From: Thermodesulfomicrobium sp. WS
GTDB taxonomy: Bacteria > Desulfobacterota > Desulfovibrionia > Desulfovibrionales > Desulfomicrobiaceae
Reading direction: 5' to 3'
Assembly: GCF_027925145.1 (NCBI RefSeq)
Contig: NZ_AP027130.1
Span: 1,860,001 to 1,924,000, forward strand
DNA: 64,000 nt
Shown here: one piece after another, positions 1 to 64,000 of the stretch
Position numbering within the stretch: position 1 is the first letter of the stretch
How the letters are laid out: each line of letters opens with the position of its first letter
Notes under the pieces: model-generated
Seen by the model: only the letters and a program-made list of their open reading frames with translations
Told to the model about the DNA's origin: nothing
Database searches by the model: none
Program-made: the position numbers and the translations under genes

Positions 1-120
1 ATCTTGCATGGGTGGAATGTTGTTTTCCGCCCGACACGCAATGGAACAGGCACCGCATCCCGTACATTTGTCGAGATCGATGACCATGCCCCACTTCACT
101 TTGAATTCCATATGTTGCAT
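1..120 (-). CDS. qrcC: QrcC, iron-sulfur protein of the Qrc complex (partial, N-terminus only)
   Basis: Only the first 40 codons lie in the window; the gene runs off the left edge. The peptide carries the ferredoxin motif [11 protein letters not shown] near residues 19-29, as in the four-cluster subunits of CISM-type membrane complexes. The ATG at 118-120 follows GAGGA at a spacing of 8; a second in-frame ATG lies three codons later. It begins 45 bp after qrcB on the same strand, which gives the order qrcA-qrcB-qrcC known from sulfate reducers. The family role is to pass electrons from QrcA/QrcB to the membrane subunit QrcD and menaquinone. The identity rests mostly on context, because little of the protein is visible. 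Confidence 0.8.
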
Positions 121-165
121 TGCTGCTATCCTCTTCTCTTTTCCAGGGTGCAGAAAAGTGACGCC

Positions 166-2211
166 TTAGGCCTTGCGCACGCCCACCGGTGCAGTGGCAA
201 ACCGGGTAAAGCCCGCCACGTCCGCTTGCGTGCCCAGGATCTGAAACACATTGGCGCCTTTGCCTCTGGAAAAAGCATCCCATGCGGTATGGCCGAGGCC
301 CAGCGGCGCCATCACCGCGCCGTCCACAACGCCTTCAAAGATGCGCACCCGCGCGCGACACTCACCGCCCGCCCCGGAAAGGGTGACGGCGTCGCCGGCA
401 CGCACCCCAAGCTTGGAGGCCGTAGCGGCGTTCATGGCCACCACCATGTCTTTGCCCTGGAGTTCCCGCGGGCTGATGGCATTGGTGCCAAAGGGCGGAG
501 TGGCGACCTTGGGACTGCCGATCTTCAAATTGGCTACCGGCACCAGGGTCAGGTCCGCGGCAGTGGCCGCAGAGGCCGGCGCCTGGACTTTGGCCAGATC
601 CAGCTGCTGTACGGCGAATTCCGTCCCCAACCAGACCGAGCCCGTGGCCGCGGCTTCGAAATCCAGCCCCAGGGCCTCGGCCTTGGCCTTGAGCACATCC
701 TCAAAGGAGGCAAAGCCCAGATCGGCGCCCAGCTTGGATGCCACCCCCAGGGCCACGTCCGCGGCGGCCTTGGTGGCGAAGAGCGGCTGTTTCAGGATGG
801 GCGCGGCCATGGTGTAATTGGCCTGTCCCGAACCATAGGGAGTGTAGGCGTCGTCGTAGCGCTCATAGGTGAGGCTATCGGGCAAGATCAGATCCGCCTG
901 CGCCGCAGTCTCGTCCATGAAGGAGCTGAAGGACACCACAAACCCGGCTTTATCCAAGGCGGTCTGTGCGGTCTTCAGATCCGGCAGCGCGTAGGCGGGG
1001 TTGGCGGCATGCACCAAAAGCACTTTGGGCGCCGGCGCGTTCCCCGCAGCCACGGCGGCCAGATAGCCCACCACGTCGCGGCCCATCATGGCCTTCTTGT
1101 CCGGGGCGGCGGCCACGACCTTGGGACCCCACGGCAGCACCATGACACCACCCGGCATGTTGATGCGGTCGAGCAGCACATTGACCGCCAAAGCGGCCGC
1201 GGCGTCGGACACCGCCAGCCCTTGGGCCGCGGTCGTGCCCGGCACCACCAGGGGCTTGCCTGCGGCAAGCAGTTCCTTGGCCAGGCCCAGCAGTGTTTCC
1301 GCCGCCACGCCGCTGCGCGTGGCCACCGCGTCCGGGGTAAAGCCCGCAGCCTGTTTGCGGAACTCCGCCAGCCCCGCCACTTTGGACGGCGAACGGCGCT
1401 CCAGGATCATATTGGCCAGGCCCATGGCCACAACGCCCTCAGTGCCCGGCGTACACGGAATCCAGGCATCGGCCACCGCAGCGGTCGCGGTCATGGCCGG
1501 ACCCACGTACACCACGCGCACGGCCCGCTCCCGGCCATCGGCAAAGGCCTTGGCGTTGCGCAGGGTCGTCCCCCACGCGCCCAGGGCGTCGGCACCCAAA
1601 AGGAGCACATAGTCCGCTCCTTCCAAGTCATAGCCCACCAGACCGTCGCCGCCCAAAAGCTTCAAGGCCGCGGCAGCGGCAGCGCCCTCGCTGGGCATGA
1701 AATAGGCCTGCTGCGAACCCAAGGCCGCCACAAGGCCAGCCAGGACTTCGGCCGCCGTGCCGGTGTCATCCCCGCTCACCAAGGCCACGTCCTTGCCTGC
1801 GGACTTGAGCTGCTCGGCCAAAAGTGCCTCGGCTTCTTCCCACGAGATGTCCTCGAAGGAATTACCCACGCGCTTTTTGGGGCTGCGCACCCGAGACGGG
1901 CTATAGAGGAGCTGCACGCTGGCCGCGCCCAAGGGGCAGATCCCGCCGCGGCTCAGCGGATGCTCGGGGTTGCCGTACGCCGCCACCGGATGGCCGGCCA
2001 CCAGCTTCACCTGCACGCCATAGGCATCCGTACCCAGTTTGCACAAGGAGGGAAGGAGTGTCTCCTCGCCGTACTTCAAACGAGGGATCCAAGGCCAGTT
2101 CTGCGACCAGATGGACACGTCATCCAAGGTTTTCCACACCACCGGAGTGGCAAGGCTGCCCACAACGCCGCCTGCCACCAGAGAAATAAAACTTCTTCTA
2201 TCAAGTCCCAT
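166..2211 (-). CDS. qrcB: QrcB, molybdopterin-oxidoreductase-like subunit of the Qrc menaquinone reductase
   Basis: 681-residue protein with an N-terminal twin-arginine signal (RRSFISLVAGG at residues 5-15), so it is exported folded by Tat. The rest has the fold signature of the molybdopterin oxidoreductase family. The usual N-terminal CxxCxxxC cluster motif is absent; only single cysteines remain (LCKLG, GICPLG). Known QrcB proteins likewise lack both the cofactor and the Fe-S cluster and act as structural subunits. It lies 11 bp after qrcA, with GAGGAG six bases before its ATG. The complex takes electrons from periplasmic type I cytochrome c3, fed by hydrogenases and formate dehydrogenases, and reduces menaquinone, so this is a strong marker of sulfate-reducer energy metabolism. 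Confidence 0.88.
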   Translation of the reverse strand: MGLDRRSFISLVAGGVVGSLATPVVWKTLDDVSIWSQNWPWIPRLKYGEETLLPSLCKLGTDAYGVQVKLVAGHPVAAYGNPEHPLSRGGICPLGAASVQLLYSPSRVRSPKKRVGNSFEDISWEEAEALLAEQLKSAGKDVALVSGDDTGTAAEVLAGLVAALGSQQAYFMPSEGAAAAAALKLLGGDGLVGYDLEGADYVLLLGADALGAWGTTLRNAKAFADGRERAVRVVYVGPAMTATAAVADAWIPCTPGTEGVVAMGLANMILERRSPSKVAGLAEFRKQAAGFTPDAVATRSGVAAETLLGLAKELLAAGKPLVVPGTTAAQGLAVSDAAAALAVNVLLDRINMPGGVMVLPWGPKVVAAAPDKKAMMGRDVVGYLAAVAAGNAPAPKVLLVHAANPAYALPDLKTAQTALDKAGFVVSFSSFMDETAAQADLILPDSLTYERYDDAYTPYGSGQANYTMAAPILKQPLFATKAAADVALGVASKLGADLGFASFEDVLKAKAEALGLDFEAAATGSVWLGTEFAVQQLDLAKVQAPASAATAADLTLVPVANLKIGSPKVATPPFGTNAISPRELQGKDMVVAMNAATASKLGVRAGDAVTLSGAGGECRARVRIFEGVVDGAVMAPLGLGHTAWDAFSRGKGANVFQILGTQADVAGFTRFATAPVGVRKA

Positions 2212-2222
2212 GTCCCACTCCT

Positions 2223-2762
2223 CTATTTATGGCATACGAAGCAGGCGTTACTGGCGCCATTTTGGGCATGACACCGCTCACATTCCCACATCTTCATGGT
2301 GTTCTTGCTGTATCCAGAGATGCGGTTTTCATAGTACACCGGAGGATTCTTCATGTTGGCCACATCCAAGTGACACTTGGTACACTCGATATCCTTGTGC
2401 GCGATGTGGGAAAAATAGACATTGTCCGGCTGGTACTGGTATACGAGCCACTCCACTTCCTTGCCCTGCTGCACGTACTCGGTGACGAAACGCTGCTCTT
2501 CCGGATCCTCTCCTTGCACGTCCGAATGGCAATCCGCACAGGCCGCTGTGGTCGGGAGCCCAGCGTAGGAGCCGTTTTCCCGGTACGTGTGACATTGGTC
2601 ACATGTCATGGCCTGACCTTCCACGTGCACCACATGGTCGAAGCGGATGGGCTGGGTCTTTTGACTGTACAAGACCTTGGGGAATGCCCACCACCCCAGG
2701 ACCAGCGACGCCACCACACCCACGAGAAACGGCAGAACGACGCTGCTTTTCGAGTTTGCCAC
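2223..2762 (-). CDS. qrcA: QrcA, multihaem cytochrome c of the Qrc complex
   Basis: 179-residue protein with an N-terminal membrane segment (about residues 8-27, ending near GWWAFPKV) that probably anchors it facing the periplasm. I count five CxxCH haem-binding motifs: CDQCH, CADCH, CTKCH, CERCH and CFVCH. QrcA is described as a six-haem protein, so the sixth site, if present, is not a standard CxxCH. The start is GTG, preceded by AGGAGGAGAGGACC. It is the first gene of qrcABC and is the likely entry point for electrons from cytochrome c3. The next upstream gene on this strand, rfbC, is 144 bp away and functionally unrelated. Confidence 0.88.
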   Translation of the reverse strand: MANSKSSVVLPFLVGVVASLVLGWWAFPKVLYSQKTQPIRFDHVVHVEGQAMTCDQCHTYRENGSYAGLPTTAACADCHSDVQGEDPEEQRFVTEYVQQGKEVEWLVYQYQPDNVYFSHIAHKDIECTKCHLDVANMKNPPVYYENRISGYSKNTMKMWECERCHAQNGASNACFVCHK

Positions 2763-2819
2763 GGTCCTCTCCTCCTACCGCGTTGAAATGTTGAAAAAAC
2801 AACAAAAAATAATGCCGAG

Positions 2820-2848
2820 CTCTACGCACGAGCCTTTGGCCCTGTCAA
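2820..2848 (-). promoter_or_regulatory. Possible sigma-70-type promoter of the qrc operon
   Basis: On the minus strand a perfect TTGACA (plus positions 2843-2848) is followed 16-17 bases later by a poor -10 candidate (CGTAGA or GTAGAG). This would give a leader of roughly 50 bases before the qrcA GTG. The -35 match is good and the -10 is weak, so the call is tentative. Confidence 0.3.
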
Positions 2849-2894
2849 GACTTTATGAAAAAAATCACGAGACCAGACACCATATAACCTGCTC

Positions 2895-2912
2895 GGATAA
2901 TTGCAATTATCC
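2895..2912. repeat. Perfect 18-bp palindrome overlapping the rfbC stop codon
   Basis: GGATAATTGCAATTATCC reads identically on both strands and spans the TAA stop of rfbC. On the minus strand it lies about 50 bp upstream of the TTGACA proposed for qrc. No T-run follows directly, so it does not look like an intrinsic terminator; an operator-type site for a dimeric regulator fits the symmetry better. No binding protein can be assigned from sequence. Confidence 0.4.
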
Positions 2913-3473
2913 TTCCCATACCTCCGTATCCCACCAGAGTTCCCTTTCCACCAACAGGGGAAGCATGCGGTCTTTTTGCGAGACGATGGGGGCAAACGAT
3001 GGCCAGGGGATGGCCAGGTCCGGATCATCCCAGCGGATACCGGCCTCGGCGTTGGGAGCGTAGTAGGCGTCCACCTTGTAGGCCACCTCGGTGTCGTCTT
3101 CCATGGTCATGTAGCCGTGGGCCAAGCCTTTGGGCACAAAGAGCTGCCAACGGGATGCGGCATCGAGCTCAAAAGATTCCCAGCGCCGAAAGGTCGGCGA
3201 ATCCTCACGCAGATCCACCACCACGTCGAAGATTCGCCCCCGCACTACCCGCACCAGCTTGGCCTGGGCATGGGGCGGGACCTGAAAATGCAGTCCCCGC
3301 ACCGTGCCGGCGCGAAGCGACCAGGCGGTGTTGTCCTGCACGAAACGGGCGGCAACCCCTGCAGCACTCCATACGTCTTCGCGATAGGTCTCGCAAAAGG
3401 CCCCCCGCTCGTCCTCAAAGCGCCGCGGCCGCACCAGCACTACCCCGGGAATGGACGTCGTCCGTGTCTCCAT
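2907..3473 (-). CDS. rfbC: dTDP-4-dehydrorhamnose 3,5-epimerase
   Basis: 188-residue cupin enzyme of the normal family length. It epimerises dTDP-4-keto-6-deoxyglucose at C3 and C5, the third step of dTDP-rhamnose synthesis for surface polysaccharide. Visible family motifs are RGLHFQ with the catalytic-site histidine, KLVRVVRG, VPKGLAHGY and the late GIRWDDPDLAIPWP segment. The reading frame is open 85 codons further upstream, but the ATG at 3471-3473 has an excellent GGAGGTG site and matches the normal N-terminus (METRTTSIPGV). No other dTDP-rhamnose gene is adjacent, so it appears as an isolated copy. Confidence 0.9.
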   Translation of the reverse strand: METRTTSIPGVVLVRPRRFEDERGAFCETYREDVWSAAGVAARFVQDNTAWSLRAGTVRGLHFQVPPHAQAKLVRVVRGRIFDVVVDLREDSPTFRRWESFELDAASRWQLFVPKGLAHGYMTMEDDTEVAYKVDAYYAPNAEAGIRWDDPDLAIPWPSFAPIVSQKDRMLPLLVERELWWDTEVWEG

Positions 3474-3803
3474 CGCCGCACCTCCATCGAAAACGGTAGC
3501 GTCCGCTACCTCAAGGCGCAGGCCGAGGCAACCCAAAACCCCAATGCGTGGAGTCCGATTTCCCGATGTCGTGGACACCGCGCCGCGTATTCCGCTAGAA
3601 GCACGCCGCATGAACCCAAAGGCGGGAGAACCCACCATGCTCCACGCCAGGAGCCCAAGTGCACCGGACGCCCACGGCCCACTGCAACGGCCATAGCCGC
3701 ACCCCGCGACAACGCAGGGCGCCCCCAAAGATGCCGCAGGCTCAGGTTTTGAGCCCGAGGAGGTGGTAGGGGACTCGCCATGAATCTCTCCAAGGAGCCC
3801 GTT
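3474..3803. other. Divergent intergenic region between rfbC and the cas operon
   Basis: About 330 bp with no convincing gene; open frames here are extensions or shadows. It contains two small inverted repeats: GGTAGCG-TC-CGCTACC at 3495-3510, just upstream of the rfbC ribosome-binding site, and GGCTCA-GGTTT-TGAGCC at 3739-3755, upstream of cas3. It must hold the promoters of both divergent units, but I see no clear -35/-10 pair. Confidence 0.5.
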
Positions 3804-6248
3804 ATGCTATTTGCATGTTTTGACGAGATGTTCCAAGGCGCCACAGGCTGCCGACCATATCCTTATCAAAGCCATCTGGCCCAGCGCGCATCATGGCCCG
3901 ACTTACTCGAAGCGCCCACCGGCGCCGGCAAGACCGAAGCTATCGTGCTCGCCTGGCTGTGGCGCCGGCGCTTTGCAGAGAGCCAAACGCGCCAGCAAAC
4001 GCCGCGCCGGCTGGTCTATTGCCTGCCGATGCGCGTGCTGGTGGAGCAAACCGAAGCGCGCGTGCGACGTTGGATGGACAATTTGAAACTGGCCGAGGAA
4101 ATTGGGGTCCATGTGCTGATGGGCGGCGAAACGGACAACGACTGGGATTTATATCCTGAGCGCGAGGCCGTGCTCATCGGCACGCAGGATATGCTGCTCT
4201 CGCGCGCCCTCAACCGCGGCTACGCGCTGGGCCGCGCCCATTGGCCCCTGCCGTATGGCCTCCTCAACAATGATTGCCTGTGGGTGTTCGACGAAGTGCA
4301 GCTCATGGGCAGCGGCCTGGCCACCAGCGCACAGCTGGCCGCCTTCCGCGAGAAGTTTGGCGTGTGGGGCCAGAGCCCTACGCTGTGGGTCTCCGCCACC
4401 CTGCGCCCGGAATGGCTGGCGACAGTGGACTTCCGCCCCAAGGTGGCCAGCCTGGATCTGCATGGACTGATGCATGACGAGTGGCAAGACGCAACGAGCG
4501 ATCTTGCCCGGCGCTTGAATGCCTGCAAGGCATTGAGCAAAGCCCGCAACATGGCCGATGACCCAAAGAAGCTGGCCGAGGAAATCCACAGCGCGCACCA
4601 GAATGGTCAATTGACACTGGTGGTGGTGAACACCGTGAAGAAAGCAGCGGCGCTGTACGAGGCGCTCAGGGCGGCAACTCGGCCAACGCCGCGCAAAGGC
4701 AAAAAGACCGCCGAGCAACCGCCATCTGAGCCTGCGCCGGATCTGCTCCTGTTGCACTCACGCTTCCGTCCCCCCGAACGAAAGGCCAAACTGCAACAAC
4801 TGTTGGAGATGGAAAAGAGCGGCGGCATTGTCATCGCTACGCAGGTGGTGGAAGCCGGCGTGGACATTTCGGCGCGCACACTGTTCACTGAACTCTCGCC
4901 GTGGGCCTCGTTCGTCCAGCGGGTGGGGCGGTGCAACCGCAAGGGCGAGTTCGAGCAGGCGGAGGTTTTCTGGGTGGATGTGGACACCGGGAAGAAAGGC
5001 GGCGCCGCGCCCTACACGCCCGAAGAACTGGAGGCCGCCCGCAAGGAGCTCAAGGCGCTGAGCGAGGTTGGCCCACGTGCCCTGCACGACTATCTAGCCG
5101 AGCTGCCGGAGAAGCGGCTGACGGCCCTGTATCCCTACGCCGCCGAACACGTCATCCGCCGCCGCACCGTCGAGGAACTGTTCGACACGACACCCGATCT
5201 GACCGGCGCTGATATCGATATCTCGCTCTATATCCGCGAGAATGATGAACACGATGTGCAGGTGTTCTGGCGGGACTGGGAGGGTGACACCCCCAATCGC
5301 CCAGAGCCACAGCCAGAGCCAGGCCGCGATGAACTCTGCCCCACACCGCTCAACAAGGAAACACGCGACTGGTTGAGCAAAAACGGCTGGCGCTGGGACT
5401 TCCTCGAGGATCGCTGGACGCGCGCCGAGCGGATCACCCCCGGCCAGATTTACCTGCTCCATGCAAGCGTTGGTGGCTACTCTGCCGAGAAAGGCTTCGA
5501 CATAAGCCTTGCCGCCCCCGTCACGCCGCTGGGTAGCGTAGGCCAGAAGCCAGAAGGCAACGAGAGCGATCCCTGGTCTACCGAGCGCAAAATCTGGCAG
5601 ACCATCGCGGCGCACACCAATCAGGTGGTGGAGGAGATGGACGCCATCGTTCAGGCCTTGGGCAACCTGCTGACAGCAGAAGAAATGCGCCAACTGCGCC
5701 ACGCCGCTCGCTGGCACGATTGGGGCAAGGCCTACTACGTCTTTCAAAACGCGCTTACCGCCACTGCCCAACCGGATTTTGACTTGCCAGATGCACTGCA
5801 CTGCTGGGGCAAGTCCGCGCGTCGTAGCGCACCCTACGAACACCCCCATTTCCGCCATGAACTTGCCAGTGCGCTGGCCATGTTGGCCCAGGGCCATCCT
5901 GATCTCGCCTGGTATCTCGTCGCCGCTCATCATGGGAAGGTGCGCGTCTCCATTCGCTCGCTGCCCGGCGAAAAGCCCGCGCCCGACGGCAAACGCTTTG
6001 CGCGCGGCGTGTGGGAGGGCGACCGGATGCCGCCCGTGAAGCTGGGTGGCGGCGTGACCGCGCCTGAAGTCACCTTCTCGCTCGCCCCGATGGAACTCGG
6101 TCTCAGCGAGGACGGCCGGCCCAGTTGGGCCGAGCGCGTACTGCAACTGCTGGAAAATTACGGCCCGTTCCGTCTGGCTTACCTCGAAGCGCTGTTGTGC
6201 GCCGCCGACCGCCGCGCCAGTGCCAAAGCCCACCCGGAGGTCTCCTAA
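3804..6248 (+). CDS. cas3: Cas3, type I-G helicase-nuclease with C-terminal HD domain
   Basis: About 814 residues. The N-terminal superfamily 2 helicase has Walker A (APTGAGKT, residues 37-44), a DEVQ motif near residue 163, SATLRPEW, and motif VI QRVGRCNR near residue 371. The C-terminal third is the HD nuclease: WHDWGK near residue 638, an HFRHE segment, and AAHHGK near 708. HD after helicase is the layout expected of the I-G (I-U) subtype, the reverse of most Cas3 proteins. The protein unwinds and degrades invader DNA marked by the crRNA complex. I prefer the ATG at 3804 (AAGGAG, spacing 6); an in-frame ATG at 3780 would add 8 residues. Its TAA stop overlaps the next ATG (TAATG), so it is translationally coupled to csx17. 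Confidence 0.93.
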   Translation: MLFACFDEMFQGATGCRPYPYQSHLAQRASWPDLLEAPTGAGKTEAIVLAWLWRRRFAESQTRQQTPRRLVYCLPMRVLVEQTEARVRRWMDNLKLAEEIGVHVLMGGETDNDWDLYPEREAVLIGTQDMLLSRALNRGYALGRAHWPLPYGLLNNDCLWVFDEVQLMGSGLATSAQLAAFREKFGVWGQSPTLWVSATLRPEWLATVDFRPKVASLDLHGLMHDEWQDATSDLARRLNACKALSKARNMADDPKKLAEEIHSAHQNGQLTLVVVNTVKKAAALYEALRAATRPTPRKGKKTAEQPPSEPAPDLLLLHSRFRPPERKAKLQQLLEMEKSGGIVIATQVVEAGVDISARTLFTELSPWASFVQRVGRCNRKGEFEQAEVFWVDVDTGKKGGAAPYTPEELEAARKELKALSEVGPRALHDYLAELPEKRLTALYPYAAEHVIRRRTVEELFDTTPDLTGADIDISLYIRENDEHDVQVFWRDWEGDTPNRPEPQPEPGRDELCPTPLNKETRDWLSKNGWRWDFLEDRWTRAERITPGQIYLLHASVGGYSAEKGFDISLAAPVTPLGSVGQKPEGNESDPWSTERKIWQTIAAHTNQVVEEMDAIVQALGNLLTAEEMRQLRHAARWHDWGKAYYVFQNALTATAQPDFDLPDALHCWGKSARRSAPYEHPHFRHELASALAMLAQGHPDLAWYLVAAHHGKVRVSIRSLPGEKPAPDGKRFARGVWEGDRMPPVKLGGGVTAPEVTFSLAPMELGLSEDGRPSWAERVLQLLENYGPFRLAYLEALLCAADRRASAKAHPEVS

Positions 6249-8434
6249 TGACTAACAAAATTCGCTTGCCCGGCTGCCGACCTGAGCCATTGATGTCGTA
6301 CCTCAAAGCGCTGGGCGTATTCCGCCTGGTGGCCGAGCAGGCCGATCCAGCCGCCCGTGCCGCCTGGGAGGGAGATACCTTCGTCCTGCACACATCACTG
6401 GGCGAGGCGGAGCTGTTGGCTTTCTTTCAGCAACGCTACACGCCCACGCCGATTGTGGCGCCATGGGCAGGTGGCAGCGGCTTTTTCGAAAAGGATAACA
6501 AGCAGGCTGTAGAAGCAATTTCGAAGAGTAAATCGCCTCGTCTCGCCCCTTACCGGCAAATCATCGCCCAGGTGCGCAGCATCTTGAAGGAGCTGAAACA
6601 GACCAGCAAGCCACAAAATGAAGCGAAAGATCGCCTGCTCCGGCGCTATCGCCGCGAACTGCCGGATGAGTTCGTAGCCTGGATGGATAGCGCGATTGTT
6701 CTCCAAAACGAGGGGCAGAAGTTCCCTCCCATTCTTGGCAGCGGCGGCAACGATGGCCGTCTTGATTTCACCCAAAACCTGATGCAACGCTTGGTGGAAA
6801 TCGGTTTTGCCGGTGAAGCGCTGGCGCCCGAGTCAAAAGTCTGGCTCAGAAATGCACTGTTTGGCGAGCCGGCCAGAGATTTGATGTCGGCTGCCGTCGG
6901 ACAATTTGACCCCGGGCGCGCAGGCGGCCCCAACGCCGGACAAGGCATGGAGGGCATTTCTCAGGTCAACCCCTGGGAGTACGTGCTCATGCTGGAGGGG
7001 GCGCTGCTGATGGCCGGCTCGGTCACACGTCGGTTGGATGCCCACGCCGGGGAGAAGGGCTCTTTTCCGTTCACCGTGAATATGACCGCAGTCGGCAACG
7101 GCTCTCTCAACCCAGGTGAAGACTCACGCGGTGAAGTCTGGCTCCCTCTCTGGAACAACCCGGCGCAACTCAACGAAGTCCGTCAAGTCTTTGCCGAAGG
7201 GCGCGCGCAGATCGGCAAGCGCCAGGCGCGCAACGCTGTGGACTTTGCCCGTGCCGTCGCCGGGCTGGGCGTTGACCGGGGTCTATCTGGATTTGCTCGC
7301 TATGGCTTTCTCAAGCGGAGCGGCAAGGCGTATCTCGCAGTGTCACTGGGAGGCTTTGACACGCATGTCCAAGCGGAACACACCGGCTTGCTTGTGGAGC
7401 TCGATGACTGGCTCGACCGCTTCCGGCGCGCCTGCGCCGGCGACAACGTCCAGCCGCGCTTCAGCGCTGCCCTGCGCCGCCTCGACGAAGCCATCTTCGA
7501 TTACTGCCGCTTCGGCGGCGCGATGCGCTTCGGCGAAATTGTGCGCGCGTTGGGGCAATGCGAGCACGCCCTGGCCCTGAATGCGCAGAAACCCGGCATC
7601 ATCGGCCAGAGCAAGTACGCGGTCAGCCCTGTTCCATTGCTTTCCAAAACATGGCTGACTGCGGCGCAGGAAGACTCGCCAGAGTTCCGCATCGCGCTGG
7701 CCCTGGCGGCCATGCGCGCCACCGGCGGCGTAGGCGCGCTGCGCACCAACCTCGAAGTCGTCTCGCCTACCAAATGGGGTTGGACGTGGGCCGAGCCACA
7801 AGATCGCTATGCCACCGTGTGGGGCGGCACTGACCTGCCACGCAACTTGCAAGCCGTGCTGGAACGCCGTTTGATGGACGCAACCCGTTTGGGGTTGAAG
7901 GGTTTGCCGCTCGAATCGCGCTTCTCGGCCGACGCAGACGACATCACGGCCTTCCTCGCCGGTCAGGTGGACGACGATCGCCTGACGGAATGGCTGTGGG
8001 GGCTGATGTTGATTGATGTGCAGAACGCCAGTTGGGAAGACCTCACCCTCACCCGGTCGGCCCCAACACCACAACCCATCCCACGCGCTTACGCACTGCT
8101 CAAGTTGTTGTTCCTGCCGGAATATCACGCACTGAGGACAGAGGGCGATAAACCTGTCAAACCGGAACCGAGCACCCTCACGCACCTGCGCGCCGGCCGC
8201 CTGAACGCCGCTTGCGAAACGGCTGCGCGGCGCCTGCGCGCTTCCGGCTATGTGCCCATGCCCGGCCCCATGTCGGGGCGCGGCGCGCGGCAGATGGACT
8301 ATACCCTGCCCGGCCCGATGCTGGCGCGCTTGCCGGCAGCGCTCAGCATTCCAATTTCCCAACCACAGCGGCTCGCGTCACTGGTTTTGCGTGCCGCTGT
8401 GGCAAAGGACGTCTTCGAAGAGGCAACGTGGTAA
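6248..8434 (+). CDS. csx17: Csx17/Cas8-type large subunit of type I-G effector
   Basis: 728-residue protein starting at the ATG that overlaps the cas3 stop, with GGAGGT six bases before it. The N-terminus (LPGCRPEPLMSYLKALGVFR) is the characteristic opening of the Csx17 family, the large Cas8-like subunit of type I-G complexes. In the family this subunit is expected to recognise the PAM and help open target DNA. I see no known enzymatic motif, as expected. The position between cas3 and csb1 is the standard gene order. The assignment rests on N-terminal resemblance, size and operon place. Confidence 0.85.
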   Translation: MTNKIRLPGCRPEPLMSYLKALGVFRLVAEQADPAARAAWEGDTFVLHTSLGEAELLAFFQQRYTPTPIVAPWAGGSGFFEKDNKQAVEAISKSKSPRLAPYRQIIAQVRSILKELKQTSKPQNEAKDRLLRRYRRELPDEFVAWMDSAIVLQNEGQKFPPILGSGGNDGRLDFTQNLMQRLVEIGFAGEALAPESKVWLRNALFGEPARDLMSAAVGQFDPGRAGGPNAGQGMEGISQVNPWEYVLMLEGALLMAGSVTRRLDAHAGEKGSFPFTVNMTAVGNGSLNPGEDSRGEVWLPLWNNPAQLNEVRQVFAEGRAQIGKRQARNAVDFARAVAGLGVDRGLSGFARYGFLKRSGKAYLAVSLGGFDTHVQAEHTGLLVELDDWLDRFRRACAGDNVQPRFSAALRRLDEAIFDYCRFGGAMRFGEIVRALGQCEHALALNAQKPGIIGQSKYAVSPVPLLSKTWLTAAQEDSPEFRIALALAAMRATGGVGALRTNLEVVSPTKWGWTWAEPQDRYATVWGGTDLPRNLQAVLERRLMDATRLGLKGLPLESRFSADADDITAFLAGQVDDDRLTEWLWGLMLIDVQNASWEDLTLTRSAPTPQPIPRAYALLKLLFLPEYHALRTEGDKPVKPEPSTLTHLRAGRLNAACETAARRLRASGYVPMPGPMSGRGARQMDYTLPGPMLARLPAALSIPISQPQRLASLVLRAAVAKDVFEEATW

Positions 8435-9508
<1,074 letters not shown>

Positions 9509-9570
9509 TACGTCCCCCTGCGGCATTGGCGAACACCACTGCACCCACCCCTGAAAAAGGATCGATCATC

Positions 9571-11049
9571 ATGGCAGTCACGCTTGCGCTCTCCTTTCCC
9601 AACGGACGCTATCACGCCACCGGCTGGAGGCGGCACGTCAACGAGGCCACTCCCGACTGGCCACCAGCGCCATGGCGTCTGCTGCGCGCCTTCGTCGCGG
9701 TGTGGAAGCGTACCTTGGCGAGCGATACGTTGGTAAACGCGCACCTCCCTACCGCGCTGGCCAAACTCACCGCGCCGCCTCTCTACAAACTGCCGCCGGC
9801 CACCCTCGGCCACACCCGGCACTACCTGACCCAGAAAATAAAAGGCGATGCAGACCTCGTCTTCGACGGATTCATCGCCCTCACCACCGATGCCAAATTG
9901 GGAATATCCTGGCCCGAAGCGGACCTCACGCCTGCCGAACAGGAGGCGCTGGGGCGCGTGCTGAGCCGGCTGAACTACCTGGGCCGCGCCGAAACCTGGT
10001 GTGTGGCGCGGCTCGCCAACTGGGATGCGTTAAACGGCATGCCCTGCGCCTGGGTAGATGCAGAGACCGGCGAAATTCATGGCCCCACCGCCGGACGCAC
10101 CGAAGCCGTACGCGTGCTCTGCCTCGACCCGCACAACTGGAATCAATGGAGCTACGGCCGCAAAGCGCACCAACCCGATCCCCAATGGAATCTGTTGGCC
10201 GAGACCGCCGACCTGCACGCCGAAGGCTGGTCTGACCCTCCCGGCTCGCGCTGGGTGACCTACCTGCGGCCAGCGAACGCCCTGACGCCGCCACCCCCGG
10301 CCCACCAGCGCCGAGTGCGCGCAGAAAACCGCCCATGCTTGCTGCGCTTCGCCCTTGACGGCCCGGTTCTCCCGCGCGTCACCGAGACGGTGTATGTGGC
10401 CGAACTGGCGCGCCGGCGCGTGCAAGGCATCTTCGGTAAGTTGTTCGATGGCGCGGCCTCAGACCTCTTCTCCGGCAAACAGACCAATGGAACACCCGCC
10501 ACCGAACATCACCATGCGTTCTTCCTGCCTGTCGATGAGGATGGCGATGGCAAACTGGAACACCTCATCCTGTATGCTGCCAAAGGGTTCGGTCCTCATG
10601 AACTGCGCGCGCTGGACGCATGGCGCAAAACACGTGGCCCCGGCGGCATAGAGATGCATGTCGTCTGGCTGGGTGCACAGGAGAAGGCCCCCGCCGCCCG
10701 GCGCTGGCGCTCGGCCACGCCCTTCATTGTCACACGGCATTACAAAAAATATGGCTCCAAGCGGGATACATTTCCCCGAGAACAGCTCCCGGAAATGAAC
10801 TTACGCGAGGAGCTCGAACGGAGAGGCTTGCCAGCCCCGGTGCGCATCGAAACCGTAGAGGCTCTCTCCCTGAACGGACGCACACTCCCCTGGCGAAACT
10901 TTCGCCAGCAGCGCGTGCTAGGTAATGGCCGGCGTGGCAACGACTTCGGCAAGGGCTTCGAGATTGAGTTTGCCGAACCGGTGCCCGGGCCACTGGCCCT
11001 GGGCTACGCCTGCCACTTCGGCCTCGGCCTGTTTGTGCCCGCAGACTAG
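9571..11049 (+). CDS. csb2: Csb2, Cas5-Cas6 fusion of type I-G
   Basis: 492-residue protein of the Csb2 (GSU0054) family, in which Cas5-like and Cas6-like RAMP domains are joined. The start MAVTLALSFPNGRYHATGW and the following PPAPWRLLRAFVAVWKR are diagnostic. The C-terminal half has a histidine cluster (ATEHHHAFFLPVDEDGDG), a candidate for the crRNA-processing site. It ends with a glycine-rich RAMP loop, GNGRRGNDFGKGF, and GYACHFGLGLFVP. The protein should cut the hairpin repeat transcript and stay bound to the crRNA. The open frame extends 62 codons upstream into csb1, but the ATG at 9571 gives the family N-terminus. It is followed after 10 bp by cas4-cas1. Confidence 0.9.
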   Translation: MAVTLALSFPNGRYHATGWRRHVNEATPDWPPAPWRLLRAFVAVWKRTLASDTLVNAHLPTALAKLTAPPLYKLPPATLGHTRHYLTQKIKGDADLVFDGFIALTTDAKLGISWPEADLTPAEQEALGRVLSRLNYLGRAETWCVARLANWDALNGMPCAWVDAETGEIHGPTAGRTEAVRVLCLDPHNWNQWSYGRKAHQPDPQWNLLAETADLHAEGWSDPPGSRWVTYLRPANALTPPPPAHQRRVRAENRPCLLRFALDGPVLPRVTETVYVAELARRRVQGIFGKLFDGAASDLFSGKQTNGTPATEHHHAFFLPVDEDGDGKLEHLILYAAKGFGPHELRALDAWRKTRGPGGIEMHVVWLGAQEKAPAARRWRSATPFIVTRHYKKYGSKRDTFPREQLPEMNLREELERRGLPAPVRIETVEALSLNGRTLPWRNFRQQRVLGNGRRGNDFGKGFEIEFAEPVPGPLALGYACHFGLGLFVPAD

Positions 11050-11059
11050 GGGGCCCGCC

Positions 11060-12733
11060 ATGTCCGACGACGTGCGTCCTGGAGCGCCAGGACTCATCCC
11101 GGCGCGCATGCTCAACGAGTTCGTCTACTGCCCCCGTCTGGCCTATCTGGAATGGGTGCAGGGCGAGTGGGCGGATTCGGCGGATACGGTGGAAGGAAAG
11201 GGAGTGCACAGCCGCGTGGATGCGGCTCCGGGCAACCTCCCAAAGGCCGATGCCGAAAACCAAAGCATCCATGCCCGCTCGGTGTGGCTTTCCTCGGAAT
11301 CTCTGGGCATCACCGCCCGGCTGGATATCGTCGAGGCCGAAGGGCACGAAGCGACACCGGTGGACTACAAACGCGGCAAGCGCCCCCATACGGCCCGAGG
11401 GGCCTACGACGCAGAACGGGTACAGCTCTGCGCGCAAGGGCTGTTGCTGCGCGAACACGGCTACCAATGTGCAGCGGGGATCCTGTATTATGCCGCCTCC
11501 CGGGAGCGGGTACGCATCCCTCTGGATGACGAACTCATCGCCTTGACCCAAGCCGCCATCGCTGGCCTTCGTCAAATGGCCCAGTCCACGACTATCCCTC
11601 CGCCGCTGGAAGACAGTCCCAAATGTCCGCGCTGCTCACTGGCAGGCATCTGTCTTCCCGACGAAACGCGGTTCTTGGGAGGAAACGGTCTTATCCCCCG
11701 ACCTATTGCCGCCGCAGACCCAGCGGCCCTGCCGCTCTATGTCCAATCCCCCCGGGCGTGGCTCCGTAAGGACGGCGAACGCATCATCGTGGAAGAAGAC
11801 AAAACGCCGGTGGCCGAAGCCCGGCTGGGAGAAGTCTCGCAAGTGGTCCTCTTTGGCACCGCGCAGCTGTCCTCTCCGCTCCTCCACGAGCTTTTACGCC
11901 GAGAGATCCCCGTCTCATGGCATACCTACGGTGGATGGTTCGTGGGGCACACCACAGGTCTCGGGCACCGCAACGTGGAAACTCGCACCGCACAATACCG
12001 GGCCAGCTTCGACGCCTCAACCTGTCTGCGCCTTGCTCGAGGTTGGATTGCCTCCAAGATCGCCAATTGCCGCACCTTGCTGCGCCGCAACTGGCGATCC
12101 GAGACCTCGACTTCTGCGCAAGTATTGCGGACCCTCCAAGACCTCATGCGCAAGGTCCGCCGAACGACTTCCCTGCAAGAACTCTTAGGGATGGAAGGGA
12201 CAGCAGCCCGGCTCTATTTCCAGCACTTCACCTGCATGCTGCGGCCAGAAACCTTGGTCGCGCCATTCGACTTCATGGGCCGAAACCGCAGGCCGCCTCG
12301 GGACCCCGTCAATGCCCTCCTGTCCTTTGCCTACGCCATGCTCACACGCCAATGGCACATCACGCTCTCAGCCGTCGGTCTGGACCCCTACCGAGGCTTC
12401 TACCACCAACCCCGCTTCGGTCGCCCCGCCCTAGCCTTGGATATGATGGAACCCTTCCGCCCGCTCATCGCAGATTCATCCGTACTCATGGCCCTCAACA
12501 ACGGCGAGGTACACCCAACGGACTTTATTGTTTCTGCCCATGGATGTGCCCTCACGGACAATGGCCGCAAACGATTCATCGCCACCTTGGAACGCCGTAT
12601 GCAACAAGAAGTGACGCACCCCATCTTCGGATACCGCATCAGCTACCGACGTCTTCTGGAGGTGCAGGCCCGCCTTCTCATCCGTTTTCTGACAGGCGAA
12701 ATTCCGCAATATCCAAACTTTCTTACTCGATAG
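11060..12733 (+). CDS. cas4-cas1: Cas4-Cas1 fusion, spacer acquisition nuclease-integrase
   Basis: 557 residues. The N-terminal ~200 residues are a Cas4 RecB-like nuclease: a cysteine near the start (FVYCPRLAYLEW), the active-site segment TPVDYKRGK, and a C-terminal cysteine cluster CPRCSLAGIC near residues 188-197 for the Fe-S cluster. From about residue 220 it is Cas1, with the likely metal ligands Glu in GMEGTAARLY (~377), His in GFYHQPRFGRP (~450) and acidic residues in DMMEPFRP (~465). In the Geobacter I-G system this fusion is known to select and trim PAM-containing prespacers before integration. ATG at 11060 follows GGGGG; the longer upstream frame overlaps csb2 and is ignored. Confidence 0.94.
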   Translation: MSDDVRPGAPGLIPARMLNEFVYCPRLAYLEWVQGEWADSADTVEGKGVHSRVDAAPGNLPKADAENQSIHARSVWLSSESLGITARLDIVEAEGHEATPVDYKRGKRPHTARGAYDAERVQLCAQGLLLREHGYQCAAGILYYAASRERVRIPLDDELIALTQAAIAGLRQMAQSTTIPPPLEDSPKCPRCSLAGICLPDETRFLGGNGLIPRPIAAADPAALPLYVQSPRAWLRKDGERIIVEEDKTPVAEARLGEVSQVVLFGTAQLSSPLLHELLRREIPVSWHTYGGWFVGHTTGLGHRNVETRTAQYRASFDASTCLRLARGWIASKIANCRTLLRRNWRSETSTSAQVLRTLQDLMRKVRRTTSLQELLGMEGTAARLYFQHFTCMLRPETLVAPFDFMGRNRRPPRDPVNALLSFAYAMLTRQWHITLSAVGLDPYRGFYHQPRFGRPALALDMMEPFRPLIADSSVLMALNNGEVHPTDFIVSAHGCALTDNGRKRFIATLERRMQQEVTHPIFGYRISYRRLLEVQARLLIRFLTGEIPQYPNFLTR

Positions 12734-12736
12734 GCC

Positions 12737-13024
12737 ATGGAACATCTCTTCATTGTCACCTATGATATCACCAATCCCAGGCGCTGGCGCCGTGTGTTCC
12801 GCATTATGAATGGGTTTGGGCAGTGGCTCCAGCTCTCCGTATTTCAATGTCGGCTCGATCGTCGGCGGGAAGTAGAGCTCCGAGCGGCCCTGCAAACAGC
12901 CATCCGCCAACAGGAGGACCACGTGCTCATCATCGACCTCGGGCCTGCGGAACGGATTCGCACCCAGATCAGCAGCCTAGGCAAGGAGTTCACCCCCATT
13001 GAGCGCAAGCCGATTATCGTATAG
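12737..13024 (+). CDS. cas2: Cas2, spacer-acquisition subunit
   Basis: 95-residue ferredoxin-fold protein of normal Cas2 length. It opens with LFIVTYDITNPRRWRRVF, which holds the conserved Asp after the first beta strand, and has SVFQCRLDRR in the middle. It bridges two Cas1 dimers in the integrase complex. It starts 3 bp after the cas4-cas1 stop and is the last gene before the leader, as expected for an active adaptation module. Confidence 0.95.
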   Translation: MEHLFIVTYDITNPRRWRRVFRIMNGFGQWLQLSVFQCRLDRRREVELRAALQTAIRQQEDHVLIIDLGPAERIRTQISSLGKEFTPIERKPIIV

Positions 13025-13228
13025 CGTTGCGCCGGATCTCTGCGAGCACCGCAATGCCACGCCACAGCCACGACAGCGCTCGAAACACAATGTTCTTTGA
13101 AAAAAGAAAAGTTGTCGCATGAATGAAGAGATCAGCCCTTGCCTGTTTCCCGGTTTCTTCCCTAGAAGGGCGCAGCACTCGCCAATAGGTGCTCCATCCG
13201 AAGCCCAGCAAAGGCTCTCGAAAGAGCC
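13025..13228 (+). promoter_or_regulatory. CRISPR leader of the type I-G array
   Basis: The 204 bp between cas2 and the first repeat contain no gene. It includes an A-rich stretch (GAAAAAAGAAAAG, about 13098-13110) and ends with a perfect hairpin GGCTCT-CGAA-AGAGCC at 13213-13228 that abuts the first repeat exactly. Leader status follows from its place next to cas2 and from the degenerate repeat at the opposite end of the array. It should carry the array promoter and the integration anchoring site, but I see no clear -35/-10 pair. Confidence 0.75.
13213..13228 (+). repeat. Hairpin at the leader-repeat junction
   Basis: GGCTCT, loop CGAA, AGAGCC: six perfect base pairs ending at the base immediately before repeat 1. 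New spacers are inserted at this junction, so the structure may help position Cas1-Cas2 or may stabilise the 5' end of the array transcript. Function is inferred from position only. Confidence 0.45.
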
Positions 13229-16200
13229 GCATTTCCGAGGCACACGCCTCGGCCCCATTGAAGCATGGTCGCGGGCGCGGCCAAGGCGGATCTGCTCGCG
13301 GCATTTCCGAGGCACACGCCTCGGCCCCATTGAAGCGGTTTATTTGGCAGTGCCGCTATACTAGGAGGTCGCTAGCATTTCCGAGGCACACGCCTCGGCC
13401 CCATTGAAGCAGCGTCAGGCTGCTCGCGGACATCGAGCAGCGCCTGGCATTTCCGAGGCACACGCCTCGGCCCCATTGAAGCCTGGTATCAGGCAGGGGT
13501 GGTCCCCTCCGGGCTGCATGCATTTCCGAGGCACACGCCTCGGCCCCATTGAAGCCTTTTCTTCGTTTTCGTCCCCCCACCACCTCCTTAGGCATTTCCG
13601 AGGCACACGCCTCGGCCCCATTGAAGCTCTCCACATGCCCGGGGATTACCGACCGCGCCCTCCGCATTTCCGAGGCACACGCCTCGGCCCCATTGAAGCA
13701 AATCCCTGGGCAACACAATCCAATCCCCGCGAGGGGTTGCATTTCCGAGGCACACGCCTCGGCCCCATTGAAGCCTTCCTTACCTGCTGAAACGTGGCAA
13801 GTTTCGGGCATAGCATTTCCGAGGCACACGCCTCGGCCCCATTGAAGCACAGGCTGACGCCAACAAGCTAGCAGAAAGCCGACGAGCATTTCCGAGGCAC
13901 ACGCCTCGGCCCCATTGAAGCCCGCATTCTTTCCCACCAGCGCCACCCCCCTCCCTCGCATTTCCGAGGCACACGCCTCGGCCCCATTGAAGCGTCGCGG
14001 CGTCCACGCCCCATTGCTCCATGGGGAGCGCATTTCCGAGGCACACGCCTCGGCCCCATTGAAGCACTTCTTCGGCGTCTTCAAGGTCATCAACGATAAT
14101 CAAGCATTTCCGAGGCACACGCCTCGGCCCCATTGAAGCTGCCGCATCCTCCGCAGAAGTGACATGAGGCCAGGCGCATTTCCGAGGCACACGCCTCGGC
14201 CCCATTGAAGCGGTAAAAATCGCAGAATACGAATCTTTGGACGTTCAACGCATTTCCGAGGCACACGCCTCGGCCCCATTGAAGCTGTTGGTCACGGAAG
14301 AAAAGATAATACTTCCCCCCCCGCATTTCCGAGGCACACGCCTCGGCCCCATTGAAGCATTTGTTCAGAATGCGGGTATATTTGCCACATCTCAGAGCAT
14401 TTCCGAGGCACACGCCTCGGCCCCATTGAAGCTCTTCCGCATCGTACCAAGGAAGACGGACAAACAGGCATTTCCGAGGCACACGCCTCGGCCCCATTGA
14501 AGCGGTGGGTTTGGTCAAGTTGTTTCCTTCCTCAGAGGGCATTTCCGAGGCACACGCCTCGGCCCCATTGAAGCATGCGATAAATGCAAGTTGCCAAACG
14601 CCAATCACAAGCGCATTTCCGAGGCACACGCCTCGGCCCCATTGAAGCGGGTTCTGCGAGCGATGTGGCGACTTGGTGCCAACGTGCATTTCCGAGGCAC
14701 ACGCCTCGGCCCCATTGAAGCTTGAACATCCTGCTTTTGTAATAGCGAGGATCTGGGCGCATTTCCGAGGCACACGCCTCGGCCCCATTGAAGCCTGCGG
14801 GAATGTACTATTCCCAATTGATTGTGGCTACGCATTTCCGAGGCACACGCCTCGGCCCCATTGAAGCTACGATTCGTGGTCTCTGCATGAATACGGGCTC
14901 GCTGCATTTCCGAGGCACACGCCTCGGCCCCATTGAAGCTGTTGGTCACGAAAAAAAAGATAATAACCCCCCCCTACCTGCATTTCCGAGGCACACGCCT
15001 CGGCCCCATTGAAGCTACGGAGGGAATGGCTTCCCAAACAGCTAGTAATGGTGGCGCTGCATTTCCGAGGCACACGCCTCGGCCCCATTGAAGCCGGTCG
15101 CGGCAAACTCGAGATGCCCAACCGGCATCGGGCATTTCCGAGGCACACGCCTCGGCCCCATTGAAGCGTGCCTTCCGCCGGCTCTCTGGCCGCATCAGCG
15201 GGCGCATTTCCGAGGCACACGCCTCGGCCCCATTGAAGCGGTGGCCTTCGCCCGGGCCTTGGTGGCAGCCGTCACGGCATTTCCGAGGCACACGCCTCGG
15301 CCCCATTGAAGCAGGCCATCCACCATCTGCCACACATTGCCCCACAGGCGCATTTCCGAGGCACACGCCTCGGCCCCATTGAAGCGACACGGCTCGCGCA
15401 AATCAAGATCGTCGCTGAGCAGTAGCATTTCCGAGGCACACGCCTCGGCCCCATTGAAGCACCGCAGTGGTGTCATTGTTGGACGCGCTGGGCGAGTGCA
15501 TTTCCGAGGCACACGCCTCGGCCCCATTGAAGCGCGAGAAACGCGGGCTGCCCAACGGCGTGCATGATGCGCATTTCCGAGGCACACGCCTCGGCCCCAT
15601 TGAAGCGGTCAGCTGTCGCGCCCCGGCCACCGGACTTTGCACCCCGCATTTCCGAGGCACACGCCTCGGCCCCATTGAAGCGCTGGTGCGGAGGCTATGG
15701 GTGCGGAGGCTGCGGGCGGCATTTCCGAGGCACACGCCTCGGCCCCATTGAAGCCCCGTGGGCAGCTGCGTGAGATGAGTGCCGCCGGTGCATTTCCGAG
15801 GCACACGCCTCGGCCCCATTGAAGCGTGTTATGGTGCAAGGCCCCGCCCTGTGCGGGGCCTTGCATTTCCGAGGCACACGCCTCGGCCCCATTGAAGCAA
15901 GTCCTACGCCATGCGCGACTGGGCGCGCTTTGCCGAGCATTTCCGAGGCACACGCCTCGGCCCCATTGAAGCTCACTCTCGTAGATGCGGCCCGCGAGAA
16001 CGGACGCCACGGCATTTCCGAGGCACACGCCTCGGCCCCATTGAAGCGCCGCTGTGCTCGTCTCTTGTGCCAGCGCGGTCATCGCATTTCCGAGGCACAC
16101 GCCTCGGCCCCATTGAAGCACGGACAATCAGTTTGTTGTTGTCCGGCACAGGGACTCGCATTTCCGAGGCACACGCCTCGGCCCCATTGAAGCGATAAAA

Positions 16201-17067
16201 AGACCACTAGCGCACGCTTGCCGCTGTATGGCATTTCCGAGGCACACGCCTCGGCCCCATTGAAGCGCTCAAACTAGCTTGCCAGGGGTTCCCCCTGGAC
16301 CCCGCATTTCCGAGGCACACGCCTCGGCCCCATTGAAGCGTCTTGCGTCGCACGCACAAGTCTCACGCCGCGCGACGCATTTCCGAGGCACACGCCTCGG
16401 CCCCATTGAAGCAGGCGGGCCTGCTTCACGACCAGCAAGCGGTCAACCAGGGCATTTCCGAGGCACACGCCTCGGCCCCATTGAAGCACGCCGCGCAGGC
16501 GCAGCTTGCGAGCAGGCGGGTTAGGCATTTCCGAGGCACACGCCTCGGCCCCATTGAAGCCTATCCGCGTTTTTACAGACCTCGGCGGGACGAGCGGGCA
16601 TTTCCGAGGCACACGCCTCGGCCCCATTGAAGCTCCTAACCTGGGGCTCACCCCCATTGCACACACGATGCATTTCCGAGGCACACGCCTCGGCCCCATT
16701 GAAGCACGTGCAGGACGGCTATATCGTGCCTTCCTATACGGGGCATTTCCGAGGCACACGCCTCGGCCCCATTGAAGCATGGAGCACCCCGGCGTGCGAG
16801 TAGTGTCGGAGCAGCGCATTTCCGAGGCACACGCCTCGGCCCCATTGAAGCAGTAGCCCGAAGACCGATCCCACCACCGATCCCGCGCATTTCCGAGGCA
16901 CACGCCTCGGCCCCATTGAAGCTTTGGGATGGCGTTGCGGTTGGTCTTACCTGCGCAGCGCATTTCCGAGGCACACGCCTCGGCCCCATTGAAGCGGCTG
17001 CTCGCGACTCGATGCGCAGCAGCCCCAGGCGGCATTTCCGAGGCACACGCCTCGGCCCATGTAAACA
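13229..17067 (+). CRISPR. Type I-G CRISPR array, 53 repeats and 52 spacers
   Basis: The 36-nt direct repeat begins GCATTTCCGAGGC and ends GGCCCCATTGAAGC. It carries the hairpin CCGAGGC-ACAC-GCCTCGG, the expected Csb2 processing stem, and leaves ATTGAAGC as part of the crRNA 5' handle. Repeat starts run from 13229, 13301, 13375 and so on to 17032, at spacings of 71-79 bp; spacers are 35-43 nt, mostly 36-38. The first 52 repeats look identical. The last (17032) keeps about 27 bases and then diverges (ATGTAAAC), the usual mark of the leader-distal end. Spacer 15 (14286-14322) and spacer 24 (14940-14979) are near-duplicates. Long reading frames through the array are repeat translations, not genes. 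Confidence 0.98.
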
Positions 17068-17108
17068 GCCAATATTGATCGTGCTCCCAGACATGCTATG
17101 CTGAATCT

Positions 17109-17252
17109 ATGATTGCCGTTGTCATTCTCGCCCCCGCCGCGCTGGCATGGGCCACGGACGCCAGCCTGATTGCCGGTATTCTCATCGGCCTTGTGCTCTC
17201 GCCATTGGCAGCCATGCCTCTGGGTTGGATCATCGGTCTTGTTCGGCCTTGA
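17109..17252 (+). CDS. Small hydrophobic protein, 47 residues, unknown
   Basis: A 47-codon frame (start MIAVVILAPAALAW, end GWIIGLVRP) just beyond the array. It has two hydrophobic stretches (about residues 2-15 and 20-45), suggesting a small membrane protein or signal peptide plus one membrane helix. There is no good ribosome-binding site before the ATG. It precedes the Mu-like remnant and could be a phage small membrane protein, or a chance frame. No family is recognised. Confidence 0.3.
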   Translation: MIAVVILAPAALAWATDASLIAGILIGLVLSPLAAMPLGWIIGLVRP

Positions 17253-18046
17253 TCTGCCGCGTCGTGTGGGGACGACCGGGCCAAAGAGCGCAGCGCGCCT
17301 GGGCGGCAAGCCGGGGTACACCGAGCCGCCCGCTGGCTGGGACGCCATTGACCCCAAGACCGGCGAGCAGGTCGGGATCGACAAGGGCTGGGGCTACATG
17401 CCGGGGGCGACGGCAAAGGAGACGGCCAGGGCCATAGAGCGCAAGGCGGCATCGCTGCCGGTAAGCGTGGCGGCGGCCCTGATGGAGGACATCGACATGG
17501 TCCGGGGCGGGCCGCTGCGCAGCGCCCTGGACGACGTGGTCGCCAGGGCGTTGAAAGACGCCACCGCCGGCATTGAATATGGGGCGCTGGTTGGCGACGA
17601 CGGGATTGTCTGGACCAAGCGCGGCGACGTAACATATTGGGTTTACGCCGCAAGAGAGCGCAGAGCTGCGGGGGCGGGTGCTAGTCCACAACCATCCGGG
17701 CGGGTCGTCGCTGAGCTGCCCAGACCTAGAGCTGGCCGCAAAAAATGGTTTGCGCAGAATATATGCAGTCGCGAACGACAAAAGCATGGTGTACGCGGCG
17801 ACAGTCGACGCCAGCAGCCTTCCGGCCCTGCCAGCGCTGCACAAAGCGTATGATGACCGGGTATTCTCCGTCGTTATCGAGCGCGTCGCGGCCGGCACGG
17901 TCCCGCGGCATGAGGTCGAGAAATACCATTTCCACATAGTGAACGCCTTGCTCCACCGCGCGCGCGTTATTGAGTACCGAGCGATTGGCCCCGTCCCAGA
18001 GTGGGCGATGGAGGTTGTCGATGAGTTGGACCCTAGTAGATCATGA
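17253..18046 (+). pseudogene. MuF-like phage head protein fragment fused to a JAMM-like domain, frameshifted
   Basis: In one frame (to about 17650) the product contains the C-terminal signature of Mu F-type minor head proteins: GWDAIDPKTGEQVGIDKGWG followed by YMPGATAKE. The same frame then reads EYGALVGDDGIVW, which looks like the glutamate strand of a JAB/JAMM metalloprotease fold. The matching metal motif, LVHNHPGGSSLSCPDLELA, lies in the +1 frame from about 17655, so one base was probably lost or gained between 17620 and 17660. The N-terminal two thirds of the F protein are missing. The second frame continues to 18046 with a C-terminal region I do not recognise. The JAMM assignment rests on motif spacing and is moderate. 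Confidence 0.6.
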
Positions 18047-18200
18047 GCTGACACCGTATTCTCCGATGGAGGAGATTGAGCGGTGGGAGCGCACCCTAGA
18101 GGCGGCAATATTGGAGCACCCGGACGACGAGGGGCTGCGCATCGCGCTCGACGACGTGCGCAGCATCAGGCAAATCAAGGAGCGCGTCCGTGAAGGTTGA
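18021..18200 (+). CDS. Small phage-associated protein, unknown
   Basis: 59-residue acidic, helical-looking protein (MSWTLVDHELTPYSPMEEIE at the start). GGAGG lies six bases before the ATG. It overlaps the end of the MuF/JAMM pseudogene by 26 bp and the start of the gpG fragment by 11 bp, the tight packing of a phage operon. No family recognised. A role in head-tail morphogenesis is suggested only by place. Confidence 0.5.
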   Translation: MSWTLVDHELTPYSPMEEIERWERTLEAAILEHPDDEGLRIALDDVRSIRQIKERVREG

Positions 18201-18498
18201 GGTCGTTGATGACGCCGTCCTCGAGGCTATTGCCAGCATATCGCGCCGCCTGGAGGACATGCAACCGGCGCTCGACCTCGTCGACCAGGCCCTCGTGGAG
18301 GGCAGCCACGACCGCATCCTGGCCGGGCACAACTGGACCGGGGCGCGCTTCGCCCCCAACAGCCCGGCGACCATGGCCCGCAAGAAGGGGACAAAGCCGC
18401 TCGTCGGCAGCAAGAGCTTCGTCACGTCGCGGCTGCACTACGAAGCCGGGCGCGATTCGGTGGCCGTGGGCAGCTCTCGGCCAAGCAGGCCGGGGTAA
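18190..18498 (+). pseudogene. Truncated phage virion morphogenesis (Mu gpG-like) protein
   Basis: GTG start with AAGGAG seven bases before it. The 102-residue product has the typical gpG/virion-morphogenesis opening: an amphipathic helix, then ILAGHNWTGARFAPNSPATM and a Lys-rich segment. Family members are usually about 150-180 residues and continue after the AVGSS strand; here the frame ends in an unrelated SRPSRPG. The 3' part appears to have been lost at a recombination junction near 18490. Confidence 0.6.
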
Positions 18499-18507
18499 TG
18501 CCCCCAA

Positions 18508-18759
18508 TTACTTGGGCACGATTTTCACCAAATCACGCCGCCTTGCGATCACCGCGTGGGCGTCGCGCACCTGGGCCGGTGAGACGTGGCCGTGCCGTTG
18601 GAGCAGCCGGTGACGGTTGCAGCGCTTCTTGAATTCCAGCAACTCCTGGCGAGGTTCTTCGACGGTGTCGAAGCTCCGCACCCATTCCCTCAGTTCATCA
18701 ACCTCCAACGCGTCGATTTCCGAAGGCAAAAGACAAAAAGCAAGTGCCCGAAAATCCAT
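18508..18759 (-). CDS. Hypothetical protein, possibly phage-derived
   Basis: 83 residues from an ATG at 18757-18759 (95 if the ATG at 18795 is used). Codon use is GC-rich at third positions and the product is strongly helical and charged. The segment LLPSEIDALEVDELREW resembles the small GpE-type phage tail proteins, but the match is by eye and weak. Neither start has a clear ribosome-binding site. It ends 10 bp from the end of the gpG fragment on the opposite strand, so it probably belongs to a different mobile fragment. Confidence 0.3.
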   Translation of the reverse strand: MDFRALAFCLLPSEIDALEVDELREWVRSFDTVEEPRQELLEFKKRCNRHRLLQRHGHVSPAQVRDAHAVIARRRDLVKIVPK

Positions 18760-19297
18760 GCAGCAACATGTTAACGTAATCTGCCATCGCTGCATGATTC
18801 AGTCATGTTCGGACGCATACTCATACTCCTTGCCTTGCTTTCCTCAATACGCGCTGCTGGTGTATGGCTCCGTCCCAAGGGACGCCGCCATCTTGGGAAC
18901 TTTTCTCATCGGACCGCGGGTGTGGCCGGTTGCAGCGGTGGTGCCGGCCGTCATTTCCGTGTCACCGACTGCGTTACTTACCGCCACGAGCCTTGAACGT
19001 TGACACGCAGGCGTGATCGGTTACACCTTGATCAAGAGCTGGCGGCAAAATCTCCCGGCAGATGCTGAAGGTGCACCGGACACCGAAGGTTGGCGGGGAC
19101 ATTGACCCGCCGGGGTCGCAAAGCCCTCGTGGTGGGGAGGGGAGCCACCACGCCAGCCCCACGAGGCCGATCCGGCGCGGCCTCACTTCAACTTCAGCAG
19201 ACAGCAAATTTCGGCATCCATTCCGCCTCCAGGCGGGACAACCGCCGGGAGTTCGTCACCCAACGCCCCGTGCCGGTCCGCGTTGCTCGATCACCAG

Positions 19298-19326
19298 GTG
19301 TTCCCCGCCCGTGCAGGGATGAACCG
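19298..19326 (+). repeat. Solitary type I-E-like CRISPR repeat (relic)
   Basis: A 29-nt sequence beginning GTGTTCCCCGCCC and ending GGGATGAACCG matches the well-known type I-E repeat, including the near-palindromic centre. It is unrelated to the 36-nt I-G repeat nearby. A degenerate copy (15 of 29 positions, sharing CCCC, GTGCA and GG-TG) can be aligned from 19357, which would leave a 30-nt spacer. No I-E cas gene is present. It appears to be the last trace of an older array. Confidence 0.65.
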
Positions 19327-19575
19327 TCGCACCGCCGGGCCATATCGGGAAGAGTTTGAGACCCCACGTGTGCACGGCTGCGGTGGTGATGGGGCCGGGG
19401 TTCCAAACCGAGCCATCTCGGGAAAAATGGTAGCCCCCCACCGTGGCAAGCCCTCACCAAGGGATCAGGCTTTTGGGTCTATGGCCACGACTGTCCGGCA
19501 GATTCTCCCCGCTCCACAACGCACTGAGATGTAGTCGGTGCGCAGCCGGGAGCCAGACGAGGCGCAACAAAGCGC

Positions 19576-20568
19576 TCACGAAGCGGATGCGAGGCCAACC
19601 CCATACCGAGCCGCCAGCACCGCCACCTCTTCAGCCATGCGCTGACGCAGGCTCTGCGGGGCTTCCACGGTGACATGCCGACCATGACGCAGGATATCCA
19701 TCATCAACTCACGCTCATCCGCATACGGTACGGTCAGACGCAGGCCGCCATCGGGCAGATCTTCCTGCTGCTGTTTGGGGTGCCACACCTCGGCACGCAC
19801 CCAACGGGCGCGCTCGGCGGAAAAGCGCAGTACCGCTTGCGCAGTGGGCATGCCTGCAAAAATGCCGTACGCGCCGGTATAGTGGGCGTCCAATTGGGCG
19901 TCGCTGATCTCCTGCGCTTTTTGCGGCAAAAGGCGCACACGCCGCAGCGTATCCAGGGCAAAGCTCCGCAACGCCCCGCGCCAATGGCAGAAGGCGTCCA
20001 GGTACCAATTGTCACGGTAGTGCACCAGTCGCTGCGGAGACACGACACGGGTGTTGACCTCATCGCGCGCCCGGTTCCAGGCATCGATCTCGATGCGATG
20101 ACGACGCATCAACGCAGCAGCGACGTGGGCAAAGAAGCGCGGCTCCACCCTGCGGCGTGCAATGGAGAGAATGCGCACGCGCCGCTCGATCTCCTGCACC
20201 GGATGACCACCAGCACCAAGGAGTTCCGCCAACCGCGATTGCAGGGGCGCGAGATGGTCGGCAAGGATGCCAGGCTCAATCTGCTCCAGAAGCCTATGTG
20301 CAGCAAGGAGCGCGTAGAGCTCACTTGCGGAAAACCATAGCCCAGGCAACTCGTAGACTGACCCATCCGGGGAGGAGGAATCGAAACGATAGCCCCCGGC
20401 ATCGCGATCATAAACGATGGGGGCGCCGAACCGATCACGCAAGGACGCAAGATCGCGTTTGAAAGTGGCGCGGGAGATTTCGAGCTCATCCAGAAACACC
20501 TGCAACGGTACTGCTCGCCGCGAAAGCGAGAGCATGCGACAAATCGTGACGATACGGTCCGTGTTCAC
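19576..20568 (-). CDS. WYL-domain transcriptional regulator
   Basis: 330 residues. An N-terminal helix-turn-helix (about residues 1-65, with the recognition-helix segment ISRATFKRDLASL) is followed by a linker and a WYL domain (RDNWYLDAFCHWRGALRSF, about residues 185-205). A C-terminal WCX-type region ends the protein. WYL domains sense nucleic acid or nucleotide ligands, and such regulators are frequent neighbours of CRISPR-Cas and other defence loci. The start is GTG with GAGGGA upstream. Here it sits 250 bp from the relic I-E repeat, so it may be the surviving regulator of a lost I-E locus; control of the I-G operon 16 kb away is possible but unsupported. Confidence 0.85.
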   Translation of the reverse strand: MNTDRIVTICRMLSLSRRAVPLQVFLDELEISRATFKRDLASLRDRFGAPIVYDRDAGGYRFDSSSPDGSVYELPGLWFSASELYALLAAHRLLEQIEPGILADHLAPLQSRLAELLGAGGHPVQEIERRVRILSIARRRVEPRFFAHVAAALMRRHRIEIDAWNRARDEVNTRVVSPQRLVHYRDNWYLDAFCHWRGALRSFALDTLRRVRLLPQKAQEISDAQLDAHYTGAYGIFAGMPTAQAVLRFSAERARWVRAEVWHPKQQQEDLPDGGLRLTVPYADERELMMDILRHGRHVTVEAPQSLRQRMAEEVAVLAARYGVGLASAS

Positions 20569-20657
20569 GCCGCGCTTCCCTCGTCTTGCATTCCGTCAGC
20601 TCCGACCAGCATGCATCGGGGCATGCAATCATTGTCCCTACCAAGCCTAAGTGCCAA

Positions 20658-22226
20658 CTATGCCACCTCCCAGCCCACGATCTGGCGTTTGGCCGTGCTG
20701 AATTCCACCCCCACCTCCACGACCCGCGCTACTGCTGCCTTGCCCCGGTAGGCCGCGGCGTAGCCCTTTTCCTGGATCTGCCGCAGGGCCTCGCCTGTGG
20801 GGGTGTCGCCGTCGATGACCTTGAACTCGAAGATCCACACCACTGCCCCGGCGATCACCACCAGGTCCAACCGCCCCGGGGTGCAGATGCGCTCCGGGAT
20901 GGTCATCACCCCAAGGCCCGCCAGGTGGCTATAGAACACGCTGGCAAAATAACCTTCGTACCGGGCCATGGGGTTTTTGCGGTACCAGTCCGCGGGAATG
21001 CCGGCAAAGAGGCTGCGCATGTGCTCGCCCAGGCCGTGGGCGTCGCCCTCCTTGAGCATGGTGGTGAGGGCAAAGCTCGGGGCGTGCGGAAGCTCGGGCA
21101 CCAAGCCCCGCACCAGGGCGCGGTTGAGGGCCATGCGCACCTCGCGGTTGGGAAGACCCAGCTCGTACTCCACCCCGTCTTCGCTGCGGTGCACGCGGGT
21201 GATGGTGACGTAGCCCGTCTGCCAAAGCAGGGCCTCAGGGGCGATGGCCTCCACGTCAAAGGCCGAAAGCAGGGCGTCGTCGGCGTACAGGCGCTCGAGA
21301 CGCGGGGTGAAGAACTGATGGCGCGTGAGCCACTCCACGAGAAACGTGGGGGTGGCGGTCTCGAACCACCAGGCGCGAAATTCCCGTTGGCGCAGGAGCA
21401 GCAGCACATCGAACGGGTTGTAGACACTCTCTTCGCTTCCCCAGCGGTAGCCGTTGTACCAGGCGCGCACGGCATCGCGATCAAGGGCGCGGTCTTCCTT
21501 GGCGGCAGCGGTAAACTCCGGGCCGAAGACCGCATCCAGATCGTCTTCGGTATAGCCGCAGATCGTCGCGTAGCGCTCATCCACGGTGATGTCGTTGAGG
21601 TTGTTGAGCCCGGAAAAGAGACTCACCTTGCTGAACTTGGACACCCCAGTCAAAAACACGAAGCGCAGGTCCGCATCCCGGCCCTTGAGCACCGAGTAGA
21701 GGTTGCGCAGGCCCTCGCGCATGGCCCGCGCCGTGTCCGGATCGGTGAGGTTGTCGAGAATGGGTTTGTCGTACTCGTCGATGAGCACCACGGTGCGCTC
21801 GCCCAAACGCTCGGCTGCGCCAGTGATGAGCTCGCCGAAGCTCCCCGGGATGTCCTCCAGGTCGCAAAGCGTCATGCCGAATCGCTGCGCATGTTCGTGC
21901 AGTTGGCGGCGGATGCTGCGATCAAGCTCTTCGCGGCGCTCAAGCCGCCCCTCGGCAAAGGAGAGCCGGATCACCGGATGGCGCTTCTCCCAATCCCAAT
22001 GATTTTCCAAATAAAGGCCAGTGAAGAGCGCACGGTTTGCCGCAAAGGCCTCGGCCAGGGTATCGAGGAAGAGGGATTTGCCGAAGCGCCGCGGCCGGGA
22101 GAGGAAGTAGTAGCCGCCGTTCTCGGCCAGGTGCGCCACGAACGGCGTTTTGTCCACGTAATAGCAGTTTTCCTGGCGGATCTTGGCAAAAGTCTGGATG
22201 CCGATGGGCAGTTTCTTGCGCTCCAT
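20658..22226 (-). CDS. AAA-like ATPase with C-terminal PD-(D/E)XK nuclease-like domain
   Basis: 522 residues. The N-terminal AAA-ATPase-like domain opens with LPIGIQTFAKIRQENCYYVD, has a P-loop-like SRPRRFGKSLFLD and a Walker B-like VVLIDEYDKPI. The C-terminal DUF1703-type domain carries RLDLVV and, after one strand, WIFEFK, the D...ExK nuclease signature. The family is common in Bacteroidetes and deltaproteobacteria, often in many copies. Its function is unproven; mobile-element or defence roles have been proposed. I chose the ATG at 22224-22226 (GGAGG, spacing 5) over one four codons upstream. Confidence 0.85.
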   Translation of the reverse strand: MERKKLPIGIQTFAKIRQENCYYVDKTPFVAHLAENGGYYFLSRPRRFGKSLFLDTLAEAFAANRALFTGLYLENHWDWEKRHPVIRLSFAEGRLERREELDRSIRRQLHEHAQRFGMTLCDLEDIPGSFGELITGAAERLGERTVVLIDEYDKPILDNLTDPDTARAMREGLRNLYSVLKGRDADLRFVFLTGVSKFSKVSLFSGLNNLNDITVDERYATICGYTEDDLDAVFGPEFTAAAKEDRALDRDAVRAWYNGYRWGSEESVYNPFDVLLLLRQREFRAWWFETATPTFLVEWLTRHQFFTPRLERLYADDALLSAFDVEAIAPEALLWQTGYVTITRVHRSEDGVEYELGLPNREVRMALNRALVRGLVPELPHAPSFALTTMLKEGDAHGLGEHMRSLFAGIPADWYRKNPMARYEGYFASVFYSHLAGLGVMTIPERICTPGRLDLVVIAGAVVWIFEFKVIDGDTPTGEALRQIQEKGYAAAYRGKAAVARVVEVGVEFSTAKRQIVGWEVA

Positions 22227-22555
22227 GGAAACCTCCATGCCGGAAAGGGAGACGTTTGTTGTGTACCCACGGGGGCACGGGAAGTCAAAACACCGCTCCC
22301 CAGCGATACGGATGGTTGAAAAAAGAGTTTCTCCGAATGTTCTCGTTGCCGAGAGAAAATGCGCTGCGGAAAGTGGCTCTCAAGACGGAAAGAGAAGGGG
22401 CGCCAAAGCGAAACCCCAACGATGCTGCGATCCATATCGAAAAATAAACGAAGGCGGACCGCACACCGTCCGCCTTCCTGATCTTGATGCACCACAAAGC
22501 GCCACACAACGCTCCCTAGGTCGCTCCCCAAGGCGGTGCGCTGTACCTTCGTCCC
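22227..22555. other. Intergenic region between chemoreceptor and AAA/PD-(D/E)XK gene
   Basis: About 329 bp without a gene. It contains the terminator of the chemoreceptor gene (22438-22477). The stretch 22240-22437, which must hold the promoter of the downstream minus-strand gene, shows no clear promoter or riboswitch to me. Confidence 0.5.
22438..22477 (-). terminator. Intrinsic terminator of the chemoreceptor gene
   Basis: A ten-base-pair hairpin, GAAGGCGGAC and GTCCGCCTTC around an eight-base loop (plus 22450-22477), is followed on the minus strand by GTTTATTTTTCG. It lies about 80 bp beyond the stop codon at 22556. Confidence 0.85.
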
Positions 22556-24562
22556 CTACTCCAGCCGGAACCGGCCCAAAAGCTCGCGCAAACGGGCCGC
22601 CAAAGAGTGCAGGTTCTCGGCGTTTTCCCGCACTTTGGCCGCACCGGCGCGCGTGGCAGCGGCAGTAGCGCTCACTTCCTGCACCCGCTGCGCAGCGTCG
22701 CGAAGCTCGCTCGACGACTGCGCCACATTGGTGTTGACCTCAGTGAGCCCCTGCGAGGCCTGCACTACGTTGTCGGCAATTTCCCGTGTGGCCACGCTCT
22801 GCTCCTCAATGGCCGTGGCAATGGTGGCAATGATGTCGCTCATTTGCTCAATGATCTCGGAAATACCATGGATCTGGTTCGCCGTATTCTGGGCCGTACT
22901 TTGGATCCCACTGATGCGTTGCTTGATCTCCTCGGTGGCACCTGCAGTCTGCCGGGCGAGTTCCTTGATCTCCGTGGCCACCACGGCAAACCCCTTGCCC
23001 GCCTCACCGGCCCGGGCCGCTTCGATGGTGGCATTGAGGGCAAGCAAATTGGTCTGCTCGGAAATCTCCGTGATCATGGCGGTCACCTTGCCGATTTCCT
23101 GCGCCGCATCTCCGAGGGCACTCATGGCCGACGTGGCGGCCCCCGCCTCGCTCACCGCCTTGACACTCACCCCGCGCGCCCGCTCGGCGTTGGTGGCGAT
23201 CTCACCGATGGTGGCGCTCATTTCTTCCGCCGCGGTGGCCACCATGTTGGTGTTTTGGGTGGCCTGCTCCATGGCCGCCGCCACTGCGGCGAAACGCTCG
23301 GTGATGGCCTGCACGGCACTGGCCACAGCCGCGGTCTTGCTGGCCGTGGCCTCCACGCTGGCGCCCAATTGGTCGGCAATGGCCAGCAACTGGTCCGAAG
23401 CGCTGTCCACATTCTGCCCCGTGCCGACCACCTCCCGCAACAGCATCCGCAATTTCTGCAAGAACGTGTTGAACCAATGAGCCATGTCGCCGATTTCGTC
23501 CTGGGAGGACACGACCAGCTGACGAGTCAGATCTCCCTCGCCTTCGGCCACGTCCTGGAGCATGGCGGTTGCCCGACGCACCGGCACCGCCATGGAGCGG
23601 GCCAAAACGGCGGACAAAGCCAAAAACACGACAATCAACGCTCCGGCCGCCAGTGTTACGTTGCGCAGTACCGCCCAGAACGCACCCAAGGCCTCGGCGC
23701 GGGTCATGACGCCAATGAGCTTCCACTCTATCCCAGGAATGGTATGGACCTGAGCCAAATAGAGGTCGCCATCGATCTCCACCTCGGCGCTGCCCGAGTC
23801 CATGCGCCCCAAGGTCGCCCAGGCCGAGCCGACCTCATTGACATTTTTGAAATTGAACTCCTTGTGCCGGGGATGGGCGAGGATCACGCCGTCCTTTTGC
23901 ACCAGCACCACATACCCGGTACGTCCCAAGGGCGATTTTTCCACCAAGCCCGTCAGTACCCCCAAGCCCACGTCGATGGCCATACACCCCACGATGGCCC
24001 CTTGGGCATTACGGATGGGATACATGTTGCTTACCACTGGCTCCCCGGTGGTGGACATGTAGGCATCGGAAATGGAAGGGGCCTGTGGGTTCTGCATGGC
24101 AGTCTGGTACCACGGCCGCTTGCGGGGATCATAACCCGGGGGCATGAGTGCATCTCCCGAGGTCACGAACCCGCCCCATTGGGTGCCCAGATATACCTCC
24201 ACGTATTCCGGATGGGCCTTGGCCACGGCCGCAAAAATCTCCCGCAACTGCTGCTCCAAGGGGCTCGGCACGAAATCCTTGGGAGAAATTTTCTTGGTTT
24301 CCGCAACATAACTATGAATGGAGGAATCGGCCTGCTGGACCACGGGCAAGGAGGCCAACGCCACGGTCATGCGCAAGGCCTTGTCCACGAAAATGCTCAT
24401 GGCCCGGTCCAGTTGGGCGAGCTCCTTGGCCGTAGCCGCGTGAAAACCCTCCACCGACGAGGCGCGCAACTGCACACCCACCACGACGCACGTCACCAGC
24501 ACCGTGGCCACGATGGTCGCCCCAAACCCCAAAAGCAGCTTCGTTCCAATGGAAAATCGCAT
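22556..24562 (-). CDS. Methyl-accepting chemotaxis protein with periplasmic dCache sensor
   Basis: 668 residues. The order is membrane helix (about 6-30), large periplasmic double-Cache domain, second helix (about 315-335), HAMP with [19 protein letters not shown], and a cytoplasmic signalling domain whose hairpin tip contains [19 protein letters not shown]. The sensor has YDPRKRPWY, then Y and AID further on. The Y-R-W-Y spacing resembles the amino-acid-binding dCache motif, so an amino-acid ligand is plausible, although one position of the motif appears altered. No CheR/CheB docking pentapeptide ends the protein. The ATG at 24560-24562 follows GAGGAGG; a longer frame lacks such a site. It is monocistronic, with its own terminator. 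Confidence 0.93.
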
Positions 24563-24694
24563 CGTTGCCTCCTCGTGGCTCAACGTTCCACCCTTTTGGA
24601 GCACAATGACACAGCAGCAACTGCTTGTCCACAAGACACTGGATTTTTTCCTGCTCTTTACCTAGGCTCCGAGCATACCCATTACGGAGCGACC

Positions 24695-25516
24695 ATGAGC
24701 CCTATCCAGCATCTTTACCCTGACGAAGTGGAAGACCTGCAGCGCAGTCGGCGCGAAGGGGACTATCTCCTCATCGACGTGCGCCAACCGGAGGAATACG
24801 CCCAAAGCCACATCCCCGGCGCCCGACTCCTACCCTTGCCGGCGCTCGAAGACCGCCTTGCCGAGATCCCGGCAGACCGCGATGTGATCTTCTACTGCCG
24901 CTCCGGCAGCCGGTCCTCGGTGGCGGCAGCGCTCCTTGCCGAAGGGCAGCGCGGGCGGACCGGGGCCATCGGCAACTTGGTGGGCGGTATTCTGGCCTGG
25001 GAAGGCCACGACATCCGCCACATCCCCCATCTGGAGACCTTCCCGCGGGATCTGCCCATGCACCAGATCCTCTACCGGGCCATGAATTTAGAAAAAGGCG
25101 CGCACCTCTTTTACCTGGATCTCACCGAAGAGACGCAGTGGGCAGATCTGGCCCGTGAGCTGGGGGACGTGGAGCGCCGCCATGCGCGAGCCCTGTATGG
25201 CTTTTGGGTGCGCCACCACCCGGCCCAGGATCACGAACCTTTCGACGCCCTGTTCGAACGCATGGACGGCAATGTCATGGAGGGCGGCAAACCCATGGCC
25301 GCGTGGCTTGCCCAGCTCCACGAGCAGGCAGTGGATCGGCGGCTGCGGCTTTTGGAAGTGGCGTGCGAAATCGAATACCACGCCTACGACCTCTACCGCA
25401 CCCTGGCGCACCGCGCCCCGGCAGGCAGCGAAGAAGAACAAGCCTACCTCACTTTGGCAAACCAGGAAAAAGCCCATATCCGTATCGTCACCAAGGCGCT
25501 CACGACCCATCCATGA
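24695..25516 (+). CDS. Rhodanese-ferritin-like fusion protein
   Basis: 273 residues. Residues ~1-110 are a rhodanese domain with LLIDVRQPEEYAQSHIPGA and active-site loop CRSGSRSS, so a catalytic cysteine is present. Residues ~125-273 are helical and rubrerythrin-like, with Glu/His positions suited to a di-iron site (LEKGAHLFY, VERRHARAL, EIEYHAYDLYR, EKAHIRIV). A sulfurtransferase joined to a ferritin-like oxidase suggests a role in sulfane-sulfur handling or oxidative stress in an anaerobe; the substrate is unknown. GGAG lies five bases before the ATG. Its TGA overlaps the ATGA start of hypF, so the two genes are translationally coupled. Confidence 0.85.
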   Translation: MSPIQHLYPDEVEDLQRSRREGDYLLIDVRQPEEYAQSHIPGARLLPLPALEDRLAEIPADRDVIFYCRSGSRSSVAAALLAEGQRGRTGAIGNLVGGILAWEGHDIRHIPHLETFPRDLPMHQILYRAMNLEKGAHLFYLDLTEETQWADLARELGDVERRHARALYGFWVRHHPAQDHEPFDALFERMDGNVMEGGKPMAAWLAQLHEQAVDRRLRLLEVACEIEYHAYDLYRTLAHRAPAGSEEEQAYLTLANQEKAHIRIVTKALTTHP

Positions 25517-27828
25517 TGCTGCGCGAGCGATGGATCATCACCGGCGGAGTCCAGGGAGTGGGGTTTCGCCCCTTTCTCTACCGCTGCGCTGTCGAAGCCG
25601 GAGTCACGGGAACGGTGGCCAATACCAGCCAGGGCGTCTGCCTGGAAATCCAGGGTTCTGCCGGGCAATTGGCGCAGTTTGCCGCCCTCTTCGAAGCCAA
25701 TCTCCCGCCCCTGGCCCGGGTGGAGACCTGTACCCGCACCGCGATCTCCCCAGTGTCCGAGGAGTCGGCCTTCCGCATCCTGCAAAGCCAGGGCGGAAGC
25801 GGCCATAGCGTGCGCATCAGCCCGGACGTGGCCTTGTGCACCGATTGCCTGCGCGAAATCCACGACCCCCAGGACCGCCGTTTCGGCTATCCGTTCACCA
25901 ATTGCACCAATTGCGGGCCGCGCTACACCATCACCCGTTCCATCCCCTACGACCGGGCCACCACGTCCATGGCCTGCTTTCCCCTCTGCCCCCAGTGCCA
26001 GGCCGAATACGCCAACCCGCTCAACCGCCGCTTCCATGCCCAACCCAACGCCTGCCCGGTGTGCGGCCCGCGACTGTGGCTGCAGACCGCCGGCGGCGAT
26101 CTCCTGGGCCAGGGGGCGGACGCGTTGCGACTTGCCGCCCGTACGCTGGCGCAAGGCGCCATTGTCGCCATCAAGGGTTTGGGCGGATTCCATCTGGCCG
26201 TGGATGCCCGCAATGCCGCCGCCGTGAAGCGCCTGCGCGAGCGCAAGCGCCGCAAGGCCAAGCCGCTGGCGGTGATGGTGGAACACCTGGAAGCGGCCCA
26301 AGGCATCGCCTGGGTCTCTCCTGCGGCCAAGACCCTGCTCACCGGCCCAGAACGCCCCATCGTCATCCTCAAGGCCCGACCGGAGGCGGACCTCGCCCCA
26401 GGACTTTCCCCGGACACGGCGGAGATCGGGGTCATGGTCGCCTACACCCCTTTGCATGTGCTGCTCCTTGCCCAGGTCTCGGCCCTGCAAGGGCGCCCCG
26501 CAGTCCTGGTCATGACCTCGGGCAATTTCAGCTCAGAGCCCATCGCTCTCGGCAACCGCGAGGCCCTGCAGCGCCTTGCCCCCATTGCCGACGTTTTTCT
26601 CCTCCATGACCGCGACATCCTCATCCGCTGCGATGACTCCGTGGTACGCCCCATGCGCACCGAGAGCGGCACGGAAGCAATCCACTTCTTGCGCCGCGCC
26701 CGAGGCTACACGCCGGCCCCCATCCCCCTGGCTGACGACGGCCCATGCACCTTGGGGGTGGGGCCGCTGCTCAAAAACACCCTGACCGTGACCAAGGGCA
26801 CAGGGGCCTACGTGTCCCAGCACATCGGTGATCTGGAAAACCTGGAGACCCTTACGTTTTTCGAGGAGATGGCCGCGCATCTGCCGCGCATCCTCCAGGT
26901 CACGCCCACAGCGGTGGTGCACGACCTGCACCCGGACTTCCTCTCCACCCGCTACGCCCAAGGCTGCGGCATCACTCCCTGTCTGGCCCTCCAGCACCAT
27001 GTGGCCCACATCCACGCCGTATTGGCGGAAAACCACGCCCACGGACCGGCGCTGGGGCTCGCCCTCGACGGCGCAGGGCTCGGCGACGACGGCACCATCT
27101 GGGGCGGAGAAATCCTCCTGGTGGAGACCCGCCCCCCGCGCTACACCCGCCTGGGGCATTTGGCCCCAGTGGCCCTTCCTGGAGGAGACGCCGCCAGCCG
27201 GGAGCCCTGGCGCATGGCCCTCGCCTTTGTCCACGCCCTGGGGCTCGCCGCGGAAGATCTCCCCTGGCCGTGGCTTGCCCACCACACGCCCGGGCACCGC
27301 ATGGTGCTCCAGATGCTCTCGCGCCAGGTGCGCTGCCCCCAGACCACCAGCTGCGGACGCCTCTTCGACGCCGTGGCCGGGCTCCTGGGGCTATGCTTCG
27401 TGCAGGAGTACGAAGGCCAGGCCGCCATCCGCCTGGAGCACCTCCAAGACATGGCCGAGACCGCGGCCTACACATTGCCCTGCTCCAGCTCTCCACCCTG
27501 GGTACTGGACAGCCATGCCCTCTTTGCGCAAGTCTATGCAGACTGGCGGCAGGGGGTCCCGGCCAGCACCATTGCCCGCCGCTTCCACCTCGGACTGGTG
27601 GAAGGCTTCGCCACCGCCCTGGCGCGGGCCAAGGCGGACACCGGCTGCACCACGGTGGCGCTCAGCGGCGGCGTGTTCCACAACGCCACCATAGCCAGGC
27701 TCCTTCCCCCTGCCCTTGCCCGCCGCGGGCTGACGGTGCTCACCCACCGCATGCTCCCCCCCGGTGATGCCTGCATCAGCCTCGGCCAGGCGGTCTACGG
27801 CCGCCTCTGGCTGGCTCAAAACACATAG
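25513..27828 (+). CDS. hypF: Carbamoyltransferase HypF, [NiFe]-hydrogenase maturation
   Basis: 771 residues, full length. Domains are acylphosphatase (GGVQGVGFRPFLYR, about 11-24), paired zinc fingers (CTDCLREIH ... CTNCGPRY and CPQCQAEY ... CPVCGPRL), a YrdC-like domain (IVAIKGLGGFHLAVDA onward), and a Kae1-like C-terminal domain with HHVAHIHA and VALSGGVFHN. It uses carbamoyl phosphate and ATP to load a carbamoyl group onto HypE, the precursor of hydrogenase cyanide ligands. No other hyp gene is nearby. It overlaps the rhodanese-ferritin gene by four bases and is followed after 9 bp by sppA. Confidence 0.96.
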   Translation: MMLRERWIITGGVQGVGFRPFLYRCAVEAGVTGTVANTSQGVCLEIQGSAGQLAQFAALFEANLPPLARVETCTRTAISPVSEESAFRILQSQGGSGHSVRISPDVALCTDCLREIHDPQDRRFGYPFTNCTNCGPRYTITRSIPYDRATTSMACFPLCPQCQAEYANPLNRRFHAQPNACPVCGPRLWLQTAGGDLLGQGADALRLAARTLAQGAIVAIKGLGGFHLAVDARNAAAVKRLRERKRRKAKPLAVMVEHLEAAQGIAWVSPAAKTLLTGPERPIVILKARPEADLAPGLSPDTAEIGVMVAYTPLHVLLLAQVSALQGRPAVLVMTSGNFSSEPIALGNREALQRLAPIADVFLLHDRDILIRCDDSVVRPMRTESGTEAIHFLRRARGYTPAPIPLADDGPCTLGVGPLLKNTLTVTKGTGAYVSQHIGDLENLETLTFFEEMAAHLPRILQVTPTAVVHDLHPDFLSTRYAQGCGITPCLALQHHVAHIHAVLAENHAHGPALGLALDGAGLGDDGTIWGGEILLVETRPPRYTRLGHLAPVALPGGDAASREPWRMALAFVHALGLAAEDLPWPWLAHHTPGHRMVLQMLSRQVRCPQTTSCGRLFDAVAGLLGLCFVQEYEGQAAIRLEHLQDMAETAAYTLPCSSSPPWVLDSHALFAQVYADWRQGVPASTIARRFHLGLVEGFATALARAKADTGCTTVALSGGVFHNATIARLLPPALARRGLTVLTHRMLPPGDACISLGQAVYGRLWLAQNT

Positions 27829-27837
27829 GGGAATACC

Positions 27838-29637
27838 ATGCCATTTTCCATCGCCAACCTCGTGCGCCGCCTCTGGCAGACCATCGATCTCACCCGTCGT
27901 ATCCTCGTCAACGCTCTGTTCGTGCTCCTCGTGGCAGGCATCCTGCTTGCGGCCCTTGCCGATCGCACCCCCCAAATCCCCGACGCAAGCATCCTGCGCA
28001 TCGAGCTCGCCGGCCCCCTGGTGGAAGAGACCCCAGAGCCCACGGGCATGGAACAGTTCCTCAGCCAGCTTGCCCCGCACATCACCCGGCATGCAGCCAC
28101 CCGCGTCACTGACGTGGTGCGAATACTTCGTGCTGCAGCCCTCGACCCACGCATCGCCCTCATCGAGCTGGACACCCGGGACGTGGAGGCGGATCTGGCC
28201 AAACTCCACATCCTCGCCCAAGAAATCCGCCTCCTGCGCCAAAGCGGCAAGCCGGTATGGACCTACAGCGAGTTCTACACCCAGCCCGCCTATCTCCTGG
28301 CTGCGGCCTGCGACCGGGTGAGCCTGCATCCCTTGGGCGGCGTGCTCCTCACCGGCTTCGGCTTCTACCCCCTGCACTTCAAGAAATTGCTCGATGACCT
28401 GCGCATCGACGTCACTCTGCTGCGGGCCGGCACCTACAAGTCCGCGGCCGAACCCTTGGTGCGCGACTCCATGTCCGAAGAGACCCGTAGCGCCACCCGC
28501 GCCTGGCTCGAGACCTTGTGGCGGGCCTTCCGCATGGATATCGCCGCTTCACGCAACATCCCCGCCGAAGCCATCCACCACTACGCCCAGGGCCTCGACC
28601 GTTTGGTGGTGGAGGCCAACGGCGACGCCGCCCTCGTGGCCCGCCGCCAAGGCCTGGTGGACGCCGTGGAGACCTCCGCCGCCTTCCAGGCCGCCATGGC
28701 CAAACATCTCGGGCGCGACGACCCCAAAGATCTCTCCATCGTGAGCATGGAAGCATACGCCGCCACCCTCTCCCCTTCCCAACCCCAAAAGGACGCCGTG
28801 GCCGTGGTGCGCGCCCAAGGCCCCATCGTGCCGGAAACCGACGGCACCGATGCCATTGCCGCAGACGCCCTGGTGGAGCGTCTGCAAAGGGCTGCAAGCG
28901 ATCCACGCACCCGCGCCCTGGTCCTGCGCCTCGACAGCCCCGGCGGCAGTGCCGCGGCCGCCGAAGACATCCGCGCCGCCCTGGCCCGCATCCGCGACAC
29001 CGGCATGCCGGTGGTGGTCTCCTTCGGTGCCATGGGGGCCTCCGGCGCCTACTGGATCGCCACCGCCGCCACCCGCATCCTGGCCGAGCCCATGACACTC
29101 ACCGGCTCCATCGGCGTTTTCGCCACCATACCCAACCTGACCCGAGCCGCCCAACGCCTGGGGATCACCAGCGACGGTGTAGGCACCACCGAACTGGCGG
29201 ACCAGGCCAACCCGTTGCGCCCCTTGTCCTCCCGCACCACTGCCGCCCTGGAGGCAAGCCTCCAGCACAGCTATCGCCGCTTCCAAGACCTGGTGGCCCA
29301 AGCCCGGGGGTTTGACGCCAGCACCACCAGCCGCCTTGCTCAAGGACAGGTATGGACCGGGGAAGAGGCCAAAGACCTGCGCCTGGTGGATGCCGTGGGC
29401 GGCGAGGACTTGGCGGTCACCATGGCTGCGACCCTGGCCGGCGTGCCCAACGCCCCTGCCCTGGAATTTCGGCCCGAGCCGCAGCCCATGGACCTCCTCT
29501 CCACCCTGGTGCACAGCCATGTCTTCGCCCCGGACATCCGCCTGCTTGCCCCCCTCTCCCCCCTTGCCCGCACCTTGGCCCGCGGCGGGATCTTTGCGTG
29601 GGCTGCGGAGCTCTCCACTGGGTGGACGACCCATTGA
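27838..29637 (+). CDS. sppA: Signal peptide peptidase SppA, long (67K) type
   Basis: 599 residues with an N-terminal membrane anchor (about 20-42, ILVNALFVLLVAGILLAALA). It is the tandem-domain form of SppA. The catalytic lysine is seen at about residue 201 (AGTYKSAAEPLVRD) and the nucleophilic serine at about 402 (FGAMGASGAYW). It degrades cleaved signal peptides in the membrane. AGGGGA precedes the ATG, 9 bp after the hypF stop, so it probably shares that transcript. Confidence 0.93.
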   Translation: MPFSIANLVRRLWQTIDLTRRILVNALFVLLVAGILLAALADRTPQIPDASILRIELAGPLVEETPEPTGMEQFLSQLAPHITRHAATRVTDVVRILRAAALDPRIALIELDTRDVEADLAKLHILAQEIRLLRQSGKPVWTYSEFYTQPAYLLAAACDRVSLHPLGGVLLTGFGFYPLHFKKLLDDLRIDVTLLRAGTYKSAAEPLVRDSMSEETRSATRAWLETLWRAFRMDIAASRNIPAEAIHHYAQGLDRLVVEANGDAALVARRQGLVDAVETSAAFQAAMAKHLGRDDPKDLSIVSMEAYAATLSPSQPQKDAVAVVRAQGPIVPETDGTDAIAADALVERLQRAASDPRTRALVLRLDSPGGSAAAAEDIRAALARIRDTGMPVVVSFGAMGASGAYWIATAATRILAEPMTLTGSIGVFATIPNLTRAAQRLGITSDGVGTTELADQANPLRPLSSRTTAALEASLQHSYRRFQDLVAQARGFDASTTSRLAQGQVWTGEEAKDLRLVDAVGGEDLAVTMAATLAGVPNAPALEFRPEPQPMDLLSTLVHSHVFAPDIRLLAPLSPLARTLARGGIFAWAAELSTGWTTH

Positions 29638-29781
29638 AAACACCGCACGCTTGAGCGTCCTTCTGGCTTTCCAATGAAAATCATTTGATTTTTTTTTGAA
29701 AGCCCGCTGTCTTGCCAAGCGCGCCGCGCCGCCCTAGGAAAAACCGCTTTCCCAATCGCTCTATCCATTATCGAGACTTCT

Positions 29782-32700
29782 ATGCCCCAAAAAGGACCTC
29801 ATATTTCCCTTGCCCCGGAACGCCTGGTCAAACGCGTCCTGGGCCTGCCTTTGGAGGAATTTCAAACCTGGCCGGAATATTTGCAGCAACTGGCCTTGGA
29901 TCTGGCGGAAGAGCTCTTCATCATCCGCTACAACCCCTTCATCGACCCCAAGCTGGTCAAAAAGAGCGTCTTTTCCCGGCTCGACAGCGAGCGCGCGGCC
30001 CTCACCACCGAATACTACCGCGAGCTCAAAGGCTGTCTCACGCGATTCTGGAAGGGGTTCGAACTGGATCAGGCCTTCAAGGCCAAATTGGAGGCACGGC
30101 TGCGCGGCTTCCTCGAGGCGCACCAAGTGGTGACCGAGCCCAATAACCTCATAGAGTGCTCCACCGACGCCACGGACCTACGCATGGAACTGCCTGCCGC
30201 GGTGGTGTTCCCCGAGACCACCCAGCAGGTGCAGGCCATCGTCCGCCTGGCGAACGAGATGAGCTTTCCCATCGTGCCCCGCGGCGGTGGCTCGGGGCTC
30301 ACCGGCGGCGCGGTGCCAGCCAAGCCCCGCACGGTCATCGTGTCCTTAAGCCGCCTCAAATCCATCCTCGACATCAACCCCAAGGCGCGCACCATCACCG
30401 TGCAGTCCGGGGTCATCACCCTCACCGCCATTCAGGCCGCGGCCAAGCATGGGCTGCTCTTCACCGTGGACCCGGCCTCCAAGGCGGCCTCTTCCGTGGG
30501 CGGCAATGTGGCGGAAAACGCCGGCGGGCCCTTTGCCTTCGAATACGGCACCACCCTGGACAACATCCTCGCCTACCGCATGGTGCTGCCCACGGGCGAG
30601 GCCATCCATGTGCGGCGCAAAGACCATCCCTGGCACAAAATCCTGCCTGACGAGACCGCGATCTTCGAGGTCTTCGATGAATACGGGGCCCTCAAAGAGA
30701 CCATCACCCTCAAGGGTGAGGACATCCGCGGCCCAGGCCTGGGCAAAGACGTGACCAACAAGTTTCTCGGCGGGCTTCCGGGGGTGCAAAAAGAAGGGGT
30801 GGACGGCATCATCACGGAAATCACCTTCATCCTCCACCCCAAGCCGGCGTACTCCCGTGTGCTGTGTCTGGAATTCTATGGAGATTCCATGCACAACGCC
30901 ATGCTGGTCATCACCCAGATCGTGGCCTTGCGGGATGCCATCCGCCGCCAGGGGGATGCGGTCAAACTCTCGGCCCTGGAGGAGTTTGGCATCAAGTATG
31001 TCCAGGCCATCGACTACGCCAAAAAATCCAAAAAGTTCGATGGGATTCCCATCTCGGTGCTCATCGTCCAGCTCGATAGCGACGACGAGTTCGCCCTGGA
31101 CGAAGCCGCGGAAAACGTGGTGGCCATCGCCCGAAACTATCCGGGCGTGGACGTATTCGTGGCCCGGGACGCCCAAGAGGCGGAAGTCTTCTGGCACGAC
31201 CGCCACCAGCTCTCGGCCATCGCCAAGCGCACCAGCGGCTTCAAGATCAACGAAGACATCGTCATCCCCCTGACCGCCATCCCGGATTTTGCCGACTTCC
31301 TGGAAGCGCTCAACCTCCACTACCTGGCCCTAGCCTACCGCGACGCCCTGCGGGCCGTCCAAGCCCTGCCCGGTGTGGACGGCGATGACGAATTCATCCG
31401 CATGGAAATGGACGTGGCGGCGGGCATCCTGCGTGGCAAGACCTCCAAGGCCGATCTGCCGGAGCAGCAATTCGAACTGCAGACCTTCTACTTCTTCCAG
31501 CACCTCAAAGGGAAATACCCCAAACGCACCGAAGAGATCAGCAAAATCTTCGAGGAGATGCAGGCTACCCGCATCATCGTGGCCAACCACATGCATGCCG
31601 GCGACGGCAATTGCCACGTCAACCTGCCGGTGAACTCCAACAACCCGCGCATGCTCGCCCGCGCTGAAGAGGCGGTGGAAAAGATCTTCCACAAGGCCAC
31701 GGAGCTCGGCGGACAGGTCTCCGGCGAGCACGGCATCGGCATCACCAAGATCGCCTTCCTGGCAGAAGAAAAGATCGCCGCCCTGCGCGCCTACAAGCGC
31801 AAGGTGGACCCCAACAATATCTTCAACCCCGGAAAGCTCACCCAACGGGACCTGGTGGTGGTGCCCTACACCTTTTCCTTCAACCGCCTCATCCAGGACA
31901 TCACCAAGACCGCGCTTCCGGGCAAAGAAAAGCTCATCGCGCTGCTCACCAATATCCAGACCTGCACCCGCTGCGGCAAATGCAAGCAGGTCTGCCCCAT
32001 GTATCTGCCCCAAAAAGGGCTGCTCTTTCATCCGCGCAACAAGAACATCACGTTGGGTGCGCTCGTGGAGGCCATCTACTATTCCCAGCTCCACCACGGG
32101 GAACCCGAGGCCAGGCTATTGCGCGAGCTACACCGCATTTTGGAGCATTGCACCGCCTGCGGCAAATGCTTTGCCATCTGCCCGGTGAAGATCCGCACCC
32201 AGGACGTCACCCTGCACCTGCGTACCTATCTCGAAGACAAAGGCATGGGCGGCCACCCGTTCAAAAACCGCGTGCTCCATCTGCTTGCCCAGGACCCACA
32301 AAAGACCTTGCCCAAAGTGGCCAAGCTGGCAGGCATCGGCGCCATGGTCCAGGACAAGGCCGTGCGCCTGCTGCCGGCCTCCTGGCGCAGCCGCCTGACG
32401 CACCCCATGCTGCGCACCGCCACGCCGCAGCTGGAATTTCGCAACCTGAGCCAAACCCTGGGCCTTACCCGCCACAACATCTTCACCCCCAAAGAAGGCG
32501 GGTCCAAGGCGGTGCTCTATTTCCCCGGTTGCGGGGCAAGTCTCTTTTACCGCAGCATCGGCCTTGCCGCAGTACGCCTGCTTTTGGGGGCTGGGGTCAC
32601 GGTGGTGCTTGCCCCGGAGCACCTGTGCTGCGGCTATCCGCTGCTCGCCTCCGGATGCCGCGAGGCCTTCGAGCGGGTGGGACAGACCAACCAAAAAATC

Positions 32701-33324
32701 CTGGAAAAAACCCTCGCCCAGGCGCAATCGGCAGGCTTTGCCGTGAGCGCGGTGCTCACTGCCTGCGGCACCTGCCGGGAAGGCATCCACGGCTACCGCC
32801 TGCGCGGTGCAGGCTCCACGGACGTGGAGCACATGGACGTGACCCAATGGATCGTGCGCCAAGCCGCCTGGACCGCGCCCAGCCCCGGCCCGCTCCTCTA
32901 CCACGCCGCCTGCCACCAGGAATGGACCGGCGCCCCGGCGCTCAAGGCCGCAGACCTCTATGCCGCGGCCCTCACCCGGATCACTGGGGCAAAGGTACAC
33001 ATCAGCCCGTATTGCTGCGCCGAATCGGGCCTTGGGGCCATGAGTTCTCCAGCCATCTACAACCGCTTGCGCTCCCGCAAGACCGAACAACTGGCCCAGG
33101 ACCTGGCGGACTACCCCGCAGACCGCCCCATCGTGGTGGGCTGCCCTTCCTGCCGCATCGGCATCGCCCGCTGCCTCGGGGAGATGGGCATCAGCCGGCC
33201 CGTGCTCCACACCGTGGAGTTTCTCGCCCAAAGCCTGGATGGTCCGGGCTGGGCCAAAAACCTCCTGCGCCGGATCCGAGGGGCATCCAGCCGTGACGGG
33301 GTGTGCACGGTAGCCATGAAGTAG
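29782..33324 (+). CDS. FAD-linked oxidase/Fe-S protein, probable D-lactate (2-hydroxyacid) dehydrogenase
   Basis: 1180 residues. The N-terminal half is a FAD_binding_4 oxidase (PRGGGSGLTGGAVPAK, VGGNVAENAGGPFAFEYG) with its C-terminal cap (NHMHAGDGNCHVNLP, SGEHGIGITK). Two [4Fe-4S] motifs follow, CTRCGKCKQVCP (~728) and CTACGKCFAICP (~792). The end has two cysteine-rich CCG-type segments (LYFPGCGASLFYRS ... LCCGYPLLASGC and YHAACHQEW ... YCCAESGLG). This is the GlcD-plus-GlcF architecture in one chain. In sulfate reducers such proteins oxidise lactate and pass electrons to the quinone pool, but the substrate cannot be read from sequence. The ribosome-binding site is weak (GAGA). Confidence 0.88.
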   Translation: MPQKGPHISLAPERLVKRVLGLPLEEFQTWPEYLQQLALDLAEELFIIRYNPFIDPKLVKKSVFSRLDSERAALTTEYYRELKGCLTRFWKGFELDQAFKAKLEARLRGFLEAHQVVTEPNNLIECSTDATDLRMELPAAVVFPETTQQVQAIVRLANEMSFPIVPRGGGSGLTGGAVPAKPRTVIVSLSRLKSILDINPKARTITVQSGVITLTAIQAAAKHGLLFTVDPASKAASSVGGNVAENAGGPFAFEYGTTLDNILAYRMVLPTGEAIHVRRKDHPWHKILPDETAIFEVFDEYGALKETITLKGEDIRGPGLGKDVTNKFLGGLPGVQKEGVDGIITEITFILHPKPAYSRVLCLEFYGDSMHNAMLVITQIVALRDAIRRQGDAVKLSALEEFGIKYVQAIDYAKKSKKFDGIPISVLIVQLDSDDEFALDEAAENVVAIARNYPGVDVFVARDAQEAEVFWHDRHQLSAIAKRTSGFKINEDIVIPLTAIPDFADFLEALNLHYLALAYRDALRAVQALPGVDGDDEFIRMEMDVAAGILRGKTSKADLPEQQFELQTFYFFQHLKGKYPKRTEEISKIFEEMQATRIIVANHMHAGDGNCHVNLPVNSNNPRMLARAEEAVEKIFHKATELGGQVSGEHGIGITKIAFLAEEKIAALRAYKRKVDPNNIFNPGKLTQRDLVVVPYTFSFNRLIQDITKTALPGKEKLIALLTNIQTCTRCGKCKQVCPMYLPQKGLLFHPRNKNITLGALVEAIYYSQLHHGEPEARLLRELHRILEHCTACGKCFAICPVKIRTQDVTLHLRTYLEDKGMGGHPFKNRVLHLLAQDPQKTLPKVAKLAGIGAMVQDKAVRLLPASWRSRLTHPMLRTATPQLEFRNLSQTLGLTRHNIFTPKEGGSKAVLYFPGCGASLFYRSIGLAAVRLLLGAGVTVVLAPEHLCCGYPLLASGCREAFERVGQTNQKILEKTLAQAQSAGFAVSAVLTACGTCREGIHGYRLRGAGSTDVEHMDVTQWIVRQAAWTAPSPGPLLYHAACHQEWTGAPALKAADLYAAALTRITGAKVHISPYCCAESGLGAMSSPAIYNRLRSRKTEQLAQDLADYPADRPIVVGCPSCRIGIARCLGEMGISRPVLHTVEFLAQSLDGPGWAKNLLRRIRGASSRDGVCTVAMK

Positions 33325-33326
33325 CC

Positions 33327-33749
33327 ATGCGCGTCCTGGGCATCGATTTTGGCATCAAACGCGTGGGCCTCGCCGTGGGCTCCACCCAGACCGGCCTCGT
33401 CCGGCCGCTTGGCGTCATCCATCGCACCACCCGCAAGGCCTTGTGGGAGGAACTCCTCGCCGTCATCGCCCGGGAGCAGGTCCAGGCCATTGCCCTGGGC
33501 TATCCCGCCCTGGAAAGCGGAGCAGACAGCGAGACCTGCCGCCAGGTGCGCAACTTTCGTGACCATCTGGCCCGGCACACGCCGCTGCCCATCACCCTCG
33601 TCAACGAAGCCTACACCACGGCCGAGGCACTGCAGCGCCTGGCCGAGGCCGGGATTCCGGCCTCCCGGCGCCAGGAGATGCGCGACGCCATGGCCGCGGT
33701 GGGCATCGTGGAGAGCTTCCTTCGCCAATGCTCCGACGCATCAGCCTGA
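33327..33749 (+). CDS. ruvX: Putative pre-16S rRNA nuclease, YqgF/RuvX
   Basis: 140 residues with the RNase H-like fold of YqgF: LGIDFGIKRVGLAVG at the N-terminus with the first acidic residue, LVNEAYTTAEA in the middle, and RDAMAAVGIVESFL at the end. The family takes part in 16S rRNA 5'-end maturation. The start at 33327 matches the family N-terminus; the frame is open eight codons further up into the dehydrogenase gene. It overlaps mltG by 22 bp. Confidence 0.9.
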   Translation: MRVLGIDFGIKRVGLAVGSTQTGLVRPLGVIHRTTRKALWEELLAVIAREQVQAIALGYPALESGADSETCRQVRNFRDHLARHTPLPITLVNEAYTTAEALQRLAEAGIPASRRQEMRDAMAAVGIVESFLRQCSDASA

Positions 33750-34777
33750 TTCTCGCAGGCGGAGCCCTCCTGTGCGCCCTGGCCGGCGCCGGCGCCTGGG
33801 GGCTGCACCGCTACCTCACCACGCCCCTGGACCCCGCAGGCCCCCCGATCATTTTTTCGGTCCAGCGGGGCGAAGGCACCGAAGCGGTCATCGCCCGCCT
33901 GGCAGAAGCCGGGTTGGTGCGTACCCCCCGCCTTCTTGCCGCCGTTGCCCGCATCGGGGGAAGCAACCTGCGCGCTGGTGAGTTTTCCCTCAGCGCCGCC
34001 ATGAGCCCCCAGCAAATCCTCTGGACCCTGCGCTTTGGCCCACCAGTGCGCTACCGGGTCACCCTCCCCGAAGGGCTCACCCTGACGCAGACCGCAGCCC
34101 GCGTGGCCGAAACCGGGCTCACGTCCGCCGAGGCCTTCCTCGCCCTGTGTGCGGACCCCCAATTTGTCCAAGCCCAAGGGATCCCCGCCCCCAACCTGGA
34201 GGGCTATCTCTTTCCCGACACCTACTTCTTCGAGCGTCCCCAAGGCGGCGACCCGCGCCCCCTGGTGGAGGCCATGATCCACCGTTTCCGCGTCGCCACC
34301 CGGGACCTGCCCACGGCCCAGGACCCCAAGGCCCTGCACCAGACCGTCATCCTCGCCTCCATCGTGGAAAAGGAAACCGCCCTCCCCGAGGAGCGTCCGC
34401 GGGTAGCCGGCGTGTACACCAACCGCCTGGCCCGAGGTATGCTGCTGCAGGCCGACCCCACAGTCCTCTACGGCCTGGGGCCGACCTTCTTGGGCGAGCT
34501 CACCACCGCCCACCTGAAGGACACCGCCAATCCCTACAACACCTACGCCCACCCCGGGCTTCCCCCCGGCCCCATCTGCTCTCCCGGGCTCGCAGCACTT
34601 CAGGCCGCCGCCAACCCGGAAGCCCACGCCTACCTCTACTTCGTGGCCACCGGCGATGGCGGGCATACCTTCAGCCGCACCCTGGCCGAACACGCCAAGG
34701 CGGTGGAGCGCTACCGCCAACGCCGCAACTCCCAAAGCCCAAGACCACGCCCCATGGACGCGGAGGCATCACCATAG
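33728..34777 (+). CDS. mltG: Endolytic murein transglycosylase MltG
   Basis: 349 residues with an N-terminal membrane helix (LILAGGALLCALAGAGAW). The YceG/MltG domain contains EGYLFPDTYFF and the catalytic glutamate in ILASIVEKETA, with PTVLYGLG, NPYNTYAHPGLPPGPICSPG and YLYFVATGDGGH near the end. It cuts nascent glycan strands and sets peptidoglycan chain length. Overlap with ruvX is usual for this pair. It converges on the HD-GYP regulator 17 bp away. Confidence 0.93.
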   Translation: MLRRISLILAGGALLCALAGAGAWGLHRYLTTPLDPAGPPIIFSVQRGEGTEAVIARLAEAGLVRTPRLLAAVARIGGSNLRAGEFSLSAAMSPQQILWTLRFGPPVRYRVTLPEGLTLTQTAARVAETGLTSAEAFLALCADPQFVQAQGIPAPNLEGYLFPDTYFFERPQGGDPRPLVEAMIHRFRVATRDLPTAQDPKALHQTVILASIVEKETALPEERPRVAGVYTNRLARGMLLQADPTVLYGLGPTFLGELTTAHLKDTANPYNTYAHPGLPPGPICSPGLAALQAAANPEAHAYLYFVATGDGGHTFSRTLAEHAKAVERYRQRRNSQSPRPRPMDAEASP

Positions 34778-34794
34778 CATCCGCCCCAGAAGGC

Positions 34795-35898
34795 CTAGAG
34801 GGCCAAGGCCTCACGCTGTTCTTCCGACTCCACGTAGCGCAGGGCGATCTCCCGCATGGCCTCGTGCTCGGCAGTGAAAACGTCCGTGAGTAGGGGATCG
34901 AAATGGGTGCCGCGGCCTTGGGCGATGATGGCCACGGCCTGGGAGTGGGGGAAAGGCGGCTTGTACACCCGGCGGCAGATGAGGGCGTCATACACGTCGG
35001 CCAAGGCCATGATGCGCGCCGAAAGCGGGATGGCCTCGCCACGCAGTCCTTCGGGATAGCCGGAGCCATCCCATTTTTCATGGTGATAGCAGGCCACGTC
35101 CTTGGCCACCTGCAAAAAGGGGATGGAGCCGAGCTTCTTTTCCACACGGCAGATGACCTCCCGGCCCAACAGGGTATGCCGCTTCATGGCCTCGAACTCC
35201 TCGGCGGACAACGGGCCTGCCTTGAGCAGGATGGCGTCCGGGATGCCTACCTTGCCGATATCGTGGAGAGGGCTGGAAAGGACGAGGGACTCGATAAAGT
35301 CCTCACCGATAACCTGCGCGAACTGGGGAAGACGCCGGGCGGCAGTGGCGATATGCTCCACGTAGGCCTGTACCCGCTGGATGTGCTCGCCCGTCTCCGG
35401 GTCCCGGTATTCCGCCAGGGCGGCCATGCTCTCGATGGTCGCCTGCTGGATGCGCAAGAGCTCCTTGGTGCGCTCGCGCACCAAACGCTCGAGGTTTTCG
35501 TTGTGTTCCCGAAGCCTGCGCTGGGTCTGCACCAAAAGCAAATGCGTGCGCACCCGCGCCAGGAGCTCTTCCATCTCGAAGGGCTTGCTCACGTAATCCA
35601 CCGCCCCCAGGGCAAGCCCATGGGCCTTGTCGTGCGCATCGCTCAAGGCGGAGACCAAAAGCACCGGGATGTCTGCGGTGCGCGGATCCTCCTTGAGGCG
35701 GGAAAGCACCGCATAGCCGTCCATATCCGGCATCATGATGTCGAGGAGGATGAGATCCGGACGAAAGCGCACGGCCATGTCCAGGGCCGTCGGTCCATCG
35801 GTGGCCACAGCCACGTCGTAATAGTCCCCCAGCATCGCCACCAGCATATCCAAATTGGCGCGAGTATCATCCACGGCCAGGATGGTCTGCTGCTCCAT
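34795..35898 (-). CDS. Response regulator with HD-GYP output domain
   Basis: 367 residues. The receiver domain (1-120) is canonical: AVDD near the start, LILLDIMMPDMDG with the phospho-acceptor Asp, and VSKPFEME with the conserved Lys. A coiled-coil linker leads to an HD-GYP domain with SSPLHDIGKVGIPD and YHHEKWDGSGYPEGLRGE, all key metal and GYP residues present. It should hydrolyse cyclic di-GMP when phosphorylated. It overlaps the end of the hybrid kinase gene by 32 bp and is almost certainly its partner. AGGAGA lies six bases before the ATG. Confidence 0.93.
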   Translation of the reverse strand: MEQQTILAVDDTRANLDMLVAMLGDYYDVAVATDGPTALDMAVRFRPDLILLDIMMPDMDGYAVLSRLKEDPRTADIPVLLVSALSDAHDKAHGLALGAVDYVSKPFEMEELLARVRTHLLLVQTQRRLREHNENLERLVRERTKELLRIQQATIESMAALAEYRDPETGEHIQRVQAYVEHIATAARRLPQFAQVIGEDFIESLVLSSPLHDIGKVGIPDAILLKAGPLSAEEFEAMKRHTLLGREVICRVEKKLGSIPFLQVAKDVACYHHEKWDGSGYPEGLRGEAIPLSARIMALADVYDALICRRVYKPPFPHSQAVAIIAQGRGTHFDPLLTDVFTAEHEAMREIALRYVESEEQREALAL

Positions 35899-38800
35899 GC
35901 CCGCTCTCCTCGTGTTGCATCACCATGTTCCGCAACTGGTCCACCAATTCCCGTGCCCTGTCAAAGGCATATTCCGCAAGGCACCGATCCATCTCCGGGA
36001 TCACCGCCTCAGCTTCAGGGCGGAAACAGCCCCGAAGCTGCTCCCAGAGCTGACGGGCAGGCCTGGGCCGACGCGCTTCCACGGCCACCGCCAATTGCTC
36101 CAAAGCCTGCGCCGGATCGCGCACCCCACACGCCGAAGCGCAGGGAGCCGCCGCAGCGCCTTCTTTTTCGCCCAAGGCACAGCGCACCTCATGGACAAAA
36201 GTGGCCAGGGCCTGACGCAACGACTCGTCCACATCGGCATTCCAACTCCCAGAACGCAAGTCCTCTTCCACCTTGCTGGCCGCGGCATACAGGGCCGCAG
36301 CCCCGGCGTTTCCGGCAATCCCCCGCAGGGCGTGGACCTTGGCGCGGGCGGCATCAAGTTCCCCCCGCTCCACGAGCGCACGGACTTCCGTATCCAGATC
36401 GCGGTACGCCTCCACCATGTCCCCCAGCAGACGCACATACGCCTCGGTGTCGCCGCCCATGCGCTCCACGGCCTCGTCCACCTTCCATCCAGGACGGGAA
36501 CGCAAAAAGGCAAGCCCCGTGGGTTGGGCCGGCGTGACCTCCTCCGGGCGCTCCTGCCGCTGCACCGGCACGAAACGCCCAAGGACTTCGAAGAGATGGG
36601 CGATATTCACCGGTTTGGACACATGGTCCACCATGCCGGCCGCCTGCATGCGCTGCCGTTCTTCCGCCAAGGCGTAGGCGGTCATGGCCACCACCGGCAG
36701 GTGGGGAGCGCGGGCGTGAATGCGGCGGGTGGCCTCCAGGCCGTCCATGTCCGGCATCTCCACGTCCATGAGGACCACATCGAAAGGCCGCTGCAGCGCG
36801 GCTTCCACCGCTGCAGTACCGGTATCCACCACCTGGACCGAAAGCCCCGCCCCCTCCAAAATCCCTTGAATGATCTGCTGGTTGAGGGGGTTATCCTCCG
36901 CCACCAAGACAGTCCCCTGCGCCCGCCAGGCGCCTGCCGCCTGCGGACGCGGCGCGGCCGCCTCCCCCAACAGGGCGGACAGAAGACGTGGAGGCAGCAC
37001 CGGCCGCTCCAGGACCGCGTCCACCGCCACCTGCGGCCATAGGGGGGCGTCCTGCCCGGAAGAGACCAGCGCCACAAACCGCCCCCCAGGCCGCAAAAGA
37101 GCTGCTGCAGCCTGGGCCTCGGAGGCGGAAATCTCGGCGCAGGCCACCACCGCCGCGGCCGGCTCGGACAGCGCCTCTCGGGCCTCCTGGGCCGAAGCCG
37201 CCGCCACCGGCCGCAAGCCGAGGAACTCCACCGCCAAGGCCACAGCGGCCCGGATCGCGGGCCGGCAATCCAGCACCACCACGGTGCCGCCAGCCAGCTG
37301 CGGCGGCACGGGGATGGCCGCATCCGCCACGTCCCGATCGCATTGGAGGATCACATGCACGCGTGTGCCTTCGCCCAATTGGCTCTCCAAATGGATGGAA
37401 CCGCCCATGAGCCGCACCAGCTCCGCGGTGATGGCCAGGCCCAACCCCGTGCCCCCATAGCGCCGGGCCGTGGACGCATCCGCCTGCGCGAAAGGCTCCA
37501 GCACGCGAGCAAGGTCTTCCGGCCGCATGCCCACCCCTGTATCGCGCACCACCATGCGCAGCCACCAGCCGTCGTCGCCGCGAGGCTCAGCGCGCATACG
37601 GATCTCGATTTCTCCCTGCTCGGTGAACTTGGCGGCATTGCCCGCCAGGTTGACGAGGATCTGGGAGAGCCGCAGGCCGTCGGCCACAAGCGTCCATGGC
37701 ACCGATGGCTCCACGGCCACGATGAGTTCCACGTCTTTGCCGCGCAGCCGCTCGCCCACCACGGTAGCCACGTTTTCAAGCACATCGAAGACCGCCACAC
37801 TGCTGCGCTCCAAGGTGAGCTTGCCGGCCTCGATCTTGGAGAAGTCCAAGATGTCATTGAGTAATCCCAAGAGGGCCTGGGCTGCCCCTTGGGCCTTTTC
37901 CAGATAGTCGCGCTGCTTGGGCGAAAGGGAGGTCTGCAGGGCCAAGTGGAGCATACCCAAGACCGCATGCATGGGGGTGCGGATTTCGTGGCTCATGGCC
38001 GCAAGGAACCGGCCCTTGGCCTGACTGGCGGCCTCGGCGGCCTCGGCCAGGGAGCGTGCCCGCTCCATGGCCACACGCAGCTTGTGGTTGGCATCGGCCA
38101 AGGCGCGTTCCGCAGCTTTCCGCTCGGAAATATCCACGAGGCATTCCAGGAACTTCTCTTCGCCATGCACCGAAATCCGCCGCACGGAATGGAGCAGGTC
38201 GCGCTCTGTTCCATCAGGACAACGAAAAGAGCGCTCAAAGCTCCCCTCGCCCGAGACCGGGCACTGGCCATGGGCCCCAGGGCAAATGGACTGGGAACAC
38301 TTGTGCCCAATGATGGCGCCCGCCGACATCCCCAAAAGCCGCTCGGCTTCGCCATTGATCCGTTCCACCTCCTGCGTGGCCGCATCCACCACCACAATCC
38401 CCACCGGCAGACTTTCCAGCAAGGCCTGCTGGAACTCCACCGATTGCCGCAGCTCCGCCTCCATCTTTTTGCGCGCCGAGATATCCTCGTGCACGGAGAC
38501 GAAATGGGTCACGCGCCCGGTATCGTCCCGCACCGGGCTGACCATCACCTGCCCCCAGAATACCGTACCGTCCTCGAAACGGTAGGAGAGTTCGCCGCTC
38601 CAGGGACGGCCTTGGGCCAAGGCCGCACGCATGGCGGTGACATTTTCTTCACTATAGCCGGAATGCAGGCGAAAGACGTCGTGGCCCACGAGCTCGGAGG
38701 CGGCATACCCGGTCATCCGCGTGCATGCGGCATTGGCAAAGAGCACCGTCCCCGTGGTATCCGTCACCACGATGGCCACAGGACTCTGCTCCGCAGCGGC

Positions 38801-39922
38801 AGAGAGAAAGCGCGTGCGGGCTTCGCTGCGCTGCAGTTGCTCGTTGGCCTCCACCAGGGCCTGACGCTCCCAAGCCAATTGCAAACGGCTCTGATGCAGA
38901 CGCCACACCAAAACGAGCACCACCACCATGCCGGTCGCCCCCACCGCCACGAGCACGGCAAATTCCCGGGACAAGGCCATGAGCACATCGTCCTGCATGA
39001 CCTCGAGCAGATACGCCGAGGTCCGACCACGGGAATCTTGCAAGGGGATCGCCGCCACCGCATAGATGGCTTGCCGCAATCGACTCTCCACCACTGCCGC
39101 GCTCCCGCGCTCCATGGCCGCACGCAGCACGGGGTTTTCCCTTTGGGTCTGCACCGCCTCCCACCACACCGAGCCGGCGACATTCCAGCCTTGCGGCGGC
39201 AAAAGAAAATCCGGCGATAGCGGAGACGGAGCAAAACTCCGCTGCTCTTCAGGCAACACCTGCTCCACGACCTGCTCTCGCCGCACCACCACGCCCACTT
39301 CCCGGCCCGGCCCCATCAACTGGCGCATGCCCTGCAAGAGCGCAGGGAGGGACACCACCACCTCCACCGCTCCCACGAAGGTATCTCCTCGCCACAGGGG
39401 GAAGACGTAGCGCTGCCCCGCCAAGGCCCGGCCGACTTCAAAGGCCTCCAGCATGCGGCGTTCCTTGAGCAGTGCGGTGACGAGCGGACGCGGCACCTGC
39501 GAGAATTCTCCAGAATATTCCGGACGATACATACGCAGAAACGATTCGCCCGAGGCCAGGTGGAATTGGATTTGGCTGGCAAAGCGGTGCCGCAGCTGGT
39601 CGTAATGGGGCGCCATGAGCCGGTAGAGCCTGCCGCGGAGCAGGTCCCGGCCCCGGCCCTCCAAGAGATTGGCTTGCAGCAGCGTATCGAGGACTTGCGG
39701 CTGCGAGAACACCCCCAAAAAGACCTCCTCGGCGGCATGGCGAAAAGAGGCCACTGCAGCGGCGTAGGCCATCTCGAGCACCCGACGCTGCTCCTCGAGG
39801 CGTGCCGCGCGCTTGGTCTGCCACGAATCCGCAAGCGCCAGCACCAAGGCGCCGGCAACGAGCACCGTGACGACCCAGGCCGCATGGCGGTCCAGTATCC
39901 GAAAGAGCCGCCGGGAGATCAC
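35867..39922 (-). CDS. Large hybrid sensor histidine kinase
   Basis: 1351 residues. The order is membrane helix (about 12-32), periplasmic sensor, second helix (about 315-335), coiled coil, two PAS domains with PAC segments, HisKA (FLAAMSHEIRTPMHAVLGM), ATPase (VRDTGVGM, GGTGLGLAI), a first receiver, a second receiver and an Hpt domain (KVHALRGIAGNAGA). The first receiver lacks the acidic pocket and phospho-Asp (VVVLDCRPAI, VVACAEIS) and is a pseudo-receiver. The second is canonical (VAEDNPLNQ, LMDVEMPDMDG, SKPVN). The start overlaps the stop of the PhnD-like gene (ATGA), so the binding protein, kinase and HD-GYP regulator form one coupled operon. Confidence 0.92.
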   Translation of the reverse strand: MISRRLFRILDRHAAWVVTVLVAGALVLALADSWQTKRAARLEEQRRVLEMAYAAAVASFRHAAEEVFLGVFSQPQVLDTLLQANLLEGRGRDLLRGRLYRLMAPHYDQLRHRFASQIQFHLASGESFLRMYRPEYSGEFSQVPRPLVTALLKERRMLEAFEVGRALAGQRYVFPLWRGDTFVGAVEVVVSLPALLQGMRQLMGPGREVGVVVRREQVVEQVLPEEQRSFAPSPLSPDFLLPPQGWNVAGSVWWEAVQTQRENPVLRAAMERGSAAVVESRLRQAIYAVAAIPLQDSRGRTSAYLLEVMQDDVLMALSREFAVLVAVGATGMVVVLVLVWRLHQSRLQLAWERQALVEANEQLQRSEARTRFLSAAAEQSPVAIVVTDTTGTVLFANAACTRMTGYAASELVGHDVFRLHSGYSEENVTAMRAALAQGRPWSGELSYRFEDGTVFWGQVMVSPVRDDTGRVTHFVSVHEDISARKKMEAELRQSVEFQQALLESLPVGIVVVDAATQEVERINGEAERLLGMSAGAIIGHKCSQSICPGAHGQCPVSGEGSFERSFRCPDGTERDLLHSVRRISVHGEEKFLECLVDISERKAAERALADANHKLRVAMERARSLAEAAEAASQAKGRFLAAMSHEIRTPMHAVLGMLHLALQTSLSPKQRDYLEKAQGAAQALLGLLNDILDFSKIEAGKLTLERSSVAVFDVLENVATVVGERLRGKDVELIVAVEPSVPWTLVADGLRLSQILVNLAGNAAKFTEQGEIEIRMRAEPRGDDGWWLRMVVRDTGVGMRPEDLARVLEPFAQADASTARRYGGTGLGLAITAELVRLMGGSIHLESQLGEGTRVHVILQCDRDVADAAIPVPPQLAGGTVVVLDCRPAIRAAVALAVEFLGLRPVAAASAQEAREALSEPAAAVVACAEISASEAQAAAALLRPGGRFVALVSSGQDAPLWPQVAVDAVLERPVLPPRLLSALLGEAAAPRPQAAGAWRAQGTVLVAEDNPLNQQIIQGILEGAGLSVQVVDTGTAAVEAALQRPFDVVLMDVEMPDMDGLEATRRIHARAPHLPVVAMTAYALAEERQRMQAAGMVDHVSKPVNIAHLFEVLGRFVPVQRQERPEEVTPAQPTGLAFLRSRPGWKVDEAVERMGGDTEAYVRLLGDMVEAYRDLDTEVRALVERGELDAARAKVHALRGIAGNAGAAALYAAASKVEEDLRSGSWNADVDESLRQALATFVHEVRCALGEKEGAAAAPCASACGVRDPAQALEQLAVAVEARRPRPARQLWEQLRGCFRPEAEAVIPEMDRCLAEYAFDRARELVDQLRNMVMQHEESGHGAADHPGRG

Positions 39923-40764
39923 AACCCCTCCCAGGGGATGGCCTTCACTTCTTCCTTGAGGCGGCGCACCGCATCGAAATCACTATCCTTGGCAGGAACG
40001 ACCCCAAAGCCCACTTTTTCTCCCCAAGCAAGGCGACCTTCCCGGGCCTGGGCATCGGCCTGCTCCAGAAAGCGCACCAGCGCCTGGCGCTTTTGCGCCG
40101 AGACCGTAACGGCGTTGGCCACCAGGGCAAATCCGGGCAACGGCTCGGACTCTGCGCGAATTTGCAAACCAAGCTTCATGAATTTACGGACAATGGCCGT
40201 CTTGGCGCCCGCGAGATGGGCCGTTCCCCGCACCACGGCCATGAGGGCGTCCGGATGCGTGCCCGCGTAAAAAAACTGGTTTTGCGCAAGGTTGGATCCG
40301 TGGCGGCGAAGGAGGAGGTCCGTCACCAGAAACCCGCAGGTGGACAGCGGCTGGGTCAGGGCGACGCGCCGATCCCGCAGATCGGAAAGCCGCGGGACTT
40401 CATCCAGCATGCTCACCAAGGCGCAGGTATAGAAAGGCTCCCCCGAAGCCTCCCGAAAGATCCCCAAGGGCTCGGCCCCAGGGAAGGTGGCGCGAAGCTC
40501 CACATACGGCAGCGGCCCCAAGTAGGCGAGATCGATGTGGCCCAAGCGGAATTGCTCCACAAGCTCACCGTAATCGGCCACATACACCATCGTTACCGCA
40601 ATGCCCAAGGCGCGGGACATGTCCTCCACCATCGGGCGGAATTGCGTTTCCAGCACCTCCCGAGACTCCATGGGCAGCGGCGCAAAACGCAACTCCTCGG
40701 CTCGGACGCCAACGCCCAAACCGAGGAGCAGCACAAGGAGGAAGCATATTCGGCGCACACCCAT
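39919..40764 (-). CDS. PhnD-like periplasmic substrate-binding protein linked to a kinase
   Basis: 281 residues with a signal peptide (VRRICFLLVLLLGLGVGVRA). It has the fold of phosphate/phosphonate-type binding proteins, with FAPLPMESREVLETQFRPMV, YVADYGELVEQFRLGHIDLA, YLGPLPYVELRA and HPDALMAVVRGTAHLAGAKT. There is no ABC permease or ATPase next to it; it is followed directly by the hybrid kinase with overlapping start and stop. It therefore probably serves as the ligand-detecting part of the sensor and not in uptake. The ligand is unknown: PhnD-like proteins of sensor systems bind diverse anions. Confidence 0.87.
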   Translation of the reverse strand: MGVRRICFLLVLLLGLGVGVRAEELRFAPLPMESREVLETQFRPMVEDMSRALGIAVTMVYVADYGELVEQFRLGHIDLAYLGPLPYVELRATFPGAEPLGIFREASGEPFYTCALVSMLDEVPRLSDLRDRRVALTQPLSTCGFLVTDLLLRRHGSNLAQNQFFYAGTHPDALMAVVRGTAHLAGAKTAIVRKFMKLGLQIRAESEPLPGFALVANAVTVSAQKRQALVRFLEQADAQAREGRLAWGEKVGFGVVPAKDSDFDAVRRLKEEVKAIPWEGL

Positions 40765-40893
40765 GCCGAGACCTTAGCAGGGCCGGCGAGGGCCTTCAAG
40801 GGAAAAGCGCTCCACCAAGACTTCACCCAAGCTACGTTCCGATCGCACCCCAGCTCGGTCTGTGGGCAGCGGCGGCCCGCCTCCTCGAGGTGC

Positions 40894-41772
40894 CTAATCC
40901 GAGGTAATTTCCGTGCCCACTCCAGCCTGGGTGAACATCTCGAGAAGCACCACGTTGGGCACCCGGCCATCGACGATGTGCGCCTTTTCCACCCCAAATT
41001 CCAGGGCCTCCAGGCAACACTTGAGCTTGGGGATCATGCCGCCGGACGCCGTGCCGTCGCCCAGGGCGGTCACGGCCTCTCGCCGGGTCATGGACGAGAT
41101 GAGTTCCCCGCGCAGATCGAGCACACCGGCCACGTCCGTCAGCAGGATGAGCTTCTTGGCCCCCATGGCCACCGCCACCGCCGCGGCCACGGCGTCGGCG
41201 TTGATATTGTAGGTCTCGCCAGCGTCGTCGACGCCCACCGGCGCCACCACCGGGATGAATCCGCCCTCCAAGAGGGAACGCAGCAAACTCGCCTCGACGC
41301 CCACCACTTCCCCCACCTTGCCGAGGTCGATGATCTCCGGCGGGGCGTCGGCACGCTCCACGGCCATTTCCAGCTTTTGCGCCCGGATGAGGCGGCCATC
41401 CTTGCCCGACAGCCCCACGGCGCGGCCACCGGCCAAATTGATGAGGTTGACGATCTCCTTGTTGACCTTGCCCACGAGCACCATCTCCACCACATCCATG
41501 GTGGCGGCATCCGTCACCCGCAGCCCTTGGCGAAACTCACTCTCAATCCCCAGCCGCGCAAGCATTTGGCCGATCTGCGGCCCGCCGCCGTGCACGATCA
41601 CCGGGTGCACGCCAATATAGCGCAAAAGCACCACCGACTCTGCAAAACTTTGCCGCAACGCGGCGTCCTTCATGGCATGGCCGCCATATTTGATGACCAC
41701 GGTCTTGCCCGAAAAATGCCGGATATAGGGCAGGGCTTCCACCAAAATCGATGCTTTGGTCGCTGCGTCCAC
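40894..41772 (-). CDS. argB: Acetylglutamate kinase
   Basis: 292 residues, complete. It phosphorylates N-acetyl-L-glutamate in arginine synthesis. Motifs are [12 protein letters not shown] near the N-terminus, [11 protein letters not shown], the [12 protein letters not shown] segment and [13 protein letters not shown] chose the GTG at 41770-41772, because AAGGAG lies eight bases before it; a GTG three codons upstream directly abuts that site and would give 295 residues. It follows hslU with a gap of only about a dozen bases, so it is probably part of the hslVU transcript. Confidence 0.94.
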
Positions 41773-41784
41773 GAATTCCACTCC

Positions 41785-43134
41785 TTAGAGGATATACCGC
41801 GACAAGTCGCGCTGCTGGCAGATATTTTTGAGCCGTTCTTCCACATACGAGCGGTCCACGACCACATGTTCGCCGTGGCGCTCCGGTGCCTCGAAGGACA
41901 CTTGAGCCACGATGGTCTCCATGATGGTGTAGAGCCGACGCGCACCGATGTTTTCCGTCTCTTCGTTGATGCGTTGGGCGAACTCCGCCATGGCGTGGAG
42001 GGCATCGTCGGTAAACTCCAAATGCACGCCTTCGGTGGCCAGAAGCGCACAATACTGTTTGGTCAGGGCGTTTTGGGGCTCCGAGAGAATGCGGTAGAAA
42101 TCGTCCTTGGTCAGCGGCGAGAGCTCCACCCGCAACGGGAAGCGCCCCTGGAGCTCGGGCACCAGGTCCGAAGGCTTGGAGAGATGGAACGCCCCTGCCG
42201 CGATGAAGAGGATGTGATCGGTGCGCACCATGCCGTATTTGGTGGACACGGTGCACCCTTCGACGATGGGCAGAAGGTCGCGCTGCACGCCTTCCCGAGA
42301 CACATCGCCGCGGCTCCTCGATTCCCCGCCGCCGCAGATCTTGTCGATCTCGTCGAGAAAAACGATGCCCGACTCCTGCACCCGTTCCCGGGCAAGCTCA
42401 TAGACCTTGTCCATATCGATGAGGCGGTCGCATTCGGCATGCACCAGCATCTCGTAGGCCTGCCGCACCCGCATCTTCTTCGTCTTCTTGCGCTTGGGGA
42501 ACATCTTGGAGAGCATGTCCTGCATGTGCATTTCCATGCCTTCCATGCCGGGGAGGGACATCACCTGCACGTTGGTGGCAGCCTCCACTTCCAGCTCCAC
42601 CAGGCGGTCGTCCAGTTTGCCGGCCCGCCACAATTCCCGCAGCTTCTCCCGCGTGGACGAAGCCACCTGGGAGTCCGGACCGATGTAGTCCACGCCCGCA
42701 CTCTCCAACGGCCGGGAGGGCAGCAAGGCGTCCAAGAGCCGCTCCTCGGCCGCGGCCTCGGCACGGCTGCGCACCACGGCTTCCTCTTCCTCACGCACCA
42801 AGGCCACGCCGATCTCCATGAGGTCGCGGATAATGGATTCCACGTCCCGACCCACGTAGCCCACTTCTGTAAACTTGGTGGCCTCCACCTTGAGAAACGG
42901 CGAGCCTGCGAGCTTGGCCAAGCGTCGGGCGATCTCGGTCTTGCCCACGCCCGTGGGGCCGATCATGAGGATGTTTTTCGGTGCGATCTCCTCGGCCAGT
43001 TCCGGGTCCAATTGCCGGCGGCGCCAGCGATTGCGCAAGGCAATGGCCACCATGCGTTTGGCGTCGGCCTGACCCACGATGTATTTGTCGAGTTCCGCGA
43101 CGATCTCGCGGGGAGTCAATGGGCTCTGGTTCAT
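41785..43134 (-). CDS. hslU: ATP-dependent protease ATPase subunit HslU
   Basis: 449 residues, full length. It opens with [20 protein letters not shown], has Walker [13 protein letters not shown], Walker [12 protein letters not shown], the family insertion domain, and the C-terminal DLSRYIL tail that docks into HslV. It unfolds substrates and feeds them to HslV. The ATG overlaps the hslV stop. A longer in-frame extension reads through hslV and is not part of the gene. Confidence 0.97.
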
Positions 43135-43697
43135 GTATCGCCTCGGCGCAACGTTTCCACGACCACATGATCGTTGGTATAGACACAGATCTCCGCAGCC
43201 ACGGCCATGGCCGCCCGCACCACATCCGCTGCAGGCAGGTCCGCATGACGGCGTAAGGCCCGGGCCGCGGCCAGGGCGAATCCTCCGCCCGAACCAATGG
43301 CCGCCACACCGTCGTCCGGCTCGATGACATCGCCCTGACCGCTGAGCACCAAGAGCGTGTCCACATCCGCCACCAGGAGCATGGCCTCCAGACGGCGCAA
43401 ATAGCGATCGCTGCGCCACAGCTTGGCCAGTTCCACGCTGGCGCGCGTCAGATTGCCGCCGAACTCTTCGAGTTTGCCTTCAAATTTTTCCACCAAGGTG
43501 AGGGCGTCGGCCGTGGACCCGGCAAACCCACACAGCACCCGGTCGCGAAACAGCCGCCGCACCTTCCGGGCCCCGTGTTTTACCGCCATGGTGCCGCCCA
43601 AGGTGATCTGGCCGTCACCGGCCATGGCCACCCCCTGGGCGTCGCGCACCGCCACGATGGTCGTCCCGTGCAGGGCAGATCGTCCGTTGTTCTCCAT
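43131..43697 (-). CDS. hslV: ATP-dependent protease proteolytic subunit HslV
   Basis: 188 residues. The short propeptide ends at HG, exposing the N-terminal threonine of TTIVAVR (about residue 12), the catalytic nucleophile. GDGQITLG, the later GFAGSTADA and [16 protein letters not shown] are typical. Twelve subunits form the core that is capped by HslU. It starts directly after the shikimate kinase stop. Confidence 0.96.
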
Positions 43698-44345
43698 TTA
43701 CCACCGCTCCAAAAGTCGTTCCCGTTCCTCTCCATCCCACTCCGCCAGGCCCAAGGCCACCAGGGCGTCCTCCACCAATTGCTCCGGACTGCGGCAGGCT
43801 TGGAGCATATGATCCATCACCGCCATGTACAGGGGTTCGCGTTCCCGCAGACAGGCCACGAGTTCCTCCTCCAGGGGGAGGTCACTCAAGGCAGGGCGGC
43901 GCGCATCCGGCCCGTGGCCAAGCCGCGCAACAAGCAGCGGGATGTCTGCCGCCAGGTACAGCACCACCGCCTGCCGGCCCCACAGGGCACGATTTTTTTC
44001 CGACAGCACGGCCCCGCCCCCCGTGGCCACCACCTTGCCCGGCAGACCGCAGGCGTGCTCCACCGCGGCCTCTTCCGCAGCGCGGAACGCCGGCCATCCG
44101 TGCGCAGCCACGAAATCAGCGATGGACACCCCGAGATCCGCTTCCACCAGGTCGTCGGTATCCACGAACGGGCAGGCAAGACGCTCGGCAAGCAGACGGC
44201 CCACCGTGGTCTTGCCGCTGGCGCGAAGTCCCACCAGCACGATGTTCTTGCGCTCCAACGAAAACGGCTCCCGCCGAAACTGGCCGGGCCGAAAGGTCAT
44301 GGTGGCATCCGCTTCCGCCACTTCCACTTTTTTCTTGATGAACAT
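43698..44345 (-). CDS. Shikimate kinase
   Basis: 215 residues. The core begins near residue 33 with NIVLVGLRASGKTTVGR (P-loop), then PFVDTDDLVE, the shikimate-binding GGGAVL and the lid segment around DARRPALSDLP. It phosphorylates shikimate in the aromatic amino acid pathway. An N-terminal extension of about 30 residues precedes the core. The ATG at 44343-44345 follows GGAGGAGCT; the frame is open a further ten codons. It heads the operon aro kinase-hslV-hslU-argB. Confidence 0.87.
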   Translation of the reverse strand: MFIKKKVEVAEADATMTFRPGQFRREPFSLERKNIVLVGLRASGKTTVGRLLAERLACPFVDTDDLVEADLGVSIADFVAAHGWPAFRAAEEAAVEHACGLPGKVVATGGGAVLSEKNRALWGRQAVVLYLAADIPLLVARLGHGPDARRPALSDLPLEEELVACLREREPLYMAVMDHMLQACRSPEQLVEDALVALGLAEWDGEERERLLERW

Positions 44346-44534
44346 AGCTCCTCCATCCCGAGGCCAGCGCCCCAAGCGTATTGTGCATCCATAGGTCCTC
44401 GCCGCTGGCGGGGCAAGGGGGCCGTCACCGCGCCGCCGGACGCGTTGCGGCCTTTCTTGACGCCTCCAGGCTTTTTCCGTAGCCCGAGGCCCTTAGGCCA
44501 TACGGCCGCACGTTGTTTTTTCCGGAGTACTTCC

Positions 44535-46040
44535 TTGAATACCGAGACTTCCTCCATAGCCACCGAAGCCCAAATTCTTCGCCACCGCAAAGAAAAGGCC
44601 AAGTTTTTGCGCGACGCCGGCATCGCCCTGTATCCCAACGATTTCCGGCGCACCCACCTGGTGGCGGACATCCTCGCCGCCCATGGCGAGGAAGACGCCG
44701 CCGCCCTGGAGGCCGCTTCGAATCCCGTGACCGTGGCCGGCCGCATCATGGCCCTGCGCTCCTTCGGAAAGGCCACGTTCTTCCACATTCAGGACGTCAG
44801 CGGCCGCATCCAGGTCTATGCCCAGCGCGACGATCTTGGGGCCGATGCATACAATATCTTCAAAAAATTCGAGATCGGGGACATCGTCGGCATCCACGGC
44901 ACCCTCTTTCGCACCAAGACCGGCGAGCTCACCATCAAGGCGGCCTGGGTGCGGCTCGTCACCAAATCCATGCGGCCGCTGCCGGAGAAATTCCACGGTC
45001 TCAAGGACGTGGAGCTGCGCTACCGCCAGCGCTACGTGGACCTCATGGTCAACGAACGCTCCCGCGAGATCTTCCGCAAGCGCACGGCCATCATCCAGTT
45101 CATCCGCAACTTTCTCAATGCGCGGGGCTTCCTGGAAGTGGAAACGCCCATGATGCAGCCCATCCCTGGCGGCGCGGCGGCCAAGCCGTTCATCACCCAC
45201 CACAACGCCCTGGACATGGACCTGTATCTACGCATCGCCCCAGAGCTCTATCTCAAGCGGCTCTTGGTGGGCGGGTTCGAACGGGTGTACGAAATCAACC
45301 GCAATTTCCGCAACGAGGGCATCGACACCAAGCATAACCCCGAATTCACCATGATCGAGTTCTACTGGGCCTACGCCACCTACGAGGACCTCATGGACCT
45401 CACGGAGGAGCTCTTCGCCTCTCTGGCCCAGGCCGTCACCGGCTCGACGACGGTCACCTACCAAGGCCACGCCATCGATCTGGCCCGTGGGTGGACGCGG
45501 CTGTCGTTTCACGAGTCCTTGGAACGCATCGGCAAGGTGGCGCCGGAGACCTTTCTCGACCCCCAGCGCTGCCGGGAATTCGTCCTGCGCCTGGGAGAGC
45601 CCGTGGGCAAAGAGGAAAAACTCGGGAAGCTCCAGGCCAAGATCTTCGACAACCTCGTGGAGCCCAACCTCATCCAGCCCCATTTCATCTATGGCTATCC
45701 CACGGACATCTCGCCCCTTTCGCGCAAGAACGACGCCAATCCCGACATCACGGACCGCTTCGAGCTCTTCATCTGCGGCCAGGAGATGGCCAATGCCTTC
45801 TCCGAGCTCAACGACCCCGTGGACCAGCGGGAGCGCTTCGAAGAGCAGGTGCGCGAGCGCGCCCAGGGCGATGACGAGGCCCATGTCATGGATGAAGACT
45901 ACATCCGCGCCCTGGAATACGGCATGCCTCCGGCCGCAGGCCAGGGCATTGGCATTGATCGCTTGGTGATGCTGCTCACGGATTCCCCGTCCATCCGCGA
46001 GGTCATCCTGTTTCCGCTGCTGCGCCCCGAAGCCTCCTGA
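44535..46040 (+). CDS. lysS: Lysyl-tRNA synthetase, class II
   Basis: 501 residues, full length. Residues 50-160 form the OB-fold anticodon domain (VAGRIMALRSFGKATFFHIQ). The class II core has motif 1 (FLEVETPMMQPIPGG), motif 2 (YEINRNFRNEGIDTKHNPEF) and motif 3 (GQGIGIDRLVMLL). No ATG lies near the expected N-terminus; the TTG at 44535, seven bases after GGAG, is the best start. It is followed after 12 bp by the lol genes and may be the first gene of the envelope cluster. Confidence 0.95.
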   Translation: MNTETSSIATEAQILRHRKEKAKFLRDAGIALYPNDFRRTHLVADILAAHGEEDAAALEAASNPVTVAGRIMALRSFGKATFFHIQDVSGRIQVYAQRDDLGADAYNIFKKFEIGDIVGIHGTLFRTKTGELTIKAAWVRLVTKSMRPLPEKFHGLKDVELRYRQRYVDLMVNERSREIFRKRTAIIQFIRNFLNARGFLEVETPMMQPIPGGAAAKPFITHHNALDMDLYLRIAPELYLKRLLVGGFERVYEINRNFRNEGIDTKHNPEFTMIEFYWAYATYEDLMDLTEELFASLAQAVTGSTTVTYQGHAIDLARGWTRLSFHESLERIGKVAPETFLDPQRCREFVLRLGEPVGKEEKLGKLQAKIFDNLVEPNLIQPHFIYGYPTDISPLSRKNDANPDITDRFELFICGQEMANAFSELNDPVDQRERFEEQVRERAQGDDEAHVMDEDYIRALEYGMPPAAGQGIGIDRLVMLLTDSPSIREVILFPLLRPEAS

Positions 46041-46052
46041 CCTGGAGCCCCT

Positions 46053-47306
46053 GTGTCCGCCCTCTTTTCGCGCCTCGGTTTCGAAACCTTCGTGGCCGTG
46101 CGCTACCTCGTGGCCAAGCGCCAGCAGACGTTCATCTCGGTCATCTCGGTGGTGTCCGTGGCAGGGGTCGCCCTGGGCGTCGCTGCCCTCATCGTGGTGC
46201 TTGGGGTGATGAACGGCTTTGGCACCAACCTGCGGCAGAAGATCCTCGGGCTCAACGCCCACATGCTCGTGCTCTCCGCCGACGGTCTCGTGGAAGACTA
46301 CCAGCCGTTGGTCCACAAGGCGACGCACGTGCCCGGCGTGGTAGGGGCAACGCCCTTTCTCTACGCCGAGGCCATGATTTCCAGCCCCACCGGCGGCGTC
46401 AAAGGCGTGGTGGTCCGTGGCATCGACCCCGCCACCGCGGGCACGGTGCTCTCCGTGGAGCGGGACATGATGACCGGCAGCCTTGCCGGTCTCTCCCAGC
46501 GCACCCCGCACCCGGGCATCGTCCTCGGCAAGGAACTGGCCGCCCGGCTCGGCGTCGGCCTCGGCAGTACGGTGCAGGTGCTCGCGCCCAGCGGCAAGCG
46601 CTCCGTGGCGGGGTTCACCCCCAAGATCGTCTCCTTCACCGTGGCCGGGATCTTCGCCTCAGGCCTTTACGAGTACGACTCCTCCCTGGTGTTCGTGGCC
46701 ATCCCACAAGCCCAGGCCCTCCTGGGGCTGGAGAGCGACGCCGTCACCGGGCTCGAACTCAAGGTGGCGGACATCAACAGCGTGGAGGGCCTTGCCCCCC
46801 ATGTGGCGCAATCCCTGGGCGGCGCACCATTGTACGTCCGCCATTGGATCGAAATGAATCAGAGCCTTTTTGCCGCCCTGAAGCTGGAAAAGACGGCCAT
46901 GGCGGTGATCCTCGTCATGATCGTGCTCGTCGGCTCCTTTTCCATCGTCACCACCTTGGTGATGATGGTCATGGAAAAGACCAAGGACATCGCCGTGCTC
47001 ATGGCCATGGGCGCTACCCGAACGCAGATTCGCCGCATCTTCGTCATCCAAGGGCTCATCATCGGCTGCATCGGCACGACCCTGGGCTTTGCCCTGGGCC
47101 TTGGCGTATGCGGCCTGCTGTCCCGGTACCAGTTCATCAAGCTCCCTGCCGACGTCTACTACCTCGATCATCTCCCGGTGGAGCTCCAGGCCCTGGATCT
47201 CACCGCCATTGGGGTGTGCGCCATGCTGCTCTGCTTTCTGGCCACGCTGCACCCCTCGCGACAGGCCGCCCGCCTCAATCCCACGGAGGCCTTGCGCCAT
47301 GAGTGA
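46053..47306 (+). CDS. lolC: Lipoprotein-releasing system permease LolC/LolE
   Basis: 417 residues. It has a membrane helix near residues 22-50 (ISVISVVSVAGVALGVAALI), a large periplasmic MacB-like domain, and three C-terminal helices (AMAVILVMIVLVGSFSIVTT onward) ending in HPSRQAARLNPTEALRHE. Only one permease gene is present, so it probably acts as a homodimer, the arrangement now called LolF in some lineages. The start is GTG with GGAG upstream. It overlaps lolD by 8 bp. Confidence 0.92.
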   Translation: MSALFSRLGFETFVAVRYLVAKRQQTFISVISVVSVAGVALGVAALIVVLGVMNGFGTNLRQKILGLNAHMLVLSADGLVEDYQPLVHKATHVPGVVGATPFLYAEAMISSPTGGVKGVVVRGIDPATAGTVLSVERDMMTGSLAGLSQRTPHPGIVLGKELAARLGVGLGSTVQVLAPSGKRSVAGFTPKIVSFTVAGIFASGLYEYDSSLVFVAIPQAQALLGLESDAVTGLELKVADINSVEGLAPHVAQSLGGAPLYVRHWIEMNQSLFAALKLEKTAMAVILVMIVLVGSFSIVTTLVMMVMEKTKDIAVLMAMGATRTQIRRIFVIQGLIIGCIGTTLGFALGLGVCGLLSRYQFIKLPADVYYLDHLPVELQALDLTAIGVCAMLLCFLATLHPSRQAARLNPTEALRHE

Positions 47307-47979
47307 GCCGCTCATCCGCCTTGCGCACGTCACCAAGAGCTTTGTTCAGGGCGAGGAGACCATCACCGTGCTGCGGGAGGTCTGCCTGGACATCGAAAAA
47401 GGAGCGTCCGTGGCCATCGTGGGGGCATCGGGCTCCGGCAAGAGCACGCTGCTGCACCTCATCGCCGGGCTCGACACGCCCTCAAGTGGACGGATCCTTT
47501 TCCAAGGCCGCGACATCAGCAAACTCAACGAAATGGAGCGCGCCCGCATGCGCGGGGCGTGCATGGGTTTTGTGTTTCAATTCCATCACCTGCTTCCGGA
47601 GTTCACAACGCTCGAAAATGTGGCTATGCCCGCCCTCATTGCGGGGACTTCCGCGGCCCAGGCCATGGCCCGGGCCAGGGAGTGTCTGGAGGACGTGGGC
47701 CTTGGCCACCGCCTCCACCACCGGGTGACCACCCTCTCCGGTGGAGAACGCCAGCGGGCGGCCATTGCCCGCGCCTTGTTGCAGCGGCCGCAGATCCTGC
47801 TGGCCGACGAGCCCACCGGCAATCTGGACGCCCGCACCGGGGAAAGCATCCACGAGTTGATGCTCCGTCTCAACGCCCAACACGGGATGACCCTCATCGT
47901 GGTCACCCACAACGCCCAACTCGCCGCCAGCATGCGCACACGGTGGGAGTTGCGAGCTGGAGAACTCTATGCCGCGTAA
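47299..47979 (+). CDS. lolD: Lipoprotein-releasing system ATPase LolD
   Basis: 226-residue ABC ATPase. Walker A GASGSGKSTLLH, Q-loop FVFQFHHLLPEF, signature LSGGERQRAAIARAL, Walker B ILLADEPTGNLD and the switch His in VVTHN are all present. The protein powers extraction of lipoproteins from the inner membrane. The ATG lies inside the 3' end of lolC, and its own end overlaps bamA by 11 bp. Confidence 0.96.
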   Translation: MSEPLIRLAHVTKSFVQGEETITVLREVCLDIEKGASVAIVGASGSGKSTLLHLIAGLDTPSSGRILFQGRDISKLNEMERARMRGACMGFVFQFHHLLPEFTTLENVAMPALIAGTSAAQAMARARECLEDVGLGHRLHHRVTTLSGGERQRAAIARALLQRPQILLADEPTGNLDARTGESIHELMLRLNAQHGMTLIVVTHNAQLAASMRTRWELRAGELYAA

Positions 47980-50647
47980 TCTGGTCGTTCTTGTGCTCTG
48001 GTGTATCTTGGGATTGACCGCGCACGCCTTTGCCGCAGACTCCATCATGGTCCTGCCTTTTGCCGTGCATGGCGACGCAAATCTCGCTTCTCTGGAAGAA
48101 GACATCCCCCGCCTCTTGGCCGACCGCTTCAAAGCCCAAGGGCTGAGCGTCGTCTCCCAGGACCAGGTGGACACGCTCCTCGCCCGCCATGAGATCCAAT
48201 TCCTCGATCTGGGTGTAGTTGCCGAACTCGCCCGCCGGGCCGGTGCCAAATATGCGGTCTACGGGGCATTCTCTCAGGTCGGCGACGCCATCAGCCTTGA
48301 TGCCCGAGTGGTGGATGCCACCGGTGCCAAGCCGCCGCGGCCGGTCTTTGCCTCCAAGACCGGGGGGGTCATCCAGCTCCTGCCGGCGGTGGAAGACCTG
48401 GCCCGCGCCATCATGGACGGACTTTCGGGGGCAGGCCGCATTACCGGCATCGAAGTGCGGGGCACCGTGGCCTTGGACAAGGACGTGATCCTGCTGCGGC
48501 TCAAGACGCAAAAAGGCGATCCCTTCGATCCCAAGGCCCTGGGCCAGGAAGTCAAGCGCCTCTATGAATTGGGATATTTTGACGATGTGCGCATCGATGC
48601 CGAAGACGACGGCGAGGGCAAGCGCCTCGTGGTCACCGTGCAAGAAAAGCCCATCGTTCAAGCCATCGACGTGGAAGGGGCCGAAGAAATCGATGCCGAC
48701 GACGTCCTGGCCGCCATGAGCACCAAGACCGGGTCTGTGGCCAACCTCAAGGTCTTGGCCGAAGACATGAACAAGATCCGCGAACTCTATCGGAAAAAAG
48801 GCTACTACACCGCCACCGTGGACTACCGCATCCAGACCACGGACTCCCATCGGGCGCGGCTCACGATTGCCGTGCACGAAGGCAAGAAACTCTACGTGGA
48901 AAAAATCGTCATCCAGGGCGCCAAGCAGCTTTCCGCCTCGGAGATCAAAGACCAATTGGCCCTTTCCGAGAGGGGCATCTTCTCCTGGATCACCGGCAGC
49001 GGCGTCCTGCGCGAAGAGATGCTCGACCGGGACGCCGCGGCCATCGAGGCGTACTATGCCAACCGCGGATTCCTCAACGCCCGGGCAGGCCAGCCCAAGG
49101 TGGAGTTCACCGACGACGGCATCGTCGTCACCTACCAGATCGAGGAGGGCGACCGCTACCGGGTGGATCGCGTTGTCTTCAACGGCGATATCCTCACCAA
49201 TGCCACGGATCTCGCCCAGATCACCAAACTCGACGACATGGCCAAGGGCAAAGAGTTCCTCGATCGCTCCGTCATTCGCAGCGATCTCAACGCCCTTTCC
49301 GACCACTACTCCACCTTCGGCTATGCCTTTGCCGAAGCGGACGTCGACCTCCAACGCAACGAGGAAACCAAGACCGTGGCCGTGACCTACGTGCTGCGCA
49401 AAGGGCCCAAGATGTCCATCGGCCGGGTCATCATCCAGGGCAACACCCGCACCCGCGACAACGTCATCCGCCGCGAGATGCGGCTTGCCGACGGCGATCT
49501 CTTCAACGGGGCCCTGCTGCGGCGCTCCAATGCGCGGCTGACCAAGCTCGATTTCTTCGAGACCGTGGAAATCATCCCCGAACCCACGGCCCGCCCGGAC
49601 ACCTTGGATCTGCGCGTGAAAGTCAAAGAAAAATCCACCGGCGTGCTCGCAGCTGGTGCAGGCTATTCCACCTATTCCAAGATCTTCTTCTCCGGCCAAA
49701 TCCTGGAACGCAACCTCTTTGGCATGGGGTACCAGTTGGGCTTCAAGGGGACCATCAGCTCCAAGAGCGCGGACTACACCGCTACCTTCTGGAACCCGCA
49801 TTACCAAGATACGGATTTGGGTGTCGGCCTTTCGCTCTATAACACCATGGACGAATACACGGATTATGACCGCCAAAGCATGGGTGGCAGACTACTCTTC
49901 GGCTATCCTTTGGGCGAATACACCCAGCTTTCCTGGAACTACCGTCTGGAGCGCTACACCATTGAAGACGTGGACGACGACGCCGACCAGGAGATCAAAG
50001 ACATTGAAGGCCAAAACTGGGCCAGCGCCCTCTATGCCCGCATCACCCGCGACACCACCGACCGCCGCATCAACCCGTCCAAGGGAAGCGTCAACACCCT
50101 TTCCGTGGAATACTCCGGCGGCATCCTGGGGGGCGACGACAACTTCGTCAAATACATCGCGGACACCAATTGGTACTTCCCGCTCTTTTGGAGCACCGTG
50201 TTCCATGCCCATGCCCAAGGAGGGATTCTCCATGAGAACACCTCGGACGACGTGCCGCATTTCGAGCGGTTTTTCTTGGGGGGCATGAACTCCGTGCGCG
50301 GGTATGAAACCCGCACCATCTCCCCCCGATACACGAGCATCGACGCCCAAGGCGGCTATAAAGAAGGTTCGGAAAAAGGCGGCTACAAAAGCTTTTTCAC
50401 CAACCTCGAATACCTTTTCCCCATCCACAAGGAGATGGGGATCATGGGTGTCGTGTTCTTCGACGCCGGTCAGGTGTGGGACAAAGACGAGTCCCTGGAC
50501 TTCGACCTTTACAAAAGCGTCGGGGCTGGCATCCGTTGGTACTCCCCCTTGGGGCCGCTGCGCCTGGAGTACGGCTATCCCTTGGATGAGATCGAAGGGG
50601 AAAAGCGTAAAGGCCGCTTTGAATTCGCCGTGGGCCAATTTTTCTAA
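47969..50647 (+). CDS. bamA: Outer membrane protein assembly factor BamA with extra N-terminal domain
   Basis: 892 residues, longer than typical BamA (about 750-800). A signal peptide (residues 1-23) is followed by an added domain, about 24-145, that resembles the N-terminal domain of TolB/FlgO-type proteins (SIMVLPFAVHG ... LADRFKAQGLSVV ... AKYAVYGAFSQ). POTRA repeats follow from about residue 150 to 560. The C-terminal barrel ends in FEFAVGQFF with the terminal aromatic of outer-membrane proteins. Within the barrel, FFLGGMNSVRGYETRTI holds the conserved VRGY motif. It inserts beta-barrel proteins into the outer membrane and is followed by its periplasmic partner Skp. Confidence 0.94.
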   Translation: MPRNLVVLVLWCILGLTAHAFAADSIMVLPFAVHGDANLASLEEDIPRLLADRFKAQGLSVVSQDQVDTLLARHEIQFLDLGVVAELARRAGAKYAVYGAFSQVGDAISLDARVVDATGAKPPRPVFASKTGGVIQLLPAVEDLARAIMDGLSGAGRITGIEVRGTVALDKDVILLRLKTQKGDPFDPKALGQEVKRLYELGYFDDVRIDAEDDGEGKRLVVTVQEKPIVQAIDVEGAEEIDADDVLAAMSTKTGSVANLKVLAEDMNKIRELYRKKGYYTATVDYRIQTTDSHRARLTIAVHEGKKLYVEKIVIQGAKQLSASEIKDQLALSERGIFSWITGSGVLREEMLDRDAAAIEAYYANRGFLNARAGQPKVEFTDDGIVVTYQIEEGDRYRVDRVVFNGDILTNATDLAQITKLDDMAKGKEFLDRSVIRSDLNALSDHYSTFGYAFAEADVDLQRNEETKTVAVTYVLRKGPKMSIGRVIIQGNTRTRDNVIRREMRLADGDLFNGALLRRSNARLTKLDFFETVEIIPEPTARPDTLDLRVKVKEKSTGVLAAGAGYSTYSKIFFSGQILERNLFGMGYQLGFKGTISSKSADYTATFWNPHYQDTDLGVGLSLYNTMDEYTDYDRQSMGGRLLFGYPLGEYTQLSWNYRLERYTIEDVDDDADQEIKDIEGQNWASALYARITRDTTDRRINPSKGSVNTLSVEYSGGILGGDDNFVKYIADTNWYFPLFWSTVFHAHAQGGILHENTSDDVPHFERFFLGGMNSVRGYETRTISPRYTSIDAQGGYKEGSEKGGYKSFFTNLEYLFPIHKEMGIMGVVFFDAGQVWDKDESLDFDLYKSVGAGIRWYSPLGPLRLEYGYPLDEIEGEKRKGRFEFAVGQFF

Positions 50648-50677
50648 GCAACATCACCAACTTTGAAGGAGTATCCT

Positions 50678-51187
50678 ATGTACCGCATTCTTATCATGAT
50701 GATAGCCCTTTGCCTCGTCGCATCTTGTGCTCTTGCGGAAGGAAAAATCGGCTTTGTGAATGTTCCTGCGGTCATTGCCAAATGCGAAGCCGGCAAACGC
50801 GCCATGAATGAGCTCAAAGGCAAGTTCCAGGGCATGAAAGAGAAATTGGACGCCAAGAAAAAAGAATTGGATACCATGAAAGAAGAGTTGCAAAAGCAGG
50901 CCATGATGCTCAGCCAAGAGGCCAAACTGGACAAAGAGACCCAATTCAAACGAAAAGTACGCGATTTCCAAGACATGGGACAAGGCTACCAAGCCCAGCT
51001 CCAGCAGGAAGAGCAGAAACTCTCCAAACCTATCCTGGAAAAGCTGGTGCAAGTCATCCAGGACTACGGCAAACGCAACGGCTACACCGCCATCCTGGAT
51101 AAGCAGGGAAGCGGGGTGACCTACGTGGCCCCGGAGGCTGACCTCACGGAAACCATCATTGCGGAAATGAACAAGGCCATGCCGTAA
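50678..51187 (+). CDS. skp: Periplasmic chaperone OmpH/Skp family
   Basis: 169 residues with a signal peptide (MYRILIMMIALCLVASCALA), the beta strand IGFVNVPAVIAK, a long coiled coil (about 45-120, rich in Lys, Glu and Gln) and a closing segment YTAILDKQGSGVTYV. It holds unfolded outer-membrane proteins in the periplasm for BamA. The ATG at 50678 has AAGGAG at spacing 6. It stands 30 bp after bamA and just before lpxD, the usual order. Confidence 0.92.
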   Translation: MYRILIMMIALCLVASCALAEGKIGFVNVPAVIAKCEAGKRAMNELKGKFQGMKEKLDAKKKELDTMKEELQKQAMMLSQEAKLDKETQFKRKVRDFQDMGQGYQAQLQQEEQKLSKPILEKLVQVIQDYGKRNGYTAILDKQGSGVTYVAPEADLTETIIAEMNKAMP

Positions 51188-51201
51188 GCGTGGGGACGAC
51201 C

Positions 51202-52248
51202 ATGCGACTCTCCCAAATCGCCCAAGCCCTGGGCCGTGAATTCGTCGGCGACGACAAGGAGATCTCTTCCGTAGCCACCCTGGCTGAGGCCGGGCCCGAG
51301 GATCTCTCCTTTCTCGCCAACCCCAAATACGCCGCGCAGTTGGCCACGACCCGCGCCGGGGCGGTAGTGGCCCGGCCGGAAATGGTGACCCAAGGGCGCT
51401 CTTTCGTGATCAGCCCTGAACCTTATCTCGACTTCGCCCGGGCCGTGAACTTCTTTGCCCGGCCTCAGGGGTGGGCAAGCGGCGTCAGCCCCTTGGCGCA
51501 GGTGGATCCCACGGCCCAGGTGGACCCGTCAGCGACCCTCTACCCCTTTGTGGTGGTGGGCCCACGCTCGGTCATCGGGCCGCGCAGCGTCCTCTTTCCT
51601 GGGGTGTACGTGGGGGAGGACTGCCAGGTGGGTGCCGACTGCCGCCTCGCCCCACACGTGAGCCTCATGGCCGGGACGGTGCTGGGAGACCGAGTCATCA
51701 TCCACGCCGGGGCGGTGCTCGGCAGTGACGGCTTCGGCTTTGCCCCCTCGGCTGCGGGTGTGGTCAAGTTCCCGCAGATCGGCCGCGTGGTGGTGGAGGA
51801 TGATGTGGAGATCGGCGCCAACACCACCATCGACCGCGCTGCCCTGGGCGAGACCCGCATCGGTGCGGGCACCAAGATCGATAATTTGGTGCAGCTCGGC
51901 CATAACGTCCAGGTGGGCAAGCAGTGCATGCTGGTGGCGCAGGTGGGCATCGCCGGCTCCACCACCTTGGGCAATGGTGTCGTCTTGGCCGGCCAAGTGG
52001 GCGTGGCCGGACACATCCACCTCGGCGACGGCTGCCGCATCGGCGCCAAGTCGGGAGTGGGACAAGACGTGCCCCCAGGTACCGACATGAGCGGCATCCC
52101 TGCCATGCCCCATGCCACGTTTCTGCGCGTCTCCCAAATTACGCCCAAACTTCCACAGTGGCGGCGTCGGCTCTCCCGCCTGGAAAAGGAAGTGGAAGCC
52201 CTGCGCCAAGCCCTCGACGTTCACGCCTCACCACAGGATCCCACATGA
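51202..52248 (+). CDS. lpxD: UDP-3-O-acylglucosamine N-acyltransferase LpxD
   Basis: 348 residues. A uridine-binding N-terminal domain (about 1-100) is followed by a left-handed beta helix of hexapeptide repeats and a C-terminal coiled coil (RLSRLEKEVEALRQAL). HAGAVLGSDGFGFAP contains the catalytic-site histidine region, and NLVQLGHNVQVG is the second conserved segment. It adds the N-linked acyl chain in lipid A synthesis. The ATG at 51202 (GGGGA upstream) is preferred to a GTG four codons earlier. The stop overlaps the fabZ start. Confidence 0.95.
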   Translation: MRLSQIAQALGREFVGDDKEISSVATLAEAGPEDLSFLANPKYAAQLATTRAGAVVARPEMVTQGRSFVISPEPYLDFARAVNFFARPQGWASGVSPLAQVDPTAQVDPSATLYPFVVVGPRSVIGPRSVLFPGVYVGEDCQVGADCRLAPHVSLMAGTVLGDRVIIHAGAVLGSDGFGFAPSAAGVVKFPQIGRVVVEDDVEIGANTTIDRAALGETRIGAGTKIDNLVQLGHNVQVGKQCMLVAQVGIAGSTTLGNGVVLAGQVGVAGHIHLGDGCRIGAKSGVGQDVPPGTDMSGIPAMPHATFLRVSQITPKLPQWRRRLSRLEKEVEALRQALDVHASPQDPT

Positions 52249-52715
52249 AGACCAAACCCGATCACGGCGAAATCGTCAGCCGCCATATCCTGGATCTCCT
52301 CCCGCACCGCTATCCGTTTCTTTTGGTCGACCGGGTGCTGGACATGGAGCCCATGGTGCGCATCCACGCCATCAAGAGTGTGTCCATCAACGAGCCTTTT
52401 TTCCAGGGCCATTTCCCCGCCTATCCAGTCATGCCGGGGGTGCTCATCCTCGAGGCCATGGCGCAAGCCGGCGGCATCTTGGTCATCAAGAGCCTGCCTG
52501 CGGAAGACACCTCGAACAAACTCTTCCTCTTCAGCGGCATGGAAAAGGTGCGCTTCCGGCGTCCGGTGTTTCCCGGCGATCAGCTCCACCTGCATGTGCG
52601 CTACATCAAGCACAAATTAGGGCTCTGGAAATTCGAGGCCGAGGCCCATGTGGACGAGCGGGTCGTGGCCGAGGCCATCCTCACCGCAACCATTGCTCCC
52701 CGAGAAGACGACTAG
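52245..52715 (+). CDS. fabZ: (3R)-hydroxyacyl-ACP dehydratase FabZ
   Basis: 156-residue hot-dog enzyme. LLPHRYPFLLVDRV holds the catalytic histidine, and FFQGHFPAYPVMPGVLILEA holds the catalytic glutamate. It dehydrates hydroxyacyl-ACP in fatty acid elongation and competes with LpxA/LpxD for the same substrate, which explains its place between them. Starts within the lpxD stop (ATGA overlap). Confidence 0.96.
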   Translation: MKTKPDHGEIVSRHILDLLPHRYPFLLVDRVLDMEPMVRIHAIKSVSINEPFFQGHFPAYPVMPGVLILEAMAQAGGILVIKSLPAEDTSNKLFLFSGMEKVRFRRPVFPGDQLHLHVRYIKHKLGLWKFEAEAHVDERVVAEAILTATIAPREDD

Positions 52716-52726
52716 AAGGACAGCGC

Positions 52727-53518
52727 ATGCCCGTTTCCATCCACCCCACTGCCATCGTGCACCCAAGCGCCGCTTTGGGCGAAAACGTCACCATCGGGCC
52801 CTATGCCATCATCGAAGAGCATGTTGCCATCGGCGATGGCTGCATCATCGATGCCGCGGCCCAAATCAAACGCTTCACCACCATGGGCGCCAACAACCAT
52901 GTGCACTCCATGGCCTGCGTGGGCGGGGAGCCTCAAGACCTCAAGTTTCACGGAGAAGAGAGCCATCTCCTCATCGGCGACAACAACCGCATCCGCGAGT
53001 TCTCCACCATCCACCGCGGCACCGAAGGCGGCGGCGGGGTGACGCGCATCGGCTCCGGCAACCTCATCATGGCCTATGCCCACATCGCCCATGACTGTCA
53101 GGTGGGGGATCACAACGTCTTCTCCAATGCCGCCACCTTGGCCGGCCACGTCATCGTCGGCAACCACGCGGTCATGGGCGGGCTCTCCGCAGCCCATCAA
53201 TTCGTGCGTATCGGAGACTTTGCCTTTGTGGGCGGCAAGACCGGCGTGGCCCAAGATGTACCGCCCTACATGCTCGCGGTAGGCGAACGGGCGAGCCTGC
53301 ACGGCATCAACCTCATCGGACTCCGGCGCCATGGGTTCACCGCCGAGGAGATCAGCGGTCTCAAGGCCGCCTACCGCATCCTGTGGCGCTCGCACAAGGA
53401 ACGTAACGAGGCCCTGCAGCAGGTGGAAACCGAATTCGGGCACATCGCCCCAGTCATGGAACTCCTGCGCTTTGTGCGGGAAAGCACCCGGGGCACCATC
53501 ACGCCGGAGCGGCTCTAG
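52727..53518 (+). CDS. lpxA: UDP-N-acetylglucosamine acyltransferase LpxA
   Basis: 263 residues, a left-handed beta helix. It opens with IHPTAIVHPSAALGENVTIG and contains AYAHIAHDCQVGDHN with the catalytic histidine, HVIVGNHAVMGGLSAAHQFV, and a C-terminal helical region. It carries out the first step of lipid A synthesis. AAGGA precedes the ATG. It follows fabZ by 11 bp and precedes lpxI by 18 bp. Confidence 0.97.
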   Translation: MPVSIHPTAIVHPSAALGENVTIGPYAIIEEHVAIGDGCIIDAAAQIKRFTTMGANNHVHSMACVGGEPQDLKFHGEESHLLIGDNNRIREFSTIHRGTEGGGGVTRIGSGNLIMAYAHIAHDCQVGDHNVFSNAATLAGHVIVGNHAVMGGLSAAHQFVRIGDFAFVGGKTGVAQDVPPYMLAVGERASLHGINLIGLRRHGFTAEEISGLKAAYRILWRSHKERNEALQQVETEFGHIAPVMELLRFVRESTRGTITPERL

Positions 53519-53536
53519 GACCTCGAGGACCAGCGG

Positions 53537-54406
53537 ATGCCATCGACCCTCGGCCTGGTGGCAGGCGGCAGCCGCTTTCCCCACGCCATTGCCGCCGCGG
53601 CCCGCAACCAAGGCTGGCGCGTGGTGGGGGTGGGGTTTGCGCCGGACACCGAAACCGACCTGCCCCAAGCATGCGACGCCTTTGCGTGGCTGCGTCTTGG
53701 ACAGCTCGGCGCACTGATCGACTTTTTCCGCAAGCAGCGCGTCAGCCACATCGTCTTTGCCGGCCCCATCCATAAACCGCGCGCCCTCTCCCTGGTCCCG
53801 GATTTTCGCGCCGCCCGGCTCCTGCTTTCGCTGCGCAGCCGCGGCGACGATGCCATCCTGCGGGCCGTGCGCCGAACCCTGGAGGCCGAAGGCTGGCAGG
53901 TGGTGGGGGCGGATACCTTCCTGCCTCACCTCATCACGCCCCAAGGGGTGCTCACCCGCACCCAGCCCACAGAGCAGCAATGGACGGACATCGCCCTCGG
54001 CTGGGAAATCGCCGGGGCCGTGGGCAAATGGGACGTGGGCCAATGCGTCATCGTCCGTGACGGCGTGGTCTTGGCGGTGGAAGCCATTGAAGGCACGAAC
54101 CAGGCCATCGCCCGCGCCGGAAAACTCGGTGGCCCAGGGGCCGTGGTGGTCAAGCGGGCCAAGCCCGGCCAGGACCGGGCCTTGGACCTGCCGGCGGTAG
54201 GCCGCGGGACCATTGAGGCCATGGCCATGGTGCAGGCGAGCTGCCTGGCGGTGGAAGCAGGCGGAAGCTTTTTCTTCGATCTGGAAGCGGCCCTGCGTCT
54301 GGCCCACGATCACCGGATCACCGTGGTCGGGTATGCGGGCTGCGCTCCTGAAAAAAGCAATCGCACAGGGAATCCCTGTGCGAGAGAGCATCGTGAAGGG
54401 ATCTGA
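53537..54406 (+). CDS. lpxI: UDP-2,3-diacylglucosamine pyrophosphatase LpxI
   Basis: 289 residues. The N-terminal domain starts LGLVAGGSRFPHAIAAAA; the C-terminal catalytic domain contains DVGQCVIVRDGVVLAVEAIE, GTNQAIARAG and DLPAVGRGTIEAM. LpxI replaces LpxH in many alpha- and deltaproteobacteria and yields lipid X from UDP-diacylglucosamine. The last ~20 residues (after VVGYAG) look unlike the family. They are encoded by DNA that also forms the terminator hairpin of the opposing dksA gene, so the reading frame simply runs on to a later stop. Confidence 0.92.
   Translation: MPSTLGLVAGGSRFPHAIAAAARNQGWRVVGVGFAPDTETDLPQACDAFAWLRLGQLGALIDFFRKQRVSHIVFAGPIHKPRALSLVPDFRAARLLLSLRSRGDDAILRAVRRTLEAEGWQVVGADTFLPHLITPQGVLTRTQPTEQQWTDIALGWEIAGAVGKWDVGQCVIVRDGVVLAVEAIEGTNQAIARAGKLGGPGAVVVKRAKPGQDRALDLPAVGRGTIEAMAMVQASCLAVEAGGSFFFDLEAALRLAHDHRITVVGYAGCAPEKSNRTGNPCAREHREGI
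54351..54383 (-). terminator. Intrinsic terminator of dksA, inside the lpxI 3' end
   Basis: A perfect ten-base-pair hairpin TCGCACAGGG-AAT-CCCTGTGCGA lies at 54361-54383. On the minus strand it is followed within four bases by a run of six T (plus 54351-54356 AAAAAA). It ends transcription from dksA, about 40 bp past its stop. It lies within the last codons of lpxI. Confidence 0.8.
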
Positions 54407-54421
54407 AACGAAATTCGCCCG

Positions 54422-54784
54422 CTAGTCGCCGCGCAGGCGCTCTTCTTCTTCCTGACGGCTCTTGCATTCGATGCACAGCGTCGTCACCGGCCGGGCCTTG
54501 AGCCGGGCGATGGCGATTTCCTCGCCGCACATCTCGCAAATACCAAACGTCCCATCCTCAATGCGCGACAAGGCTTCGCGGATCTTCTTGACGAGTTTCC
54601 GGTCCCGGTCGCGCAGGCGCAGCATGAACGTCCGGTCCGACTCCAGGGACGCCCGGTCCGCAGGATCGGCGTAGTATTCTGTATTTTCCGACATATCCTC
54701 AAGAGTTGCCTCGCCTTGCCGCTGGATGTCGTCAAGCATCTCCGTCAAGAGCTGGCGGAAGTACTCCAGGTCTTTTGCTTCCAT
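54422..54784 (-). CDS. dksA: RNA polymerase-binding protein DksA/TraR family
   Basis: 120 residues. The N-terminal coiled coil has acidic tip residues (DPADRASLESDRT region). The C-terminal zinc finger is of the four-cysteine type (CEMCG ... CIEC). It binds the RNA polymerase secondary channel and works with ppGpp. ATG at 54782-54784 follows GAGGAGG; a start five codons upstream is less likely. It is convergent with lpxI and divergent from ileS. Confidence 0.92.
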   Translation of the reverse strand: MEAKDLEYFRQLLTEMLDDIQRQGEATLEDMSENTEYYADPADRASLESDRTFMLRLRDRDRKLVKKIREALSRIEDGTFGICEMCGEEIAIARLKARPVTTLCIECKSRQEEEERLRGD

Positions 54785-54969
54785 GGCTGGCCTCCTCACA
54801 CAGGTAGGTAAGAAAGTGCCACTTAATCACGAAAGCAAAAAAAGTAAAGCCGACAGAAAAGAAAAGCATCCCTGGGTGTTAGATGTTGAGCCCTTGCTCC
54901 TTGACTTCACCTCGTCCTTTCCGCAAATCTTTTCCTTCTTGCCACTTTATGCTCTTTGGGAGCCCATCC

Positions 54970-57780
54970 ATGAACGACTACAAATCGACGCTCAATCTTC
55001 CCACCACCACCTTCCCCATGAAGGCCAACCTGGTGCACAACGAGCCCAAGATCCTCGCCCGCTGGCAGGAGACCAATGCCTACGCGGCCATGGTCGCGGC
55101 CAGCGACGGCCGACCCACCTACGTCCTTCACGACGGCCCGCCCTATGCCAACGGCCACATCCACCTGGGCACGGCCATGAATAAAATCCTCAAGGACATC
55201 ATCGTCAAACATCGCAACATGAATGGCTTTCAAGCCCAGTACGTCCCCGGCTGGGACTGCCATGGCCTGCCCATCGAACTCAAGGTGGAGCAGGAACTGG
55301 GGGCGGAGAAATCCTCCCTGCCGGCCATGGAAATCCGCCGCCGCTGCCGGGCGTACGCGCTCCGCTACCTGGATATCCAGCGAGAGGAATTCCGCCGCCT
55401 TGGGGTCTTCGGCCTGTGGGACAAGCCCTACCTCACCATGACCCCGGACTATGAAGCCGCCACTGCCCGTGAGTTGGCCCGCTTCGCCGCCCGCGGCTCC
55501 GTGGTCCGCGCCAAAAAGCCCATCTATTGGTGCGGCTCCTGCCAAACCGCCTTGGCCGAGGCGGAGGTGGAGTACGGGGATCACACCTCGCCGTCCATCT
55601 ACGTCCGCTTTCCGCTGCCGGAATTGGCGCGCCGTATCCCTGCGGCGGCAGGACTTCCGGCCTTTATCGTCATCTGGACCACCACTCCCTGGACCATCCC
55701 CGACAACATGGCCGTGGCGGTCCACCCCGAAGCGACCTACGCTGCGGTGCACGCCGGCGACAGCGTCTACATCCTCGCTAAAGATTTACTGGGGGACTGC
55801 GCCTCCCGCTTTGGCTGGGAGGACCCGCGCATCCTCGCGGAAATCGACGGCGCGGCCCTGGAAGGCCTCGTCGCCCGCCACCCCTTCTACGACCGGCCCT
55901 CGCCCGTCGTGCTTGCCGACTACGTCACCCTGGATACCGGCACCGGCTGCGTGCACACCGCCCCGGGGCACGGCCGCGAGGACTACGAGACCGGCCTACG
56001 CTACGGCCTCGACATCCTCTCTCCCTTGGACGACGAAGCGCGCTTTTTGCCCAGCGTCGAGCTCTTTGGAGGCGCCCACGTCTTTGCGGCCAATCCCCAG
56101 GTGATCGAAGTGCTGCGGGAGCGCGGCCATCTCCTGGCCGAGGAACGTATCACCCACTCCTATCCCCACTGCTGGCGCTGCAAAAAGCCCGTCATCTTCC
56201 GCGCCACCACCCAGTGGTTCATCAGCATGGAACACGCAGACTTGCGCGGCAAGGCCCTGCGGGCCATCGACTCCGCCGTGCGCTGGATCCCTGCCTGGGG
56301 CAGGGAGCGCATCCACAACATGATCGCCTCCCGGCCGGATTGGTGTATCTCCCGCCAGCGTCTCTGGGGCGTGCCCATCATCGCCCTTTTGTGTGAGGAC
56401 TGCGGCGAGGCCTACATGGATCCTCAATGGGCCGCAGACATTGCCGAGCGCTTCGCCCAGCATCCCACCGGCGCGGACCTGTGGTTTGAGACCCCGGTGG
56501 AGGAACTGGCGCCCCAAGGACTCACCTGTCCCCATTGCCAGGGCAGTCGTTGGGTCAAAGAAGACGATATCCTCGACGTCTGGTTCGACTCCGGGACCAG
56601 CTTCGCTGCGGTGCTCGAAGGCCGGCCCGAATGCGGTTTCCCCGCCGACCTCTATCTGGAAGGCACGGACCAGCACCGCGGCTGGTTCCACTCCTCGCTT
56701 CTCGCCAGCATCGGCACCCGCGACACCGCCCCCTACCGGGCCGTGCTCACCCACGGCTTCGTGGTGGACGGCCAAGGGCGTAAGATGTCCAAGTCCATCG
56801 GCAATGTGGTGGCGCCGCAAGAGATCATCCAGAAATTCGGCGCCGAGATCCTGCGCCTGTGGGTGGCCTCGGAAAACTACCAGGAAGACATGCGCATCTC
56901 CGACGAGATCCTCTCGCGCCTGGTGGACGCCTACCGCAAGATCCGCAATACGTGCCGGTTCATCCTCGGCGTGCTCCATGACTTCGATCCCCAGACCCAC
57001 ACGGTGCCCACCGGCGCCATGGAACCTGTGGACCGCTACGCCCTGCATTTGGCCGGCAAACGCCACGCCGCCATGCAAGCGGCCTACACGGACTTCGAGT
57101 TCCACCGCATCTACCACCACTTGCACAACCTGTGCGTCACGGACTTAAGCTCCTTCTACCTCGACATCCTCAAGGACCGTCTCTACGCTGAGGCCAAAGA
57201 CAGCCCCAAACGCCGCTCGGCCCAAACCGCGCTCTGGTCCATTCTCATGACCATGGTGACGGACATGGCGCCGATTTTAAGCTTCACGGCAGAGGAAGTC
57301 CTGCTCCATCTGCCGCAGGCCCAGCGCCCCAATGTGCCCACGATCTTTGCCTTGCGCCAAGATTTCCTCATGGACCCCAAGCTCTCGACCGAGGAGCAGG
57401 AGCTCTGGGAGGCCCTCATGACGCTGCGCGCCGGGGTGGCCAAGGCCCTGGAAGCCAAACGCCAAGCCAAGGAGATCGGCCACTCCCTGGAGGCCCGAGT
57501 GGAAATCTTCGTCCCTGCCCCGATGGCGGACCAGATGGCGCAGGCCGGTATCAATCTCCAGGAACTGTGCATCGTGAGCCAACTGAGCGTCCACACCTCC
57601 CCAGCCCCGAAGGATGCTGTGGTCTGCGAAGACCTCAAGGACGTCTGGATCCAGGTGGCGCCGGCGCACGGGCGCAAATGTGCCCGCTGCTGGATCTTCC
57701 ACGAAGCGGTCGGGCAGGACGCGGCGTATCCCGATACCTGTCCGCGGTGCGCGGCGGCCCTCCGAGGCATGGCGGCGTGA
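54970..57780 (+). CDS. ileS: Isoleucyl-tRNA synthetase
   Basis: 936 residues, full length, class I. The HIGH motif is GHIHLG at about residue 62, with [12 protein letters not shown] as context, and KMSKS is at about residue 604 ([12 protein letters not shown]). The CP1 editing domain lies between ([23 protein letters not shown]). A C-terminal zinc finger (CARCWIF ... CPRC, ~902-925) completes it. GGGAG precedes the ATG. The TGA stop overlaps the GTG start of lspA, a common pairing. Confidence 0.97.
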
Positions 57781-58280
57781 AGCTCCCGCACCGGTGGTCA
57801 TGGATCCTCGGGGTTGCCGCGGGCGTGACCCTGCTCGATCAGCTCACCAAGGCGTGGGTCCAGGCATCGATCCCCCTTTGGGGGGTGGGCCCGAGCCTTA
57901 TCCCCGGCTTTTTCCAGATCGTGCACAGCCAAAACCGGGGCGCGGCCTTTGGATTCCTCAACCGATGGGACGTCTCCTGGCAGCAGCCCCTCTTCGTCCT
58001 CATCACGTTGGCCGCGATAGTGTTTTTAGGGGTGCTCGCCCGCAGCAAGGACAACCGTGGCTGGCTCTATCCGCTCGGCCTCGGGGCGATCCTCGGGGGG
58101 GCCGTAGGCAACCTCATCGACCGTCTACGCCTGGGAGCGGTGGTGGACTTTCTCGACGTTTACGTGGGCGACTGGCACTGGCCCGCCTTCAATGTGGCCG
58201 ATAGCGCCATTTGTGTGGGCGTGGGGCTGTTAGTTATCGCCCAATGGCAAGGCCCATGCACCCAGTCCTCTTCCACATAG
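57777..58280 (+). CDS. lspA: Lipoprotein signal peptidase LspA
   Basis: 167 residues, four predicted membrane helices. Motifs are [40 protein letters not shown] with the first catalytic Asp, and [12 protein letters not shown] with the second. It cleaves the signal peptide of prolipoproteins after Lgt has modified them. The start is GTG (GTGA overlap with ileS). Its last 25 bases overlap lgt. Confidence 0.95.
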
Positions 58281-59026
58281 GCCCGTATACCCTGTACGCC
58301 TACGGCGTCTTTCTGGCGGCGGGCTTCCTTGCGGCCGCCGCCTGGGCAGCCCATGAGGCCCGCCTGCGCGGCCTCGACGAGGGCCGCATTGCCCTGCTGC
58401 TCTTTGCCGCTGTCTTTGGGGCAACGGTGGGTGGCCGTATGGGCTACGTCCTGCTCCACCCGGCCTATTTTTGGGAAAACCCGCAAGAAATGCTGCTGTT
58501 GTGGCGCGGAGGACTCCTCTATGCCACAGGCGCCCTGATGGGCGGAGCGTGCATCCTTGCCGCCATCGGCCCCCGGCATCCAGACCTCTGGCGCTGGCTC
58601 GACGCCCTGGCCTCTGCCGCAGCCCTGGGCGAAGCCGTAGGCCGCATCGGCTGCCTCTTTGCCGGTTGCGGCTTCGGGCCGGCGACCACGCTTCCTTGGG
58701 GCATCCGTCTGGTGCACCCCGAAGCTGCTGGACCGCTCTTTGTCCCCATGCACCCCACGCCGATTTACTTTTCCCTTCTGGCCATCTGCCTTTTTGCGGT
58801 GCTGTGTGCCGGACGCGACCGGCTCTCGCGCCAGCCGGGCACGGCCGCTGCCGTTTTCCTCATAGTCTGGGGCGGTGTTCAGGCAGGGCTTCTTCCCCTT
58901 CAGGCAGCGTCGTCTGCGGACACGCTCTATGCCCGCGGATTTGCGGCGCTCTTCTACGCCGCGGCAGGCGTCGGGATCTTCAAAACTCGGAGGCACCATG
59001 TGGATCGCGGAAATTCCAGCCGATAA
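58256..59026 (+). CDS. lgt: Prolipoprotein diacylglyceryl transferase Lgt
   Basis: 256 residues, multiple membrane helices. It opens with [20 protein letters not shown] and has GGRMGYVLLHP, GGLLYATGALMGG, and GEAVGRIGCLFAGCGFG, the Lgt signature with its conserved Arg and Gly. HPTPIYFSLLAI follows. It transfers diacylglycerol from phosphatidylglycerol to lipobox cysteine. The ATG at 58256 fits the family N-terminus; an ATG four codons earlier is also possible, and neither has a strong ribosome-binding site. Together with lspA it forms a lipoprotein maturation pair. Confidence 0.93.
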   Translation: MHPVLFHIGPYTLYAYGVFLAAGFLAAAAWAAHEARLRGLDEGRIALLLFAAVFGATVGGRMGYVLLHPAYFWENPQEMLLLWRGGLLYATGALMGGACILAAIGPRHPDLWRWLDALASAAALGEAVGRIGCLFAGCGFGPATTLPWGIRLVHPEAAGPLFVPMHPTPIYFSLLAICLFAVLCAGRDRLSRQPGTAAAVFLIVWGGVQAGLLPLQAASSADTLYARGFAALFYAAAGVGIFKTRRHHVDRGNSSR

Positions 59027-59216
59027 ACTCATCTACGCCATTCCCCTGCTCCTTGTCCCCATCCTCCCCAACCTCTGGGCCATCGCCCACATCTACCGCC
59101 ATGACTTCCCCTCCAGCACGGAAAAAATGGCCTGGCTCGTGGCCCAGATCATCTTGCCGGTACTCGGTGGCATTGGTTATGTGCTCTCGGGACGAAAACG
59201 CGCCCGCAAACCCTAA
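58998..59216 (+). CDS. Small membrane protein, PLD-nuclease N-terminal-like
   Basis: 72 residues with two membrane helices (about 10-31 and 46-65) and a Lys/Arg-rich tail. The layout and WLVAQIILPVLGGIGYVLSGR are like the PLDc_N family of short membrane proteins. Function unknown. GGAGG lies four bases before the ATG. It overlaps the lgt end by 29 bp and is in one operon with cpoB. Confidence 0.7.
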   Translation: MWIAEIPADKLIYAIPLLLVPILPNLWAIAHIYRHDFPSSTEKMAWLVAQIILPVLGGIGYVLSGRKRARKP

Positions 59217-59232
59217 CCGAAGGAAAGCACCT

Positions 59233-60108
59233 ATGAACATGCGCCTTTGCTTGTGGCCAGGGCTGCTGCTGCTCGCCACCTCTGCCTGCGTCAGTTCTTC
59301 GGATTACTCGCGCCTGCGCTCCGAGCTCTACGCCGAACAGCAAGCACGCCAAAAACTGGAGACACGCGTCCAGCAGATGGAGACCAACGTCGCCCCGGCG
59401 CAGGCCAACACTTGGGCAGAGATGGAGTCCCTACGCCGCCAGGTGGCGACCCTGTCCGGCCAGGTGGAATCGTTCCAGCGTCAAGGCAGCATGGCCCCTG
59501 GACTTTCTCCGGCGGAGCTCGATGCCCGCATCGCCCAATTGGAAAAGCAGGTGCAAACCCTGGCCAGCCAGATGGGCGTCGAACTCTCGGGGACACGTAT
59601 CGGTGCGCCAACGTCCTCGGCACCGGTCCCAACCGAATCGACGGAGGCGGCATCCCCCAAACCGCCAGCGATCCCCCCATCGCCCGCGCCAACGGCCCAG
59701 CATGCCGCTGAACCTTCGTCCGCCTCGTCAACCGAAGGCCCAGGCTCGGGCCTCTACCAGCAAGGGCTCGACGCCTTCTACGCTCGGGATTATGCCAAGG
59801 CCCAGCAGCTCTGGGCGAATTTCGTCCAAACCAACCCCAAAGATCCCCTCGTCCCCAATGCCCTCTTCTGGCAGGGGGAAAGTTACTTCCAAATGGGCGA
59901 ATTCGCCAAAGCCGTCCTCGCCTATCAGGAAGTCATTGAAAAATATCCCAACTCCACCAAAGTGCGCTCTGCCATGCTCAAGCAGGGAATGGCTTTCCTC
60001 AAGCTCAAAAAGGATCAAGCCGGTAAGCTCGTGCTCCAGGAGCTTATCAAGAAACATCCCAACACCCCGGAAGCCAAGCGCGCCCAAGACATCCTCGCCG
60101 GAAAATAG
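59233..60108 (+). CDS. CpoB/YbgF-like lipoprotein with TPR domain
   Basis: 291 residues. The lipoprotein signal has lipobox LLLATSAC. A coiled coil (about 35-115) is followed by a Pro/Ser/Ala-rich linker (about 125-175) and a TPR-type domain (LYQQGLDAFYARDYAKAQQL, ALFWQGESYFQMGEFAKAVL, YQEVIEKYP). This is the arrangement of CpoB, which couples outer-membrane constriction to septal peptidoglycan synthesis. Here it is not near tol/pal genes, and it is lipid-anchored unlike E. coli CpoB, so the exact role is uncertain. Confidence 0.85.
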   Translation: MNMRLCLWPGLLLLATSACVSSSDYSRLRSELYAEQQARQKLETRVQQMETNVAPAQANTWAEMESLRRQVATLSGQVESFQRQGSMAPGLSPAELDARIAQLEKQVQTLASQMGVELSGTRIGAPTSSAPVPTESTEAASPKPPAIPPSPAPTAQHAAEPSSASSTEGPGSGLYQQGLDAFYARDYAKAQQLWANFVQTNPKDPLVPNALFWQGESYFQMGEFAKAVLAYQEVIEKYPNSTKVRSAMLKQGMAFLKLKKDQAGKLVLQELIKKHPNTPEAKRAQDILAGK

Positions 60109-60117
60109 AGGTGCATC

Positions 60118-60561
60118 ATGACCACCCACGAAGTCAGCCGCATCGTCAGCCTCCGTTTCCCTCCAGAGACCTCAGGCCGGCCCATGATGTACCATCTGGC
60201 CAAACGCTTCGATCTCACCTTCAATATCCTCCAGGCGTCCATCAACCCACGCCAGGAAGGGCACATGATCCTCGAGCTCTCGGGGACGCGGGAAAACTAT
60301 GCGCAAGGCATTTCCTATCTCCAAGAGCACGGGATTCGGATAACGCCGGTGGCCAACCAGATCACCCGGGACGAGGAGGTCTGTATGCACTGCGGCATGT
60401 GTACCGCCATGTGCCCATCCAAGGCCCTCCACCTCGACCTGGAGACCCGCCGCGTGGAGTTCGACCGCGACAAATGCACCGCATGCAACCAATGCGTTTT
60501 GGTGTGCCCGGTGCACGCCATGCAAGTCCACATCGATCCCGATGATCTGGTGACCCCATGA
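60118..60561 (+). CDS. NIL-domain 2[4Fe-4S] ferredoxin
   Basis: 147 residues. The N-terminal ~75 residues form a NIL domain, as in the regulatory part of methionine ABC transporters. The C-terminal part has two cluster motifs, CMHCGMCTAMCP and CTACNQCVLVCP. In sulfate reducers and methanogens such NIL-ferredoxins occur with sulfur assimilation and methionine/homocysteine pathways; a role in sulfur transfer is likely but not shown. Its stop overlaps the start of the PilZ-like gene. Confidence 0.88.
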   Translation: MTTHEVSRIVSLRFPPETSGRPMMYHLAKRFDLTFNILQASINPRQEGHMILELSGTRENYAQGISYLQEHGIRITPVANQITRDEEVCMHCGMCTAMCPSKALHLDLETRRVEFDRDKCTACNQCVLVCPVHAMQVHIDPDDLVTP

Positions 60562-61094
60562 GCCATCCCCACCGTACCTACGCCCGCATTGAGACCGCTC
60601 GCAAAGGACACGCGCGCATCCTGCCGCCTGGCCAGACCAAGCCGCTCTTTTCCGGATGCGCCGCCTGTGCGGTTGGACTGCCCGCGCGCCTCGATCCTGG
60701 TCTGCCCGAGGCCATCGGCCAGACCCTGCGGGCCATGGACGAAAAACTCACCGCCATCCTCAATCTGCTCAACGAGCGCTCGCTGGCGGAGGATTTTCCC
60801 ATCCCCGTGCTCGTGCACGACATCAGCGGCGCGGGGCTCCGCATGAGCTCGCCCCACCCCTTTGCCGTGGGCATGCGCGTCGAGGTGGTCGTGGTCCTGA
60901 ACGCCTTCCCCTTGCAGCTCGCCGGGACCCTCGGCACCATCGTCCGCCACGACCAGGTGGAAGAGACCACCCTGTGGGCGGTGGAATTCACGGACATCCG
61001 CGAATCCGAGCGGGAAAAGATCATCCAGTTCGTCTTTCAAGAGCAGCGCCAGAGCTTGCGCGCCCAACGCCAGACAACCTCGGAGGGAGCATGA
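60558..61094 (+). CDS. PilZ-like protein, probable c-di-GMP effector
   Basis: 178 residues. The C-terminal ~100 residues look like a PilZ beta barrel with DISGAGLRMSSPHPFAVG (the D/NxSxxG element) and LWAVEFTDIRESEREKI. The arginine motif expected just before the barrel is not clear; arginines occur at the N-terminus (RTYARIETAR). A helical segment (LPEAIGQTLRAMDEKLTAIL) lies between. It overlaps both the ferredoxin gene and cheZ by four bases, so the three are co-translated. Confidence 0.75.
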   Translation: MSHPHRTYARIETARKGHARILPPGQTKPLFSGCAACAVGLPARLDPGLPEAIGQTLRAMDEKLTAILNLLNERSLAEDFPIPVLVHDISGAGLRMSSPHPFAVGMRVEVVVVLNAFPLQLAGTLGTIVRHDQVEETTLWAVEFTDIRESEREKIIQFVFQEQRQSLRAQRQTTSEGA

Positions 61095-61783
61095 GCACAT
61101 CCATTGCCGATTCCATCGTCGAGCGCATCGCCACTCGGGCGGAAGAAACCATCCGCAACGTCATCGCCCAGACCTTGAGCGAGGAGATCCACCGTGCGCT
61201 CACCAAGGCGCTCACGGAAAGCGAATTTTACAAAACCATTACTCAAGATCTCCATTCCGGGTTGGGATCCATTTACAAAGAAATTCATGCAGCGACATCT
61301 GTAAAGAAAATCAACGGAGAAAATGCCCAAAGCATCTTCTCCGAGACATCCCAGCAACTCGATGCCATTGTGGACACCACGGAAAAGGCCACCGAACAAA
61401 TCATGGGCATCGTGGAAAAACACATGGATGCCATTGCCGGCATTCGAGAAAAGGCGGCATCTCTTCAAGATGCTGAAGAAATTCAATCCTATCTCCAAGG
61501 TCTCGATGCCGATCTCATGGAGATCATGACCGCACTGAGCTTTCAAGACCTCACCGGTCAGCGCATCAAACGCATTGTCCATGCCCTGGATGAGGTGCAG
61601 CGTATCGTCTTTGACCTGTATGTGGATGCCGGTCTGTCCATGAAGGCCCTGGAGGAAAACCCGGACAAGCCCGTAGAAGAAATCCGGCAGGCCTCCAAAG
61701 CCAAGGCATCGGAACTCAAAGGCCCGCAAGCAGGGGCCAACCAGAGCGCCGTGGACGACCTCCTGGCCCAACTCGGGCTCTAA
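61091..61783 (+). CDS. cheZ: Protein phosphatase CheZ
   Basis: 230 residues, mostly helical. The phosphatase motif is in ALSFQDLTGQRIKRIV, with the catalytic Gln. The last residues QSAVDDLLAQLGL form the CheY-docking tail. It dephosphorylates CheY-P in chemotaxis. GGAGGG precedes the ATG. No other che gene is near, but a chemoreceptor lies at 22556-24562. The coupling to a PilZ-like gene suggests c-di-GMP input into motility. Confidence 0.93.
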   Translation: MSTSIADSIVERIATRAEETIRNVIAQTLSEEIHRALTKALTESEFYKTITQDLHSGLGSIYKEIHAATSVKKINGENAQSIFSETSQQLDAIVDTTEKATEQIMGIVEKHMDAIAGIREKAASLQDAEEIQSYLQGLDADLMEIMTALSFQDLTGQRIKRIVHALDEVQRIVFDLYVDAGLSMKALEENPDKPVEEIRQASKAKASELKGPQAGANQSAVDDLLAQLGL

Positions 61784-61842
61784 GGACGAGGACCGCGAGA
61801 ACGTTTCCGCATTCCCCGTTGTGCAGCACGGTAAGGATACCT

Positions 61843-62139
61843 ATGGCCGAATTTGCCGATATCTCGCTCTTTCACCTCTCCCGCACCCTGAGCATGCTCG
61901 ATCAGCTCGCGGACGAGCAACCGGACACCTACGAAGACTTCGTGCGGGAGATAGCGGCAGACTGCACCCTGGTGCGGGACCTGCTGCTCGCCATTGGTGA
62001 GCTCTCCGACAACGGCGCAGACACGAAGACCCTTGCCCAAGCAGACCATTCCTTGCGCCAGATGCTCGCCCTGTGGGTGCTCCTCCAGGACATCACCATT
62101 CCTCTGGCCCATTTTACCGCCTACACCGACGAGTCGTAA
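61843..62139 (+). CDS. Small helical protein, unknown
   Basis: 98 residues, acidic and predicted helical (MAEFADISLFHLSRTLSMLD). No family recognised. AAGGAT precedes the ATG. It is the last gene of the NIL-ferredoxin/PilZ/cheZ run, 59 bp after cheZ, and its 3' end overlaps the opposing recombinase gene by 19 bp. Confidence 0.65.
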   Translation: MAEFADISLFHLSRTLSMLDQLADEQPDTYEDFVREIAADCTLVRDLLLAIGELSDNGADTKTLAQADHSLRQMLALWVLLQDITIPLAHFTAYTDES

Positions 62140-63080
62140 TCTTCGGGATCGCTTTGGGATTTTGCCTGCCCTGCGCCCCCGGACTCCTGCGTCTTTCGCG
62201 CGCGGGGGTGGCAGCGGTCATAGACCTGCAGGGCGTGGCCCAGCTCCACGTGGGTATAGCGCTGGGTGGTGCTGATGCGGGCGTGCCCCAAGAGTTCTTG
62301 CACCCCGCGCACATCCGCGCCCGAAGCCAACAGATGCGTGGCGAAGGCGTGACGTAGAGTGTGCGGGCTGACGGGTTTCAGAACGCCAGCGCGCTGTGCG
62401 GCGGCACGCACAATGCGGTAGGCCTGGGCGCGGGTGAGTGGTGTGCCGTCTTCGTGGACGAACACCGGTCCCCGGCGCCGCCCGGCCAAAAGGGCAGCAA
62501 GCCGGCGACGGGAGGCATCCGATAAGGGCACCAAGCGTTCTTTGCCGCCCTTGCCAGTCACCCGCACCATGCCCTGGGCCAGATCCACCTGTGGGGCCTC
62601 AAGACCCACTGCCTCGCTGACCCGCAGTCCGGAGCCGTACAAGAGCTCCAGGAGCGCCGCGTCCCGCAGCGCCTGCGGGGAGGCGTCCGATGCGACGGCA
62701 TCCAGGATGGCGATGGTCTCATCCACATTGAGGGCGCGGGGCCGACGGCGGGGTTGCTTGGGGTTGCGGATCCCCCGGGCAGGGTCCTGCAGCACAATTC
62801 CATGCCGCAACCAGAAGCGAAACAGCGCACGCAGGGCGGAAAGCCGTCGGGCCACGGTGGTCTTGGCGAGTTTGCGGCGGTGCAGATCCGCCACGTACGC
62901 GAGCACCTGCTCTCGGGTCAGCGTGTGCGGCTGAGCCAGCGAACCTCCCCGGTGGCGCAGGAAGCCTTCGAAATCCTCAAGATCCGTGGCATACGCATCC
63001 AGGGTCGCCTGCCGCAGCCCCCGCGCGGCGAGATATTGGAAAAAGCGCAGCACCGGCTCAGGCGCGCTGGTCCAGGACAT
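62121..63080 (-). CDS. xerC: Site-specific tyrosine recombinase XerC/XerD type
   Basis: 319 residues, full length. A core-binding domain (about 5-95) is followed by the catalytic domain with Arg in GSGLRVSEAVGL, Lys in GKGGKERLVPL, HTLRHAFATHLL, and the nucleophile Tyr in ARISTTQRYTHVEL. These match the chromosome dimer resolution recombinases more closely than phage integrases. The frame is open 35 codons further up; the ATG at 63080 gives the normal N-terminus, though its ribosome-binding site is weak. It overlaps the end of the GGDEF gene by 23 bp. Confidence 0.9.
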   Translation of the reverse strand: MSWTSAPEPVLRFFQYLAARGLRQATLDAYATDLEDFEGFLRHRGGSLAQPHTLTREQVLAYVADLHRRKLAKTTVARRLSALRALFRFWLRHGIVLQDPARGIRNPKQPRRRPRALNVDETIAILDAVASDASPQALRDAALLELLYGSGLRVSEAVGLEAPQVDLAQGMVRVTGKGGKERLVPLSDASRRRLAALLAGRRRGPVFVHEDGTPLTRAQAYRIVRAAAQRAGVLKPVSPHTLRHAFATHLLASGADVRGVQELLGHARISTTQRYTHVELGHALQVYDRCHPRARKTQESGGAGQAKSQSDPEDYDSSV

Positions 63081-63990
63081 AGCTGCTCTTGGGATCTTTC
63101 TTGGCCATTTTTTTGAGCTCCATGGCCCTTGCCGATGCCTCGCCAAAGTGCTTGAGGCGCCCGGCGCGGTTGAAGACCACGGCAATGCTCACGGCCATGA
63201 TGGGAAACTCCTGCGGCCGTCCCTGACGGTCTACCGACAGGATGGCGCCCCGTTCCCGGTCGTCGGGATCATAGAACGACGGCACGATGGCGTCGAAATG
63301 GGCGATGATCCGCTGGCACACCCCTTCCACCTCGGCCTCGGGCACGATGAAGACGAAGTCGTCTCCCCCCACATGCCCCACAAAATGCGGGCCCTGCACC
63401 AACCCACGCACCGAATTCACCAACACCCGGGCGGTCATAAGCAGGACTTCATCGCCCCGGGCAAAGCCATACTTGTCGTTGAATGCCTTGAAATAATCGA
63501 GATCCACATACGCCAGGGCGAAGTCTTCCCGGCGGTCGATAAGGTCCTGAATGCGGTGGATGATGGAGGTATTGCCCGGCAGCTTGGTCAGGGGATTGGC
63601 GTCCAATGCCCGGGCTGCCCGGCCATGGGCAAGGAGGAGCCGGGCGCGGGCCTCCTCCACCCCGAGGGGCTGCACGAGAAAATCGTCCGCCTCCAGGGCC
63701 GCAATATCCAGCCCGGCGAGGCTCTCGGCGCCGCCAAAAATCACTACCACCGGGATCTGCCTGTAGACATTCTCGTTTTTGACAAGCTGCACCAGCTCCA
63801 GCCCGGACATGTCCGGCAAGCGCTCATCCACGAGCACCAAATCCGGCGGCGCGGTCAAAAGCTCCTCCAGGGCATCGCGGCCGCGTGCGAACACCGTCCA
63901 GCGCACCATCTCCTCCGGCCACACGCTCAGGACGAGCTGCACCAAGCCTGGCTGTGCGCTCAAAAGAAAAAAGTGCCGTGGCCGTGTCAT
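63058..63990 (-). CDS. Diguanylate cyclase with receiver-like domain
   Basis: 310 residues. The N-terminal receiver-like domain has LVLVDERLPDMSGLE with a possible phospho-Asp. It lacks the usual double-acidic N-terminus (FFLLSAQPG), and the conserved Lys is replaced (FLVQPLG), so phosphorylation is doubtful. The GGDEF domain has AYVDLDYFKAFNDKYGFARG and active-site GGDDF, a functional variant. It should make cyclic di-GMP. Upstream context lies outside the window; it overlaps xerC downstream. Confidence 0.88.
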   Translation of the reverse strand: MTRPRHFFLLSAQPGLVQLVLSVWPEEMVRWTVFARGRDALEELLTAPPDLVLVDERLPDMSGLELVQLVKNENVYRQIPVVVIFGGAESLAGLDIAALEADDFLVQPLGVEEARARLLLAHGRAARALDANPLTKLPGNTSIIHRIQDLIDRREDFALAYVDLDYFKAFNDKYGFARGDEVLLMTARVLVNSVRGLVQGPHFVGHVGGDDFVFIVPEAEVEGVCQRIIAHFDAIVPSFYDPDDRERGAILSVDRQGRPQEFPIMAVSIAVVFNRAGRLKHFGEASARAMELKKMAKKDPKSSYVLDQRA

Positions 63991-64000
63991 GGCTTAGAGA

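What the first reader, a model, noticed from the sequence alone, without database searches (positions are those of the whole stretch)
14286..14979. Two near-identical spacers (15 and 24) with the same seed but diverged tails
Spacer 15 (14286-14322) and spacer 24 (14940-14979) both begin TGTTGGTCACG and then read AAAAGATAATA with two substitutions between; after that they differ by a short indel before a C-run. They start at the same register, so they were taken from the same protospacer position in two related phages, or one is a re-acquisition after escape. This is not array duplication, since neighbouring spacers differ and bases changed. The identical part is the predicted seed.
Basis: seen in the sequence. 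Interest (0 to 1): 0.6.

Follow-up and report, generated by a model that had tools for sequence, protein, structure and literature searches.

The report
Twin CRISPR spacers from related invaders
A bacterial CRISPR memory array holds two nearly identical entries that were almost certainly captured, at different times, from the same spot in two related viruses or mobile elements; this is a real but ordinary trace of repeated infection.

Summary
Spacers 15 (14286-14322, 37 nt) and 24 (14940-14979, 40 nt) share an identical 11-nt start and 24 of their first 26 bases, then diverge. Their alignment score is 26; the next best of the 51 spacers' pairs scores 14, and the best in 60 shuffled sets 15. 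They lie in a 53-repeat type I-G array beside a complete cas gene set. Different lengths, different tails and unrelated neighbours argue against array duplication. Two independent acquisitions at the same PAM-side position in homologous but diverged invaders is the best reading. The 'escape' variant is not supported: the seed is intact and all seven differences are PAM-distal. No indel is needed: ungapped, one reverse-strand frame reads VGGGYYLFFRDQ versus GGKYYLFFRDQ with two synonymous changes, like coding divergence. No protospacer was found in the host genome or the viral, genome, phage and plasmid collections, so PAM and target homology remain untested. Similar same-register twins occur in other arrays of the same order and near-identical spacers are published for type I-G (PMC12915315). 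Extra: spacers 12-25 form a low-G+C block, one of which probably targets a phage terminase.

The parts
14286..14322 (+). Spacer 15 (37 nt), the younger twin
14940..14979 (+). Spacer 24 (40 nt), the older twin; 24/26 identical over the PAM-side 26 nt
13229..17067 (+). CRISPR array: 52 perfect 36-nt repeats GCATTTCCGAGGCACACGCCTCGGCCCCATTGAAGC plus a degenerate terminal repeat at 17032-17067; the only array with this repeat in the genome
13025..13228 (+). Probable leader (between cas2 and first repeat); the terminal repeat decays at the opposite end, so spacer 1 is youngest
   Evidence: inference
3780..6248 (+). cas3g (TIGR02621)
6242..8434 (+). csx17/cas8g (TIGR04113)
8492..9508 (+). csb1/cas7g (TIGR02570)
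9571..11049 (+). csb2/cas5-6 (TIGR02165)
10925..12733 (+). cas4/cas1 fusion (NF049935, 831 bits, curated cut-off 560); the true start probably lies inside this ORF
12737..13024 (+). cas2 (TIGR01573)
14066..15058 (+). Low-G+C block of spacers 12-25 (mean 0.49, against 0.63 and 0.65 on either side), which contains both twins

Best explanation
Spacers 15 and 24 are two independent captures by the Cas4/1-Cas2 adaptation machinery of this type I-G system. Both were taken at the same PAM-anchored position in the same gene of two related but diverged mobile elements, most likely phages. Spacer 24 was inserted first, and after eight further spacers the host met a relative and took spacer 15. The PAM end is cut precisely, so both begin at the same base; the other end is trimmed loosely, so lengths are 37 and 40. 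The crRNAs would share the seed. Spacer 24's crRNA would pair with the spacer-15 target imperfectly, so the second capture restored full matching and may have been helped by priming. Shown here: the sequences, register, lengths, array position and non-chance similarity. Inferred: the homologous targets, the shared PAM, the time order and the function.
For: Non-chance similarity anchored at the repeat-adjacent (PAM) end, with score 26 against a shuffled maximum of 15. Different lengths and tails. No other copy in the genome. Complete type I-G cas genes with an intact Cas4/1 fusion. The literature places the PAM end next to the repeat end ATTGAAGC and shows Cas4 cutting the PAM end and Cas1 trimming the other end without sequence preference (PMC10504553). 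Type I-G uses a TTN PAM and flips out every sixth base of the guide (PMC9638904), so the difference at position 12 should be tolerated. Ungapped, reverse-strand frame 2 reads VGGGYYLFFRDQ and GGKYYLFFRDQ with two synonymous Phe changes. Same-register twins, including a pair differing at two positions (L061 spacers 55/130), occur in arrays of other genomes of the same order. Near-identical spacers in B. lactis type I-E and I-G arrays are published (PMC12915315). Both twins lie in one low-G+C block, consistent with one group of invaders.
Against: No protospacer was found in any collection, so target homology and the PAM are unproven. The coding-frame argument rests on only two synonymous changes, and some frame out of six would show that fairly often by chance.
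Confidence: 0.86

Rival explanations
1. Re-acquisition after escape: one phage lineage mutated its protospacer to evade spacer 24, and the host took the mutated site again as spacer 15.
For: Time order (spacer 24 older) and identical register.
Against: The seed is unchanged, and seven PAM-distal differences, two of them possibly synonymous, look like long divergence between relatives. A PAM change would have hindered capture at the same site.
Confidence: 0.06
2. Both sites are copies of a repeated or hypervariable element within one mobile element (for example a dispersed repeat or a slippage-prone homopolymer locus), sampled twice.
For: S24 contains an A8 and a C8 run, and the variation sits in and beside homopolymers.
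Against: No such element was found in any collection, and a gap-free coding alignment explains the data without slippage.
Confidence: 0.05
3. Duplication of a repeat-spacer unit within the array, followed by mutation.
For: Sequence similarity only.
Against: Neighbouring spacers are unrelated, all 52 repeats are identical while the spacers differ at 7 of 37 positions, and a 3-nt length difference with a new tail is not expected from point mutation.
Confidence: 0.02
4. Chance or low-complexity similarity.
For: Both contain A and C runs.
Against: The first 11 bases are of ordinary complexity and identical; score 26 against a maximum of 15 in shuffles that keep the same base content.
Confidence: 0.01

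Closest known systems
Near-identical spacers within type I-E and one type I-G array of Bifidobacterium animalis subsp. lactis (PMC12915315)
   Same: Spacers in one array that differ by a few nucleotides, at adjacent or distant positions
   Different: Different bacterium; our pair also differs in length and in a longer PAM-distal stretch
Same-register twin spacers in L061 (55/99/130, 92/141) and L059 (6/14), arrays of other genomes of the same order with type I-C-like repeats
   Same: Same start next to the repeat, lengths differing by 1-2 nt, one pair with two substitutions (positions 5 and 14)
   Different: Type I-C-like repeats, closer identity between the twins
Type I-G CRISPR-Cas adaptation with the Cas4/1 fusion (Geobacter sulfurreducens, Methanosarcina barkeri; PMC10504553)
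   Different: PAM of the present system not measured

Membership tests
[quoted passage not shown]
   All four above the curated NCBIfam cut-offs
[quoted passage not shown]
   NF049935, 831 bits against a cut-off of 560; cas2 35 against 24.5
[quoted passage not shown]
   36-nt repeat; spacers 35-43, mode 37
[quoted passage not shown]
   No protospacer found
Independent same-site acquisitions | Shared start at the PAM end, unlike tails or lengths | tested here: met
Independent same-site acquisitions | Homologous protospacers with the same PAM in related elements | tested here: inconclusive
   No protospacer in the host, IMG/VR, GTDB, phage or plasmid collections
Array duplication | Copied unit with the same length and copied neighbours | tested here: not met
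   Lengths 37 and 40; neighbours unrelated

The most novel reading that the evidence does not exclude
Priming by spacer 24 against a diverged relative led to renewed capture at exactly the same PAM site, so that type I-G arrays refresh decaying memories in place ('updating' of a spacer) more often than random sampling predicts.
Probability: 0.07. Interest if true: 0.5.

Novelty: new member of a known kind. Interest (0 to 1): 0.17.

Why it matters
It is a clean natural record of a host meeting relatives of the same invader at least twice, with both captures at one site. If many such pairs were collected, they could show whether CRISPR adaptation favours hotspots or refreshes old spacers. As a single pair without a known target it is ordinary.

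Tried and rejected
Nucleotide and codon-degenerate patterns of the shared part in IMG/VR, GTDB and 348 genomes of the order gave only unrelated or chance hits: the ORFs differ outside the pattern, and the reversed control also rings. BLAST against phages and plasmids gave no match, or E about 6 (one search held both twins joined by Ns, and each was then searched alone against phages; only spacer 15 was searched against plasmids). The best of these, an Achromobacter phage helicase (25 nt, 88%), is a chance-level hit and reads in the other strand's frame. Phage contigs related to a terminase matched by spacer 12 were searched for the twins' motif, without result. Slippage and duplication explanations were considered and put low.

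Full report
What is there. The window carries a complete type I-G locus: cas3g, csx17, csb1, csb2, a cas4/cas1 fusion and cas2 at 3780-13024, all above the curated cut-offs. It is followed by an array of 52 perfect 36-nt repeats and one decayed terminal repeat at 13229-17067. It is the only array with this repeat in the single-contig 2.36-Mb genome. The decayed repeat is at the right end and the leader-like region lies next to cas2, so spacer 1 is the youngest and spacer 24 is older than spacer 15 (inference from array anatomy). The repeat ends in ATTGAAGC; in a studied type I-G system that end adjoins the PAM end of the spacer (PMC10504553), so the shared starts of the two spacers are their PAM ends.

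The observation. Spacer 15 (14286-14322) and spacer 24 (14940-14979) have 24 of their first 26 bases in common. Their local alignment score is 26; the next best pair of the array scores 14, and the highest value in 60 shuffled versions of the array is 15. The shared 26-mer has no other copy in the genome, even with three mismatches. Without a gap the differences are at 12, 15, 27, 28, 29, 36 and 37.

Indel or not. With a gap, both tails contain C8; without one, the reverse strand in one frame reads VGGGYYLFFRDQ (spacer 24) and GGKYYLFFRDQ (spacer 15), with the changes at 12 and 15 silent (TTC/TTT) and the rest confined to two codons. This makes an ordinary protein-coding target in two relatives plausible, though two silent changes are weak evidence. 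Because both spacers end near the C-run, the data cannot decide between the two alignments.

Interpretation. Duplication in the array is excluded in practice: neighbours are unrelated, lengths are 37 and 40, tails differ, and all full repeats are identical. Type I-G Cas4/1 cuts the PAM end precisely and Cas1 trims the other end without sequence preference (PMC10504553), which fits the common start and unlike ends. Escape is unlikely as the cause of the differences: the seed is intact, and position 12 is one of the sixth bases that the type I-G backbone flips out (PMC9638904). Spacer 24 would therefore mismatch the spacer-15 target mainly at 15, 27-29 and 36-37. Whether it still interferes, primes or fails cannot be told from sequence.

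How unusual. In 13 other arrays of genomes of the same order, fetched around Cas1 hits, three hold near-identical spacers (L059, L061, L065). In L061, spacers 55, 99 and 130 start in the same register; 55 and 99 are identical but for length, and 130 differs at positions 5 and 14. L059 spacers 6 and 14 differ only in length. These have type I-C-like repeats. Near-identical spacers in type I-E and I-G arrays of Bifidobacterium are published (PMC12915315). The phenomenon is therefore known and not rare in relatives.

Targets. No protospacer was found in the host genome, IMG/VR, GTDB genomes, 348 genomes of the order, phages or plasmids (spacer 15 only). Spacers 12-25, which include both twins, form a block of low G+C (mean 0.49, against 0.63 and 0.65 on the two sides; none of 20,000 permutations reached this; the block length was chosen after seeing the data). 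Spacer 12 reads LIIVDDLEDAEE on the reverse strand and matches the terminase large subunit gene of IMG/VR contig L069 at 30 of 38 bases (the contig was found with a pattern from this spacer, so the number is biased upward). The terminase has relatives in other phage contigs and in a Desulfofustis phage. This suggests phages as the source of the block, but the three bases before the L069 site are not a TTN PAM (CAG) and the homologue is distant. None of these contigs holds the twins' motif.

Verdict. A correct observation with a largely correct, ordinary explanation: two captures at one site in related invaders. The escape version is not supported, and target homology and PAM remain to be shown.

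Noticed in passing
14066-15058 (spacers 12-25): Contiguous block of low-G+C spacers (mean 0.49) inside a G+C-rich array (0.63-0.65), as if the host met a different group of invaders for a time.
   Followed up: partly
14066-14103 (spacer 12): Reverse strand encodes LIIVDDLEDAEE, matching the presumed Walker B region of a phage terminase large subunit (L069:3414-4988, minus strand; 30/38 nt).
   Followed up: partly
14575-14685 and 14359-14396 (spacers 19, 20, 16): Three spacers of the low-G+C block can be read as zinc-ribbon-like peptides (CDKCKLPNANHK, GFCERCGDLVPT, ICSECGYICHIS).
   Followed up: no
15826-15862 (spacer 36): Spacer contains a perfect G+C-rich hairpin (AAGGCCCCGC-CCTGT-GCGGGGCCTT), like an intrinsic terminator of the invader.
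   Followed up: no
15016-15058 (spacer 25): Unusually long spacer (43 nt; mode 37), directly after the long spacer 24 (40 nt).
   Followed up: no
L061 (array of another genome of the order): Very long array (167 repeats) with several same-register repeated spacers and two pairs that match as reverse complements (23/56, 40/73); useful for testing hotspot or primed acquisition.
   Followed up: no
20658-22238 (minus strand): 526-aa ORF with a GGYYFLSRPRRFGKS motif resembling, by eye, the AAA-ATPase-like/PD-(D/E)XK nuclease family; no NCBIfam match.
   Followed up: no
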